Shown one piece after another: positions 1-64,000 of a stretch of 64,000 bases of DNA. The notes under the pieces are model-generated. The model saw only the letters and a program-made list of their open reading frames with translations, did not search any database and was not told where the DNA came from. Each line of letters opens with the position of its first letter. Position 1 is the stretch's first letter. A program made the translations under genes and the position numbers. Origin of the DNA: Polytrichum commune (taxonomy: Eukaryota; Streptophyta; Polytrichopsida; Polytrichales; Polytrichaceae); the NCBI GenBank assembly GCA_950295325.1, contig OX485804.1:60666533-60730532 (forward strand). Direction: 5' to 3'.

Positions 1-1318
1 AAAAGAGCCATCTCGAAAGTTGAACACAACCCCGGCATCTTTGGTGATGAAACATAAAAAATCATCGTGAAAGAAACACTTGTAGATGTAGAGAGCACTG
101 TCTAGTTCCTTGCAATGTTGGTGAGGGATGAAAAATAACTCCACCCATGCTTTTGTCGTTGCATCCAAGGTATGGACAACAATGGTTCGAGATGTGGCAG
201 TATCGTAAAGATCTTGAGCCCCAATTAAACACAATTGACCTCTATGTTGAAGAAGGCAAGGAGGGAACCATGTGCTACGAAAGCTTCGTGGGAGTTTGAG
301 TGGTTCTCCTACCCACACACCATGCTCAACATCAAATGCCATCACATGCCGCCACTCATTGTCAATACAATAAAGAGTTTCATTGAGCACTTGTGATGTT
401 GTGCCGTGGCCACTCAACGATTGTGAGTTGATGCCAACGCTTCCACGCAATGAAATTTCCAAGGGTGGTGTTGGACTTACTTCTGACCTCCACTCACTTG
501 ACTTAGAGTCAAACACTTTTATCCGAAAATTACTTGGGCGGTGCCCAAGGTGGGAGTATTCATAACGCCCAATGATCACCTTGCCCCCAATGGTCACTCC
601 CCCAAGAATTTAGAAATTTCATGTAGAAATAATAGACTAGAAAACAGTTGCAAAGAGACTAAGTTATAAAAATCACAATGCCAAAAAAGTTGGTTTGGGA
701 TGTTTGTGCATATTGACTACATGTAGATTTTGTTGATGCATAGTAGTCAAATTTATGTGTGATGTAAAAAGTCTTTTAAGATTGTTTTATAAAACCACAT
801 GTTGTATTAGAAGTGCACATGGAGGTTTTTGGATTATAATTCACCTTATATGACAAACGATCATGTTCAAGCATAACGTGAGCAAATGTCCATGGGTTCA
901 AGGAGGGTTTGAATCCAGAAAGCGGTGGAAGAAGGCGCCACTTGTGAGTCAAGAAGTTGCACACCAACAAGGTGTTTGTGCATGCAAAGCAAAAGATGCC
1001 GCCCACTCCAGCAACAGGAGGGACTGACATAATATGTGGGACAAATGAGATGGAAAATGCCGTTCGCCACTTTCTTAAGGCATGATTGTACATGGACACC
1101 TCGCCATTCTCACGTTCCCAATAGAGGAAGACACAAGCCTCGGGCAATGAATGAACCTCCCGTCGGAGATGTAAAAAATGAGGTGTTTGGACCATGTTGT
1201 ACCATTTTTTGCAAACCATCCGAGCCCGTGCTAAGCTTGATAAAGGCAATCGAACTAAGATCTTTTTCATCAAGTCTTCGGGCAAGGTGCTCCATATGTA
1301 CCTATCCATTTCCATCAT
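1..1318 (-). CDS. F-box/kelch-type protein, 3' end beyond window edge
   Basis: The minus-strand frame from 1318 opens with a clear F-box at about residues 11-50 (LPEDLMKKILVRLPL, then VCKKWYNMV), the part that binds SKP1 in SCF ubiquitin ligases. A stretch with the feel of a kelch/galactose-oxidase repeat follows (GIFCF, LLVCNFLTHKWR, LPPL). The frame stops at 776, but a second open minus-strand stretch from about 590 to the window edge continues in kelch style (VIIGRYEYSHLG, VFDSKSSEWR, TLYCIDNEWR, VMAFDVEHGVW). I infer an intron between them: a possible donor sits at the TATAAG/GTGAAT junction near 842, and the acceptor lies near 595-600. The alternative is a pseudogene with a decayed linker. 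F-box/kelch proteins usually act in the cytosol or nucleus as substrate receptors; no substrate can be named. The C-terminus is outside the window. Confidence 0.72.
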
Positions 1319-2128
1319 ATCTAGTCTTGTGAGTCGTCATATGTCATTGGTCAAATCTTGAAAACCTCTAATCTATTGTAAGCATTTTTCGTTGCATCAG
1401 TCACTACACATGTGATGTATGTGCAGAGCTTCAAAATTCAAAAATTGGCATATAGTAAACCTTTGTGTTTGAAGCTTATGGGGCCCCTATTGGAATGATA
1501 CTAAAATTTTACAATGTGCAAAGTTAGTAGCATAGCTTATCATGATGACCATGTTGATTGTAACCAATTTTGTTGGACAAAATTGATAAAGTAAGAGGGT
1601 CAAGTTAGAAGTCTTGAAGACCCGATGAATAAAAAATGCACATAATTCTAAGTACCACTTCACGTTACACTCGATGCTTTTGGATCAATTCACCAAAGGA
1701 CGCACCGATTTGGAGATGAAAAGCTTGCTATATTTCCAAGGGTGGAGATGGCATTTGGGGATTTTTCAAGATTTTCCTTAAGTTTTAAGGTCTAGAATAA
1801 ACTGATTCTTCAATAAATAAAAATTCCGTCAACATGCAGGCAAATAAAGCAATTCTTGTTGGAAACTTGGATTAAGATTATAATACATATATTTTAACTT
1901 ATTCTTCAAATTTTAATAACGTTTTTATGTTTCTAGGCTTTAGTGATCCAGTCACTAGTTTATTTGCTTTTGGATTCACACCTAACCACTCAGTATACAA
2001 ATATAAGTGTTTGATTAAGGTAGATGACCAAATTAGGTATGCTTAGCATAATATTGTATATTATGATGTTATTTTTTTGCAATAAATCTTATTTGTCAAT
2101 ATTAGCATGGCCTCGCTCCATCCGGGTT
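1319..2128. other. Intergenic, no gene seen
   Basis: AT-rich DNA without a convincing coding stretch, RNA gene or intact repeat. It probably holds the upstream region of the F-box gene, which is read leftwards from 1318. Confidence 0.5.
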
Positions 2129-2501
2129 GTAACATGTATCTATTTATTAGTTACCTTTGTTATCTCTAATTCCAACTAGACTCTACTATATGTAAGACTA
2201 GAGGACAACTACACTCCACTATTTATGAGACTATAGGACTCCACCCTAGGAGATCTAATAATTTTAAAAGGTTAAAGGGAGTTACTCATTAGTTAGGACT
2301 ATGGTGTTACACGATGTTCTCACCTCCTAAGTAACAATCATTAGTTAAGAGCACTTAACTCAACCCAGAGGCATGGAGGGAGGGCCGGTTAATATATGCT
2401 TGAGGATTAGTTGAGGGGAGCTTAGTTCCTACAAGTATATAAGGCTCAAGGTTGGGTGGATCATGCCTCTTGTTTAATTTTCATTTTTAAAGATGCTACA
2501 T

Positions 2502-2517
2502 TGGTATTAGAGTGCCA
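2502..2517 (+). other. Retrotransposon primer-binding site
   Basis: TGGTATTAGAGTGCCA differs by transitions from the common plant PBS TGGTATCAGAGCC, which is complementary to initiator tRNA-Met. It lies one base after an LTR-like CA end, as expected for LTR retrotransposons. Confidence 0.6.
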
Positions 2518-2937
2518 AGATCTTGTGCCTTAGTGTTTTGGGTGTTGTTATTTTCCATTGGGTAACATTTGTGTTTCAAGCTAGGAAGACAAATACAATT
2601 ATTTTATGAAGGAAGGGAATGAGTTGGTTGCTTTCTGAAGTATAAGGAGTAGAGTTTTGTTTCATAAGAGGTGAGATGAGTGCTTAAGGCAGGTTTGTTA
2701 AAAAAAATCCTACAAATCATTGGTGCCTAGACCAACATGACATTTGCAAATTTTGATTTTAATGCAAGTGTTTGTCAAGGTTTTTTAGGAGATTCAAGTG
2801 CTTCTTTTTGAGTTCTTCTATTATCCCTTAAATATATTAGGACTTGTGAAGATTTTAAATTAAGTCCTAGGGCTTTTTGGTTTTAGAGTATTGTTACCAT
2901 ACGTTGTATGAGACACCATGGCAATGGAAATGGATAT

Positions 2938-3697
2938 GGGGCCATTCACGATCAGGGTACTACTTTCGGGACAAAGGACTTAAGGACTTTGTCGCATTAA
3001 TCTTGGTTTTTATCATGATTTACTATTATTTGATCAATAAATTTTACATAAACAAGTAGATAGTTCATAAGCTTTATCAAGAAATATTTTTATTATTTCT
3101 TAATAATCACCCTAAACCCTAAACCCTAAACCCTAGGCCACATCAGTGGCATTTTTTTGCTATTTAGTTGTGCATTGGTGGTCAATTATTTCCTGTTATG
3201 TATCTTGGTACCTTGGTAAAAGTGTCATGTGTCCATTCATATAAAAAAAATTGTCCAATTCTAATACTAGACGTTCCTTTTACATGTGGCCGTGAGTATA
3301 TGTATATTTGGACATGTTTGGTGCCACATGTAAAGTTGGGCAATTGCTATTCAATACATATTTGGTTCTATTGGTACACACTTGAACGATGAGTGTGAGG
3401 AAAAAATTTGGGATTGTTTCGATTGATTCTTGTTGTCCTTTTCATTCCTTGATCCTAAGGTGAACAATTAAGACAGCACTCCTGAATGTCCTTTAAGGAA
3501 TCAAAATGATATCTTAGATGACCCTATTCCTTCTAAATTAACTTTGTCAGTGTACTCGATATGGAGTATGAAATGTAGGTATGATCCAAAATATGCTTCA
3601 CAATACAAATCTAAGCATACCAAGCATGTGAAGTTATCCAAAAAAGTCCGTTTTCCGTTAGACGGCCAAAAGTAGTACCCTAACCGTGAATGGCCCC
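2938..3697. mobile_element. TIR DNA transposon T1, copy a (non-autonomous)
   Basis: The 760-bp element has terminal inverted repeats of about 33 bp beginning GGGGCCATTCACG and continuing through GGGTACTACTTT. It is flanked by a 4-bp duplication, ATAT. It is near-identical to the 760-bp copy at 8295-9054. No transposase frame exists, so it must be mobilised in trans. A 4-bp duplication with GGGG termini does not match the standard hAT, Mutator, CACTA, Harbinger or mariner patterns; Academ-like or an unnamed group is possible. It interrupts the gag frame of the surrounding retrotransposon. Confidence 0.85.
3110..3136 (+). repeat. Telomere-type (CCCTAAA)n run inside T1a
   Basis: Three full CCCTAAA units plus a partial one, the C-rich strand of the plant telomere repeat. 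The same run sits at the same place in the other T1 copy, so it is part of the transposon and not a chromosome end. Confidence 0.9.
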
Positions 3698-4760
3698 ATA
3701 TCTATGCCCCCACTGATGAGGCCTCTCCTTCCATGGTTAACCATGTTTATACCTTCTCAACAATTGAGATAGCTGAGGAAATGGTGGACAAATTGCTCAC
3801 ACATAAAATGCAAGAATATTGTGAAGGTAAAATGATCGATGATCACCATCAATTTGCGATGTTAGAACTAAATAATGAGAAGCTCAAGTCTTTCATGAAA
3901 AATCTTGACAAAGGCCAAATTACCCTAGGATTCAAGCTACATTTCTTGGAAACAATGCAAGAAGTTGAAAAATGTAAATTTGTTGAAACCTCAACAAACC
4001 CTAACAAGTTTAAAGTGCACTCTAAAATGACAATCTTGGCCTAGGTGGACCAGATTAAAAAGTTCCTCATTGCAAGTCATATTTTGCGGGATAGTTGGGT
4101 CAAAACAACATTCACTTACTTGAAGAGTAATGTGGCCTAGCATTGGGACATACTGGCAGAAAAACTACAAGCTAATAGGAAGGACCCATGGGATTGGCAA
4201 CATTTCATGGAAATTCTTATCCGATCTTACATGAATGTTGATCCAAAGATGGTTGCATGTAATAAGCTCCTGCTTCTTTTTTTTAAAAAAGGTTTGTGGA
4301 AAAGTATGCCAATGAGTTTCAACATTTATGCTCCCACACTACTAAATTTCCTATCTCCACTAGTGATAAGGTGGAAAGGTTTATGCAAGGCTCAAAGACA
4401 ATATTAGAAACAAAGTCGTGGTGGATCTGAAAGGAGATGGTAGTCGTTGGGAGGACATCAAGTGCCTCATTCACTATGCAGTCACCTTTAATGCCACTTA
4501 TGGTCAAATTGCAAATGGGAAAGACACCAAGTCTCAATTCGACACGATGTAGCCAAAGGGACCTATTAGTTATGGACATGTATGTGGGAAGGAGACTCAT
4601 CGGTCACACTCCCGCCGTTCCAAGGAGGAAATTACAAGGAGGAAATCAAAAGGAGCAATCCACAAAGAACGCAAACATGAAGGATTAAGGTTGTTTTATT
4701 TGCCATCATGAAGGTCATATTTCCCGGATTTGTCCTGAGAATAAGGACGTGGTACCCTAG

Positions 4761-5173
4761 ACCTCAAATAAAGAAAAGAAATATTTTCCCAAGACCAACA
4801 CTTAGACAGTGGGCTAGTGTCTAGATAAGGTCAAATTTTGGAATACTTCTCTAATTTATCGTTAAGTATGTTGGAAGTTATTTAAGGTAAACCTAATAAG
4901 CAATTTGATGTGATTGTATGTGATATTTTGAATAAAGACATATAAGTAAGAGCAATCATCCTTCAAGTAGCTAGGAAGACCTATTGTCTTTAAAAATAGG
5001 ACATTCTCCTCTATTGAAATTATAGCATTGGAAAGCAAGAGTTATGAGCAATTGAGCATGTCATACAAACAGTGTTACTTAAAAGGGTTGACTACAATGT
5101 GGTGACAAACCACAATCCATATGTGTATTTAAAGACACAACATAATTTATCAAAGCATCAAGCCGAAATTCTT
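4761..5173. other. Junction region between two retroelement fragments, no gene
   Basis: Stop-rich DNA in all frames between the gag remnant (plus) and the integrase end of the copia remnant (minus). It may contain decayed continuation of either element, but I see no readable domain. Confidence 0.4.
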
Positions 5174-7057
5174 CTAGTGAGGGTGGTTTGGGAAATGGTT
5201 TTTATAATGCAACAAGATTGCCAATATCCGAGGAAATACAAGGTTCCTGGTTGTCAACAAAGCTACCTCTAAGTGGCTTCTAGATGCATCTACAAGCACA
5301 AAGAAATATCGGAATGAACCTGATGGAGGGTTGATTGGTCCGCATACATCCCCTTGTAGCCGGTGTAGAGGTGGTGGCAGTTCACTCGATAGTTGCCATT
5401 GGGATGGCCGTTTGATCATCTTTCCGTAGATGCATGCTTCACAAGGTGCCGCTTTGGTGGCGTCAGTTGGTGTAAGGTTATGCCCGGCTAGGAGGGGAAG
5501 CATTTTCCGGAAGATCGTTGTGCCAGGGTGTCCAAGCCTGTTGTGCCATATATCGGGCAGGGTTGCTGCCGTGAGATATAGGCCATGTTTTCTTTTTCTG
5601 GGCTAGATTGGAGGTTCTCGCACCGAGACCGCCCTCCCATGCAACCTTTCCAACCCCTTCCTCATTCCTAAGGGAGGGGCTAATTGCTTTGATAGCAATC
5701 TCGTACAGGCCGTCGGCTCTCACGAATGCGGTGGCAAGGGATCACTGCCCTTGCCGGAGATCCAAAGCCTCTTCATATATTTTTTTAACGTTGTAGAGAT
5801 GTGGATATTATTGGCCCTTAGGTCCCGGTAGTTGATCAGGCTCCGGGGGGCAGTAGGGGCATACATGGCCTTCCTGCATATTATGGGGTGGTCCCCAAGC
5901 AATAATATTGTTACATCACCTTCTTGAAAGCTTAATTTTTTTCGACCAGCAATAGTGGTTCTCGTAGTGGTTACATGACAAGTATTCCACTTTGAAATGC
6001 CTATTGGGAAAGAGAAAAATTGCAAACTCCTTAATATTGTGTGAGTGGAGGCGCTATCTAGGAGAGCGACCTCCAAACTTTGGGTCATTGGAGTCTGTAG
6101 TACCATGAAATTCTCAACATTTACCTCGGATGGAGTGGGTATAGAGACGGCATGCAATTCTCTAATTTGACCAGGGAGTTTTTGTAACTCTCTATCTATC
6201 TCAACTATGTACGTTGAGGCCCGGCAGTCACGAGCAAAATGGCCTTGCCTACCACACTTGTGACAGTTGGAAGAAGATGATTGTGACTGCCTTGGTTGAT
6301 TATGTTTATGAGGAACATACCTTTGTTATTGGTCACGATGTACATGCCTTGGCTGCTTGAAAGGTGGTTGGTGCTCAAAGCCTCTGGGTGTGCGGCGTGG
6401 AGCCTCTAAGAGGTTGACATTAGAAGAGTAGGAGAAATCGTGGCATGGATTTCTCGGGTAGGTCTGGACTCGGCGCTTTTGAGTAAAATTTGCTGATACG
6501 TTTCTCTGCAAGGAGCAGATGCGACATCAGTTGGCTATGCTTCTTGAACTTCATGTTCCTATACTGTTGTGCTAGGATTGCAGTTGTTGGAGGAAAGGTG
6601 GAGAGAATTTTATCTATCAATTGAGTTTTGGTGACTTGCTCCCCACATAATCGAAGTTGTGCGGTGATTCGATGAATTTATGAATTGAAAGATACAAAGT
6701 CGGGGAAGTCCAGTACCCGCAGGTTGATCCAATCATTTATGGCCTGTGGCAGAAATATCGTTTGCTCATGATGGAATCTTACAAGTTGGTCCCACATGTC
6801 AGCAGGATCATCGACTTATATGTATTGTATCTGAGTGATGGTTCTAAATGCTTGTGGAGGACAATTACAGTTTTCCATTTCATGACATCGGGGAGCCCTT
6901 CGGCAGTCTTGGCATAGAGGTAATTAGACAGACCTTCAGCGGCTAGGACCACTTTAGCGTTATTTAGTCACTCTAGAAAATTGGTTCCATCTGCATCTAA
7001 GGGACTAAATAAGAGAGGTTGCAGACGGATATCGGGAGAGTCCATATATGTGGCCAT
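5174..7057 (-). pseudogene. copia gag-pol polyprotein remnant
   Basis: Read from an ATG at 7057. The gag segment holds FSPLDADGTNFLE and KVVLAAEGLSNYL near 7040-6930 and a UBN2-like stretch ([20 protein letters not shown]) near 6610-6550. A CCHC zinc knuckle (CHKCGRQGHFARDC) lies near 6270-6225. An aspartic protease core (LLDSASTHTIL) lies near 6070. The GAG-pre-integrase and integrase start (CEACIYGK, GDVCGPINPPSG, RYFFVLVDAS) lie near 5440-5270. These are the hallmarks of Ty1/copia polyproteins, which copy and integrate the element. Several in-frame stops (for example in gag near 6976) and frame changes near 5480 and 5720 make it a pseudogene. It is cut off after the first part of integrase. 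Confidence 0.8.
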
Positions 7058-7666
7058 TGATACTAGGCTGTTGGTTCCAAGGGTTCCTGATTTCCGGTTT
7101 AGGGCCATTGTAGAATACTTTGGTCTGGTGTCTAGTCAGATACTACATTTGTATGGGAGTATGGTAATGGTTGGACTCTGGACTTAGAATCGATATATAC
7201 CTATGCTATGCATCAAGTCTATCAAACCAAGGTGTGCTAGATAGACATATGTTGTTGTTTTGTAAGCTTAATGGTCTCTAAGGGGCTACCAAAGATAGGG
7301 GTCTATCATGAGGTGTGTCTATCATGTCTGAAGGTTGATAGTAGTGGTTTTCAGGATATAAGAAGTTGTTCTGAGGTTCTAAATGAAGATATATATATAT
7401 GGGACTGGTGATATCAGTGGATCAACAGTTCGACTAGAAAAGTTTTACTTTCTCAGAAAACAAAACACTTGCTGTGGGTTCTCAACCTACTTGGATGCAT
7501 TCAATATGATTGTACATAAGGATAAAAAATGCATTAGAGTTTAAGGGGAGTAGAAGCTTAGCAGGTAGCTTAGAGTCCCTGATATTGTTGTGGTTGTCAG
7601 GTCTTTGATATGCAAGTTGAACTCTTTGCTGCAGATGGTGCTCTAATGTAGGAAGATCGACATTCC

Positions 7667-7758
7667 AGGAGTAGATAGTTCGATGCTCCGGAAGTAGATA
7701 GTTCAGCGCTCTTGGAATAGAGAGTTTGGCGTTCTTGGAGTAGAGAGTTCGGCGTTCA
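7667..7758. repeat. 23-bp tandem repeat, four copies
   Basis: Units such as GGAGTAGAGAGTTCGGCGTTC repeat every 23 bp in the leader region of the copia element. Flanks are ordinary. Confidence 0.75.
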
Positions 7759-7794
7759 TGGAGTTTCAGAGCTTAGTTGTTGCATCAGAACTTA

Positions 7795-7947
7795 GGATGA
7801 GTTGCTACGGCTGCGTACTAAGAGGAGTTGCTACAACAGTAATCAAGCTAAGAGAAGTTGCTACAGGAGCAAGTAAACTAAAAAAAGTTGATACAACAGC
7901 AAGCAAACTAAGAGAAGCTGCTACAGCAGCAAGCAAAGCTAAGATTC
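7795..7947. repeat. 30-bp tandem repeat, about five copies
   Basis: Units such as GAAGTTGCTACAACAGCAAG repeat every 30 bp, directly after the 23-bp array. Because 30 is a multiple of three, the array stays open in one frame and gives an artificial Ala/Lys/Thr-rich peptide; I do not call it a gene. Confidence 0.75.
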
Positions 7948-8111
7948 TAGCTAGAATGTCTAAATTGTAATAGAGATCCGTCTTTCCGAACGTGGACAAA
8001 AAGTTTGGAGAAGAGGAAACAAGTAGTACTTTCTGTTCTAGCAAAGGAGAATGTAAAACTGTGCCAAACGTTATATCAGAGAGTGTGAGAATGTTGTTGG
8101 CAGGTGTATGA

Positions 8112-8127
8112 GCTATCGTACTGATAA
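8112..8127 (-). other. copia primer-binding site
   Basis: Minus strand TTATCAGTACGATAGC lies two bases inside the LTR end (...CTCTCAACA). A TTATCAG-type PBS is common in one group of plant copia elements. Confidence 0.55.
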
Positions 8128-8294
8128 CGTGTTGAGAGCATGAACGTAACCTAGATAATTAGTAGATAGAATCAACGTGTAAAATGAATATTCTGCCCGG
8201 TATCGGACACATGTCCATATATATATACTACTGTAGTTAATGCAGTTAATGCATATAGCCGTCATTGGCATGGTCTACTGTATTACTAGGTGTA

Positions 8295-9054
8295 GGGGGC
8301 ATTCACGGTTGGGGTACTACTTTTGGGACAAAGGACTTAAGGACTTTGTCGCATTGATCTTGGTTTTCATCATGATTTATTATTATTTGATCAATAAATT
8401 TTACATAAATAAGTAGATAGTTCATAAGCTTTATCAAGAAATATTTTTATTATTATTTAATAATCACCCTAAACCCTAAACCCTAAACCCTAGGCCACAT
8501 CAGTGGCATTTTTTTGCTATTTAGGTGTGCATTGGTGGTCAATTATTTCCTGTTATGTATCTTGGTACCTTGGTAAAAGTGTCATGTGTCCATTCATATA
8601 AATTTTTTTGTCCAATTCTAATACTAGACATTCCTTTTACGTGTGGCCGTGAGTATATGTATATTTGGACATGTTTGGTGCCACATGTAAAGTTGGGCAA
8701 TTGCTATTCAATACATATTTGGTTCTATTGGTACACACTTGAGCAATAATTGTGAGGAAAAAAATTGGGATCATTTCAATTAATTCTTGTTGTCCTTTTC
8801 GTTCCTTGATCCTAAGGTCAGGAAGTAAGACAACACTCCTGAATGTCCTTTAAGGAATCAAATGGATATCATAGATGACCCTATTCCTTCTAAATTAACT
8901 TTGTCGTTGTACTCAATATGGAGGATGAAATGTAGGTATGATCCAAAATATGCTCCACAATACAAATCCAATTATACCAAGTATGTGAAGTTATCAAAAA
9001 AAGTCCTTAAACCGTTAGACACCCAAAAGTAGTACCCCAACCGTGAATGGCCCC
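8295..9054. mobile_element. TIR DNA transposon T1, copy b (non-autonomous)
   Basis: A 760-bp element with about 33-bp inverted ends (GGGG[C/G]CATTCACGGTTGGGG...) and a perfect 4-bp TGTA duplication (8291-8294 and 9055-9058). It is nearly identical throughout to copy a at 2938-3697. Both copies keep an uninterrupted 74-codon frame (8525-8749; 3168-3392 in copy a) starting MCIGGQLFPVMYLG. Because the copies are young this proves little about coding. It sits inside the copia LTR. Confidence 0.88.
8467..8493 (+). repeat. Telomere-type (CCCTAAA)n run inside T1b
   Basis: Same three-unit telomere-type run and same position as in copy a of the transposon. Confidence 0.9.
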
Positions 9055-9474
9055 TGTAGCCCTGCCTAATCCTGATTAGGGAGGTTAATTATACCCTGGA
9101 CCTAGCTCTCCTCGGGGGTAGTGCATAGGTTGTATCATGCCTATCTCAACAGATCAACATAAGATTGGATTTCCATGGATGAAATTCCACATCTAAGAAT
9201 TGGTTACCGATTAAGGGGTGAGTCCCGAAAGCAAAGTAGGAGGGTTGGTTCCCCTCCTATGAACTATAAGGTCCGGGGTCAAAGGGAGCTAACCATTAGC
9301 ATGGTGGAATGCGAAGGGTTAGCGCTCGTGACCCTTGCTAGAAATGAAAATGATCAATATAATTAAGGGGAGCTATTGAGGGTTGCGACATATACAGTAT
9401 TGTAACAGATGTCGATGTGAACCTATATACGCTCTAGCCATGTTGTTGTCACATATTGATTGCCAATAGTCAAT

Positions 9475-10648
9475 CACAAGCAATTTTTAACAGTATCTCA
9501 TGGGAAGAACATGGGACATACCCCTTAAATCCCATGGGTCACAATGTTATAGATGGGAAGTTTGCATATCCCATAATAGAGGGGAATCATTGTGGAACAA
9601 ACCAAAGTGAGATGCATCAACTATGAGAATTTATTTCATCTCATAATTGTCCCTCTCAATCACAGGGGCATTTTTAACTTTTCAATAATGAAAATACAAT
9701 AATTTTATTTCAAAACATGATGGCCCCTCCACACTTTACTATATCTCCGCCGGTTTAGGGTTTTTACTATGACAGTGAATAGCGTATCATTATGACCTCC
9801 AAAAATTATCGGAAAAGTGATTACAACTTCGATTTAAATTTGCTAATCGTCTCATACTAATCGTACGTTTATTATTAGATGTCCATGAAAGAATGTTCTA
9901 TCTTTGTTTCATTTTAGAGATCTTGTAGATCTAATATAGATCTAGATGTGAGTCACCTTCGTAAGTAATTACCTATGTGAGGGAGAGAGAGGGAATTACA
10001 GCCTACAAGTGTTTTTTATTCATCCATAAAGAAGCCTTGAAATAATAAACAAGCCTCAATTTAGTATTTTTAGTAATTTAGACACCGGATTTAGGTTCAA
10101 AGACCCCAAATTAGTCTAGTCCAAATTATTTGAGATGAATATGCCAAAAATCTATAAGGAACAAGTTTTTATGTTAGATGGAGGAGAGGTGTTTTAATTT
10201 CTACATTCTTACATTACAAGATAAATGCCGGTTTTTTTTATAAAGTGCTCAAAAATCCTCCATATACACATGGAATGTGCAATGAGTTGGTGGCTAGGAT
10301 GTTGAAGTAGAGTTGAGAGGTCCAAGGTTCAAGCCCATTCATCAACACCCCTAGATCTTATACATAAGTGGGAAGAGCCTACTTATAGGTTAGACCAAGT
10401 TTCTACGATCATTTGTTTTTGGAAATTTTTCTTTGAAAAAATTCCCAAGTAGCACATTCCCATCATCCATACAAAATGTCCCATCTACATAATTTCCCAT
10501 GTCCAATAAAACATTATCATTATCAATCAAGGGACATGAGCAAAATTCCCACACTTTCCACATTCCCTTTCAAGGCTTATGAACCACAGGACATGAAAGA
10601 GAATTTTGAGAAATTTCCCCATTGGGATACAAATGAAAGTTCCATGTG
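9475..10648. mobile_element. CACTA-like non-autonomous element C1
   Basis: A 1174-bp element with ends CACAAGCAA... and ...TTCCATGTG and a 3-bp duplication AAT (9472-9474, 10649-10651). CAC...GTG termini with 3-bp duplications are typical of the CACTA/EnSpm group. A second copy with its own duplication lies at 49239-50310. The interior has an AGATCTAGATGTGAGTCACC core shared with the two CACTA elements at 15-17.6 kb, and a tRNA-like A/B-box segment at 10280-10345. No transposase frame is present. Confidence 0.82.
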
Positions 10649-12914
10649 AATGAACCTTTGCAAACCCATAACAACATCTTCCAATTTAGCCATACCTTGA
10701 GGTCTTGCAAGAAAGGATCCCAAATGAAATACATGGATCCTATTTTATATTAGATTTCCACATCAATATACACTCTTTGGGCAATCATTTGTCATGCATA
10801 CTAAGCACTTTGTATTGCATAACAAGCCAACCATCATCTTGGAGATAGATAGAAACTCTGGTCCCTTTTTAGCAAGGGGCCGGCGTGAATAAAGCGTCCG
10901 TTCGTAATGTCAATGAACCGATGCCCACCGGACAAGGGGACATTGGGGCAATACTACTCTCCCCTTTCGAGGATGGACACTATAATGACACACTATACTA
11001 GTTCCTAGGTAGTCACTAGTGCCTTGAAGATACCGGACATGGTATCCCCCCAAAGGGCTTTGAGGTACCCATACAACAAGGTCCAAGGACCCCCACCATA
11101 GTTGGGTGGACTAAGGTGGTGAGCACCACGCCGGCATGGGGAATGGAACTGTAGTTAGCTTTTTGGATTACAAACAAACCCAGGGAAACAATCAGGGAAG
11201 ACTTAAAAGGTGATTCTTATATCATCTAGGTGTCTTAGACAAGGTTTGTTAGGTAAAACACAAGGTTATAACACTTCATTTCCATTTAGGTGGGTCAATT
11301 AATTAGTTTACGGGCAGAGGTAAAAACACCTAAAAGATCACTCCATAGCAGTGCATGCAAATGTGACAGTCTCTCTTCTCACTCTAAGTTTCCAGTCAAT
11401 AGTTTGGCAGTGAGTTCATTTTATTTGGACCAAGTGCGGTGCGCAGGCATAGGCACAGCCATAGTCCATAGTCTTGTGTAAGTAACTCGTGTCCGTCTCA
11501 TTCCCAAAGCCACGGGCACTTTGGTGTTACAATAGCCTCTTGTTAATTAATTCACCTTTAGTATAACTAGAGAGGTTCGTAACAAATTCATTTAATTATG
11601 AACACATTCTCAATGTCATGGGTACACAATCCTTACCAGTCTATGCAGGAATGAAACAGTTGATCAATCTCTCGACCTTTCGTGGCCAAAGGTTTTATTT
11701 ACGCCACAACGCCCTTCTCCTGCCATAGTCAAAAAGAGAAGCGACAAAAGTTTCCCGAGGGAAAAGACCATATGCTTGTACGAATTTCCGGAATCTAAAT
11801 CATCTTATAAAGCATGAGATCAGATCCCGCCAAGTACATAATCAATAATACCCTCTCAAGTAATCTATCGAATGGATTATCGCAGCACGGATGAACAGTC
11901 AAGCATCAACCACCACTTACGACTTCCTCATGACAGCACAAAGGGATTTATAATTAACTGTTCTTCTTTTATAAATTGTGCCAGTAGTAATACAATTATT
12001 CTCATAGTAAACTTAATGATCATCATTTCACATCACAATCACTAATTCTCGAGAAAGCCTGATTTCACTCGTCCCTAGTCTTGTAATTCCCTTGTACAGA
12101 GATTGTCATGAGAAGTTATAACATCAATTCCCCACTTCTGGAGTTACAATATCATTCGGTTACTCAAATAAAGATCTTCCTCTTACACTCATAGGCATTC
12201 CCATACTCGGGATCAGTAATTCATTCAGGAGGATAATAATATTCTTGACATCGGATTACACAATGTTGTGAACTCACAATCATACCACTGAGATTGCCTA
12301 ACTTAAGTAATGTGGACCAGAAGGTTTATCAACATTGAGTCCCATAGGTACATGGCATTCATTCAGACATTATCAGACCATTGCCCACTTCTCATAATAC
12401 AAAGACTTTGCGGCACAGAATCCGAGACTGCAATGGAAATCACAATGATCCAAACACCACTTCTTTTCCACTCAGGATTTCCAACCAGGATTATCCACGA
12501 AATTATTCGCTTAAAGATTAATTCCCAGTACGTTCACCCTGGTTCCAATCTCTTGACTTTACAACAACATACGTTCATAAAAGACTTCAGTGTTCAAGAG
12601 GCTTAGTGTTCCAGAAGTATATGGTAGTTTCATAGGGGGCTATCCCGGCCAGCCCTACTCTCCCTTCCCCAGCTTTTTATATGCTTTTCACTACAGAGGT
12701 GACAACTCTTCCTATCAGATCATAGTCTCCACAATCCTCCCTTTTCCGTATCTCCTAGACTATGGCATGTTCTTTCACACCAGAATCACCCAACTAGTTA
12801 TATTTTACCCTTATTTACATTTCCTTTCTATTTCGACTGAAAGAAACCAAAAAATGTGTTCCACAGGAACCCACAACCTCCTCATTGGGGGCCATGAGCC
12901 CTAACCACCAAGCC
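10649..12914. other. Gene-free region, probable decayed repeats
   Basis: No convincing coding stretch. The block at 12855-12930 (reverse strand, GGTTAGGGCTCATGGCCCCC..) reads like a tRNA-related repeat tail. The rest may be old LTR material, which I cannot assign. Confidence 0.4.
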
Positions 12915-14560
12915 AAGGCCCGTGGTGCCTTCCATCACCTTGGACATAGAAGTTGAGTTGTTGGGCCTTCGTGTGCTCAATGAATTTGTCCTTACCATCG
13001 AGAATGTACTTACTGACAAAGGCCCTCCAATCAAGAAGATCCTCCATCACATGTAGGATGACAACAAGCTTTTCGTATATCCATGAAGGATTTTATGATG
13101 AAGGGGATAGTGGGGTAATAATGTTCACACAAATACAAACTCCATCTTCCAAAGGACACATCGATGTCATCAAGGGTATGACCAACCAAAAGATAAGACA
13201 CATGCATCTCTATGAATAATCCTTTCACTATGAAGATACCTTTACAAAATACCTTTACAACCACATGTTTGTTGTCTTTCCAATAATTATCGAATTGAAC
13301 ATACATAATGGATGGGAGAGAAATAGCCGGGATAGAATCTATGGGTGGAGCACGTAATCCTTGCGATCATATGTCTCTCCCATGGAGAACAACATGATAA
13401 AAAGGTGAACACCCAACATTGTGGAAAAGAAGGCAAGATGGTGACATTGGAAAATCCTCCAAATCACAGAGAAGTCTCGCGAATGAACCTACAGTATAGT
13501 TGCAATCTCCATGATACATGTCCACTGCATAGTGGGCATATCTCTTATCCCTATGTTTGTGAGCCATCATACATGCTACAGAATGTGGTAGTTTTGTGAA
13601 CATATTAGTATATTTGTTATTGGAAGCAAAACAAGGAATTTTTTTGCCATGGTCCATTTTGCCATAAATGATAATCAACAGCTTCCGGGGTTGTTCAATT
13701 CAAAGAGCCCTCATGCAACGGTAAGCATTACGAGCAAATTCTTGCTATGCTTGGTACTTCTCCAATTGTTTCAAAAAACTAGTGTGGACAACTAAATCTT
13801 TGACATGTTGAAGAATAATTACGGTAAACGAATTACACTTCTTACTTCCAGCAAAATTGTCACCAACCCTCTTCTTTACATAGTACTTAAAGTAATTATT
13901 TTGTACTTTACTCAGAGTCAAAAAACAGAGTAGTAGAAAACCACATTTTTCATTTACCTGCAAATACGCAAGAGATGCAAAACATTAGGAACACATCCCA
14001 CAAACATCAATCCAACAGTCCGATTGGTACTATAATAATTATAAACCATTCATTTTATGTTAACCAAATGAAACTTACACCAAGCGAATAAGTCAACTCT
14101 ATTATATGCTTACCTCGTTTATTGTAACAAAAAAATTCTTTCATTTTGTTACACCAACAAGACCATTTTAACAACACGTGTATCATTTGGCAAAGTGCGG
14201 GCCTTGTGAGGCATTATGTCTGCTTTATCTTCCAATAACGTCAAAAGTGTGGCAGTAGCTTGCTGAGTAGATACACGATTATATTTCTTGTTTAGGTTCT
14301 CATGGTCGTGTGGACACATAACCACACTTGAATGTTAAACAATTTCTATAGAATGTTATTTTTGAGATAGCAAATATGTGTCTCCATGTTTTTTCAGGTA
14401 CATCGCGACCACTCCAAGTGACAACATTCCTAGAACCTCCTGGAAGTGCATGTAATTGCCTATGGACCTCGAGTTGTTTAGCATGTCTCATCCTTATGCA
14501 ACACAAATGTTTTATCCTTGGGAAAGTTTCTAGTGCATTCGCGATCACAACACACAATAG
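12915..14560 (-). pseudogene. Ancient DUF7869-like transposase copy (D1)
   Basis: On the minus strand the frames align in order with the gene at 44920-47982. KQLEVHRQLH matches KKLDVHRAIH; TQQATATLLTLLEDKADIMPH matches the ATRQATATLATI block; YGKMDHGKK matches HDKMDHAKT; YAHYAVDMYHGD and VGSFARLL match YALDLYPAD and IGSFARLL. LLVGHTLDDIDVSFGRW matches LLVGHTHDDIDASFGRW. Stops and frameshifts break it; for example a Trp codon is TGA, and the LDNC region reads FDNYWKDNK, so one probable catalytic neighbour (Cys) is lost. It has a putative intron at 14113-13958 (GTAAGC...TTTGCAG) absent from the other gene, and lacks the intron that gene has. No inverted repeats are visible, so the element around it has decayed. 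Confidence 0.82.
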
Positions 14561-15069
14561 GAGAAAGTTAATAGATGTTGGTATTATTAAGTATTTGTAA
14601 TTTTTTGGTCCGTTTAATATACTAGATTGTGCGTGATGAGACATATGCCCTCTTTCCTCATTTTTTTTTGTTTCTCTAGCAATTTGGTTTATGCACGCAA
14701 CTTATGTGTACTCACCAGAAGGTGGTGTACAAGAGTACATCTTTGGTGGAAAACATGAGAAAGTGACCACATTCTCAATGAGATCATCGATCCCATGTCC
14801 ATCATTCCCTCAAGTGGTTCCATAATAAAGACACCAACATGATCTAGTCTAAAACATTTATCTTCCATACAATCCATTAGGTTGATATTACGGCAAAATT
14901 ATTTTGCCACGTTTTGTTCATATTCATTCACAAACATTACTAGAATGTTCACCTATTCCTTCCTTTCAAGCCCACTGCATTGTATATCAATATCCTCAAT
15001 GCCGACCTCAATCTCTTCTTCCGTGAACCTTCAAGCGAATCCACTTGGTCGAGTAGAATCTCTCAAAGG
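14561..15069. other. No gene seen
   Basis: AT-rich DNA with no readable domain, between the D1 pseudogene and the hairpin satellite. Confidence 0.4.
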
Positions 15070-15262
15070 TAAGGGGCTATCACTTCCACTTGATTAAGTA
15101 GAAGTATAAAAGCTTGGAGAGGGTGGTGAGTGAGTAAGTAAGTGGATAAGTGGGTGAATGATTGTAATTTGTAGAGAGAGAGGGGGTATCACTTCCACTC
15201 GATTGAATGGAAGTGTGAAGGGGTCCAATGAATGAGTGATTGTAATTTATAGAGAGAGAAGG
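15070..15262. repeat. Satellite-like units with hairpins (left block)
   Basis: Two units, each with a near-palindrome of the type CACTTCCACTCGATCAAGTG (15081-15105 and 15190-15215) followed by a GAGTGAGTAAGTAAGTGG-like stretch and GTAGAGAGAG. Equivalent units resume at 17586 on the other side of the two CACTA elements. Confidence 0.7.
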
Positions 15263-15591
15263 GCGCTAAAAGGAAAGAGGGTCATTTTCCACACAAAAAA
15301 TGACACTAATTTGATATTTTTTAGGTGACCAGCACGCATGTCATTGAAGTTGTAGCCAATGTGGAGAAGGTGTCATCCTGGACCAATCCTACTTTTTAGC
15401 AAACGGGTGTTAAACTTATGTCGTGGTTTTAGCTATTTGACTTTGACCTCATCGGTAATTTTTTGCTATGGGTAAAATTTAGGGATAATTTAATTTAATT
15501 TTTTTTCATGCATATATAATTAAAAAATAGTATATGTGTAGTAGGTACTTGTACCTCCCTATACACCACCACCTACCTTTGGTGGGTATCT

Positions 15592-15702
15592 ACCCACCTA
15601 CAAAGCTAAGCAATGAACAGAAGGTCAAAGGATTCAAACCTTAAACCTCATGGTTCCCACTTGAAGGCCTTAGCCACTAAGTCATTTAACTTCACATAAT
15701 AT
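15592..15702 (-). other. tRNA-like A/B-box segment in CACTA element
   Basis: On the minus strand, ACTTAGTGGCTAAGG (A-box-like) is followed about 35 bp later by GGTTTGAATCC (B-box-like, consensus GGTTCGAATCC). It is not a foldable tRNA. It is probably a tRNA-derived insert or SINE fragment carried by the element. Confidence 0.5.
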
Positions 15703-15769
15703 ATATGAAACGCTTTAAGCCTTTGTATAAGAGGCCCACTATTTGCTCTGTATTCCTATTATTTATTGT

Positions 15770-16075
15770 CTACTATAATTTTTTTATTGTCCATTACTTA
15801 TTATTTAATCATTATTGTTTATTGTTTAATGCCTACTATTTCCTATTTATTGTCTTCTATTTAATATTTATTGTATATTATTTATTAATTACTTCATATT
15901 ATTTCATATTTATAATATATTATTATTATTTACTACATATTCTTCTTTAATAATATATTAGTATTCTTTTCAGTACTTTATTATTATTTTTTATTTATGG
16001 TTTTTAATTATTTAGGTATTATCTATTATCTATTATCTATTATGAAATATTTATTATTTACTATGTATTATTACA
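15770..16075. repeat. AT-rich TATTTA-type low-complexity repeat
   Basis: Irregular runs of TATT/TTTA/TACT with few G. Long open frames here rich in Tyr, Ile and Leu are artefacts of this composition. Confidence 0.85.
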
Positions 16076-16677
16076 ATGTTTTCATGTTGGATGAATGAAA
16101 AATACACTTGTATCCAGTAATTGCCTCTCTCCTATCTTGATAGTTAATGAAGAAGATGACTCACATCTAGGTCTAGATCTAGCTAGAAAATCTATAAAAC
16201 TAATTAAAGATAGAACATTCATTCACGGATCTTTTGCATGATAATAAAGTGACACAACTCCCACACAAATAAGAAATATGTCACGGAGCTCAAAATTTCA
16301 ATACAATTTTTTTTTTATCATGGCCACATGTCAAAGCAACCGGGTTTCCTTTTGGGGGTCACTACTAGAAAAGAGGGTCCTTTCACACACAAAAATGACA
16401 CATGTCGTGGAAGTTGCAGTCACTGTGGAGAAAATGTCATTTTGGACCAATCTTATTTTTAAGCAAATGGGATGTCAGAATCATGTCATGGTTTTAATTA
16501 GCAAGTGCAGACTTTGACCTCGATCAGCAATAATTTTTTTATTATGGATTTTTTATTTATTTTTTATTTTTTATACATATCTCATTATAAGTAATGTATA
16601 TGTATTAGGTAGGTGCCTACCTCCGGTGGGTACCTAACCACCTCCTGCCTACCCCCAGTGGGTGGCTACCCACCTAC

Positions 16678-16775
16678 AAAGCTAGGTAATGGGCGGAAGG
16701 CCAAGGGATTCAAACCATAAACTTTATGGTTCCCACTTGGAGGCCTTAGCCACTAAGTCATTCAACTTCACGTGA
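16678..16775 (-). other. tRNA-like A/B-box segment in CACTA element
   Basis: Same arrangement as in the neighbouring element: GACTTAGTGGCTAAGG, then GGTTTGAATCCC on the minus strand. The two boxes are the clearest conserved signals of this insert. Confidence 0.5.
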
Positions 16776-16834
16776 TATATAAGGAACGCTTTAAGACTTT
16801 GTATATGAGGGCCACTATTTTCTCTCTACTCCTA

Positions 16835-17300
16835 TTATTTATTTATTGTTATTTATTATTTATTGTCTACTATTTACTATTTGTTGTCTATTATTTACTA
16901 TAAATATCTTATGATTTATGATTTAATATCTATTATTTATTATTTACTGCATACTATTTATTGTTTGCTACCTATTATTTACTATTTACTATTTACTATT
17001 TACTATCATTTTCTTACTATATATATTTTACTATTTACTACCTACTATTTATTATTCACTATTTACAGTATGTTATTTATTATTAAAATTTTGTAATATA
17101 TTATAAATTATTTACGGTCTATTATTTATGATTTACTGGTTATAATTTATAATTTATTATTTACAATATGTTATTTACTATTTAATTTTTATAGTATATT
17201 ATTCAATATTTACAGTATGTTCTTATTATTTATTATTTATAGTATATTATTTAATATACTGTGAAATATTTGATGTTTATTATTTACTATGTACTATTGC
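16835..17300. repeat. AT-rich TATTTA-type low-complexity repeat
   Basis: Long irregular TATTTACTATTTA-like tract in the core of the CACTA element. No coding value. Confidence 0.85.
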
Positions 17301-17585
17301 AATGCTTTGATGTCGGATGAATGAAAGATACACTTGGATACGGTAATCGCCTCTCTCCTACCTTAGTTGTTAATGAAGAAGGTGACTCACATCTAGGTCT
17401 AGATCTAGCTAGAAGATCTATAAAACTAATTAAAGATAGAACATTCCTTCACGGACCTTTTGCATGACAACAAAGTGACAGAACTCTCACACATGTAAGA
17501 AATATGTCACGGAACTCAAAACTCCAACACGAAAGTTTTGTATGTCATGGGCCACATGTCAAAGTGACCCTCCTTCCTTGTAGTG

Positions 17586-17800
17586 GGTATCTCTTTCACT
17601 CAATCGAGTGGAAAGTGTGAAGGGGCTGAGTGAGAGCTAATTGACTGGATGTTGAATAAGTGAGTGAGTAAGTAAGTAAGTGGATGCTAAGTGATTGGGT
17701 ACTAAGTGGGTGTTGAGTGAATGAGTTATTGAGTGGGTGGGTGAGGTAGGGGCTCTCACTTCCACTCGATCAAGTGGAAGTGTGAAGGGTGTGAGTGTGT
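17586..17800. repeat. Satellite-like units with hairpins (right block)
   Basis: Near-palindromes at 17591-17617 and 17757-17782 (CACTTCCACTCGATCAAGTG...), with GAGTGAGTAAGTAAGTAAGTGG stretches between. This is a continuation of the block at 15070-15262, pushed apart by the two CACTA elements. Confidence 0.7.
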
Positions 17801-20800
17801 ACATGACATAAAGTTAATAATGTGTCAAGGGTTACTACACCAAATATTGTGTTTAGTCTCATATAGTAATTTATGTCATTATGTCAAGATTTCTAATGAC
17901 ACTTCTTACGGATAAACTTACAAATATTATCATCCCAATTTACTTTCAATTCATCCGCTTTTGGTATATTATGCATCTTAACATTTTTATAATGAATTAC
18001 GTCGTAGATAATTGAAATTTTGATGAAACACCACCTAGTGAGTGACAATAATTGCAATGTTGTAAGTGTATATTGTCCATTTTTTTTACAAGGAATGACA
18101 AATGATGTTGGGTTTACATTTAGTGTTGGTGATATTACACGGGCAGTTCATAATTAATATTGAACTAGAAAAAAAACAATTATACTTAGTGCAAATTCCA
18201 TGACAAATCCACCTAAAAGAGATGGCTCCAACTCAAAATCAAAAGGCCATGACACTTCAAAATCTCATTATCCTTGATGTGGAGTGAGAGTAAGGTTGAT
18301 GTATCTTGTTAGTTAGATTGATATTCATGAATCATTGTGCAAACAATAAATGTTACATGACATCCTCTTTATCATCCACCTAGTTATTGCAACACTAATA
18401 ATGTGGTCAATGTACATTAGTTGTTTAGGGCACTGGTATCAAATAATTGTATACTCTTATCTCTTTTGGTTGGGGATTCGTGGCACTCATGTGTTTTCAT
18501 TAGTGAGAGTTCATTCATCTTTGCGGATGAGATGAACCACTTTAGACACTACCTTACGTCGTCGACTTCTTGTCTAAAGGGTTTCAAAAATACCTAGTTT
18601 TAGTAGTTCTAAATAATCCTAGTCTAATCTAATACTTAAGGCAATAATACAAAGGGGGTTAGACATTAAAAAAAAATTGCCACATAGAAAAGCAAGTGGG
18701 TGCATCATGAGTTGCCAACCTATCATCACTAGTCTAGTTATTTTTAAAATAAAATTTTGAACCCGACTAAAAATTGTTGCCCATCCCGTCCAACTTAAAA
18801 AAAAACATTGCCCTTGCATTCTTGAAGGCCGCTTGACTACAAATCCCATATTGAGTGCACTTCACCTTCAAGGTCTAAAATCCAATATATATGTGCACTT
18901 CCAACTAGTAAATAAGCAATTGATTGGGATTTCATTCCGGAAGTGAAACCATCAATGAAACACATAATTAACTTGGAGGTCTTAAACATTAAAAATTTCT
19001 CATTAACATTGAGGTTATAATTTTGTGACTTACTATTTAAATTTATCTTTGTCATTCTAATGATAGATTAGTGCAAGTGTTCATAAGATGACCAAAATGA
19101 AACAATGAAGATAGAATATAAAACATATAACAAAAATATTATATAAAAATCAATTTTACTTTTTAGGTAATATAATATGAGGTATAAATAGATGGTATAT
19201 TATTTGGAATTAGACTTGTGGGACAACGTTATGGATGGGGTATACTCAGAAAATCATAAGTTTTTTACTATTATAGCTTATTTGAATTATTGTAATATCT
19301 TATCCTCATCATATATTGTATTATCTTTAAAATCACATGGTGTATATTAATTATTTTCAAATAAATAAATTATGTAATAATAATAATAATAATATTGAAT
19401 TGATCTTTTAAGTTCACCAATTTACCATAAGGTGATATATATTATTTTGACATATTACAAAATTTGAGCAATCACACTTGTACAAAATAAATGAATTATG
19501 AACCAAAAAAATGTCCATGACAACACATCATAATTATATGTTGCACACGTTGATACCTTGCGATATTTATCAAAATGATCATGTGGAATTCAAAGCCACA
19601 TCATGGCCTTGGAAACAACTCATGGGAGGCTAGAAAATAGGCTTGGGGCATCCAAGGCCACATCATTGCCCCTTGTCAACTAATTGATATTTACAATATA
19701 GCTAATAGTTCACAATAGCTATTTCATGAGGGAGAAAATAGGTCGAACATGCCAACTCGGAGGCGTTTCACTAAAGTAAGCTACATCCAAGCTTCTTGAT
19801 GGACTCATCCGATTTTTGGCACTGGATAACATTACTTGAGTGCCACGAATCCCCGGCCATCTCTTTCTATCAAATAATTGTACCATGTTTGATACAAAGC
19901 ATCTTTGCCCGAATTTATTGTTGACATGATTGGAGGGAGATGATGACGGGAGGGAAATTGAAGAGAGAAAATTTTGAAATGGAAAACTACAAGTTGAAAG
20001 TGCATGAGGGAAGGAAGAGAAGTGGAAAAGGAAACAATGAAGAGATGACATAATTCCAAACAATCCCGCCCATACTAGGTTAGTTCAAATTGCTCTATCG
20101 TAGACCCGACACGTGGACCAACCATATTGTGAGATGGGGTTATTTTGGAATCTTTGAATTCACACATGAACATCTTGATTTCCATAAATCCTTTGTCCAC
20201 ATTTAATGACCCCAATCATAAATGGACCCAAGTCCAAAAGCCATCATTGTATAGATCCATATGGGAGACCTTAATCTAAGGTGGTGTGATGGAGCTCAAG
20301 TTGAGACGTCCATGCAATAAGGACACCCAACCCTAGGGGTGATCAAAGGCATCCAAGCGTAATAGACATCCAATCTCAAGTCTATTCTACCATATATTGT
20401 TAATCAAGGTGATTAGGGTCAGGGTAATCCCCTAACCCTTAATTAGCATTACAAAAATGGAGCTAAGCCCATCCTTTGAGGCAAGAGTTGTTTGGACAAT
20501 TGTTGAACTGGTGTTGGGACAGAGTGTGCAGTTAGACTTACACGTATCATGGTGTCTTCTAAGGTGCAGAGAGTTTTTTACTCTCATGGGTGCAAGCACG
20601 GTAAAGTGGACAGTTTGTGATCCATGCCTAGTCTTAAGTGAAAGTGATTCAATTTTATGTACTAACTTTGAATTTTGTGAAGAAAATAATCATGGACATT
20701 TTAAAGACATACTAATCTACAAAGCCAAGCAATTTATGATGACAAAAAAAATCCCAAGAAAAGTCTACATATTTTAGAAAACGGTGCAAGTGGTGTGCAA

Positions 20801-23282
20801 GTAGGTGATATTGAACAAGCGAATGTCTAAAATTTGTTTAAAATATGATAAAATTACATTAAATTTTTTTTTTTCTACAAAATTTTGCGATGGTGTCCTC
20901 AAGTACATAATGAATTCAAGGAATATATATATATTTTATAATCTCAACTTCAAAATAGTTAAGGTCATGAAATCTATGCCCAAAACCATACTCAATCATT
21001 TGATTTTGAGCATCACTTTTGATGTTAAGTGTTGAGGATCTCAACTTGATATTCTACAATTGAGTACTTTACACAACAATAGAGGTCATCATAAAAATAA
21101 ATTCAATTTAAAGAATGCTTTGCTACTACTTTTAGGCCTTGGACCAAAAAATTATGGTTTTAGTATATTGGAGCCCTTTTTGGGTCCACTCAACCATGCT
21201 TGCACCCTCACGATAGAACAATTTTATAGAGATTGAACATAGCAAGAGTTGGTTTCCCTCCTCTCTTATAGTTAAACTCTATCTATGCATACTTGCGACC
21301 TTGATAAGCGGAATATGCTATGAACACCTCGTGTACAAAACTAACCTCATTTTATGATTGTTGATTGAATGGACATAGGTGAGACAATTCCTTCAAGGAT
21401 GCAATCATAAGGGGCTGCTATTGTGGAGAAGGAGGATTTGAGTTGCTATGATGTGTGATGATTTTGTAAATGGGCAGAGAAAACATTAAGAAATGGCAAT
21501 GTGTAGATATAGTTGCCGATACTTCATGTTTCATAATACACTGAGCGATATCTCAACAAGTGGTAGATCAAATTAGGTCATATGTTGTGGAAACTTTCTA
21601 CTTGACTTAATGTGTGCCAACTATAGTATATATGTAGATCGCTTACATTTAGCATAGCTGCACTTTGAATGTGTTTCACATTTTGTTTGTGAATACGAAA
21701 AGCTTAGAATTGAGGGAATCTCATTGATCATGCATTCCATTTATTTTAAAGTAATAGGCAAGCCAGTAATGCCTTGAAAGAGGTAACCTCACCACCCTCT
21801 TGGGTATCTCTTGTTAAATTTTAACTTCAAATTTAACCCTCACTGTGGCATGAGGGTTCAAGGTGTCTGTAATGACAATGTTTGGGATGCCATTGGGCCT
21901 TATTACCACAATGTCATCAATCCATATGACACCCTATGGGTATGATGTGGATAAATAGCCTTGGGAAGCTCAGCTCAAGCAATCGCAAAAATTTCACTCT
22001 AAGGGCCGGTTTACACTAGGAGTTGAGACCAAAATTTTGTTTCATAAAGCTATAATTTGTGCTTCTCATTGGTGCAATTTATGAAATTGGTCCCAACCAT
22101 GTTACACCCAAGGTTAGACCGGTGATTTTAAAAGAATTTTATTTATTTAAAAAAAGACATGATTTGACATGGTCTGAGCTCAAGAAAATGAGTGCGCCAT
22201 GCTTGGGAAGTAGACTCTTGGCCCAGGACCAAATTCATATTTATAAAAGGATTACTTATCTTTATTTGATTTGTTTGAAACATATTAGGCAATTTGGTTG
22301 ATTGGAAATCTAAATGGCTCCCTCTCTTCTTCTCTTCTCTTTGAGGCTTTATGCAATGGTCTCCATTCTTTGGCCTCAAGGCCATTGGACATGGGAGACT
22401 TGGCCCCTGTTATAATCTTATTCTAATGAGTATTTGAGACTTGCCTCAAGGCTGATAGGGGCTAAAATCTCATTGAACCAACCCTAAGAAAATCGGTCTC
22501 GACTGCAAGTGTACATTGGCCCTAAGTTGGGATTGCTAAGTGAGATCCACCACAAAATCAACTTTATTATAGGTGAGTCTTCTACTCAATGAAGGTTATG
22601 TTGTCCCCTTTTTATGGATCGATCACTTCTTACAATGCCTTGCTCATTGAGTGCACAAATCCTTAATTTACCATTGAGATGAAATGAAATTGAATTTAAA
22701 GTATGGGAAGCCATTATGATTGGCCATAGACTTAGAATGGTGTTATTTTGTACTTAACGCCACATATGATAACTCGCTTTTAATAAAAATTTACCCATGG
22801 CACCATTGCACTCAAAACTTGTTGATGGCTTAAACATGGAAAAATAGGTGTTGCCCAAAGGAAGAGTGTGTTACTTTAAGACATTGCTACCTTTATCCGG
22901 AATGCCCTCAAAAGCCACCGAATGAGGGCTCCCGGAGAACCAAGGATTAGTTACAGATGAACTGGTTGATGTTCGAGACTTTAGGATAATTACCGATCAT
23001 TTTAGAGGAATCTTTAAAATATACCTCAAATAAATACAGAAAACCCAGAAGATGTCAACATATAACTAGTTGGATTTAGAATCACTAGGATCTTGACCAA
23101 CTATGCCCAAAAACTTCCCGGGCACTGCACCGAACCAAAGGATGGAATCTTGGCCCCACATCATTGGGTCCAGCCAATCACATGCTTGATGACTCCAACT
23201 ATGCTTGAAAATGGTCCCTGAATGAGCTGGTAGTGAATAACTACATCATCATAAATAGTAGGCAGTATACATAGGCCCTTTA
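17801..23282. other. Long gene-poor region
   Basis: No gene recognised. Short open stretches exist (for example minus 19719-20063 and plus 20457-20777), but they lack recognisable domains. The only structured item is the dispersed repeat at 18765-19062. Confidence 0.4.
18765..19062 (-). repeat. Dispersed repeat R, copy 1
   Basis: Clearly similar to the reverse complement of 32648-32950. Shared words include TATGGGATTTGTAG, CCATCAATGAA and ACCTCAATGTTAATGAG. The family is unclassified; no terminal repeats were found. Confidence 0.65.
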
Positions 23283-23930
23283 GGGGTTGCTTGCACCATG
23301 GACCATGAAGGGTGGGGCGAACCAACCCGTATATTGGTTCTTTGGAGACAAGGGTTTATGCATTCAACAAGGAACGAGTGTATGCGTTGGTTCGCCCAAA
23401 TCGACCATGAAGTTGTCTCAAGGTCTTGTAAAATCTTTGATTGGTTGTTGAACTCGTCTTGGGACCACTTCGGTTTACACCAAGGAAAAAATGCCAGAGT
23501 GATTATGGAGTTTGAGGTCCCCAAAAGACATATTTTAAGGCCTACATTATCCACTGACATGGTCCAACGGGTTTTGTGATGGGAGAGGCAAAAGAGGCAG
23601 GGCCCATGGCAGAGAAATGATGTTATAGTCATTTTGTGATGAATTTTTTTTTGGGGGGGGAAGAGAAGACAAAGACAAGAGGAGACAAGAGAATGTTCAA
23701 ACTTTAATTCTTTTTTCAAAGCTGCCCTATTTGGACAGTTATTAAAAAAACCAGCACATTCACTTTTGGTGCTTGGTCATTCCTCTTGGTCCACATTCGG
23801 TTTACACCTAGTGAGGTGCCCGAAGACTTGGTGAACTAGTTTTTTTAAGAAATCGGACCACAAATGTTGGACCATCAAGTCAGACCACGAAAAAAGACCA
23901 TCTTCCATAGTCCATGGTGTAAACCAGCCC
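23283..23930. mobile_element. Harbinger-like MITE, copy H1
   Basis: The ends are GGGGTTGCTTGCACCATGGA and the complementary ...CCATGGTGTAAACCAGCCC. Flanks are TTA on the left and TTC on the right, a worn TTA duplication. The interior matches the other copies (CACTTCGGTTTACACCAAGG, CCCCAAAAGACATATTTTAA, GGTCATTCCTCTTGGT), with a central deletion. GGG...CTGGTTTA ends plus TTA targets are typical of PIF/Harbinger Tourist-like MITEs. Confidence 0.8.
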
Positions 23931-26550
23931 TTCATACAAGAAGAGGCTTTACAGAGGGTAGACCTACACATGATGCTTGTGCTAAGCTTAGTTGTGGGCA
24001 CCAAATGGATAAGTTAGATGTACTCTTCAGGCATCAGAAGCCTTCCATTTTGCTGTTTGCAGGACCATTTTGTATAATACGAAGGCCAGCCTGGTGTGTC
24101 AGATAACTCCTGTGACACACAGGTAACACAAGAATCTGATCTGACTCGGTCCAGTTACGTTTAGGACGTCATTTGTCCAGGAGATGTTCGGACATAATCT
24201 GACAACATTCCAGTGTATCCAAGATGCACGAGTGACATTCTATGTTCGGGGAGCCCCGACGGCTAGTTCATTATCAGCCGATGGATTTCCCCTCATGGCC
24301 GGTCCACATTTCCAACCATCGGATGGCAATCCGACTGTAATTTCAATCCTCTGGCAATTAGCCGATGGACAAGAAAATGTCCCGGAAATGTAGTCGATTC
24401 TTCTTGTAAGTTACTGGATTTAAGCCGGAAGCATCCAGAGCGCTATTTGTCTGGGGCATCTGATGATGCACTTGAGGAAGTACCCTTAACCTTAAACTTT
24501 TTGAATTATGCAACCTTTCCATGACCAAATCCAATTGCTTCTATGAAGAATTGGGGGACCCTTGGCCTTCAAGCGGTGAAGGCATTGCTAGGTTCAATTC
24601 CTGCCAAGGATATTAACTCTTCAAATTTAAAGTTTTGAACATGCCTTTCTTTTCACTTATTCAAGATGTTGTACTAAGAAATGATTTCTAATAACTTTTC
24701 ATACATTTTGTAAACAATTAGTGCCGATATGAATTCCACTTAATCGGATATTGGCCAATGAAAATATGAAAATATAGGCAATTGGCCAATTGACTTTACA
24801 AAAGACCGGCTCTTGCCGATGTAAATTGGGAAAAATCCGACCCTTCGTAGCAACTACCGGCAATTAGCCACTAAGGCTTCAAAAACTTCCTGAACTCTGG
24901 TGACATGTTCACATTCTTCGGGCTTTCTTTATTGAATTGAAGAATGTTCTGTAAATTCTTCTAAATGGCAAGGTAATTTTCCTGAAGCCTTGAATTTGAA
25001 TCGGCTATTCATATATTAATATGTCTGTTTGAAGAGCTGCTTATATCAACTGCAGTAGATTCAAATTTTCTTAGAATATGAAACAAGGGATCTTCTTGTG
25101 GTTATGTAAAGGTGTGCTTTGAACCCAAAAGAGTTCAAAATATACTTGGAAGATGATACCTCTTCTCACCCTTAGAGATAGGCATTTCACCCTCACCCGT
25201 TATGACGCAAGCCATGACTTGGTATAATTTCAAGATAAGGATTTAAAGTTCTAAATATCTAAGGCTTGACATTCATGCAACCCGTCAAGCAACATATTAC
25301 ACCGTCTGAGGTTGAGAGACCTTTTTGACTTGACCTCAATATTCTCATTATAGGAGACTCACTTCATGAACTTCACACTCAACTACGAGACATACGACAA
25401 ACATGCCAAGTCTAATATGGTTGCTTTTACAATTGTGTAGGTAGATTTGATAATGAAACTATAAGAATTGATTCAATACCCATCGAGAAGCCCATTCGCA
25501 TTTGAGAGCCTTCAGTGGACTCAACAAGTTATGTTTGGAAACGGTCATTACGACATCATAAAACTATGCAGTCATACCTTGGGAGAGGTTTGTAGACTTC
25601 ATAGTTGGTGAATAAAATAACGACTTCTTACCTTGTAAATCATCTCATGAATTGGTTTCAGGTGTGGTATACTCCATTAGTAGTTGATATCAACTATTAT
25701 GCCATGAACCCTTATACATTTCATGTTCTCCTTGGACGAGTCATATCATCAAGAGGTGGAGGTAGTGATAGTTTCATTGTGTGGATAGTGAGAATACACA
25801 CCTTTGGTTATTTCTAGTTCAATCACAAGCCATTATAAACAAAAAGTAAGGGAGTTAGTAAAAATATACATTATGATTTAATTGCAAGAGATGTGGCATT
25901 ATTTCAAAAAGGAAAAACATATCATTATTCTCTGCATGTGACGGTGACCATTCACTAAAAATAAAAATAAAAATAAAAACTTTCTTGAATGATTTGTCAG
26001 AGGATCATTCAAGAGGCCTATTTCTTACGGGGGGGAAATAGAGTTTGCTAGGGTAGAACCATAAATATCAAATGAAATTGTATACATTCTGTGGGAGCAC
26101 GCGAACACCAACATATCCGGATTGGCGTTTTTAAGTGCCTAATCCGGTTTAGTCCAGATGACCCTAGCTAGTATCATCCAAGGATTCTGTGAAGTGTAGG
26201 AGGTCTAGAGCACTCCGTACCTGCTTATTTTCTCTTCCTTAGCCAAATTTCCGGAAACCCTGATTTTTGGATTTTTGGTCTTTGGGACACTCTTCTCCTT
26301 CTTCCGGAGTGTGCCTTTCCGGATGGTATCTCTAAGTCCTAATTATAATGCTTACCCCCTCCTCTACATCTACCCTCTAAAATGGGTGGTTTCTTCCGGT
26401 GAAGACATCCCTTATAAGATTGGAATCCGGAAACTCCCTCACAATCAATCCGGATTGATCAGATCCGTCTTGGCAGGTCACACAGAGAGATCCGGATTAT
26501 TTCTTAAGATCACAATGACCAGAGGAGTCCAAATTCCAACCGGAGATCTG
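23931..26550. other. Gene-free region
   Basis: No gene recognised. The part 24100-24900 is richer in CCGAT/CGGAT words and may be LTR-derived. A short AAATA run lies at 25960-25980. Confidence 0.4.
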
Positions 26551-26552
26551 AC

Positions 26553-27050
26553 TTGATGGGATAAGTGGGTGACCCTTACCACTTTCCGGATTGTCCCGTC
26601 CACCGGCGCTGAGACCTCTTCGGAAGATCAGATTGGCGCAAGTCCGGATCCCTTCCGGTCCTTTGCCCAATCCTCCCCACGGCTATCTCATCTAGATGTT
26701 ACCCAGACATCTGGAACAATGAGGTTCCCTTCCCACTACACTCCGGAGATGACCTCCACCGCGGAACCCTAACTATTCTGGTCCTTCTCTTCTTCTTCCG
26801 ACGGATCAGTCCGGTTACCTCTACCTTGGATTTTGCTCAATCTGAGATAACTGGGCGATCCGTACCACTTTCCGGATTGATCCATCTAAGGGCGGTGGGA
26901 CCTCTTCAGAAGATCAGATTGGCGTAAGTCCGGATCCCTTCCGGATTTCACCCAATCCTCCCAGCGGCTATCCCACCTAGACGTTACTCAACCATCCGGG
27001 TCAGTGAGGTTTCCCTCCCACTACACACAGAGAGGATCTACAAGGCAATA
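26553..27050. repeat. Direct duplication, period 286 bp
   Basis: A segment of about 190 bp (CCACTTTCCGGATTG... GATCAGATTGGCG... AAGTCCGGATCCCTTCCGG) occurs at 26578 and again at 26864. It lies at the edge of the GC-rich island and is probably part of the same retroelement as the gag-like gene. Confidence 0.75.
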
Positions 27051-27478
27051 ACCAGATCTGATCTGGGTTTCCTCTCCCATGTCCTATCCGGAACTCCTAT
27101 CCCTCATGCTCTCCCTCCTCCGCTAAACGATCTCCGGATCATTCATACAAACATCAATCAAGGAAAATCAAGGAGTAAGAAAAGCAAGGAACTTATTAGA
27201 GTAGGAGCAATCAGAATACAACAATGGAGAATGAACCCTTCCCCAACTCCTTATTCAGCCTTAAGTAGAGGCCCAAAATCCCTAACCTGAGGGCGGCGGC
27301 TCAGGCGGCCGCCCCTAAGGAAAACCCTAACAACATCCGTTCTCCCGGATTTCCCGGATCAAGATCCGGATTTTCCGCCGACAAACTGAAGGGATAATTT
27401 CATTCCTCATCTTCAAAAACTTCTAAGTCCTACCTTCCTACCTCTATTCTACCTAACTAATCTAGCTGCCATTCTAAG

Positions 27479-30400
27479 CTAAGAAGAGCGGGGCTTCTTT
27501 TGAGCCGATCCCTCCTTTGAATGGCTGCCTAGTCCACTGACGGCGGATGAGCCGCCTCCCGGCGACGCCTTCTGCAACCGCGTGAGCATCCTCCTCATGT
27601 TCGGAGAAGGGGCAATCTCATCCTCCGAGTCCGCGGTTCTCTCAGTCCGCGGTGTTCCGGTCCCTGGGGTTCCGGAAACTGTACTCCCCTTCCGAATGCT
27701 CCAGACCGGAGAAGGATCGCTTCCGGTACGCTGTTCCGGATTCTGCCCGCCCGAGATCGAAGCAGTCCGCGGATCCCTGTTGGAGGCTGCTCTTGAAGGT
27801 GGCGGAAGGAATGGACTAACCATTTGGCAGTCCAGCGGAGAAGACGGTGAGGCTTGAGTCATAGGGGTCTTACCCCTACTCGGAGTTGCCTCCCGATCCG
27901 AAGTTTGATACCGAATTGGCGTCCTAGCCCTATCCGGAGTCCGGGACCGATCCGAGGTCCGCGGAACAGGGAACTGGCCTCGTCCGGATCGAACGGACCC
28001 GGTGCTCTTCCTCCTCACCTGGGGAGAGCGGACCCTTTCCGGAGCCCCTCCGGAACTACCAGGCCGAGAGCCGCCTCCCTGCTGGCTGGGTCCTGCAGAC
28101 GTCGGCGGATTCTGAACCAGGGCCACTTCACCAACCACCTCATAGAGGGTTCCGGTTGGTGATCCAGGCGGACCCGGATAGAGTACCCGCCGGGGTGTTC
28201 CGCTTGGCGGAACCACCTTCTGGATTTCCGCCAGGAGATCCTTCATTGTCCGTGAATACTTCACGAGGATGGGGAGGGTCTGCCTGGCGGAAGCGGGTTC
28301 TCCGGACTCCATCATTCGGTCGTAGAGATGCGCCTTGTTGACGATCTCCGCCGGATGCCCCACCAACTCCCGGATCCGACTGAAGACCACTGCCTGCTCC
28401 GCGTGGTACTTCCGGATCTCCTCGCTCTTCTGACTTAGCTCCTGAGTCATGGCCGCCACCTGCGCGGTGAGGTGAGCATTCTTCGTCTTGGCCTGCTCGA
28501 GCTCCTTCCTGTCTGCCCTCTTGGCCAACTCCCGGAGAATATTTCCGGGTCCGCAGTCGTCCAGGGCCTGGTTTGCTCCTCGGACGATGTGTCGCAACCC
28601 TTGCTAGGTCCCTTAACAATCTTGCCAATTTTCGTTTCTAACAAAGGTTACGAGCGCTAACCCTTCGCATTCCGCCATGCTAATGGATAGCTCCTCTTAC
28701 CCCGGACCAATAGTTCATAGGAGGGAACCAACCCTCCTACTTTGCTTTCGGGACTCACCCCTTAATCGGTAACCCATTCCTAGATGTGGACTTCCATCCA
28801 TGGAAGTCCAATCCCATGTTGATCATCGCGTTGCCGGAGCAACACTACAACAACCCGAACCATACTAGGCAACTATGGCCTCACAATGGGCCAATGCCCA
28901 TGGAGGCCTTGCCGTTCGGCCTCGGGTGGGTGAGGCCACACCACCTCACCCATATAAGCCTCTAGGACTTCACGCGGGGCCCCTACCCCACCGTCAACCA
29001 ACCTCTTGTCTCTCTACCAAGAGTTGGGGCCAAGTGGACATTTTCCCTTAGCCGCTGGGCCTAGAAGCCCCCACAGCTTCAGACCATCATAACTTCCTTG
29101 TATGATGTCTGATCATAACAACCAACCACTCCATCCTCATCTACGCTTCACGTAGATGCCGATGGACTCCTCACTTGCCCCATTCGGGCAAGTGGTGAGG
29201 AAGTTATGCCTGTTTGAACCTTGGCAGTCCCGGGAATCACTCCCAGGCACTGCTGTACCAGGGCGCTGTCCCGGGACAGCGCCCCACTCAAATGGCCATA
29301 ACTCCTAGCTCACACCTCCGATTGAGGTGTTCTTGAGCATTCTAGAATCACCACGCCATGAGCTACGCATAGCTTATGGCCTTACCCTTGTGCCTCCTAG
29401 TGTCCGTGGGTGGGAGGCGTTCCCAACGCCCGGGGCCCTCACCCACACTAGGATCACTTGGGCCCTCTCACCAATGGCGCCACAAGTCCCGGGTGTCACT
29501 CCGGGGTCCCCCTTGTGCCCATGGTGTTTCGGGCACTCCTCATGGAGAGGTGCGCGACACGATGTGCTCCAGCCAGTAGTACTGGTTTTGCAGATCCTCC
29601 ATCCCCTCCTGAACCCGCTTGAAGGGATTTTCCGGAAAGTCCCAAGCGGAGAGATCCACATTCCGCCAAGTGGTCTCCCGGCTGGGCCCGGGTTCCGGAT
29701 GATGATGAGGAGGAGGAGAGAGTGGCCTCGAGATGGTGGGCGGCGGGCTTCCGGGTGAGGAGGGAGGTGCTTCCGGAATGATTGGGTCGCTGGAAGTCTC
29801 CGTCTCGAGGTCTCCGGCTTCCGGGAGGAGCTTGTAGGTGACCTCGTACGCCGCTATCGTTAGAAGGTCCTCCTCCTCTGCCAAGATGCAGTCGAAATGC
29901 TGGTAGAGATGCAGAATGAAGGGGGAGAGGAAGGAGGGTTTCCGGCCAATATGGGGGAGGGCCCGCCCTACTATTTCCTGGATAATCAGCCCCCAGTTCA
30001 CAGGCCAGACTCCGGATATAGCACCGAACAGGGTGTTAGCCATGGTAAGGCTAATCCGCTTCGGCTTGTCCGGGTTAAGGATAGGCACGAGGAACTCTAA
30101 CACCCTTCGCTCTCTCAGGTTCCGGCAGTTCCCGGGGTGGAAGCCGTCCTTCGGATCTGCGTCCCTTCTAAATTTTCCGGCGAACAGGCCGTCGCAGCGG
30201 CCGGCCCACCCCTCTGCAATCCCCCTAGGAAACCCGTAGACCCTATTCCAAGTATCCGGAGTCCAATTTTCCGGATCCCTCCTCTTTGTTCCTAGCCACT
30301 GATTTCCTCTCTCGAATTTGAATTCTCGGAGGGTATCTTCTGCTCGGAGGTTCCAGGGTTTGGCGAGCAACCCCGCGCAGCCCATAACCCGGAGATCTTC

Positions 30401-30505
30401 CGCGAGCTCCTGCAGCTCCCTATCCTCCCTCGGGATCGCAGGGATGAGGGCTTTGAGCGGAACCGGGATGGGTTCCCTCTGATCCTCTTCCCGTGCTTCC
30501 GGCAT
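27479..30505 (-). pseudogene. Gag-like plant mobile-element protein, split by a solo LTR
   Basis: The minus-strand reading starts at the ATG at 30505 (MPEAREEDQREP). The first half, 30505-29565, contains WTPDTWNRVYGFPRG, KDGFHPGNCRNLRERRV, LMTMANTLFGA-like text (ISLTMANTLFGAISGVWPVN) and HIGRKPSFLSPFILHLYQHF, then a Pro-rich linker. The second half, 28589-27479, carries a coiled coil (ELEQAKTKNAHLTAQ..) and a long Ser/Pro/Arg-rich tail (RTPDRARTP). The two halves join in frame once the solo LTR and one CGATG copy are removed, giving about 690 residues. From memory, similar proteins are abundant in conifer gene sets and appear to be retroelement gag-like products; I do not know a defined function. 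The insertion makes this copy non-functional. Confidence 0.7.
28590..29559. mobile_element. Solo LTR (970 bp)
   Basis: It begins TGTCGCAACCC and ends GCGCGACA, so the terminal six bases are inverted repeats (TGTCGC/GCGACA). It is flanked by a perfect 5-bp duplication CGATG (28585-28589, 29560-29564). The first ~230 bp match, in inverse orientation, the start of the copia LTR at 9390. Solo LTRs arise by recombination between the two LTRs of a full element. Confidence 0.88.
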
Positions 30506-31245
30506 TTTCCTCTCCTTTCTCAATTTCCGGCTCGACTACGGAATCTCTCTCTCTCTCCTCCGGATTCCCTCTCTTCCGTCTAATTGCTACAGAGTCCCGG
30601 CAAGCCAACTGCCGGTGACTGGAAAGTGCGGAGTCCCAGCAATCCAACTGCTGGCGGCTCGAAATGACGACAAACTCACCACTCGTTCTCTCAACAATTT
30701 GCCTTTTGTGAACAAAGAAAAAAAAGTGGGAAGGAGAAGGAAGAGACCCTTAAATATCCTTCCTCCCTCTTCCTTCCCCTGTTACCGTTTGGTTTAACGG
30801 AAAACGGTTGCCAACTGTTTTCCGGCGGTTTTTACCAACGGTTTTACTAACAGTTTTACCAACGGCTTTCTCTTTCCCCCCCACCATCATAAGTTCGTTG
30901 TAACCATCTCTCCACTTCCGGGCCGTTAGTTGAATGTGGCATAACCGTTACTTGGTCCGGCCCAGCGGTCCGGACCATGATCAAACGGTCCCCCTAATCC
31001 AATTTACCGGACCGGTAATCATACCTTTTTTTACTCTTTTCATCGTGCGAGACGGATTTAGATTGCCCTATTCCCTAGTACCCTAAATTTTAACCTAAGA
31101 GACCCTATTGTCCTCATGTAGGCAAGCAAAAATACGGAAAATGGATCCGTATTTATGTATTTCCGTATTTCCGTCGAATTTGGACTCCCACACATTCATT
31201 GCAAAACATATTAAATTTTTAGTAAATGATGCATACTTAAGTGTT
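30506..31245. other. Leader/flank of the gag-like gene, no gene
   Basis: GC-rich up to about 31000, with a duplicated word (GGAGTCCCAGCAATCCAACTG resembling AGAGTCCCGGCAAGCCAACT). Probably the 5' untranslated or LTR part of the retroelement read leftwards. Confidence 0.4.
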
Positions 31246-31415
31246 CTACATAACATATATTGCATGACACATTTTGCACAACATAGTCTACATAACACAT
31301 TATGCATGACATATTCTGCATGACACATTCTGCATGACACATTCTGCATGATGTTTTTGCATGACATTTTTTGCATGGTGCATTTTGTACAACATTTTCT
31401 ATATGACACTATCTG
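31246..31415. repeat. 14-bp minisatellite
   Basis: About twelve degenerate copies of TGCATGACACATTC. The Cys/Met-rich frame on the minus strand is an artefact of the repeat. Confidence 0.8.
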
Positions 31416-32647
31416 TATGGTTTTTTTACATACTAGAAAACATGATTATAGAATAGAAGTTTTTTTTAAAGGAATAATTTATTTCCATGGTCGAACATCA
31501 CCTTGAGTTGACATAATTAATCAAGTGTATCATTCTAATAGCAATGACACTATGGTATGAGCGGTGAGCAAAAATTCACGAGCGGTGAAGTGAAAATCTA
31601 TAACTTATGTGACCTAAACCGTGGATTTAAGGAAAATGAATGAATTTTTGGACCTATTACCACCGTTTTGAGATGATGTGGTGACAATAACTATTGTAAG
31701 CGACATAATTAAGATTGGTTGATGGGTGAACTACACTAGTGCATGTAAAATAAGAAGGCAAAAATAAATGAGAAGGATCTATGTACACCTACTTAGTAAA
31801 CTCTTTTTTATATCCGCTTACAAATTATTTCCTGCTTTACCACTAGCTCATTTTAGGATAACACCAGGCAATGCAACCAACCGGATTCAAACCCGGGTTG
31901 GTGCGGACCTTCTATCAGTCTCTTACACTACTCGCATCCACATGAGGATGTCTCAAACTTTTGTTGCCACCTATATATTGATTGTTTAGGGTTGTTTTCC
32001 TACACTCGACGCCATTTTGTTTAATTATATAATTATGCTAACAATGTTGGTTAAGTAAGGTTAGTTTGATTCCTAATATCTATCTTTAATTTTTAATAGA
32101 CCATGAGCTTTAATTCAAACTGCGAGCAGTATGAGTGGTTCATAGACAAAAAATATGAATAATTGCTTTTGAAATACTTGTATTTTTTTACTTAGAGTAT
32201 ATCAAATTAAAGTAATTTTTTCTAACAACATACAAGTTATGTAAAGAAAATAAAGCAATTCAACAAAGTTTACAATTGCAAATGTTCAAAATGATTATGA
32301 TATAATTTCAAAAATCCAAGAAATAAATGGAATAGATAATAAATTCACAACATAATACCATCCACATATACATGAATATCACAACATTTTATTTTTGAGT
32401 GGAATGTTGGTTAAACCACTAGGTAACTATCTTGGAGACAAAACGATCAACTCCAAGGTCCCAAAAAAATGTACTATGAACCTAAAATACGGTTAACAAT
32501 TCTGTTGAGAAGGAGATGTTTTATCTCGTTGAAGCTAAGAGATGTATTAAATGTATTAAATGTGTATGAATACTTGTGAAAGTAAGCGGCATTACTAAAA
32601 TATTATAAAATATACATACTAAATCAGCACACTAAATTTAAGTGTCA

Positions 32648-32950
32648 TTTTAGAATGACAAAGACAATTTCAAATGGTAAGTCATAAAAATTATAACCTC
32701 AATGTTAATGAGGATTTTGTAATTTTATTTGACCTCCAAGTTAATTACGTGCTTCATTGATGGTTTCATTTCCGGAATGAAATCCCAATGAATTGCTTAT
32801 TTACTAATAGGAAGTGCACATATATATTGGATTTTAGACCTTGAAGGTGAAGTGCACTCAATATGGGATTTGTAGGCAAACGGCCTTCAAGAATGCAAGG
32901 GCAACATTTTTTTCGAAGTTGGGCGGGGTGGGCAGCAGTTTTCGGTCGGG
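32648..32950 (+). repeat. Dispersed repeat R, copy 2
   Basis: Inverted relative to 18765-19062 and similar over about 300 bp. Unclassified. Confidence 0.65.
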
Positions 32951-35900
32951 TTCAGAAATTCCCCTGGAGGCTGCCCCTCGCCTAGATCTGACACCCCCAT
33001 AGTTCGTAGGGGCGAACTTAATGTCCGCCCTGATCCAATGGAGATAAGTTAAGGCAATGATGAACTCTCCTGAATTGAGGCAAAGTTTTGGCAGGGTGTG
33101 GGTACTGCAGCCATTAACAACTTGCCTGGAGATGATGGAGAGAGGGAATTAGGGCCAAGTTCCATGTGCCGGTCCCAGTCCGTTTTTTAAATGGGTGAGA
33201 AACGGTGACATCATCCAAAAAACGGGTGATGTCACCCATTTTATGAAGGGGTACTTCTATGTGGGGTGCTGGTTTATTTCGATTTCCTACTTTCTAACTA
33301 AATCTGATGAGTGATAAGACATGACACTTTGTGAAGGTCACCGGCAATGGAGGTCATCATCATTTAACTTTTCATAATTGATTTGCACATCAATTTCCAT
33401 ACATTTATTGAATGAATTCCAAATTGTTTGTTGTTGATATGCGTAGGTTGGTACTACTGTCATCTATGGAAATATGGAAATATGTAAATATTTATATATT
33501 TATGTATATGTTATTTTTTTAGTTGAAATCGTCATTGTACATTGTTTATAAGTGATTTTTGATACATTTTTTTTATTAAACCTGACACGTAACATGGGCC
33601 ATGATTAGTACATATTGACTAGAATTAAGATAGTGGTAATTGTTAAGTAACATTACGACAAATGAGACCTAGGGAATTCGAGAAGGGTTGCTGAAGAAGA
33701 ACAAATCAAATGAGCACAAAAGGAAGGCAGTGAGTCGCAGTCTGTAGACAGAGAGGGGCACTTAGTGAGAAATTAGCCAGAACAAAGCCAATTGGGAGCT
33801 GGAACCACTTAGGAGCTGGAGCCACTTAGAATTAGCCGGCAGACACTTAGGAGCTGAAGTTGGTTTACAGAAGGAAGGCCATAGCCTGAATGCCGAGGAA
33901 GGCAAAGGAGAAAACCCCGGCCCCGACACTAAACCCTGGACCCCTCGGCCACGGGCTTAAGGCCTAGCACAGGATTGGGGGGGCTTACGCGCGGCAATAG
34001 GGGTCACAACCCACGAGAATGGGCTCCCGGCAGTTTAAGGGGATTAAGTACTTTGTAATAGGGGGAGTATTCGATAAGTATATTAGGACTTATAGGAAAA
34101 GCATATTAGGGCATATAGAATTTAAACTTGTAAGGACCAATGTTTAGGAAAGAGGCATTATGAAAGTATTTTAGAATATAGGATTTTGATGTTAATGAAG
34201 AGACATGATTATGGAATGTGAACCATTTTGAAGATACATTATGAGTATTTAGGACAAAGATAGATTCTACAAACCATTGGAATAAAATCAATCAATTATG
34301 AAGAATTGATTTGATTCTCAAGAAGAATTATAATGTAGTCACAACAAAGATATAGTAGAAATTTAGAGATTTGAACATTCAAATGGTAAAACGGTTATAA
34401 CCGTTTAGGATGGATAATATCTACATAGGTTAAAGATAGATAGCTATCTAGGATAGTAAAAGATTACAAACACTTAAACAAAGATTTTGAGATAGATAGA
34501 AAGACTATATAAGGGAAGCAATTTAGGAGACCTACACCTCATTTTCTACACAACGAAGTTATCTTAAATTTGAGTGTCAAGAATCACTTGAAGCTTTTAT
34601 AACTCTCCTCTCGAGGAACTTTTGCAATACACTTATCTTTTCTACAATATGAGTGATCTCTCTTACCTCTCCCTCTCAAATTGAACTACGAGTCGTCAAT
34701 GGTACTTTGTAGCTTAAGTGATTGAGCAACCGAGAGTAGAGTAGATTGAGTAGACTCTTTTGAGAAAGAACTCAAAAGATAGTGTGAGGGTGAGAACAAA
34801 GCGCTCAAGACAATTTGGAGAATCAATGGAACTTTGAGAGAGATTGATATGAGAAAGCAATTGTCAATTTATACAACTTGAGTGAAGGAAGCACGATTAT
34901 CTCTCAAAGCGGAACTTATCATTGATCTCCTCAAAAGAGAATTATAAATATAAATGTGATTGAATGCTTGAAGAATTATATTGCATGAATGATTAAAGTG
35001 AAACTTCTTAACGATTACAAACTCCTTCAAAAGAGGAGGAACTTATTATCAATAACTACATAATTGACTTACAAGTATTATGCATATAATATATGTTTGA
35101 GTATCAAAATTATTTTATGATAAACAAGAATGATGAAGACATAAAATTACATCAAAGTTTGAATCTATATGAATGAAGTAATATTGATATGAAATAATCT
35201 ACTTACTACAATTGTTATTGGAACTTCTTTCTTTAAGTTTCTTTGTGAGTTGTTGGATGTCATTATAAGTTAAAAAAATTCTCTCTCTTGAACAAACACA
35301 TAAGAGAGTAATGTAAGAATGATGTTCTAATCTTCTCGTCATCAAAAAACACTTTGTAAAAGTGCTTCTTCTCTTAAGATACTTTGTGAGTTGTTGGATG
35401 TCATTAACAATCAAAGAGGAGTTCTTTCTCTTGAATAAACCTCAAGAGAGAGTTATAATTATCGTCATCAAGAAACACTTTGAAGTTAAACGTGACATTG
35501 CAAAACAATCAATGATGTGTTCATGAATTTCAACTACTATATGTATACATGTCAAGTTACAATATTATAAGTAGTAACACTTGAGCTTAAAAAAGGAAAA
35601 CTCAAGAATATTAAATCTTCTTCATCATTATAAGTTTACTATCATTTGTATGATTGATGTTTATGAACTACGAACCTTAAGGATTCACATAACTTATTGA
35701 AACTATATTATTATTAAGGATATTGTTACACCTCTTGAAGCATTCTTACATCTAACGGTTCTTATTATCAATGATGCCTTACATTGAGAATAAGAATTAA
35801 GATAATGAGATTGTGTTCACTCCGATAAATATATTCATATCATAAGAAGAAGAGAGGGATTATTAATTCGAGGACCGAACATATTAATGAGGCACGGTAG

Positions 35901-36614
35901 TTCTCAAACGAATATAAATTTACGTGATGTCTCACCGTGAGTCTTCTTGAGCTAAATTGCAAGGGAACGACCCACGGGGTGCATCAATAATCTAGAATGA
36001 ATTTAAAGTAAAAGCACATAGTTCATTATTTTTGCGTTAATAGATTTGCAAAAATAACATGCATTTACATGGTTTAGGGTTTGCCTCGTAGAAAAATTGA
36101 ATTATTACAGAGGAGAGATTCCTCATGTGATTGTTAATATGTGGTTTAGCTTATTGATGCAATCCATGAATCATCTAATTACTTTGGCCAAGATTGGGTA
36201 AAAGGCTATAGCAAGACAACCTAATTTAGAATCATAATTAATCTAAGAATGTCAACAATTTTGATTAATGTTGACTACATTGTAAATTTAAAATTACACT
36301 AATTTTTAAATTTTAAATGCAAGAGTATGGACTATATCCAAGTGCCCCCGGTTTTGGTAAGTAAATGGCCTACTCACTAACGGATTGTTGTGCGGGTAAT
36401 TAGAGTGAGGCGAGTGGCTGCCAACATTGCATGTATTGATACATAGAGATTTTTTAAGTTTGTACCCCTAATTGAAAATTTAATTGTCAATGTAACCACT
36501 ACATAAAGTGAAATAATCATGTGTTTGTTTTAATAAAACTTAATTGTGACACCTAAATGATACCAAAATAGTCTTTTAAATATTTCATGAGTGTTTCCTT
36601 TGGTTTGTTTGCCT

Positions 36615-36636
36615 TATATATATATATATATATATA
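36615..36636. repeat. (TA)11 microsatellite
   Basis: Uninterrupted TA dinucleotides. Confidence 0.95.
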
Positions 36637-37412
36637 GTTAAGATCTAGATTCTAAAAACATCATGAAATACACATTCCCTAGGAGTACTCCTCAAAAGAA
36701 AGAACTTGAAGAACAAAGTGGCCTTTAGTATTCAAGAGTGTACCCTAGGTGACCGGCCGATCCGGTCACCGAAGCTCTCTAACTGGCACATGTCCTTTTT
36801 GTGACTGTTAGGACCGCCCGTCCTTCGGCACCCGTTCTTGCACAACACACAATGTGGGACAACCGTCCATGAGGAGTACCGGTCCTTGGGTGGGAAGGAA
36901 GGGCACATGGCACCACCCTCTTTTCACCGGCCCACCCATTTATTTTGAAAAAAACGGACCGGGACTGACACATGGAACTTGGTCCTTATTGTATATGAGC
37001 ACACCTCTCATCCATCCAACACAAAAACTTGACCCCCCTAAAGGTTTGTTGCTGATTCATTTCAAATGATCTTGACTACACTAAATCCGGGTCTTTAAAG
37101 CTAATTTTGATGTCGATTCGACTTTAAAAAAAATCTCTGAACTATATACTATTTCAAGGTTTTTATATTGGATGAATGAGAGGTGTGCTCGTGTGGAATA
37201 ATTTTGTCTCTGTAGAGATGATTTCCTAAAACTTTTTATGCTACTTAGTGTTACTTACTACATGGAATTAACCAATGCTATACCTTTTTTGAGTATAGGG
37301 ATCATTTTTTGCAAACAAAGCACAAATTTTGGGTAGTATGGATGTCTAAAAGGAATGATGTACAAATTATTTGAGGGCAGTTATGTTGGATGAATAAGAG
37401 ATTAAGTCGTAT

Positions 37413-37440
37413 AACACTATATTCGTTAAATTGAGACTTT
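37413..37440 (+). repeat. E1 left terminal inverted repeat
   Basis: 28 bp, identical to the reverse complement of 48486-48513, next to the GTAT target duplication. Confidence 0.93.
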
Positions 37441-37581
37441 TTGGGCATTTTGAGACATTCATAGAAATAAGAACAAGGATAAATGGAACACATATTGGTG
37501 AAAGTTGTAAGATGCGAACACTTTGAAGCGGGTGCTTAGACCAAGAACCCCATTAATAACTCATATTTGTGATGGTATAGG

Positions 37582-38150
37582 GTGGGCAATCGAAACCTTA
37601 GACCAAATTGAAGGGGACATCTTAAAACATTCATATTAATGCACACAAAATATGAGAGCTTGTATGAATATGGTTTAGGTAGGGCAATCCAAACCATAGA
37701 TCTTATTGAAGGGAAAATCTTAAAACATTCATATTAATGCACACAAAATATGAGAGCTTGTATGAATATGGTTTAGGTAGGGCAATCCAAACCATAGATC
37801 TTATTGAAGGGAAAATCTTGAAACATTCATATTAATGCACACAAAATATGAGAGCTTGTATGAATATGGTTTAGGTAGGGCACTCCAAACCATAGATCTT
37901 ATTGAAGGGAAAATCTTAAAACATTCATATTAATGCACACAAAATATGAGAGCTTGTATGAATATGGTTTAGGTAGGGCAATCCAAACCATAGATCTTAT
38001 TGAAGGGAAAATCTTGAAACATTCATATTAATGCACACAAAATATGAGAGCTTGTAATGTATGGTTTAGGTAGGGCACTCCAAACCATAGATCTTATTGA
38101 AGGGGAAATCTTAAAACATTCATATTAATGCACACAATAAGGCACTCCAA
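37582..38150. repeat. 98-bp subterminal tandem repeats of E1
   Basis: Unit starts at 37681, 37779, 37877, 37975 and 38072 give a 98/97-bp period, with a diverged unit before and a truncated one after. Each carries AGGGCA(A/C)TCCAAACCATAG. The right end of E1 has a related word in inverse orientation (GTTTGGAGTGCTCTACCC, 48301-48318). Arrays like this near transposon ends commonly bind transposase. Confidence 0.85.
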
Positions 38151-38313
38151 ACCTTAGACCATATTGAAGGCAAAATCATGTGACACTTATATTATTGCAA
38201 AAAAAACAAAGTATGGCACGTAAAATGCATAGCATGCTAACACCACACATCCATTGGATAGTGCGACCCAAAATCATATTGCCTATGGTCCAAAACCCTA
38301 CGCCTACTATGGC

Positions 38314-38640
38314 CTATCTAGCCTCGGAGACTGCCTCTATTTCTTTTGCCTTTTTTTCTTTTGCCTCTTTTGTTTTTGCTTCTTTTTCTTTTGCTGCGGC
38401 TTCTTTTGCTCGCATTGCTTCAACATTCCTGAAAATCTCCGCCCCGCGACTATAGCCATTTTTGGGTTGACCGCCCTCTATAACACATTTTGGATTCCGT
38501 CGGCCACCCGAATTATACGACGAAGAATTCGAATACGATGAAGTGGACTGTCTTGCATTTTTGGTCATGGAGTAGAAACGCTCCAACTCGACGGACACAC
38601 TAGACCGCATAGGTTTACGGGTGGGAGCAACCTGCAACGC
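38314..38640 (-). CDS. Lys/Glu/Ala-rich coding stretch, possible extra exon
   Basis: Preceded on the minus strand by a good acceptor (CACGCGTTGCAG at about 38641), then VAPTRKPMRSSVSVELERFY, a Ser/Tyr-rich stretch, and a highly charged coiled-coil tail (AKEAAAKEKEAKTKEAKEKK) ending in a stop. It lies 80 bp downstream of the stop of the HAD-like exon. I saw no strong donor before that stop, so it is either an alternative last exon of the same gene, a small separate gene, or unused sequence. No domain recognised. Confidence 0.4.
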   Translation of the reverse strand, partial: ALQVAPTRKPMRSSVSVELERFYSMTKNARQSTSSYSNSSSYNSGGRRNPKCVIEGGQPKNGYSRGAEIFRNVEAMRAKEAAAKEKEAKTKEAKEKKAKEIEAVSEAR

Positions 38641-38719
38641 GTGAATGCAAGAACACACGTGTTAGTTTAGGGAGGAAGACCCAAACGTGTCACATACACA
38701 TACAAACACACGTAGTGTC

Positions 38720-41700
38720 TCAAATGAGCTTGTTAAATTTCGCGTGAGATAACAACTCTCTGTACAAATGGTCTCGTGGATCCAAGTATCTCTCGCCTAT
38801 CGGATTGTTCCTAACAAAATTGTTTACGGGCAGTCCGCTTCCGCAGAGCGCCTGGAGGTATTTACCAAGGTCTAACAAAAATCGGTCCCGGACCTTCTCG
38901 ACCGTCCAGGTAGGGCAAACTATGAGGTTGGCCGTCGGGTTCAACATGTTCTTTGCGGCGCTGTCGTCCACCATGAGCGTGTTCTCGCGGGTGGGACGGA
39001 CGTCGTAGGGGACGCCTATCAAGGACGGCCGCTGGTCCCAAAAAATGGGCTTCAAGACCTTGAGGTATTGGGGGGAAGCGGGGTTGTTTGGTTTTTTGAC
39101 GACTTTGCCGTCCGGTGTGTACAATATTCTACAGGCTTCCTGTGCTAGGACCATGCAGGGGGGCTCGATGCCCTTGAAGATGAACTCCACGACGGCATTG
39201 GTGTTCTCGGCCGTCATGGAGCTCCAAACGACCACCCACCATCGTTGTTGGGCCATCTGGAGGAAGGTCCGAAGCCACGGGCAGAGGTGAACTAGCTTGC
39301 TCTTTATGAACGTGGGCGGGCCGTCGTAATTCGCGTCCGCGGGCTTGCAAAAGGGCACCGTGGGGGTCCTCGGGCAATGAACGCATTGGACGAGGACCCC
39401 GTTCAGGTCTAACACCAGGAATCGTTTCTTCGGCCGCGGGGGCGGGGCGGGTAAAACCGGGGGTGCCGCCGCGCTGCCCTCTCCGCTCCTTGGAGAAGAG
39501 CGTCGGGGAGCCGCTACGCTATGCTCCGAGCCCTGCGGATACGATCGAGAGAAAATGGTGGGTGACTTATGTCATGCTATGTCCAAACGAAGCATTAAAG
39601 AAACGAGTGTTCTCGGTGCAAACACAAAACCATTTGATTCATTTTGGAGGGGGTGCAACAAGGGACACAAGAGAGGCAAGAGCATACAACATACATTCAA
39701 ACACAGGATACAAGTATATAGGAGTAAAAAATGGCGATTATATTATATACAATGCTCTATGTACATCTTGATTGGGGGGAGCCGCGTTGAACGATGCGTT
39801 CAAACTAGCCTACTTCTACATCTAGCAAAAATTGAAGAGACGGGCCGCCGTGATGAAGACTTCGTCGCAAGCCGGGGGGTATGTGGACGAACGAATGGTC
39901 GGGGGGAAGTGGCGAAGGGCGCGAGTGCCGGGGGGGCGACGTGTGCGTGAGTTTAGGGTAGGTAGGGGACACGACCAAGGCAAGAAGTCAAAGACCCAGG
40001 GAGTTTGGGTCGACCGACCCAAACTGAGTGGGGTCAGTGCATTACCTCGCCTTGGTCGTGCCTCGACGACGTTGATGCCGGCATCGCGTGCGTTGCCCCA
40101 CCTCTGTCACCGCCGCCTCCGACGACGACGTCAGCCGCAACCTGCTCCTGCAAAGGCTGACTGTCAGGCCTTTGTCCCAACCCAACCTCCGCATGCGCAT
40201 CATGCATTGGTTCATCGACTGGGTTAGGAGTAGAGGTATCACTAGGCCCTTGCGGGCCTTCAACATCTAACATGGGCTCGTCCACCGGGGTCTGGTCGGG
40301 GACGGGGTTTGGGTCGGCCGACCCAAACCCTGCTGCTTGGCGAGCGTCGCTCTGGGACGCTGCAACGTGGGCACTATTTGGGTCGGACGACCCAAACATG
40401 TGGGGGTCGTCCCGTTGGTGTTGTGGGGGCGAGAGGATGGGAGGCCGGAGCGGCGGGGGTGCCAACGAGCTGGAAGCTCCGGGGACGCGCCAAAGGTTGG
40501 GGTCGTCCACCTGCTGGACGGGCGCGTAAGGGCGGGCGTGCGGCTGCAGCAAGTGCGCGAAGCTGAAGGACTGTTGCGGCGCTGGCCGCGGGCGGATATC
40601 CTGTGGAGGGAAGCCTGCGGGCAAGTGAGGGAATGAACTCGGGGGAGCCATCACCAATCCCTGCGCCAGCATGCCCTGGATCACTTGCGTGATCAAGTCC
40701 GCTTGGGACGGAGGTGGGGCCATCGCCCTTTGCCGCTCCTGCTCCAACAGAAGAGCCCTCAACTCCGCGACTTCGTTGCGGACCGAGGGCTCCTCGGCGG
40801 CGGCCTTTTGCAATCGGACGCGTTGCTCCTCGTCCCGGAGCATCTTCGCGTTGGCCTCCTCCACGGTGAGGACCTCGGGTTTCACCCTCACCATCCCGGC
40901 GAACGCTGTGGGGGAGGCAGGATCCGACCTCAGCCTCTTCGCGAGCTCCATGTCGTCCTCGTCCTCGGAGCTTATGGCGATCGTCTCCTCCACCGCATAA
41001 TCGCTGTATAATTTCTTCCCCTTCAGCATTCGCCGCTCCCTGAAGGTGGCCGTCGCGTCCCTCGAATACATGTCCTTCGCGTCGGCCACCGTGAGGACGG
41101 GCACTAGCTTGCTCTGCGGCGTGGCAGCTCGCATGGCCTTCTTCCGCTGAGGGGCCTCGGATTCTTGAGTGAATCCTGTTGCCCCTTCCTCGACCTCCCC
41201 CTCCACTTTCTCTGCTTCCTCCTCATCCTCCTCTTCCTCCCCCTCCTCCGCAACCTCGCCACCTGCTCCCATAGACGGATTGCCCGGATGCAACCCGATG
41301 AGCGGCTCTGGCAATTGAACGGGGGCGCGCATGGCGAATTCACCCGGGTTGATTCGCCTCGCCATATCCAAAGGATTCTCGCCCCCCTCGACGATCTCTT
41401 CGACGTAGGATCCGGGTATCCAGTCGAGGATGTCCATTCTCTTTGCCAGCGTCTTCTGGGTCCTGTAGAATTGAACATCGGTATCCTCCACATAGGAGTA
41501 GATGTTCAACCCAGACATCTGCACAATCCAAATCAATAGTATTAGTATCACCAATGAAGAATAAGGAAAAATGACACCCAAAAAAACAATAATAGTTAGT
41601 TTGGGTCGCTCGACCCAAACCAGGCATATACATCCACGAGGTTAGTTTCTTACCATTGCTGCAAAAACCGGTTTGGAGCCCCCGACGACGTTGAAGATGA

Positions 41701-44696
41701 AGTCCCCCCTCTTCGTGAGGGTCCTCATCATCCGCAGGTAAAAATCCATCCGCAGCTCATCCGCAGCTCATCCGCGGGGTAGTTGGCGTACTTCGCCTCG
41801 TCGTACAAGCTTCTGCTGGTGCCCAACCCTTCTGGGACTTGGAAAACCTTTCCATCCGGGCTATAGGATGGTTTGGCACCTTCAGCAGCTCAGCTTTGTA
41901 CACGAAGTACAAGCACAACACACAGACTATCTTCGTCTTCTTGTCTTTCAATGAGTTGTACGCCCCCTCCGCCGGTGCAGCAACGTAATGAGATTTTGAG
42001 ACGGCGTACTCTGGTTGCAATTTACGCACGATCTCGTACACCTGCTCCGCCCTCCTGTCCTCGACAATCCACAACCAGACGTCAACCTCCCTGAATTTGG
42101 GGCTGGCGTAGTCCACGAACTTGGTGAAGAATGGCTCGTAAAACGGGGTGCTCATTGTCCCCTCGAATGACGCTCCAGGAATGTTCCTGAAGTCTATCAT
42201 TCCGAAGGGGAAGCGGTCCCCGGCTGCAGTCCTGATCGCCTTCCTAGCATCAGAGCCCGGCCAACCTTGGATCTTTAGAGGCTCAAGGGAGACCAAGTTG
42301 AAGTGAGCTTCGCCCTCGAACCTGACGATCTTCTTCTCCTTTATAAAGTTGGAGAAGGCACGCGCGGAGTGTTCGGGAAGCGCCCGGTTCCTCCCACCCT
42401 TCACGAACTTGGACCTGAGGAAGTCGTCTCCCGCCTCCCTCATGAGTGCCGCCATGGACGCACTGGTGAACTTGTACTCGGCTTTGAATGCCCTCCAGTG
42501 CGCCTCGTCAACCTCTCCGTCCACGATGAGCTTCTTCTCGGGCACCAGCTTGTGCAGCTCTTGGACGATGGTCGTCTTCTTCTTCCTGTTCTCCGTCCAT
42601 TCCTTCAAGGTGTAGCATGAAGGGACGAACATCTTAGGCTTCGTGAAGACGATCTTCGGGTGAACCCAGCATCTCTTCGCCGTCGGCTGCATGTGGAGGA
42701 TGTGGGACGCCGCCTTTCCCACCTCTGTCTCCGAGAGACCTTGAAGAGCTCTGAAGAGCTCCCTCACCAGTGGCTTCATTTGCTTGAAGCGCGTAGTCTG
42801 GTTGTACAGAATGCCGGTGTCGGGATCGATGAGGTCTCCCGTCTCGTGTTTTTCGAAGACAGTCTTCCATTTTGTCCACACGGAGTCGGACGCTGTGATC
42901 AAGTAGATTTCTCCTCTTAGCTCGTTATATTTTTTTTGCTTGTGGCTAGCGTTGTCAATAGAGGAGAATTTATTGATCATCTGGTATTTGAAGTCCTGTA
43001 CATGAAGTCAAGAACATATGTTAGAGAACACATCATGAAAAAAAATGGAACAGCAGTTTGGGTCGATCGACCCAAACTTTAAATCTCATGAAGACTATAA
43101 GACAATCCAGCAGTTTGGATCGATCGACCCAAACTTTAAATGTCATGAAGACTATAAGATAATCCAGCAGTTTGGGTCGATCGACCCAAACTTTAAATCT
43201 CATGAAGACTATAAGACAATCCAAGAGTTTGGGTCGATCGACCCAAACTTTAAATCTGATGAAGACTATAAGACAATCCAAGAGTTTGGGTCGATCGACC
43301 CAAACTTTAAATCTGATGAAGACTATAAGACAATCCAAGAGTTTGGGTCGATCGACCCAAACTTACTCACCTCCCATTTTGGGTTCTTGTCTTTTGCATT
43401 CTCCCTTTCCTTGGGAGGCCTGCCATAGAACTCCCACACATCCCTCGAGGCCATTATATTCCTAATCCAGGATGCCTGATACGCCTTTTTTTTATTCCCC
43501 ATGTTGAAAAACTTGGAGATGTCACTGAGGACGGTCTCGTTGTCCGACCAAACCACCAGTGCCTTCCATACCTTCAGCTTCTCCTTCTGGTTGTTGGGGT
43601 CGTCCCATTCAGTCATCAGCTGGATTTTTTTGGAGGCCTCGACACTGTGCTGGCCATCAATCAACCAGAAATCTCCTTTAGAAATCGCCGGCCACATATC
43701 AGCCGTAGGCATTCTTTTTAGCCCCTGGGGCATCACGACAATTGTCTGCCTGTCGTCCTTGAACTGCCCGCCCAAGATTTGAGCGACCATCCAGTCGACA
43801 TAGGCATCCTCCTTGGCTCGGACACACTTTTCAGGTGGCGCAAGGTGGCATTGTGCAATGTTTACCTCGAACTTGAAGTCCCTGCCCATGAAGAAGCAAT
43901 GGAGGCATTTCGTGTCAAAATTGTCGTTGATTTTCTGAATTTCCCCAGCATCAACCTCTTGGCCAGGCTTGGGCATCCGCAACTCTGGCGAAACTGGCTC
44001 GGTGGTCATGACTGATGACTCCCTTGCCCTTTTCGACGGGGTCGTCTGCCGGCTTCCTGAAGGAGTTGGCGTCTCGCTGTCAGCCGGAGTCGAGGTAGTG
44101 CTCAGTCTTCTAGAATCTGCCGGAACCGCCAGCGGAATCCTCACAGATTGGGGTCTGGAGGAACCTGCTCCTTCTTCTGTCTTGGCCTTCCGCCTGACAG
44201 GCTGTTGCGTTTTTGGTTTGCTTTGCAATGCTTTATTCAAAACCGTGATCGCTTGTTTCAGTTTTGTGAACCTGCTAGCGACCTTGGTGTTCGATACAGT
44301 GCCATCTATGAAGATGGTCTCCAGTTTTATTATCTCCGGGTCAACGCACGTCTCCTTGGCGTATAGGGGGTCGAAAGCCTCGGAGAATTGGTGCATGAAC
44401 ATATGCACGTTCTGCACTGCGGAGTTCTCTAGAATAACGTCAACGTGCTCCCCGAGAGCTTGGACGGAAGCAACCTCCCATCCCGTCAGCGTTGCCCAGG
44501 TGTGTTGCTCGTGGGTCCCCACTTTCACCATGAACAAGAGCTTGTACTGGGAGGCTTTCACAACCTGAACGGACCACGCAAGAACGATCCCGTCCTTTGG
44601 GACGTATGAGTCGTCCTGTGGAGTTTCGTACTCCTCCCAAAGGTGGTCTGGGGCGAGCATGAACCACCTCTCTCCAGGTCTCTTTTTAGTGGCCAT
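38720..44696 (-). CDS. Transposon cargo gene: ParB-like / methyltransferase-like / HAD phosphatase-like protein
   Basis: Four exons, all junctions in phase 0: 44696-43371, 42995-41654, 41518-40046, 39532-38720 (donors GTGAGT, GTAAGA, GTAATG). Exon 1 has a ParB/DGQHR-like motif (FWLIDGQHSVEASKKI, about residues 344-359). Exon 2 into exon 3 resembles an N4/N6 amino-methyltransferase: a DFRNIP where DPPY is expected, DVWLWIVEDRR, then GDFIFNVVGGS and YVEDTDVQFY across the splice. Exon 3 is then acidic and Pro/Gln-rich. Exon 4 is FCP1/NIF-type HAD: LVLDLNGVLV, VVVWSSMTAENTN, LMVDDSAAKNML. LDLNG instead of DxDxT is, as I recall, normal in one plant subgroup. The methyltransferase catalytic motif looks lost. 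Exon 2 has an 11-bp tandem duplication (41751-41772) and a second frame change near 41880, so this copy may be broken. Confidence 0.65.
41599..41620. repeat. Palindrome copy in intron 2
   Basis: GTTTGGGTCGCTCGACCCAAAC, one of twelve related palindromes in E1 (others at 40003, 40307, 40377, six from 43056, 44723, 44807). Confidence 0.9.
43056..43362. repeat. 57-bp tandem array, six palindromes, in intron 1
   Basis: Six units start at 43056, 43113, 43170, 43227, 43284 and 43341, an exact 57-bp period. Each contains the palindrome TTTGGGTCGATCGACCCAAA (one unit has a single change) and a CATGAAGACTATAAGACAAT spacer. Because 57 is a multiple of three, both strands stay open, giving false reading frames with FGSIDPN repeats. 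The splice donor of exon 1 lies 9 bp from the last unit. Confidence 0.92.
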
Positions 44697-44919
44697 CTGT
44701 AAGTCCAGAAACAAAATTGTTAGTTTAGGTCGATCGACCCAAAGTTTTTCAACTTGGATTGAACATCAGTGCAAATTGAAGGGTGCTCTACTGGCCATCA
44801 TGAATAGGTTTGGGTCGACCGACCCAAACCCAAGCCTCGAATAGCCTAATCGTATAAGAATTATTGGTAGAGTTCGGGTCTTAAGAATATGAATATATTG
44901 AATATTGTGTAGTGGCAGA
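44697..44919. promoter_or_regulatory. Divergent promoter region of E1
   Basis: The 223 bp between the two oppositely transcribed E1 genes hold two palindrome copies (44723-44744 and 44807-44830). A splice acceptor (GACTTACAG) directly precedes the minus-strand ATG, so that gene may have a non-coding first exon here. No clear TATA box was assigned. Confidence 0.5.
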
Positions 44920-47900
44920 ATGAATGGGTTTAGTGAAAGAGGGGATTGGTCATCTGAAGATATGGCCACTTGGCCATCTGCATCTGAGGATGAGATAGAC
45001 ATTGTCGGGGAGGATACTTTGGCTGACAGTGCAGATGAAGATCATTTGGATTTACCTTCGCCTTCCGTACCGCAATGTCCCATTGCTGAATGTACGGGAC
45101 TCTCAAGGGCTTCATGGGTGAATTTGGAGGTGGTACTTCTTAATGACAGTGGAGTTGTTGTGGCGGAGGGGATTTGTCGCAACACCCATCCACAAGATTG
45201 CATTGATGAAAACCCGCTTGGCACCGAGGACGTTGGGGTTGTCATATTGGAGTCGCTCGTTCATTCCGAGGTGGATCCCACTCATAGATTCTCCCTCCGG
45301 AGGTGGCCATTGAGGAATGTCACGATTGATGGTGTTTCCTTGTGTGAACATGAGCAACGACACTTGCAAATCCAAAAAGAGCAGCAATCAAACATGCGGC
45401 CACGCAAGGGTCAAAGAAAGTACGATACATTGGCACGTCCTGCTCCGTCTGCAACTGATTGTAAACGTCAAAGGTTGCTCGGGGAGGAGTCCATTAGAGA
45501 AGTTGCCACAAAGGATTGTTGTGTGCATCGTTGTTGCCAATTGTTTCCCCGGGATAAATTGTTGGCCATCCGCGAAGAAATGTGGCTTGGTGATTTCCGT
45601 CTAAGATCCACCAAAAAACTTGATGTGCATAGGGCGATACATGTGAATGGGGCGGGTCGCAAGGTCATCACCATTGAGAGCATAGACGTGTGTTGCAAGG
45701 CATGGTACACCATTCATGGTGTGTCGAAAGCGGACTTTTATAGACAAGCTGCTTATGCCAAGGAAGGCTGCCGGTCCCGTCACCATGGGAACGTGGGTTT
45801 AAAGAAACCTAGGGAAGCAACAAGGCAAGCAACGGCCACTCTAGCAACCATAATTGTCCCACTTGCCGATGCAATGCCGCACAAAACACGCACACTCACA
45901 ACTGGTGAAAAGGTTGTGGAGAAAGTTCTTCCCACAGGCACAAAATGGAAAGACATATTGTTGGATGTAAATGCAGTTGGGGAGAAGATTGGGTTGGAGC
46001 CAATTTCATCGTCAAAATTGAGTGCAATCAAGAAAGCAAACTTCAGCGAATACATTACAAAAAGACGAGGGGACAAATTTGCAAGGTGCTCTAATTGCGA
46101 GAAGTTGAAGCGCCTTCGGGATGCACATACGATGGGTACCGAGTCGTTTGCGGTGCATCAATTGAACTATTTCAAGCACGTAAACATGCAAGAGGCACAC
46201 CGTAATGATTACTACACAAATAGAGCATTGTCCATCTCCAGGCCCTTGGAAGTTCTTACGGTCATCCATGACAAAATGGACCATGCCAAGACAGCCTCCC
46301 CATGTTTTGCAAAACGAATCAAGGCCACAGATGGGTTTTTTAAGTTGCCTGTATCGGTTACAGGTGATCTTCGAAACAATGTTGACATACCCTAAATATT
46401 GTTGTATTTTATTATGTGATGTACTTGAGAACATTGATTCACTCAAAACGATTTAGACATACATAGATACTAATCACTTTGGGTTGGCATTGTAGGAATG
46501 ATTGCACATGGATACGGTGATGTCAAGTTTGCCCATTATGCTCTTGATTTGTATCCAGCAGATTCAAACCACACGATAGGGTCATTTGCAAGGCTTTTGC
46601 GTGATTTAGAGAAACCGCCAGCCTATTCTTCAGGATTGTTATTTGAAAATACGGGTTCAACACCTTTATATGAAGCAGTGATGGATGGAAAAGATGTATG
46701 CTTGCATTCGTTGCCCGAACCACCCAGTGAACCCGTGATAGCCAAGAAGTTGCCCCCCACTTTGCGTGTCCAATTGGACAATTGTGCCAAGGACAATAAA
46801 AGTAGATATGTATTTGCATATTGGTCGTTGTTGGTTGCGAAAGGCATTTTCAAGGAGGTTTTTGTGTCCTTCCTATTGGTAGGCCACACGCACGACGATA
46901 TTGATGCATCTTTTGGACGGTGGAGCATGAAGTTGCGGGAGGAGGATTTTCCTATAATCCCGTTATTGATGAAGTCATACATGGATTTGAAGAACGTTCC
47001 CGTCATCCCCCATATGATTGAGGAGGTGCCAGACTTCAAGGCATTTATAGAACCTTATATTCGAAGTGGAGCTCATCGATTGATTGGCCATACGAAGGCA
47101 CAACAATTCCGGTTCTACATGCGTGACGATGGTGTCCCGGCCATGCAATACAAGTTGTTGTGCACGACACAAGACTGGAGCCCGCCAGAGGGTCTCCTTG
47201 TGTGGTGCGTGGATGCAGATGGGAAGACCATGTTACCGGATGGAGAGCCTAGGCCTTGCAAGCCAATAGCCATGAAGAATTTGGAGGATATTTTGAAAGG
47301 TATATCAGGCTTCATTCAATATTGGGAGAGTTTGAAGATAGCGGATGTTGGCGGATCATGTTGGCATCATTATGGGAGTTGGATACATTATTGGACACGT
47401 GTTCGTGCGGCCTTGGCAGACCTCCACCAAGATAGCCCTCATACTTTGAGGCACGGATTTTGGCCACAAACTCGTATCGATGTACAAGCTTCGGAGGCTA
47501 GTCTTTTGAGTAATGGAGAGGTTCGTGAGGAGTTTGATATGGACGACCATTACGTTGGGCCTGCTAGTCAACGTCCCCCACCATCTTTCCGCATTGCAGT
47601 GGATTGTCATGAAGGTTATATGCTCATTTTGCGTCCTGGAGATGAGACATATGCAAAGCCAGTGTGGGTGGCAAGAGCTTTGTCCAATCCAAATTTTGTA
47701 TCTTCCAGCCCTCATTTTCGACAAATACAAGTAGAGTACTACCGACCGACAGCACGGAATGAAGATGTTGTTCGGCATTATACAGGCTGGGATACAAACC
47801 CTAACTTTCGGTGGAAGGTGGATTCTGAGCACGGTCCATCTTGGGTAGATACAGATTCCATATTCATAGCATGGAAACCACGGAAAAATCATAGTGGATC

Positions 47901-47982
47901 AGTGTCCATCCCTCAAAAGTACATAACTTTTGCAAAAGACAACCTTGCTCGGATCGCAGAAGAAGCAACCCACGTTGAATGA
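44920..47982 (+). CDS. DUF7869-like putative transposase (D2), two exons
   Basis: Exons 44920-46363 and 46496-47982, joined by a 132-bp phase-1 intron (CAG/GTGATC...TTGTAG, branch-like TACTAAT at 46468-46474), give 976 residues. The start is the first ATG (MNGFSERGDW). The order is: acidic N-terminus; Cys cluster CCVHRCC (about 200-206); a CSNC pair (390-393); VIHDKMDH (448-455); YALDLYPAD; VQLDNCAKDNK with Asp576; VGHTHDDID (Asp615/616/618); and a C-terminal BAH/SH3-like stretch with Trp-rich text (GWDTNPNFRW, WKPRKN). LDNC..N and GHTHxDID are, from memory, the hallmarks of DUF7869. I infer an RNase H-like D-D-D site and a cut-and-paste role in the nucleus. The frame is intact, so it may still be active. 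Confidence 0.8.
46364..46495 (+). other. Intron of the D2 gene
   Basis: It interrupts ...LPVSVTG / MIAHGYGD. The related pseudogene at 12915-14560 reads straight through the same place (LPHSVACMMAHKHRD), so this intron is not shared. Confidence 0.85.
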
Positions 47983-48473
47983 GAAGTTGGTAGGATTGTG
48001 TTAGCATGATTATAGTGTAAACAGTAATTCGACGAATATATATTACTCATATGTGTGCTCCTCAAACTTGGGGCAAAGTTTGGGTAGAACTTGCGAATGC
48101 TATATTGTTTGGGGTTGGATGAATATCCATTTACTATATTTCAATACAATTGTGAAGTTCATTTTTTTATTAAGTTTGGGACTAAATTTTCCATTGAAGA
48201 AATATGCATTTATTGCATGCACTTTGTATGTTGCAATGTCTATATTTTATTGACCATGCTAATAATAGAAATCATTTTATATGTTTTTTGGGTGAAACTA
48301 GTTTGGAGTGCTCTACCCAAAGTGTTTTTGTTGATGAGGTTGGTGTTGAGTGCTCTACCATATGTGCTTATGTCCACACATAATAGATTTGGGATATTAG
48401 AACATATAATATATTTGAGATTGTTCGCAATATAGTTTCGGAACACGGAATGTTGTTTGATCCATATATTAAT

Positions 48474-48495
48474 TTGAGACTAGAGAAAGTCTCAA
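48474..48495. repeat. Hairpin at the right end of E1
   Basis: TTGAGACT and AGTCTCAA, 8-bp arms around a 6-bp loop, overlap the inner part of the right inverted repeat. The same hairpin is in E2. The left end of E1 lacks it. Confidence 0.8.
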
Positions 48496-48513
48496 TTTAA
48501 CGAATATAGTGTT
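48486..48513 (-). repeat. E1 right terminal inverted repeat
   Basis: 28 bp, perfect complement of the left end, followed by the GTAT duplication. Confidence 0.93.
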
Positions 48514-49238
48514 GTATACAACAAACCCCTCTTGCCACCCCAAGTGGTACAAAGAGTGAAGAAAGCTTCATTCTAAAGCTTGCATGTTGGCTTGCCTTGA
48601 CTGCAACAACATGGGTTTTAGGGTCGCTTTACGCCATGGACCATGAACTCTAACCAGGGTGTTGTATGGGCATTTATTGGCTGTTGAACTCATCCAGGGA
48701 CCACTTTGGTTTACACCAAGGAGTGGCAAAGTGACCATGAAGGTCAAGGTCCCCAAAAGACACATTTTAAGGCCTAATTAATACATTGAAATGGTCCAAC
48801 GGGTTTTGAGGTGAGAGAGGCAAGAGAGGTGGTTTGGAAGGAAAAGACAAAGGCCCATGGAAGAGCCTAGAGGCCCATGGAAAGTGCCGTAATAATAATA
48901 TTAATGAATTTTTTTCTTGGGGGCTTTATATACAACTCTTCCCACTAGGTAGGGCTCAAAAGGCATACTTTTCAACATCTATGTGATGTAATGAATTTTG
49001 AGAAACAAGTCCACACTTTATGTGCCTTGATCATATCATAGGCCATGAGACACACTATTTCTTCCATGCCCTACCCCTTAAATTGGCTCCCACATGTTTC
49101 ACCAAACAATGTGGGACATTTAGAACTCAAGAATTCAAGTACACATGGTGAATCGGGTTGCAAATAATGCTCAATGTACAATACAAGGTACATGTCACAT
49201 GTAAATTACATTGAACATGTACAAATTAAATCGCTCAT

Positions 49239-50310
49239 CACAAGCAACTTCCAACCATGTCCCGTGGGAAGAACATGGGACATATCCCATGAGTCACAAT
49301 GTTATAGATGGGAAGTTTGTTTGTCTCATGATGAAGGGGAATCATCATGAGACAAACCAAAGTGAGATGCATCAAATATGAGAATTTATTTCACCTCACA
49401 ATAATTGTCCCTCTCAAGCAAAGGGACAATTTCAACTTTTCAATAATGGGAATACAATAATTTTATTTCCAAACATGATGGACTGCAACTTCGATTTGGA
49501 TTTGCTAATCATCTCATACTAATTGCATGTTTATTATTGAATATCTATAAAATAATTTTTTATTTTTGTTTCATTTTAGAGATCTTGTAGATCTAGTCTA
49601 GATGTAGATGTGAGTCACCTTTGTAAATAATTACGAGAGAGAGAGAGAGAGAGAGAGAGAACCTACAAGTGTTTTTCATTCATCCAACAAGAAGCCCTGA
49701 AATAGTAAACAAGCATCAATTTACTATTTTTAGTCATCTAGACATTGGATTTAGGTTCAAAGACCGCAAATTAGTCTAGTCCAAATTACATGAGTTGAAT
49801 CCCCCAAAAATTTATAAGGGACAAGTTTTTATGTTGGATGAAGGAGAGGTGTTTTGATTTCTACATTCTTATATTACAAGGTAAATGTCGGCTTTACATG
49901 TAAAGTGCTTAAAAACCCTCAATTTACACATGTGATGTGCAATGAGTTGGTGGCTAAGGTGTCAAAGGAGGGTTTGGAGGTGTAAGGTTCAAATCCCTAC
50001 ATCCCTAGGTCTCATCTTGTAAGTGGGAAGGGCCTATCTGTAGGTTAGACCAAGTTTATGGAATGTATGATTATTTATTTTTTGACATTTCCCTTTGAAA
50101 AAACTACCAAATAGCATATTCCCATCATCCATACAAAATGTCCCATCTACACAATATCCCATGTCCAACTGAACATTCTCATTATCAATCAAGGGACATG
50201 AGCAAAATTCCCACTCTTTCCACATTCCCTTCCAAATCTTATGAACCACGGGACATGAAAGGGGATTTTGGGAAATTTTCCCATTGGGACACAAGTGAAA
50301 GTTCTATGTG
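49239..50310. mobile_element. CACTA-like non-autonomous element C2, nested in H2
   Basis: Ends CACAAGCAACTTCC and ...GTTCTATGTG, 3-bp duplication CAT (49236-49238, 50311-50313). It is homologous to C1 at 9475-10648 throughout. A tRNA-like A/B-box segment (GAGTTGGTGGCTAAGG, then GGTTCAAATCC) lies at about 49938-50000. Confidence 0.9.
49635..49670. repeat. (GA)n microsatellite in C2
   Basis: An 18-unit GA run at the place where C1 has a short, imperfect GA stretch. Confidence 0.95.
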
Positions 50311-50731
50311 CATTTCTTTTGTATAAATTGTTGTGAGAAGATTTGCAGGCCCATATTCGACACATTTACACAGAAGTGAAGACAAGTGAAGCCCAAGAAA
50401 AGACAAGAGAATGATCAAACTTGATTTTCTTTCAAAATTGCCCTTTTTGAACATATATTAAAAAAAATCAGCAGATTCACTTTTTGGTGCATGGTCATTC
50501 CTCTTGATTCACATTCGGTTTACACCTAGTGAGGGACCCAAAAACTTTGTAAATTGATTTTCTAAAAAATTGGACCATGAAAAAAGGTTGACTTCCATGG
50601 TCCGACTTCGTGGTCTATGGTGTAAACCAGCCCTTAGCAGCATGGGTTTTAGCAGCACCTTACTGACGTCCAGCTAGCTGGTTGCCCGAACTCCCAAGCT
50701 TCTGCCTACGTACACCTGATGCACCCCATTA

Positions 50732-51205
50732 GGGGCGGTTTACACTATGGACCATGAAGTTGTCCCACGTAAGAGGCCTATTTTGCGTGGGACAACTTCA
50801 TGGGACGACTTCCATGGTCCGAGTTACTAAAATATTAGTTTTCATGGTTCGTGGGCCCTTCACTAGGTGTAAAGCGAATGTGGACCATGAAGAATGACCA
50901 TGCACCAAAAAGTGGAGTCATTAACTAAGTTGGAAAAAAAATCATTAAAACGGCATTTTTCTGACATGGGCCCTTGCTATTTTTCCTAGACCACCTCTTT
51001 TGCTTGTCCCAACGGAAAACCCGTTGGACCATGGTAGTGGATAGAGTAGGCTTAAAAAAACAAATTTGTGGACCTCAACCTCCGTGGTCACTCTGCCATT
51101 TTTTCCTTGGTGTAAACCCAAGTCGTCCCGGGATGACTTCAACGTCCAATCACATCGCTTAGACGGCCGTGGGACGACTTCATGGTCCATAGTGTAAACC
51201 GCCCC
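50732..51205. mobile_element. Harbinger-like MITE H3
   Basis: 474 bp, ends GGGGCGGTTTACACTATGGA and its complement, perfect TTA duplication (50729-50731, 51206-51208). A shortened family member, about 500 bp upstream of the polyamine oxidase start. Confidence 0.92.
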
Positions 51206-51716
51206 TTATTTGAGGCAGGATCTTCTTCAGTACTTAGTCATTGGATCTTCTTCCGCATTCAACAGTCAGTTCCACACAGTGACTTCTCACAACAAGATCG
51301 TCTTACAAATTCAGCGTCGATCGACAGCATGCATCGGACACCTCTGCTGCTTACCGATCGGTGCTAACTAAGCGTCGACATTCCTGGACTGATTTCGAGG
51401 ACCTCATTTGATAACATCATCATCTTGGTACGTCTGATTAGTGTCATCGTTTATTTGCTGTTGCAGGTTTGCTCAGTCCTTTGAATCTGCATTCTATTTG
51501 CTTTGCATCACAAGGTGTGAATATAACATCCACCGCTACTAAGCCACATTTGTATGATGAATATAAGCACATGTCAAGTGGATGATGCATGTGTGTTGAA
51601 GCTGGTCTGTAGAGAAAGTTGACACATGAATATTATACGCGATTTATGAGCCGGTGATCTGAACCCTGTTTCCTATAACCGATCATCGATTCGGTGGGCG
51701 CAGGTTTTGAGCAGTG

Positions 51717-54700
51717 ATGAAAGTGGAGACTGCCTTAAATCTCATGGTAGCCATGGCCAGAAGTAGCAAACTGGTCTTGTGGCTGGTCGTACTTCAACTC
51801 ACAGCTGGAGCAGCCTCTGCTCGTGAAGACAGTGGAAAGCACACTACTCACGCCGATGTTATCATCGTTGGCGCTGGCATTGCAGGTATCATTTAGTACA
51901 GGAACGCATGGGACATCCATCAGTGAGTTCGCTCTTCAGAAACATACTAATTTGAAGAAGCTTTACAATACTAATTTGAAGAAGCTTTACAAATTAGTGT
52001 TAAGATTTGGCGTACCATTGTGGGTGACCACATTACTGTGTCTCGATCGATCACGCTTACCTTCCCTACAAACACCCGGAGGATGGTGAAGTTTCAAACA
52101 TACTTTAAAATATGAGGGCCTTGCAGGATATGAAGAGAAGATGACGTGGGAGCGTAGAGATTTCAAGACCAGAAAGCTCCCCCAATCATTTCAGCTAGTA
52201 TGTTGAATGCACCTTCCAGAAACTTTCAGCCTAGAGACTGGCCATCGAGAAACTGGCATGCCGCAAGCAACTGTGACAACGATGATTCTTTTAGTCACAG
52301 GCTTCCCAGCAAGCAATCCTTTTCGTTTCTTTAGTCCTCACAGCCTCAAGCTAACTGTTTGGTTGCAGCTCCTAGATTGCTTCTATCAAACTTTTTTACT
52401 GGTGTGATGCAGACTCTGACATCCATTTGCCGTTAACGGGAAATTCAACATACCATGTGTAATTTCAAACGACAGGGTATTGAAATAAAACTTAGCTGCA
52501 CTCAGCATCGCGAATGCACATCGCGTACAGTAGGCAGTGTACACGTGCCATTAAATGTAGCATTCAGTGATCTCAGCATCAATTTAAGTATTGGCTAACT
52601 TCCTAAATAGTCAGTCTTTCGTCACTAGTGAAGTACTGAGATAAAATGCTGAGGATTTATCCAAATAAAAGCGAAGGATACATCAAGAACTTAATTAAGG
52701 TGTACTCCTACATTGCAGGATCCTGATCAAATGCCATAATTCCAGTAATTTGCTCATTCTAGTCGTTGGAGTTCTTTACTGTACTTGATGTAGTCTATCA
52801 TGGGCATTTCAAGTCACCGATTTGTGTGCTGCAGGCATAATGGCAGGTAAGCGTTTAGCAGAGAAAGGCGTAAACGATTTCCTCATTCTAGAAGGACAGT
52901 CCATAATCGGCGGCCGCATGCACAAGCATAAATTTGGTGGACTGTCCATCGAGAAAGGGGCCAATTGGGTGGAAGGTGTAAATGGACCTGGACTCAATCC
53001 AATCTTGCCGTTAGTTCGGGAGCTGGGTCTACGAACTGCGAAATCCGATTACACCAACGTAAGCAGCAACATCTACAACGCTGGGTACGTGACTCAAGTC
53101 AGATCCTATATGCATTTACAGTATGCTACGTATTGCATTGGCATAACGCGGATTGTAAATATCGAGTGTTTACATTGGTGTGAGCCTTGAGGAAGTGATC
53201 GGCATGCAGTGCTCTGCGAATATACGAATAGTTAGCATTGATCTGTGGGTGTGCAGAGGTTTGTTGCCCCCACAGGCGGGCGCAGCAGGTTTCAACTTGA
53301 GTGACGCAATTTTCTCATTCGACTCCGATTTGGGAGCTACTTTTACATCCCGCAAACAGAAAGATATCTCCATTTTAACTGCCCAGAGGCTTTTCGGAAG
53401 GTAAACTCTACTCAACAGCACTACACCGTTTATGGTATCTAGGGTCATATGCGTCATAGTGTCACTTACTCTGTTTTGAGACATATGCTAAGTTACACTA
53501 ATGATCAATAATTTCCACATTAATGTCACTTCATGATTCTTGGTGCTCACATGCGCTTATTGATATCTTGGCATGAGTATTGTTAATAGTGTTATGAGGT
53601 GTAACCTTATGCCTATGTTACACAATGGTCTACCAGCTGACTCAAGTGTACACCAATGATGCTTGGCATTAGTACGTTGAATAATATCCTCTCCTTGGAT
53701 ACTGAGGGCTGGTTTACATCATGGACCATGAAGTTGGACCATGGAATTTGGCCTTTTTCCATGGTCCAACTTGATGGTCCAACTTCCATGCTCCGATTTC
53801 TTAAAAAACCAATTTACAAAGCCTTTGAGCCCCTCACTAGGTGTAAACCGAATGTGAACCAAGAAGAATGACCATGCACCAAAAAGGGAATGTGTTGATT
53901 ATTTTAGAATATATGCCCAAAAAGGACATTTTTGAAAAAAAACTCAAGTTTGACCATACTCTTGTCTTCTCTTGGGCTTCACTTGTCTTCTTTTCTTGTT
54001 AAATGTGTTGAAGATGTGGCTTGCAAATCCTCTCACAAACTATTTTTACCAAAAAAATGAGCGATTTAATTTTTACCTGTTCAATGCAATTTACATGTGA
54101 CATGTACCTCGTGTTGTACAATGAGCATTGTTTGCAACCCGCTTCATCATGTGTACTCAAATTCTTGAGTTCTAGGTGTTCCATGTTGTTTGGTGAAACA
54201 TGTGGAAGCCAATTTAACGGGCACGGCAAGGAAGAAATGGTATGTCTCATGGACTATGATATGATCAAGGCACATAGAGGGTAGACTTGCTTCTCAACAT
54301 TTAGTACATCACATAGATGTTGAATAGTGTTCCTTGTGAGCCCTACCTAGTGGGAAGAGTTTTATATAATGCCCCCAAAAAGAGATTTTAATTTATTATT
54401 ATTATAAGAGCGTTTCTTTGTCATGGGCCCCTACCTTTTCTACCAGACCACTTCTTTTGCCTCTCTCACCTTAAAATCCATTGGATCATGTCAATGGATT
54501 ATGTAGGCCTTAAAATATGTCTTTTGGGGACCTCAACCTTCATGGTCACTCTGACATTTTTTCTTTGGTGTAAACCGAAGTGGTCTTGGGACGAGTTCAA
54601 TAACCAATCAACACTCTTGCATGAGCCTGGGACAACTTCATGGTCCATGGTGTAAACAACCCCCTAACATGCAAACTATCATGTCAAGTTATCCCAATGC

Positions 54701-57700
54701 CTTGCGACAATTGCCATTATATAATTAACTTTCCACTTGAAGAAGTTACTTTCGCTGAAAAATAATATCTTATTGGCAATTAAAGGACGTGACACTTTAA
54801 GACCTGTAAGCATCTAGTTTAGGCCCTTCGCACGTGATACTAAATTCCATAAATGGTGCACTAGTTCTTCAACCTGTATGTCTGTATAGCTCAAAAGTGC
54901 ACTAGTACTGTGTTGCACGTTGTTATCTATCCATCAATGTATGTATGTATGTATGTATGTTGCCTGATGTATTTTGACTGCATCAATGAAAGCACTGGAT
55001 ATGCCTAAAGGAACTGCTGATCCATGTTGCAGTGTACCGGTGACTCCTGTGGAGATGGCACTAGACTACTACAACTACGACTATGAATTTGCAGGTGTTT
55101 CTTTTGTATTGCCTTGCAGTGTGAGCAGCACAGAAAGATATCGGCTGATGATAGCTAGACTTCTCCTTTGTCTGGGACCAGTTTTGGTCTGGTGTGGTCA
55201 TTTTTCTGATACACTTAGGGTATCTATAATGCGGATTTCACATTTATTTGATACCAGTAGGCTATGGGTATTTGACGGTATTATTTCTCAACACCATTCA
55301 GGTTTACATACCATGCAAGGACTTTCATATGTAGACAAGATTGCCCTAGTATCAAAATGGTTTACAATGCTATTGACCCATAATTTAACTTGGATATTCA
55401 AAAATTCGCACACCTTGAGATACCCACCAAATATTAATATTTGACTAGTATTACAATTTTGATACCCATAGGTAAGTTCTTTATAACATACTTGATGCTA
55501 ATTTATTGGTAACATGCGTTCACATATATACCGATAGACTGACATGCCGATATGATATTAAAGATCATTAATATTGAAGATGGATAGTTGATAAGAAAGA
55601 TGCCTCCTCACATTGCAGCTGGCACCTTACACTGAGTTGTAACTACTGTTCTAGAGCCTCCAAGGGTGACAAGTTTGGAGAACACGCAGCCGCTTCCCAC
55701 ATTCAAGAATTACGGCCCTGACCTACACTTTGTGAGCGACCCAAGGGGATATGGCACAATCATAGACCTTCTAGCGTCCAAATACTTGAAAACAAAGGAG
55801 GGGAATATTACAGATTCCCGCCTAAAACTTAACAAGGTAGTTGTCACGTCCTCTTATTTGGTGAATCGTGCTTATAATATCCTTTATATGAGAACATATT
55901 AAAGAAATTAGTTCCATTGCCCCTTGCTACTCAAGATTGATACGAATTTGCACTGAATAATTTGCAGGTAGTGCGGGAGATCAAATACTCTTCGAAAGGT
56001 TCAACACTGACGACTGAAGACGGAGACGTGTACACTGCCGAGTATGTCATTCTGACTGTCAGCGTAGGAGTTCTGCAAAGTCGGCTCATCGACTTCAACC
56101 CCGACCTGCCGGTGAGTTACGGGCCAGAGATAACAGTAAGGTAGACCGGTGTTAATCCAACATAACAATGTCATGTATGTGAGTTAGATGCGGATGTAAG
56201 AACGGACACCAAAAAAAAGCGTGTTTAAAAGAGATCAGATTACGTGTTCAAAATTTGTTGACCATTCTAGGTTCAATAGTCGATTTCATTGGGGGACCTA
56301 TATGACCATTTAATGAGCACAAGAATCTTTGCTTTGGTTGTGAAGAAGATATTCATATGAGCTCCAAAGATTATAAGGGAATGGTTGCGGACACGATTTG
56401 GATTTGGATTTGCGAACCATCTCGCACTAAATGTGTGTTTCATATCCTACGAGAAGTGGGTGCCAATAGAAAAGTGTCCGATTAAGACCCACTTACCTTA
56501 ATTGACATGCACCCCCAGAAACTCAGGATTCATTTGGTTCTGAATCAATTAAAGCTATTTTCATTTCAAGTTACAGGTCCATCTGCCATTTCCACAAGCT
56601 GTTGTATTTAATATCGGTCCTGACGAGTACTGGGTTAGGACTTATTCAAATACATGGCCCTATGAACATCAAACAGTACCAGTGCAATATCGTCGACTAG
56701 CTGCACCTTGAAGCTTCCAGAAAGCTAATAGTGTCACTTGAATAGAGAAGAAGAAGGTTACTAACTGATTCAGCAAGAGGACCTCGAGAGAGGGCTGGGG
56801 GGGGGACGTTTGAAACTCGGACCCTTCTGCAAAGGACCGTAGAAAATCCTAGTGACAACTCACGCTAAGTCTATTTTCTAATCATGACCTCTCATTCGCT
56901 GATTTACAGGCGTGGAAGCTGGTGTCACTTTATGAATTTAACATGGCGCTCTACACAAAGATCTTCGTCCAGTTCCCTTACACGTTCTGGCCCACCGGAC
57001 CCGGCACCCAGTTTTTCATTTATGCAGATGAAAGGCGCGGATACTATCCAATTTGGCAGGTACATTTTTTATTTGGGAACCTCAGTTTGTTCCCTGCAAA
57101 TATGTGAGCTTTGAACTGCTGATACTTCCATGACTTGATCGTGGTTGTGAAACATCCCCACCTGCTCTTCAATCTCAAATTTGCTACCAGTGGAGTAAAT
57201 CATCGAGAGATGTTTGTTGTAGCGATTAGACTTTGATTCAGTTTTGAGTCATCGAGATGTCCGAGGAATTCCAGGGCTATGTTACGAAGATTCGGCTGTA
57301 GTGATAATCAATTGGAGTCTGTGCTTTGGATGGCGTGGCTGATCAGCACCTAGAGGGAGAATACCCCGGTTGCAACGTAATCATGGTGACGGTTACCGAC
57401 GACGAGTCCCGCCGCATTGAGCAACAGTCTGACGAGGAAACGGCAGCAGAGATCAAGGGAGTCCTGGCTGCCATGTTCCGCAGAGAAATTCCTGACGTAT
57501 TGAACATTTTCGTACCACGTTGGGGGAACGACCGGCTGTTTCGAGGCGCCTTTTCAAACTGGCCCATCGGCGTCGACACGAAAACATTTGAGAGGATCCA
57601 AGTGAGCCCTCCTCCTTTTCGTACATAACGTGATCCAGTGAGTAGTTGGGAGGTTCCACGGTTCAGCTCTTCCTGGTGGAAACATCGGCTCCCGTTTTCT

Positions 57701-58195
57701 TTGAAAAGTAGTATACTGCAATATCTCATTTTCGTTTACTTGAGCTTCTGAATCTAGAACAAAAATTTGATATATATTTTCTTGATTTGATTCGAAAGCT
57801 CAGTATGTCGTGACGTAACATAGTACTGGAATTTCTAAGTGATTCTTCCGTCTACTGCAAGCAGGCCCCGGTGAAGAAGATTTACTTTAGCGGTGAGCAC
57901 ACTAGTGAGCATTACAATGGTTATGTCCATGGTGGTTACTTTTCTGGTAAGTTCGCCCTCAACCTTTCACATGCCTCCTGAAACAAGCATCTGAATTGAC
58001 TCTGGAAAATCATTGTGGTAGAGGTATGCTGGCCACTCTGACCGTAGATTTCTATATATGAATCGAAGTCACTTCAGTGCACATGATATCGATGTATTAG
58101 AGAGAAATTTTGACCATTGAGTCCATCTTGCGTGTGCAGGTATAGAATCAGCGGACAGGCTACTGCAATGCAAGCTACATAACAAATGCGAGTAA
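51717..58195 (+). CDS. PAO: Polyamine oxidase, FAD-dependent, probably secreted
   Basis: Ten exons: 51717-51885, 52835-53084, 53257-53400, 55033-55094, 55655-55836, 55968-56111, 56910-57059, 57347-57601, 57865-57946 and 58140-58195. All introns are GT-AG and the total is 497 residues, the usual length for plant apoplastic PAO. Residues 1-36 look like a signal peptide ending TAGAASA. The FAD loop VGAGIAG is at 51-57, GGRM and GANWVEGV follow in exon 2, and the conserved flavin-site Lys of the amine oxidase family is present in YTKIFVQF (Lys334). [18 protein letters not shown] and the FAD-binding C-terminus [21 protein letters not shown]-type motif (exon 9) are intact. It oxidises spermine/spermidine and releases H2O2. 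The maize-PAO-like secreted, catabolic type is my inference. Intron 3 carries MITE H4. The gene looks functional. Confidence 0.92.
53706..54664. mobile_element. Harbinger-like MITE H4, in PAO intron 3
   Basis: 959 bp, ends GGGCTGGTTTACATCATGGA and ...CCATGGTGTAAACAACCCCC. The duplication is worn (TGA/TAA). Full-length and inverted relative to H2. Confidence 0.85.
54937..54960. repeat. (ATGT)6 microsatellite, PAO intron 3
   Basis: Six perfect tetranucleotide units. Confidence 0.95.
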
Positions 58196-59280
58196 GCAAA
58201 AGCGAAACCTTGCTAAATCCAAGTGATGGATGATCTGCCTTGGACTTTCGATGCCCTAGATTGACGTCATTTGAGGCTTCATGTGCCGGCTCGCAAGGAA
58301 CTTATTTTTGAGCATCGGCCACTTGCACCACAAGATTAGAACCACAGCGTCCGTGTTCCTGTCTTGAGAAATGTAATCTAACTTCTGTCAATACGTAATT
58401 CCATGTCATGTATTTTCCGATAATACAAGAACGGCCACATGATGCTTATTATAATTATATTGTTTCTCATCCGGCAGAATTGCCCGTGAAATTGGTCCGT
58501 GCACAATCTGTGAAGAAACACAAAGCACTTCAGTGTTTTCTGAATCAAAGCCTCTTTTGCTTGAAATAAAAGAGCAGGTTTGAAAGTAATGACTACCTCA
58601 CCTTAGCTTAGTGTACAAACTTGCAAGTTTGTGATTAAGGCTGGAAAGCAATAACTTGGACAATGTTCGTAAGACTAGAGTTCATGAACTACTGTACGGT
58701 CATATAAAGTCCGCCAGCTGCAAGTGCCGACCAGCTTGTACCTGAACCTCGTGTCTCAGAAAGACCCACCAAGCGGATCAACTCACTACTTCATCTCTAC
58801 CCTCGAATGTAAGCCTCTTGCTTTTTCGGACCTAATCTGTTCATGGGCTGGGACGTGATTTTACAAAATACCATGTGGGGAAATGATTAGGACCTTCAAA
58901 ATTCAAACTAAGTTACTCTCTAGATATTAATACCCATCCTGAATGAGAATTTGTAATTCTCAACCCTACGCAGTTCATCCAATAAGTGCAGCCACTAGCA
59001 ACCATTTGCAGCTCCCTGCTGGAAGATACTACGCTTGAAGGTATCAGGAATGTGCATTCCATTGAGGAGCTAGGTAGTAAGGAACATAGAAGTGGAAACC
59101 GTTACCACGTACCCAAGCATCGGAAGTAATGGCAGATTTTTTTGCAAAAATTGCAGGACTGCAATTGGAAATGGTTTTGTGGTAATATTTTACAACAAAA
59201 AAAGCACAGAAATTGTGCAGAGCTTAGCAGAGTTTAGCAGAGTTTGTCAGAATTAAGCGGATTGAGACCTAATTCGTGTA
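58196..59280. other. PAO 3' flank, no gene
   Basis: It should hold the PAO 3' UTR and terminator; AATACAAGAACG and AAATAAAAGAG stretches near 58425 and 58565 are possible poly(A) signals. No other gene seen. Confidence 0.4.
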
Positions 59281-59345
59281 CAGGGATAATTGCAGGCAGA
59301 CGCTTAGCAGAGAACACTACACTCAATATTGTATTCATTATTGTC
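59281..59345 (+). pseudogene. Fragment of a second PAO-like gene (exon 2 start)
   Basis: After an acceptor-like GTGTACAG the text reads GIIAGRRLAENTTLNIVFII, which lines up with [12 protein letters not shown] at the start of PAO exon 2. It decays after about 20 residues. Probably the relic of a tandem or segmental copy. Confidence 0.5.
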
Positions 59346-61444
59346 ACCAATTGTATTTGGCTTGCTCAATTGTTAACCGCCTGTGTAGTGTCACTAACCC
59401 TAAATATAAACCTTACATTTATTTGTCAATCCTTGTAAATAAAAATTGAGCATTATAGATTTACAATGATCCAATTACTGTCACTTACTAAGTGATTTCT
59501 CATCCAACTTTCAATGATCAATGACAATATATCTGAGAGAAATGTTAATAATACATAACAATAATGAATGTTAATGTCTCATTGCAAAATACACTCAAAT
59601 AGGGCAGTGGATGAAGCAAAAGTAAGTTGGGGTGATAGTAGTTGTAATCTTATTCGTAAGTATCATTAGAAAAGTTCCTATAGTTACATAAAATACCATA
59701 TGACACTAAATATATGATTTAGTGTAGTAGGATTGTGGGTACCATGTGATAGTCATTTGACTGAGATTTTACACAATATGAGTCTTCCAATAGGTGTAAA
59801 TGCGTGGACATTCTCTCACACAACCCAATAAAATTGTTATCATTGGGATTGTGTGCTAATGACCATGCACCACCAAGTGTCTTGTGATATAGCGTGTTAG
59901 ATTGTCAAAGGGCCCCAATCCTAGTGTCATTGTCTAAATGGCCTCTCTAGATTTATCCCAACCCATACTTTATTGCACATGTGACTTTAATAATCACCTG
60001 CAATAACGTACCGGGTGTTACTTATTGGGTCTATTGTGCTTACATAATTTGTTGGTTTTCACTTTTGTTGCAATTTATGTATGGTCGTCACTATTACTTT
60101 TGGTTATTTTTGTGTTCAGTGTTGCTACATAGTCATCACGCTATTATCACTATTGAGTTTATTTGATGTGTTTATTGTTTTGCGGACCTTCCTCAATGTT
60201 TGTGCCAACATTGGTGGTTTGAATGAGCATATGGATTCAAACGTGTAACATGAAAACAAATGGGTCTTCCTACCATATATCGAATGCAACAAGAACAAAT
60301 GCATTCCAAAATCTTGTGATTTTGCTATCAAAACAAATTCATCATCCTAACTATCAAATTAACATGATGGAAGTAGAGAAAGTAGGCATCTCAAGCACCC
60401 AATCAAAATTGTATGTGAAGGTGGAAGTGCGCACATCTTGAATCTTGAGCATGTTGCCCATATGACCATTGCATGCATGCCATTGAGTTGCCAAAGTATA
60501 AGAATCTATTGCTAATGATCACTTTACACTAGCAATAACCCTTGCAAACCATTTCAAGGAGGCCATTAACGTTTTACCTCACATCAAGGGGCATGGGCCC
60601 AAATAGGGGTCTAATTAGGGACCAAATAGGGCCTCATTAATGAATTTGTCTATTATGTTTTCAAGTAAAGCTTTCAAACAAGAACCGTAACCTCCTACTC
60701 AGGGGTTGCTATTTCATGAGCACACTAACATGAGGATGCTCATGTCAGACCCCTCGGTTATAGGGGTTATAGGGCTTTGACCCTCAATTATAAGGGCCTA
60801 AGGATCCATGGGTGTGAGCCCAAGATTGTGCCCACATGCGTAATTAATTTAAAGGCAAAGTAATCTTGGAGTTGATGACATTATTTAAAACCTAAGATCC
60901 ATTAAAAAGATAAGAGGAACCAAAATTAAGGTAACGTAAGGTAAGGTAAGTTAGGTTGAAAAGTTATTAAGTTAAGAGGCAAGGAGAAGGGAGATGAGAA
61001 AACGTCAAGCGGTAAGCTCATTTTTTCTTCAGGCTACCCTAAAGATGCCGGGCAACGTGGGGAAAAAAGAGGGAGTTGGAGGGGTCTTGGGAGCCAAGGC
61101 AGGAGAAGCTCATTAGGCATGTGTAGAGAGGAGAGGAGGTAGCAGGCGGAATACCTGTCTCGGAGTGGAATGAAGGTAGTGACAATGACATGATAGTAAC
61201 GGGGTATAATGGACTCTCTAGATCGGTGTGATGATATAGGGAGGTGAGAGTAGAAGAGAGAGTAGGAGAGAGCTAGTTGAAGCCTAGCTGTGTGGTGAAG
61301 TGCTAGCGTATTGGTGAAAGGTAAAGGATTTGGAGAGCGGTTGTGAAGGTAGAGGTAGGGGGTTAGGGCATGAACATACAAGTCTGAGGACATGTTGAGG
61401 GATTGCTAAGGGAGTCATCAAGGAGGCCATCGTCTGCTCATTGG
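59346..61444. other. Gene-free region
   Basis: No gene recognised. The Leu/Ser/Tyr-rich open stretch on the minus strand at 61034-61393 has no recognisable domain and low-complexity composition. Confidence 0.4.
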
Positions 61445-61910
61445 TTACTTGCTCATGATGCGGTTGGCAAGATCATAAAGAGTGGGCTTAGGTTGCTCAG
61501 AAAGGAAGAATGACACTTCCAATTCAAATTTCTCAAGCAACATAGAAATATCATTATTTGATGTTGTCTTTTGGGATTGACAAAAAGCTAAAGCAGTCTT
61601 AGACAATGTAATTCCAACATAATCATGCATACTACATTCTATATCTCGACATTCATTTGTTTTACTAGGGTTACCCGCGATTGGAGTTGGCTTCGTAGTA
61701 GGATGTCCACTGCCCTACAAAGTAGGAAGTGTATGAGTCTAAACCGAAGATTCGGTGTTAATCAGTTGCAGTACACTCTTGTCATCAAAATGCATAATTG
61801 AAATAGGTTTAACATATTTAGGCACATATTTTTTAATAATATCATCCTCCACTTGATCCATAGACAGAATGTGTTCATCTATTGTAGCAAGGTTTGAAGG
61901 ATTAAATTAA
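61445..61910 (-). pseudogene. Coding remnant of unknown family
   Basis: On the minus strand the text is protein-like and acidic: LATIDEHILSMDQVEDDIIKK, KPISIMHFDDKSVLQLI, then two stops, then NECRDIECSMHDYVGITLS, KFELEVSFFLSEQPKP, LYDLANRIMSK and a stop. The second stop sits in an acceptor-like TACTTTGTAG, so a short intron is possible. I do not recognise the family. It ends 155 bp left of transposon E2. Confidence 0.4.
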
Positions 61911-62064
61911 TTCATTTATCATTTAACCTAGAAGTAGTGGTTAATAGGGTTTCAATAATAAAATATTAGATCGTTTAAAGAAATGTATATTTAGAAAGTA
62001 GCTTAGTAAATAAAATCCTAAGAGAATAAGCATCAATTCTTTTATTAAATGAATATTTCAAAAT

Positions 62065-62092
62065 AACACTATATTCGTTAAATTGAGACTTT
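62065..62092 (+). repeat. E2 terminal inverted repeat
   Basis: Identical to the E1 terminal repeat. Confidence 0.93.
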
Positions 62093-62595
62093 CTCTAGTC
62101 TCAAATTAATATATGGATCAAACAACATTCCGTGTTCCGAAACTATATTGCGAACAATCTCAAATATATTATATGTTCTAATATCCCAAATCTATTATGT
62201 GTGGACATAAGCACATATGGTAGAGCACTCAACACCAACTTCATCAATAAAAACACTTTGGGTAGAGCACTCCAAACTAGTTTCACCCAAAAAACATATA
62301 AAATGATTTCTATTATTAGCATGGTCAATAAAATATAGACATTGCAACATACAAAGTACATGCAATAAATGCATTTTTCTTCAATGGAAAATTTAGTCCC
62401 AAACTTAATAAAAAAATGAACTTCACAATTGTATTGAAATATAGTAAATGGATATTCATCCAACCCCAAACAATATAGCATTCGCAAGTTCTACCCAAAC
62501 TTTGCCCCAAGTTTGAGGAGCACACATATGAGTAATATATATTCGTCGAATTACTGTTTACACTATAATCATGCTAACACAATCCTACCAACTTC

Positions 62596-64000
62596 TCATT
62601 CAACGTGGGTTGCTTCTTCTGCGATCCGAGCAAGGTTGTCTTTTGCAAAAGTTATGTACTTTTGAGGGATGGACACTGATCCACTATGATTTTTCCGTGG
62701 TTTCCATGCTATGAATATGGAATCTGTATCTACCCAAGATGGACCGTGCTCAGAATCCACCTTCCACCGAAAGTTAGGGTTTGTATCCCAGCCTGTATAA
62801 TGCCGAACAACATCTTCATTCCGTGCTGTCGGTCGGTAGTACTCTACTTGTATTTGTCGAAAATGAGGGCTGGAAGTTACAAAATTTGGTTTGGACAAAG
62901 CTCTTGCCACCCACACTGGCTTTGCATATGTCTCATCTCCAGGACGCAAAATGAGCATATAACCTTCATGACAATCCACTGCAATGCGGAAAGATGGTGG
63001 CGGACGACTACTAGCAGGCCCCACGTAATGGTCGTCCACATCAAACTCCTCACGAACCTCTCCATTACTCAAAAGACTAGCCTCCGAAGTTTGTACATTG
63101 ACACGTGTTTGTGGCCAAAACCCATGCCTTAAAGTAAGGGGTGTATCTTGATGAAGGTTTGCCAAAGCGCCACGAACACGTGTCCAATATTGTATCCAAC
63201 TTCCGTAACGAAGCCAACACGATCCACCAACATCCGCTACCCTCAAACTCTCCCAATATTGTATGAAGCCTGATATGCCTTTACAAATGTCCTCCAAATT
63301 CTTCATGGGTATTGGTTTGCAAGGCTTAGGCTCTCCGTCAGGCAACATCGTCCTTCCCTCCCCATCAACACGCCATACAAGGAGACCCTCCGGCGGGCTC
63401 CAGTCTTGTGACGTGCACAACAACTTATATTGCATGGCGGGGACACCATCGTCACGCACGTAGAACCGAAATTGTTGTGCCTTCGTATGTCCGATCAATC
63501 GGTGAGCTCCGCTTCGAATATACGGTTCTATAAATGCCTTGAAGTCTGGAACCTCCTTGATCATATGGGGGATGATGGGAATGTTCTCCAAATCCATGTA
63601 CGACTTCATCAACAATGGGATTGTCGGAAAATCCTCCTCGCGCAACTTCATGCTCCACCGCCCAAAAGATGCATCGATATCGTCGTGCGTGTGGCCTACC
63701 AATAGAAAGGACACAAAAACCTCCTTGAAAATGCCTTTCACAACCAACAATGACCAATATGCAAAAACATATCTACTTTTATTGTCCTTCGCACAATTGT
63801 CCAATTAGACACGCAGAGTTGGGGGCAAATTCTTGGCAATCACATCTTCACTTGGTGGCTCCGGCAATGAATGCACGCATACATCTCTTCCATCCAAGAC
63901 CGCTTCATATAGAGGTGTTGATCCCGAGTTTTCAAATAACAATCTTGATGAATAGGACGGCGGTTTCTCCAAATCACGTAAAAGCTTTGCAAATGACCCT
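62596..64000 (-). pseudogene. DUF7869-like transposase copy D3, one nonsense change, partial
   Basis: Nearly identical to the second exon of D2, including LLVGHTHDDIDASFGRW, the LDNCAKDNK block and the BAH/SH3-like C-terminus ending EEATHVE. At 63808-63810 the codon before LDNC is TAA where D2 has CAA (Gln), a single C-to-T change that truncates the protein just before a probable catalytic Asp. The frame is otherwise open to the window edge. Recent loss of function is likely, or a sequencing error. Confidence 0.85.

Follow-up and report, generated by a model that had tools for sequence, protein, structure and literature searches.

Positions 37413–48513 of the 64-kb window (the whole stretch of DNA that was analyzed) are one mobile unit, which belongs to a large family of DNA transposons, has suffered internal deletions, and carries two genes on opposite strands and ten copies of a 22-bp palindrome. 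In our best reading, it represents a giant, Sola-like transposon equipped with an accessory for self-recognition, which would be akin to the brown-algal Sola1 and could work like VANC of Arabidopsis. For this reading as a whole, i.e., a deleted Sola-like element with a DUF7869 transposase and a minus-strand accessory acting on the palindrome against silencing, we estimate a probability of about 0.5.

The extent of the unit follows from its exact ends, its 4-bp duplications and the existence of paralogous empty sites. The window copy (W) is bordered by perfect 28-bp inverted ends at 37413–37440 (plus strand) and 48486–48513 (minus strand), located by end searches in window and genome, and flanked on either side by GTAT (37409–37412 and 48514–48517, read from the flanks), both as described in the original prediction. 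A tandem array of subterminal repeats, each about 98 bp long, lies near the left end (37571–38137, plus strand). At up to seven mismatches, the only other match to the 28-bp end in the window is that of a second element, E2, at 62065, and the inverted repeats are perfect over 28 bp in all three copies measured (W, E2 and the 17.1-kb copy A). In the host genome, which GRAS marks as that of a land plant, the first 25 bases of the end occur 395 times in forward and 407 times in reverse orientation at no more than one mismatch (control 0). Of 17 elements scored for the 4-bp duplication (copies D and E left out), 16 show it without mismatch, and the seventeenth reads AGTA/ACTA. Searches with two of 17 joined-flank constructs, one of them trimmed to 177 bases, matched insert-free sites, all paralogous: 27 of 29 matches for the first construct, the other two being the element's own flanks, and one of three for the second (69 bases at 78%). 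These searches gave no sign of separate insertions, and two insertions with common ends are ruled out by the duplications, the empty sites, the end-pair spans and the pairing of the genes. The mobile unit as originally proposed thus stands, but its length of 11.1 kb is not the family norm, since adjacent end pairs among the first 100 ends listed (n = 38) span a median of 17.4 kb, with 24 of them between 14.4 and 18.5 kb. Aligned to copy A (98.15% identity over 10,996 bases, short flanks counted in), W is a deletion derivative: about 5.6 kb is missing from the region separating the genes (junction at 44906–44915) and about 0.56 kb from the minus-strand gene (approximate junction at 38692–38694), where full copies have an open stretch of 170 aa (A) or 143 aa (E2).

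E2 had been put forward as an independent second copy and is indeed a complete element of 16.45 kb with its own ATTT duplication. Its right end and part of its DUF7869 gene occupy 62065–64000 (minus strand), and about 14.5 kb of it lie beyond the window end, including its own copy of the minus-strand gene. Sequence of this gene was present in all nine copies (W, E2 and seven more that were fetched); an insertion splits it in copies F (about 14 kb) and G (about 17 kb), the latter also lacking part of exon 1. Furthermore, a divergent DUF7869 exon adjoins 54 of the 92 minus-gene exons among those listed (mean of 0.24 and maximum of three in the shift control). Joint travel of both genes, previously an assumption, is therefore supported by these data.

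The plus-strand gene consists of two exons (44920–46363 and 46496–47983), which after splicing give 976 stop-free codons. Its assignment as DUF7869-like was borne out by a match of exon 2, the putative transposase core, to PF25273 (E 6.5e-39; 133.9 bits vs. a Pfam cut-off of 26). Candidate Asp residues of a DDD triad were picked by eye; the single-sequence AlphaFold model had a mean pLDDT of 32. The DUF7869 protein probably is the transposase, and it would act on the 28-bp ends.

The gene on the minus strand runs from 44696 down to 38317 in W and, by our exon model, encodes one long protein, in which a DGQHS/ParB-like stretch is followed by a constrained central part and a NIF-type phosphatase-like domain. 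In this model, exon 1 (43371–44696) carries the DGQHS motif, exon 2 (41654–42995) measures 1342 nt in W vs. 1332 nt in copies B, C, E and E2, exon 3 (40046–41518) encodes a Pro/Glu-rich linker, and exon 4 (38720–39532, the low end being the end of the open frame) encodes the phosphatase-like domain; a probable C-terminal exon, an open frame also found in A and E2, follows at 38317–38661. In copy B, a single reading frame runs through exons 1–3 into the phosphatase exon.

The three domains originally proposed for this protein fared differently. The NIF/HAD phosphatase match is solid (PF03031, E 1.1e-12; 48.4 bits in W and 51.6 in E2 vs. a cut-off of 21.8). In NIF-type HAD phosphatases, motif I has the form DxDx(T/V). 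Catalysis by the domain appears doubtful, as motif I reads DLNGV in W, A and E2. The ParB likeness of the N-terminal stretch is weak: sub-threshold matches to PHROG 1033 were obtained for E2 segments (E 0.019, for its version of exon 1, and 0.05) but not with W's own segment as query, and searches of Pfam, NCBIfam, PADLOC and PDB yielded no ParB match for the minus-gene protein. A methyltransferase identity is unsupported by sequence comparison. Exon 2 looks methyltransferase-like by eye only, with FGGSKPVYAAM resembling motif I, and no methyltransferase profile (including PF01555) matched the gene or its spliced exon 2–3 junction. N4C/N6A DNA methyltransferases carry a [DNS]PP[YFW] motif, which is absent from the minus protein, DFRNIP standing at the possible site. 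Another family of this genome has an evident methyltransferase, to which no similarity was detected (hhalign probability 0.2%). PDB profile searches from two-sequence alignments gave nothing credible, PADLOC gave no match, four scans of IMG/VR, for which four exons served as queries, revealed no viral relatives of the proteins, and two single-sequence AlphaFold models (mean pLDDT 32) were too low in confidence for use.

Purifying selection on the minus-strand gene is clear. Comparing E2 with the other copies, dN/dS was 0.04–0.06 for exon 2 and 0.18–0.20 for the phosphatase exon, and for exon 3 it was 0.10 in six of eight comparisons and 0.01–0.03 in two short ones; the lower ratio of the minus gene was obtained at a near-saturated dS of 1.6–2.1. 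Exon 1 of the DUF7869 gene gave 0.22–0.24. A greater constraint on the minus gene than on the transposase does not follow from these values: despite the lower ratio, dS approaches saturation and dN is similar or higher (0.08–0.09 vs. 0.09–0.10 for DUF7869 exon 1 and 0.03–0.06 for exon 2). Selection of this kind makes a working accessory more likely than passenger DNA. The gene could also be captured host cargo and a mere hitch-hiker; its frame is broken in exon 2 of W and, under the same exon model, in A, C, D and E, and capture of a NIF-type phosphatase domain by a plant transposon is plausible. Against the low dN/dS and the occurrence of the gene in every copy fetched, however, we regard such a passenger role as highly improbable.

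New with respect to the original prediction are the palindrome arrays. The palindrome, GTTTGGGTCG-NN-CGACCCAAAC, occurs 9,231 times without mismatch in the genome (control 0), and neither the palindrome nor a half-site was present in 50,963 other bases of the window. The ten sites of W lie in intron 3 (40003–40024), in exon 3 (two, within 40307–40397), in intron 2 (41599–41620), in intron 1 (43056–43362, where an array of 57-bp units contributes five exact sites), and 5′ of the minus gene (44808–44829); eight other copies carry 14–34. In the seven modelled copies, all palindromes are found in introns or the central region except two per copy, and none in minus-gene exons 1, 2, and 4 onward. 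By hand count, 23 of 100 palindromes among the matches listed fall outside exact-ended elements.

In the mechanism we favor, the likely task of the minus protein would be self-recognition: it is predicted to bind the palindromes in its own introns and central region and could alter chromatin or DNA modification there, whereby the family may escape silencing, as VANC does for VANDAL21. A more specific version, to which we give tentative credence, resembles ParB/parS: a fusion of a ParB-like part to a phosphatase-like tail would bind the thousands of identical palindromes of the family and its kin, spread, and mark the copies as “self,” thus shielding them from silencing or coordinating their movement.

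Alternatively, the DUF7869 transposase itself could bind the palindromes, as internal sites for synapsis or with an enhancer-like function, with the minus gene doing something else. Since both genes reside in the same copies, the palindrome could serve either, and E2 and the W family are closest in the transposase and have the palindrome core in common. Transposase sites are, however, expected near the ends, whereas the 1.5 kb next to the end is devoid of palindromes at each of 24 end loci scanned, the outer 3.0 kb (left) and 4.1 kb (right) of copy A are free of them, and they are located in minus-gene introns and the central region; we therefore consider this option rather unlikely. That the palindromes are mutational by-products of slippage or tandem duplication with no protein bound would agree with their varying number among copies (10 to 34) and with the fact that copies other than E2 are 95–98% alike, so that much of the identity stems from recent descent. 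This is very unlikely given that one 20-bp core is common to repeat units of 32–36, 57 and 64–79 bp with unlike spacers, and that all 60 core positions are conserved between A and E2 at three sites (one in intron 3 and two in exon 3) whose flanks match at 377 of 493 positions, i.e., a flank divergence of 24%, although choosing sites by an exact core in both copies biases toward core conservation. Sites for a host protein or silencing targets, kept only through the spread of the element, are an unlikely explanation as well: tandem repeats can draw host silencing (PMC5735166) and, of the 88 changes counted in the core of near-sites (up to three core mismatches), 18 are CpG transitions, but 184 of 244 near-sites are perfect and the window outside the element is devoid even of half-sites.

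Sola elements are described as having a DDD transposase and a 4-bp duplication, as exceeding 15 kb in some cases and as occurring in the moss Physcomitrella (PMC10741241), with inverted repeats of 11–1124 bp (PMC10741241, PMC9033089). Our family shares the 4-bp duplication (in 16 of the 17 elements scored), its 28-bp repeats fall inside that range, and its large size and moss occurrence are alike, as reported for Physcomitrella Sola1. It is thus Sola-like in the features tested (duplication, inverted repeats, size), being set beside Sola by description. Sola1-1_Ec32 of the brown alga Ectocarpus is reported as a 21.5-kb element whose opposite-strand gene combines a ParB-like DNA-binding and a DNA methyltransferase domain in 1104 aa (PMC12477816). 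By description, both are giant transposons with a second gene opposite the transposase (PMC12477816), but here the host is a land plant, the frame is longer and includes a NIF phosphatase-like domain, a methyltransferase is undetectable, and palindrome arrays are present. The original view that no described plant superfamily has this combination is therefore doubtful, going by these accounts of Sola (PMC10741241, PMC12477816).

In Arabidopsis, VANDAL21 is described as encoding the accessory VANC21, with a 9-base non-palindromic motif that is dense in its own element and has accumulated in introns and non-coding sequence through tandem repeats that change rapidly (PMC5735166, PMC10398659). An element-encoded accessory and a short motif dense in the own element, in tandem repeats and introns, are found here likewise, but the motif is a 22-bp palindrome and two sites lie in coding sequence. 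VANDAL elements are Mutator-like. For algal transposon accessories with prokaryote-type domains, binding and modification of their own element has been suggested (PMC12477816). The present family adds a land-plant element of such kind, and its exact palindrome with 9,231 copies is a candidate target that makes this suggestion directly testable. If true, sequence-specific self-recognition of transposons would extend beyond VANDAL/VANC.

Two other groups were compared. The CMCT group (CACTA/EnSpm, Mirage, Chapaev and Transib), for which duplications of 2–5 bp are described (PMC12730594), is alike in duplication length and in the CACTA inside the ends, but here the element's own invariant AA stands outside CACTA. 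Because this AA is invariant among the aligned copies and the duplications are 4 bp long, a CACTA element with a 3-bp duplication was ruled out; consistently, no CACTA-type Pfam match was found, and C(2)C...H(3-4)H is absent by eye. KDZ/Zisupton differs in its duplication, reported as 8 bp for Zisupton (PMC12730594) vs. 4 bp here.

With about 400 copies by end counts, the family is large and has been spreading recently. At roughly 17 kb each, as estimated from end counts and spans, this amounts to near 7 Mb or about 1.7% of the genome. A short 3.6-kb relative is located at C1:11508363-11511968.

The transposon copy in the window (W, 37413–48513) is bounded by two perfect 28-bp inverted repeats, AACACTATATTCGTTAAATTGAGACTTT, and flanked by GTAT on the left and right; the ends, duplication and reading frames of the original prediction are all present in the sequence. 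Its end has only one other match in the window (up to seven mismatches), namely the end at 62065 of E2, a complete element of 16.45 kb that continues past the window. Subterminal tandem repeats with a unit of about 98 bp lie near the left end of W (37571–38137). The 408-Mb assembly (64 contigs, with the window on contig C2) has 70 matches to GRAS-family genes, a family typical of land plants, as against 0/14 control genomes, indicating a land-plant host. It contains at least 40 matches of 98–100% identity to each of a 188-bp left-end and a 214-bp right-end probe, and the 25-bp end with at most one mismatch occurs 395 and 407 times genome-wide (control 0). Among the first 100 ends listed, 38 adjacent plus/minus pairs lie within 60 kb, with lengths of 3.6 to 44 kb (median 17.4 kb) and 24 of them spanning 14.4–18.5 kb.

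Nine elements were examined, comprising W, seven further fetched copies (A–G) and E2 including its remainder. Both ends are exact in seven (W, A, B, C, F, G and E2), and all seven carry exact 4-bp duplications (GTAT, ACAA, ATTT, AAAT, ATGG, TTTT and ATTT); in D and E the left end departs from the 28-mer, duplications being scored in the other seven. Ten further pairs taken in list order gave nine exact duplications and one AGTA/ACTA. Empty sites were found as well: joining the flanks of an element at C1:26567254 by one TTTT returned, besides its own two flanks, 27 insert-free places of 68–91% identity, and joining those of W by one GTAT returned one uninterrupted place (69 bases spanning the junction at 78%) and otherwise only W's own two flanks.

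The family pairs a DUF7869 gene, on the plus strand in W, with a divergent gene on the opposite strand, and the prediction that both genes travel together is borne out. Sequence of both is present in all nine copies; in F and G, the two long copies aligned, the minus gene is interrupted by stretches of about 14 and 17 kb that make up part of their extra length, and G is without part of exon 1. Moreover, among the 92 near-full matches to minus exon 1 listed genome-wide, at least 54 have a divergent listed DUF7869 exon 2 within 30 kb (median 8.5 kb), a lower bound because both lists cover only the matches listed, while shifting one list gave a mean of 0.24 pairs and a maximum of 3 in 200 trials. 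Same-strand DUF7869 neighbours number four among the same listed matches.

W itself is a derivative copy. Relative to copy A, two segments are missing: some 5.6 kb that separates the genes (junction near 44906–44915) and some 0.56 kb near 38692. An open minus-strand stretch, retained by A and E2, falls in the second of these. Its DUF7869 gene is open across 976 codons, and its minus exon 2 measures 1342 nt vs. 1332 in B, C, E and E2. The exon model of the minus gene covers seven copies (A, B, C, D, E, E2 and W, with F and G left out); joined exons 1–3 contain 13 stops in W, 14 in A, 43 in C, 23 in D, 13 in E and two in E2, and are stop-free in B, where the frame continues for 263 codons into the phosphatase exon.

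Purifying selection on the minus gene is clear from comparing E2 with the other eight copies, several frames being shortened by decay in single copies. The dN/dS ratio is 0.04–0.06 for minus exon 2 (8/8 comparisons), 0.10–0.11 for exon 3 (6/8; the other two, both short, gave 0.01 and 0.03) and 0.18–0.20 for the phosphatase exon; exon 1 is saturated at synonymous sites in seven of eight, the eighth (94 codons) giving 0.05. The DUF7869 gene shows 0.22–0.24 in exon 1 and 0.12–0.22 in exon 2. That constraint is stronger on the minus gene than on the DUF7869 gene is not proved by these ratios, since the low value of its exon 2 was measured at a dS of 1.6–2.1 and recent single-copy decay bears more heavily on the less diverged half. 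Synonymous divergence between E2 and the other copies drops steeply from left to right: minus exon 1 is saturated, and the DUF7869 gene stands at 0.2–0.4. A gradient of this kind suggests that the elements are mosaics, with a more recent exchange of the right half between lineages.

From its N-terminus, the minus gene comprises a DGQHS exon, exon 2, a Pro/Glu-rich exon 3 and a NIF phosphatase exon, followed by probable C-terminal exons. The HAD-phosphatase-like assignment holds, with a firm domain match of 48.4 bits against a cut-off of 21.8; phosphatase activity is doubtful because motif I reads DLNGV. For the putative ParB-like part, PHROG 1033 is the sole hint, matching an E2 segment (E 0.019) and a longer one (E 0.05) and giving no match for W's own segment in the same profile search. 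The methyltransferase reading is unsupported: no profile search found such a domain in the minus gene, no catalytic motif was seen there, and the gene does not resemble the clear methyltransferase that another family of the assembly encodes. By eye, FGGSKPVYAAM and, across an intron, MSGLNIYSYxED resemble the stretch around motif I in amino-methyltransferases of the beta class.

That other family (L073, C1:9662150-9662797) has a reading frame of 577 aa that contains DIPY and DLSVGTG and matches the amino-methyltransferase profile PF01555 at 32.4 bits; it is found at other chromosomal places too, and the palindrome described below is absent from 3.5 kb of this locus. PF01555 has 83 genomic matches at E ≤ 1, five of them above the cut-off (two chromosomal, three on contigs C10 and C12) and the others mostly short and weak. 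The strongest lie on C10 and C12, which are perhaps bacterial.

The elements also share a palindrome. Its core, TTTGGGTCG-NN-CGACCCAAA, occurs 10 times in W and 14 to 34 times in each of the eight other copies, and 184 of these 186 sites form a 22-bp palindrome once an outer G and C are included; the 50,963 remaining window bases contain neither half-site. Each of the seven modelled copies has two in exon 3, one in intron 3, one to six in intron 2 and two to eight in intron 1, the remainder (one in W, 10–19 in the others) lying 5′ of the minus gene or within the central region and none in exons 1, 2 or 4 onward. All 24 end loci scanned were free of palindromes over the outermost 1.5 kb of the element. 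Outside one element end (L016, in the C5:2478007 region), the flank contains nine palindromes spaced about 78 bp apart, so a further sequence bearing palindromes adjoins that end.

Genome-wide, 9,231 exact palindromes were counted (control 0). By hand count, 61 of the first 100 listed lie in two exact-ended elements, 16 no more than 17 kb from an exact end without a partner and 23 elsewhere; at least some of the 23 sit in related sequence, as the 1.37 kb next to one array (L074) shares 97% identity with the central part of copy E. Array spacers are unlike one another (units of 32–36, 57, 64–79 bp and others), and sites with no more than three core mismatches number 244, of which 184 are perfect. 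At three sites compared between A and E2 (two in exon 3, one in intron 3), the core is identical at 60/60 positions and the flanks at 377/493, the sites having been picked by exact core, a choice that favours core conservation. The palindrome thus looks like a site under selection for a bound protein, and its dyad symmetry suggests a dimer.

Known systems offer a framework for these features. In the cited sections, Arabidopsis VANC21 binds a short motif dense in its own element, located in introns and non-coding parts and evolving by tandem repeats, and loss of methylation accompanies binding (PMC5735166; PMC10398659). The anatomy of the present element is alike in kind, its motif and protein being different. 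In layout, the closest relative is an Ectocarpus element, Sola1-1_Ec32; a gene on its opposite strand encodes a ParB-like and methyltransferase protein, which the authors of that study suggest binds and modifies its own DNA (PMC12477816). Given this VANC21-like anatomy and Sola1-1_Ec32-like layout, the minus gene could act as a self-recognition accessory with the palindrome as likely target; its protein would bind the palindrome and may affect silencing. The original view that no described plant superfamily has this combination is doubtful; on present evidence, the family is a variant of the giant Sola-like type that carries an accessory gene, and a new superfamily is not supported. Neither the fusion to a phosphatase-like domain nor the arrays of palindromes is mentioned in the cited sections of the comparison literature.

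Exon 2 of the plus gene matches DUF7869 with E 6.5e-39, and its protein is a putative transposase because the gene sits in an element with proper ends. The genome yielded 150 scored DUF7869 matches of 1491 candidates (0/14 control genomes), with open frames of 692, 677, 540, 502 aa and others, this range of sizes suggesting several families. Further DUF7869 genes lie at e.g., C3:1632694, C6:41940433 and C7:2075344, some fitting the Pfam model better than that of W. Identical scores recur in 11 matches to DUF7869 exon 2 (1149.6) and eight to minus exon 1 (957.1), pointing to a probable recent burst of copies. Elsewhere in the window, minus-strand open frames judged by eye resemble an F-box/kelch gene (1–609 and 779–1336), and another is gag-like with a CCHC zinc knuckle (5723–6325).
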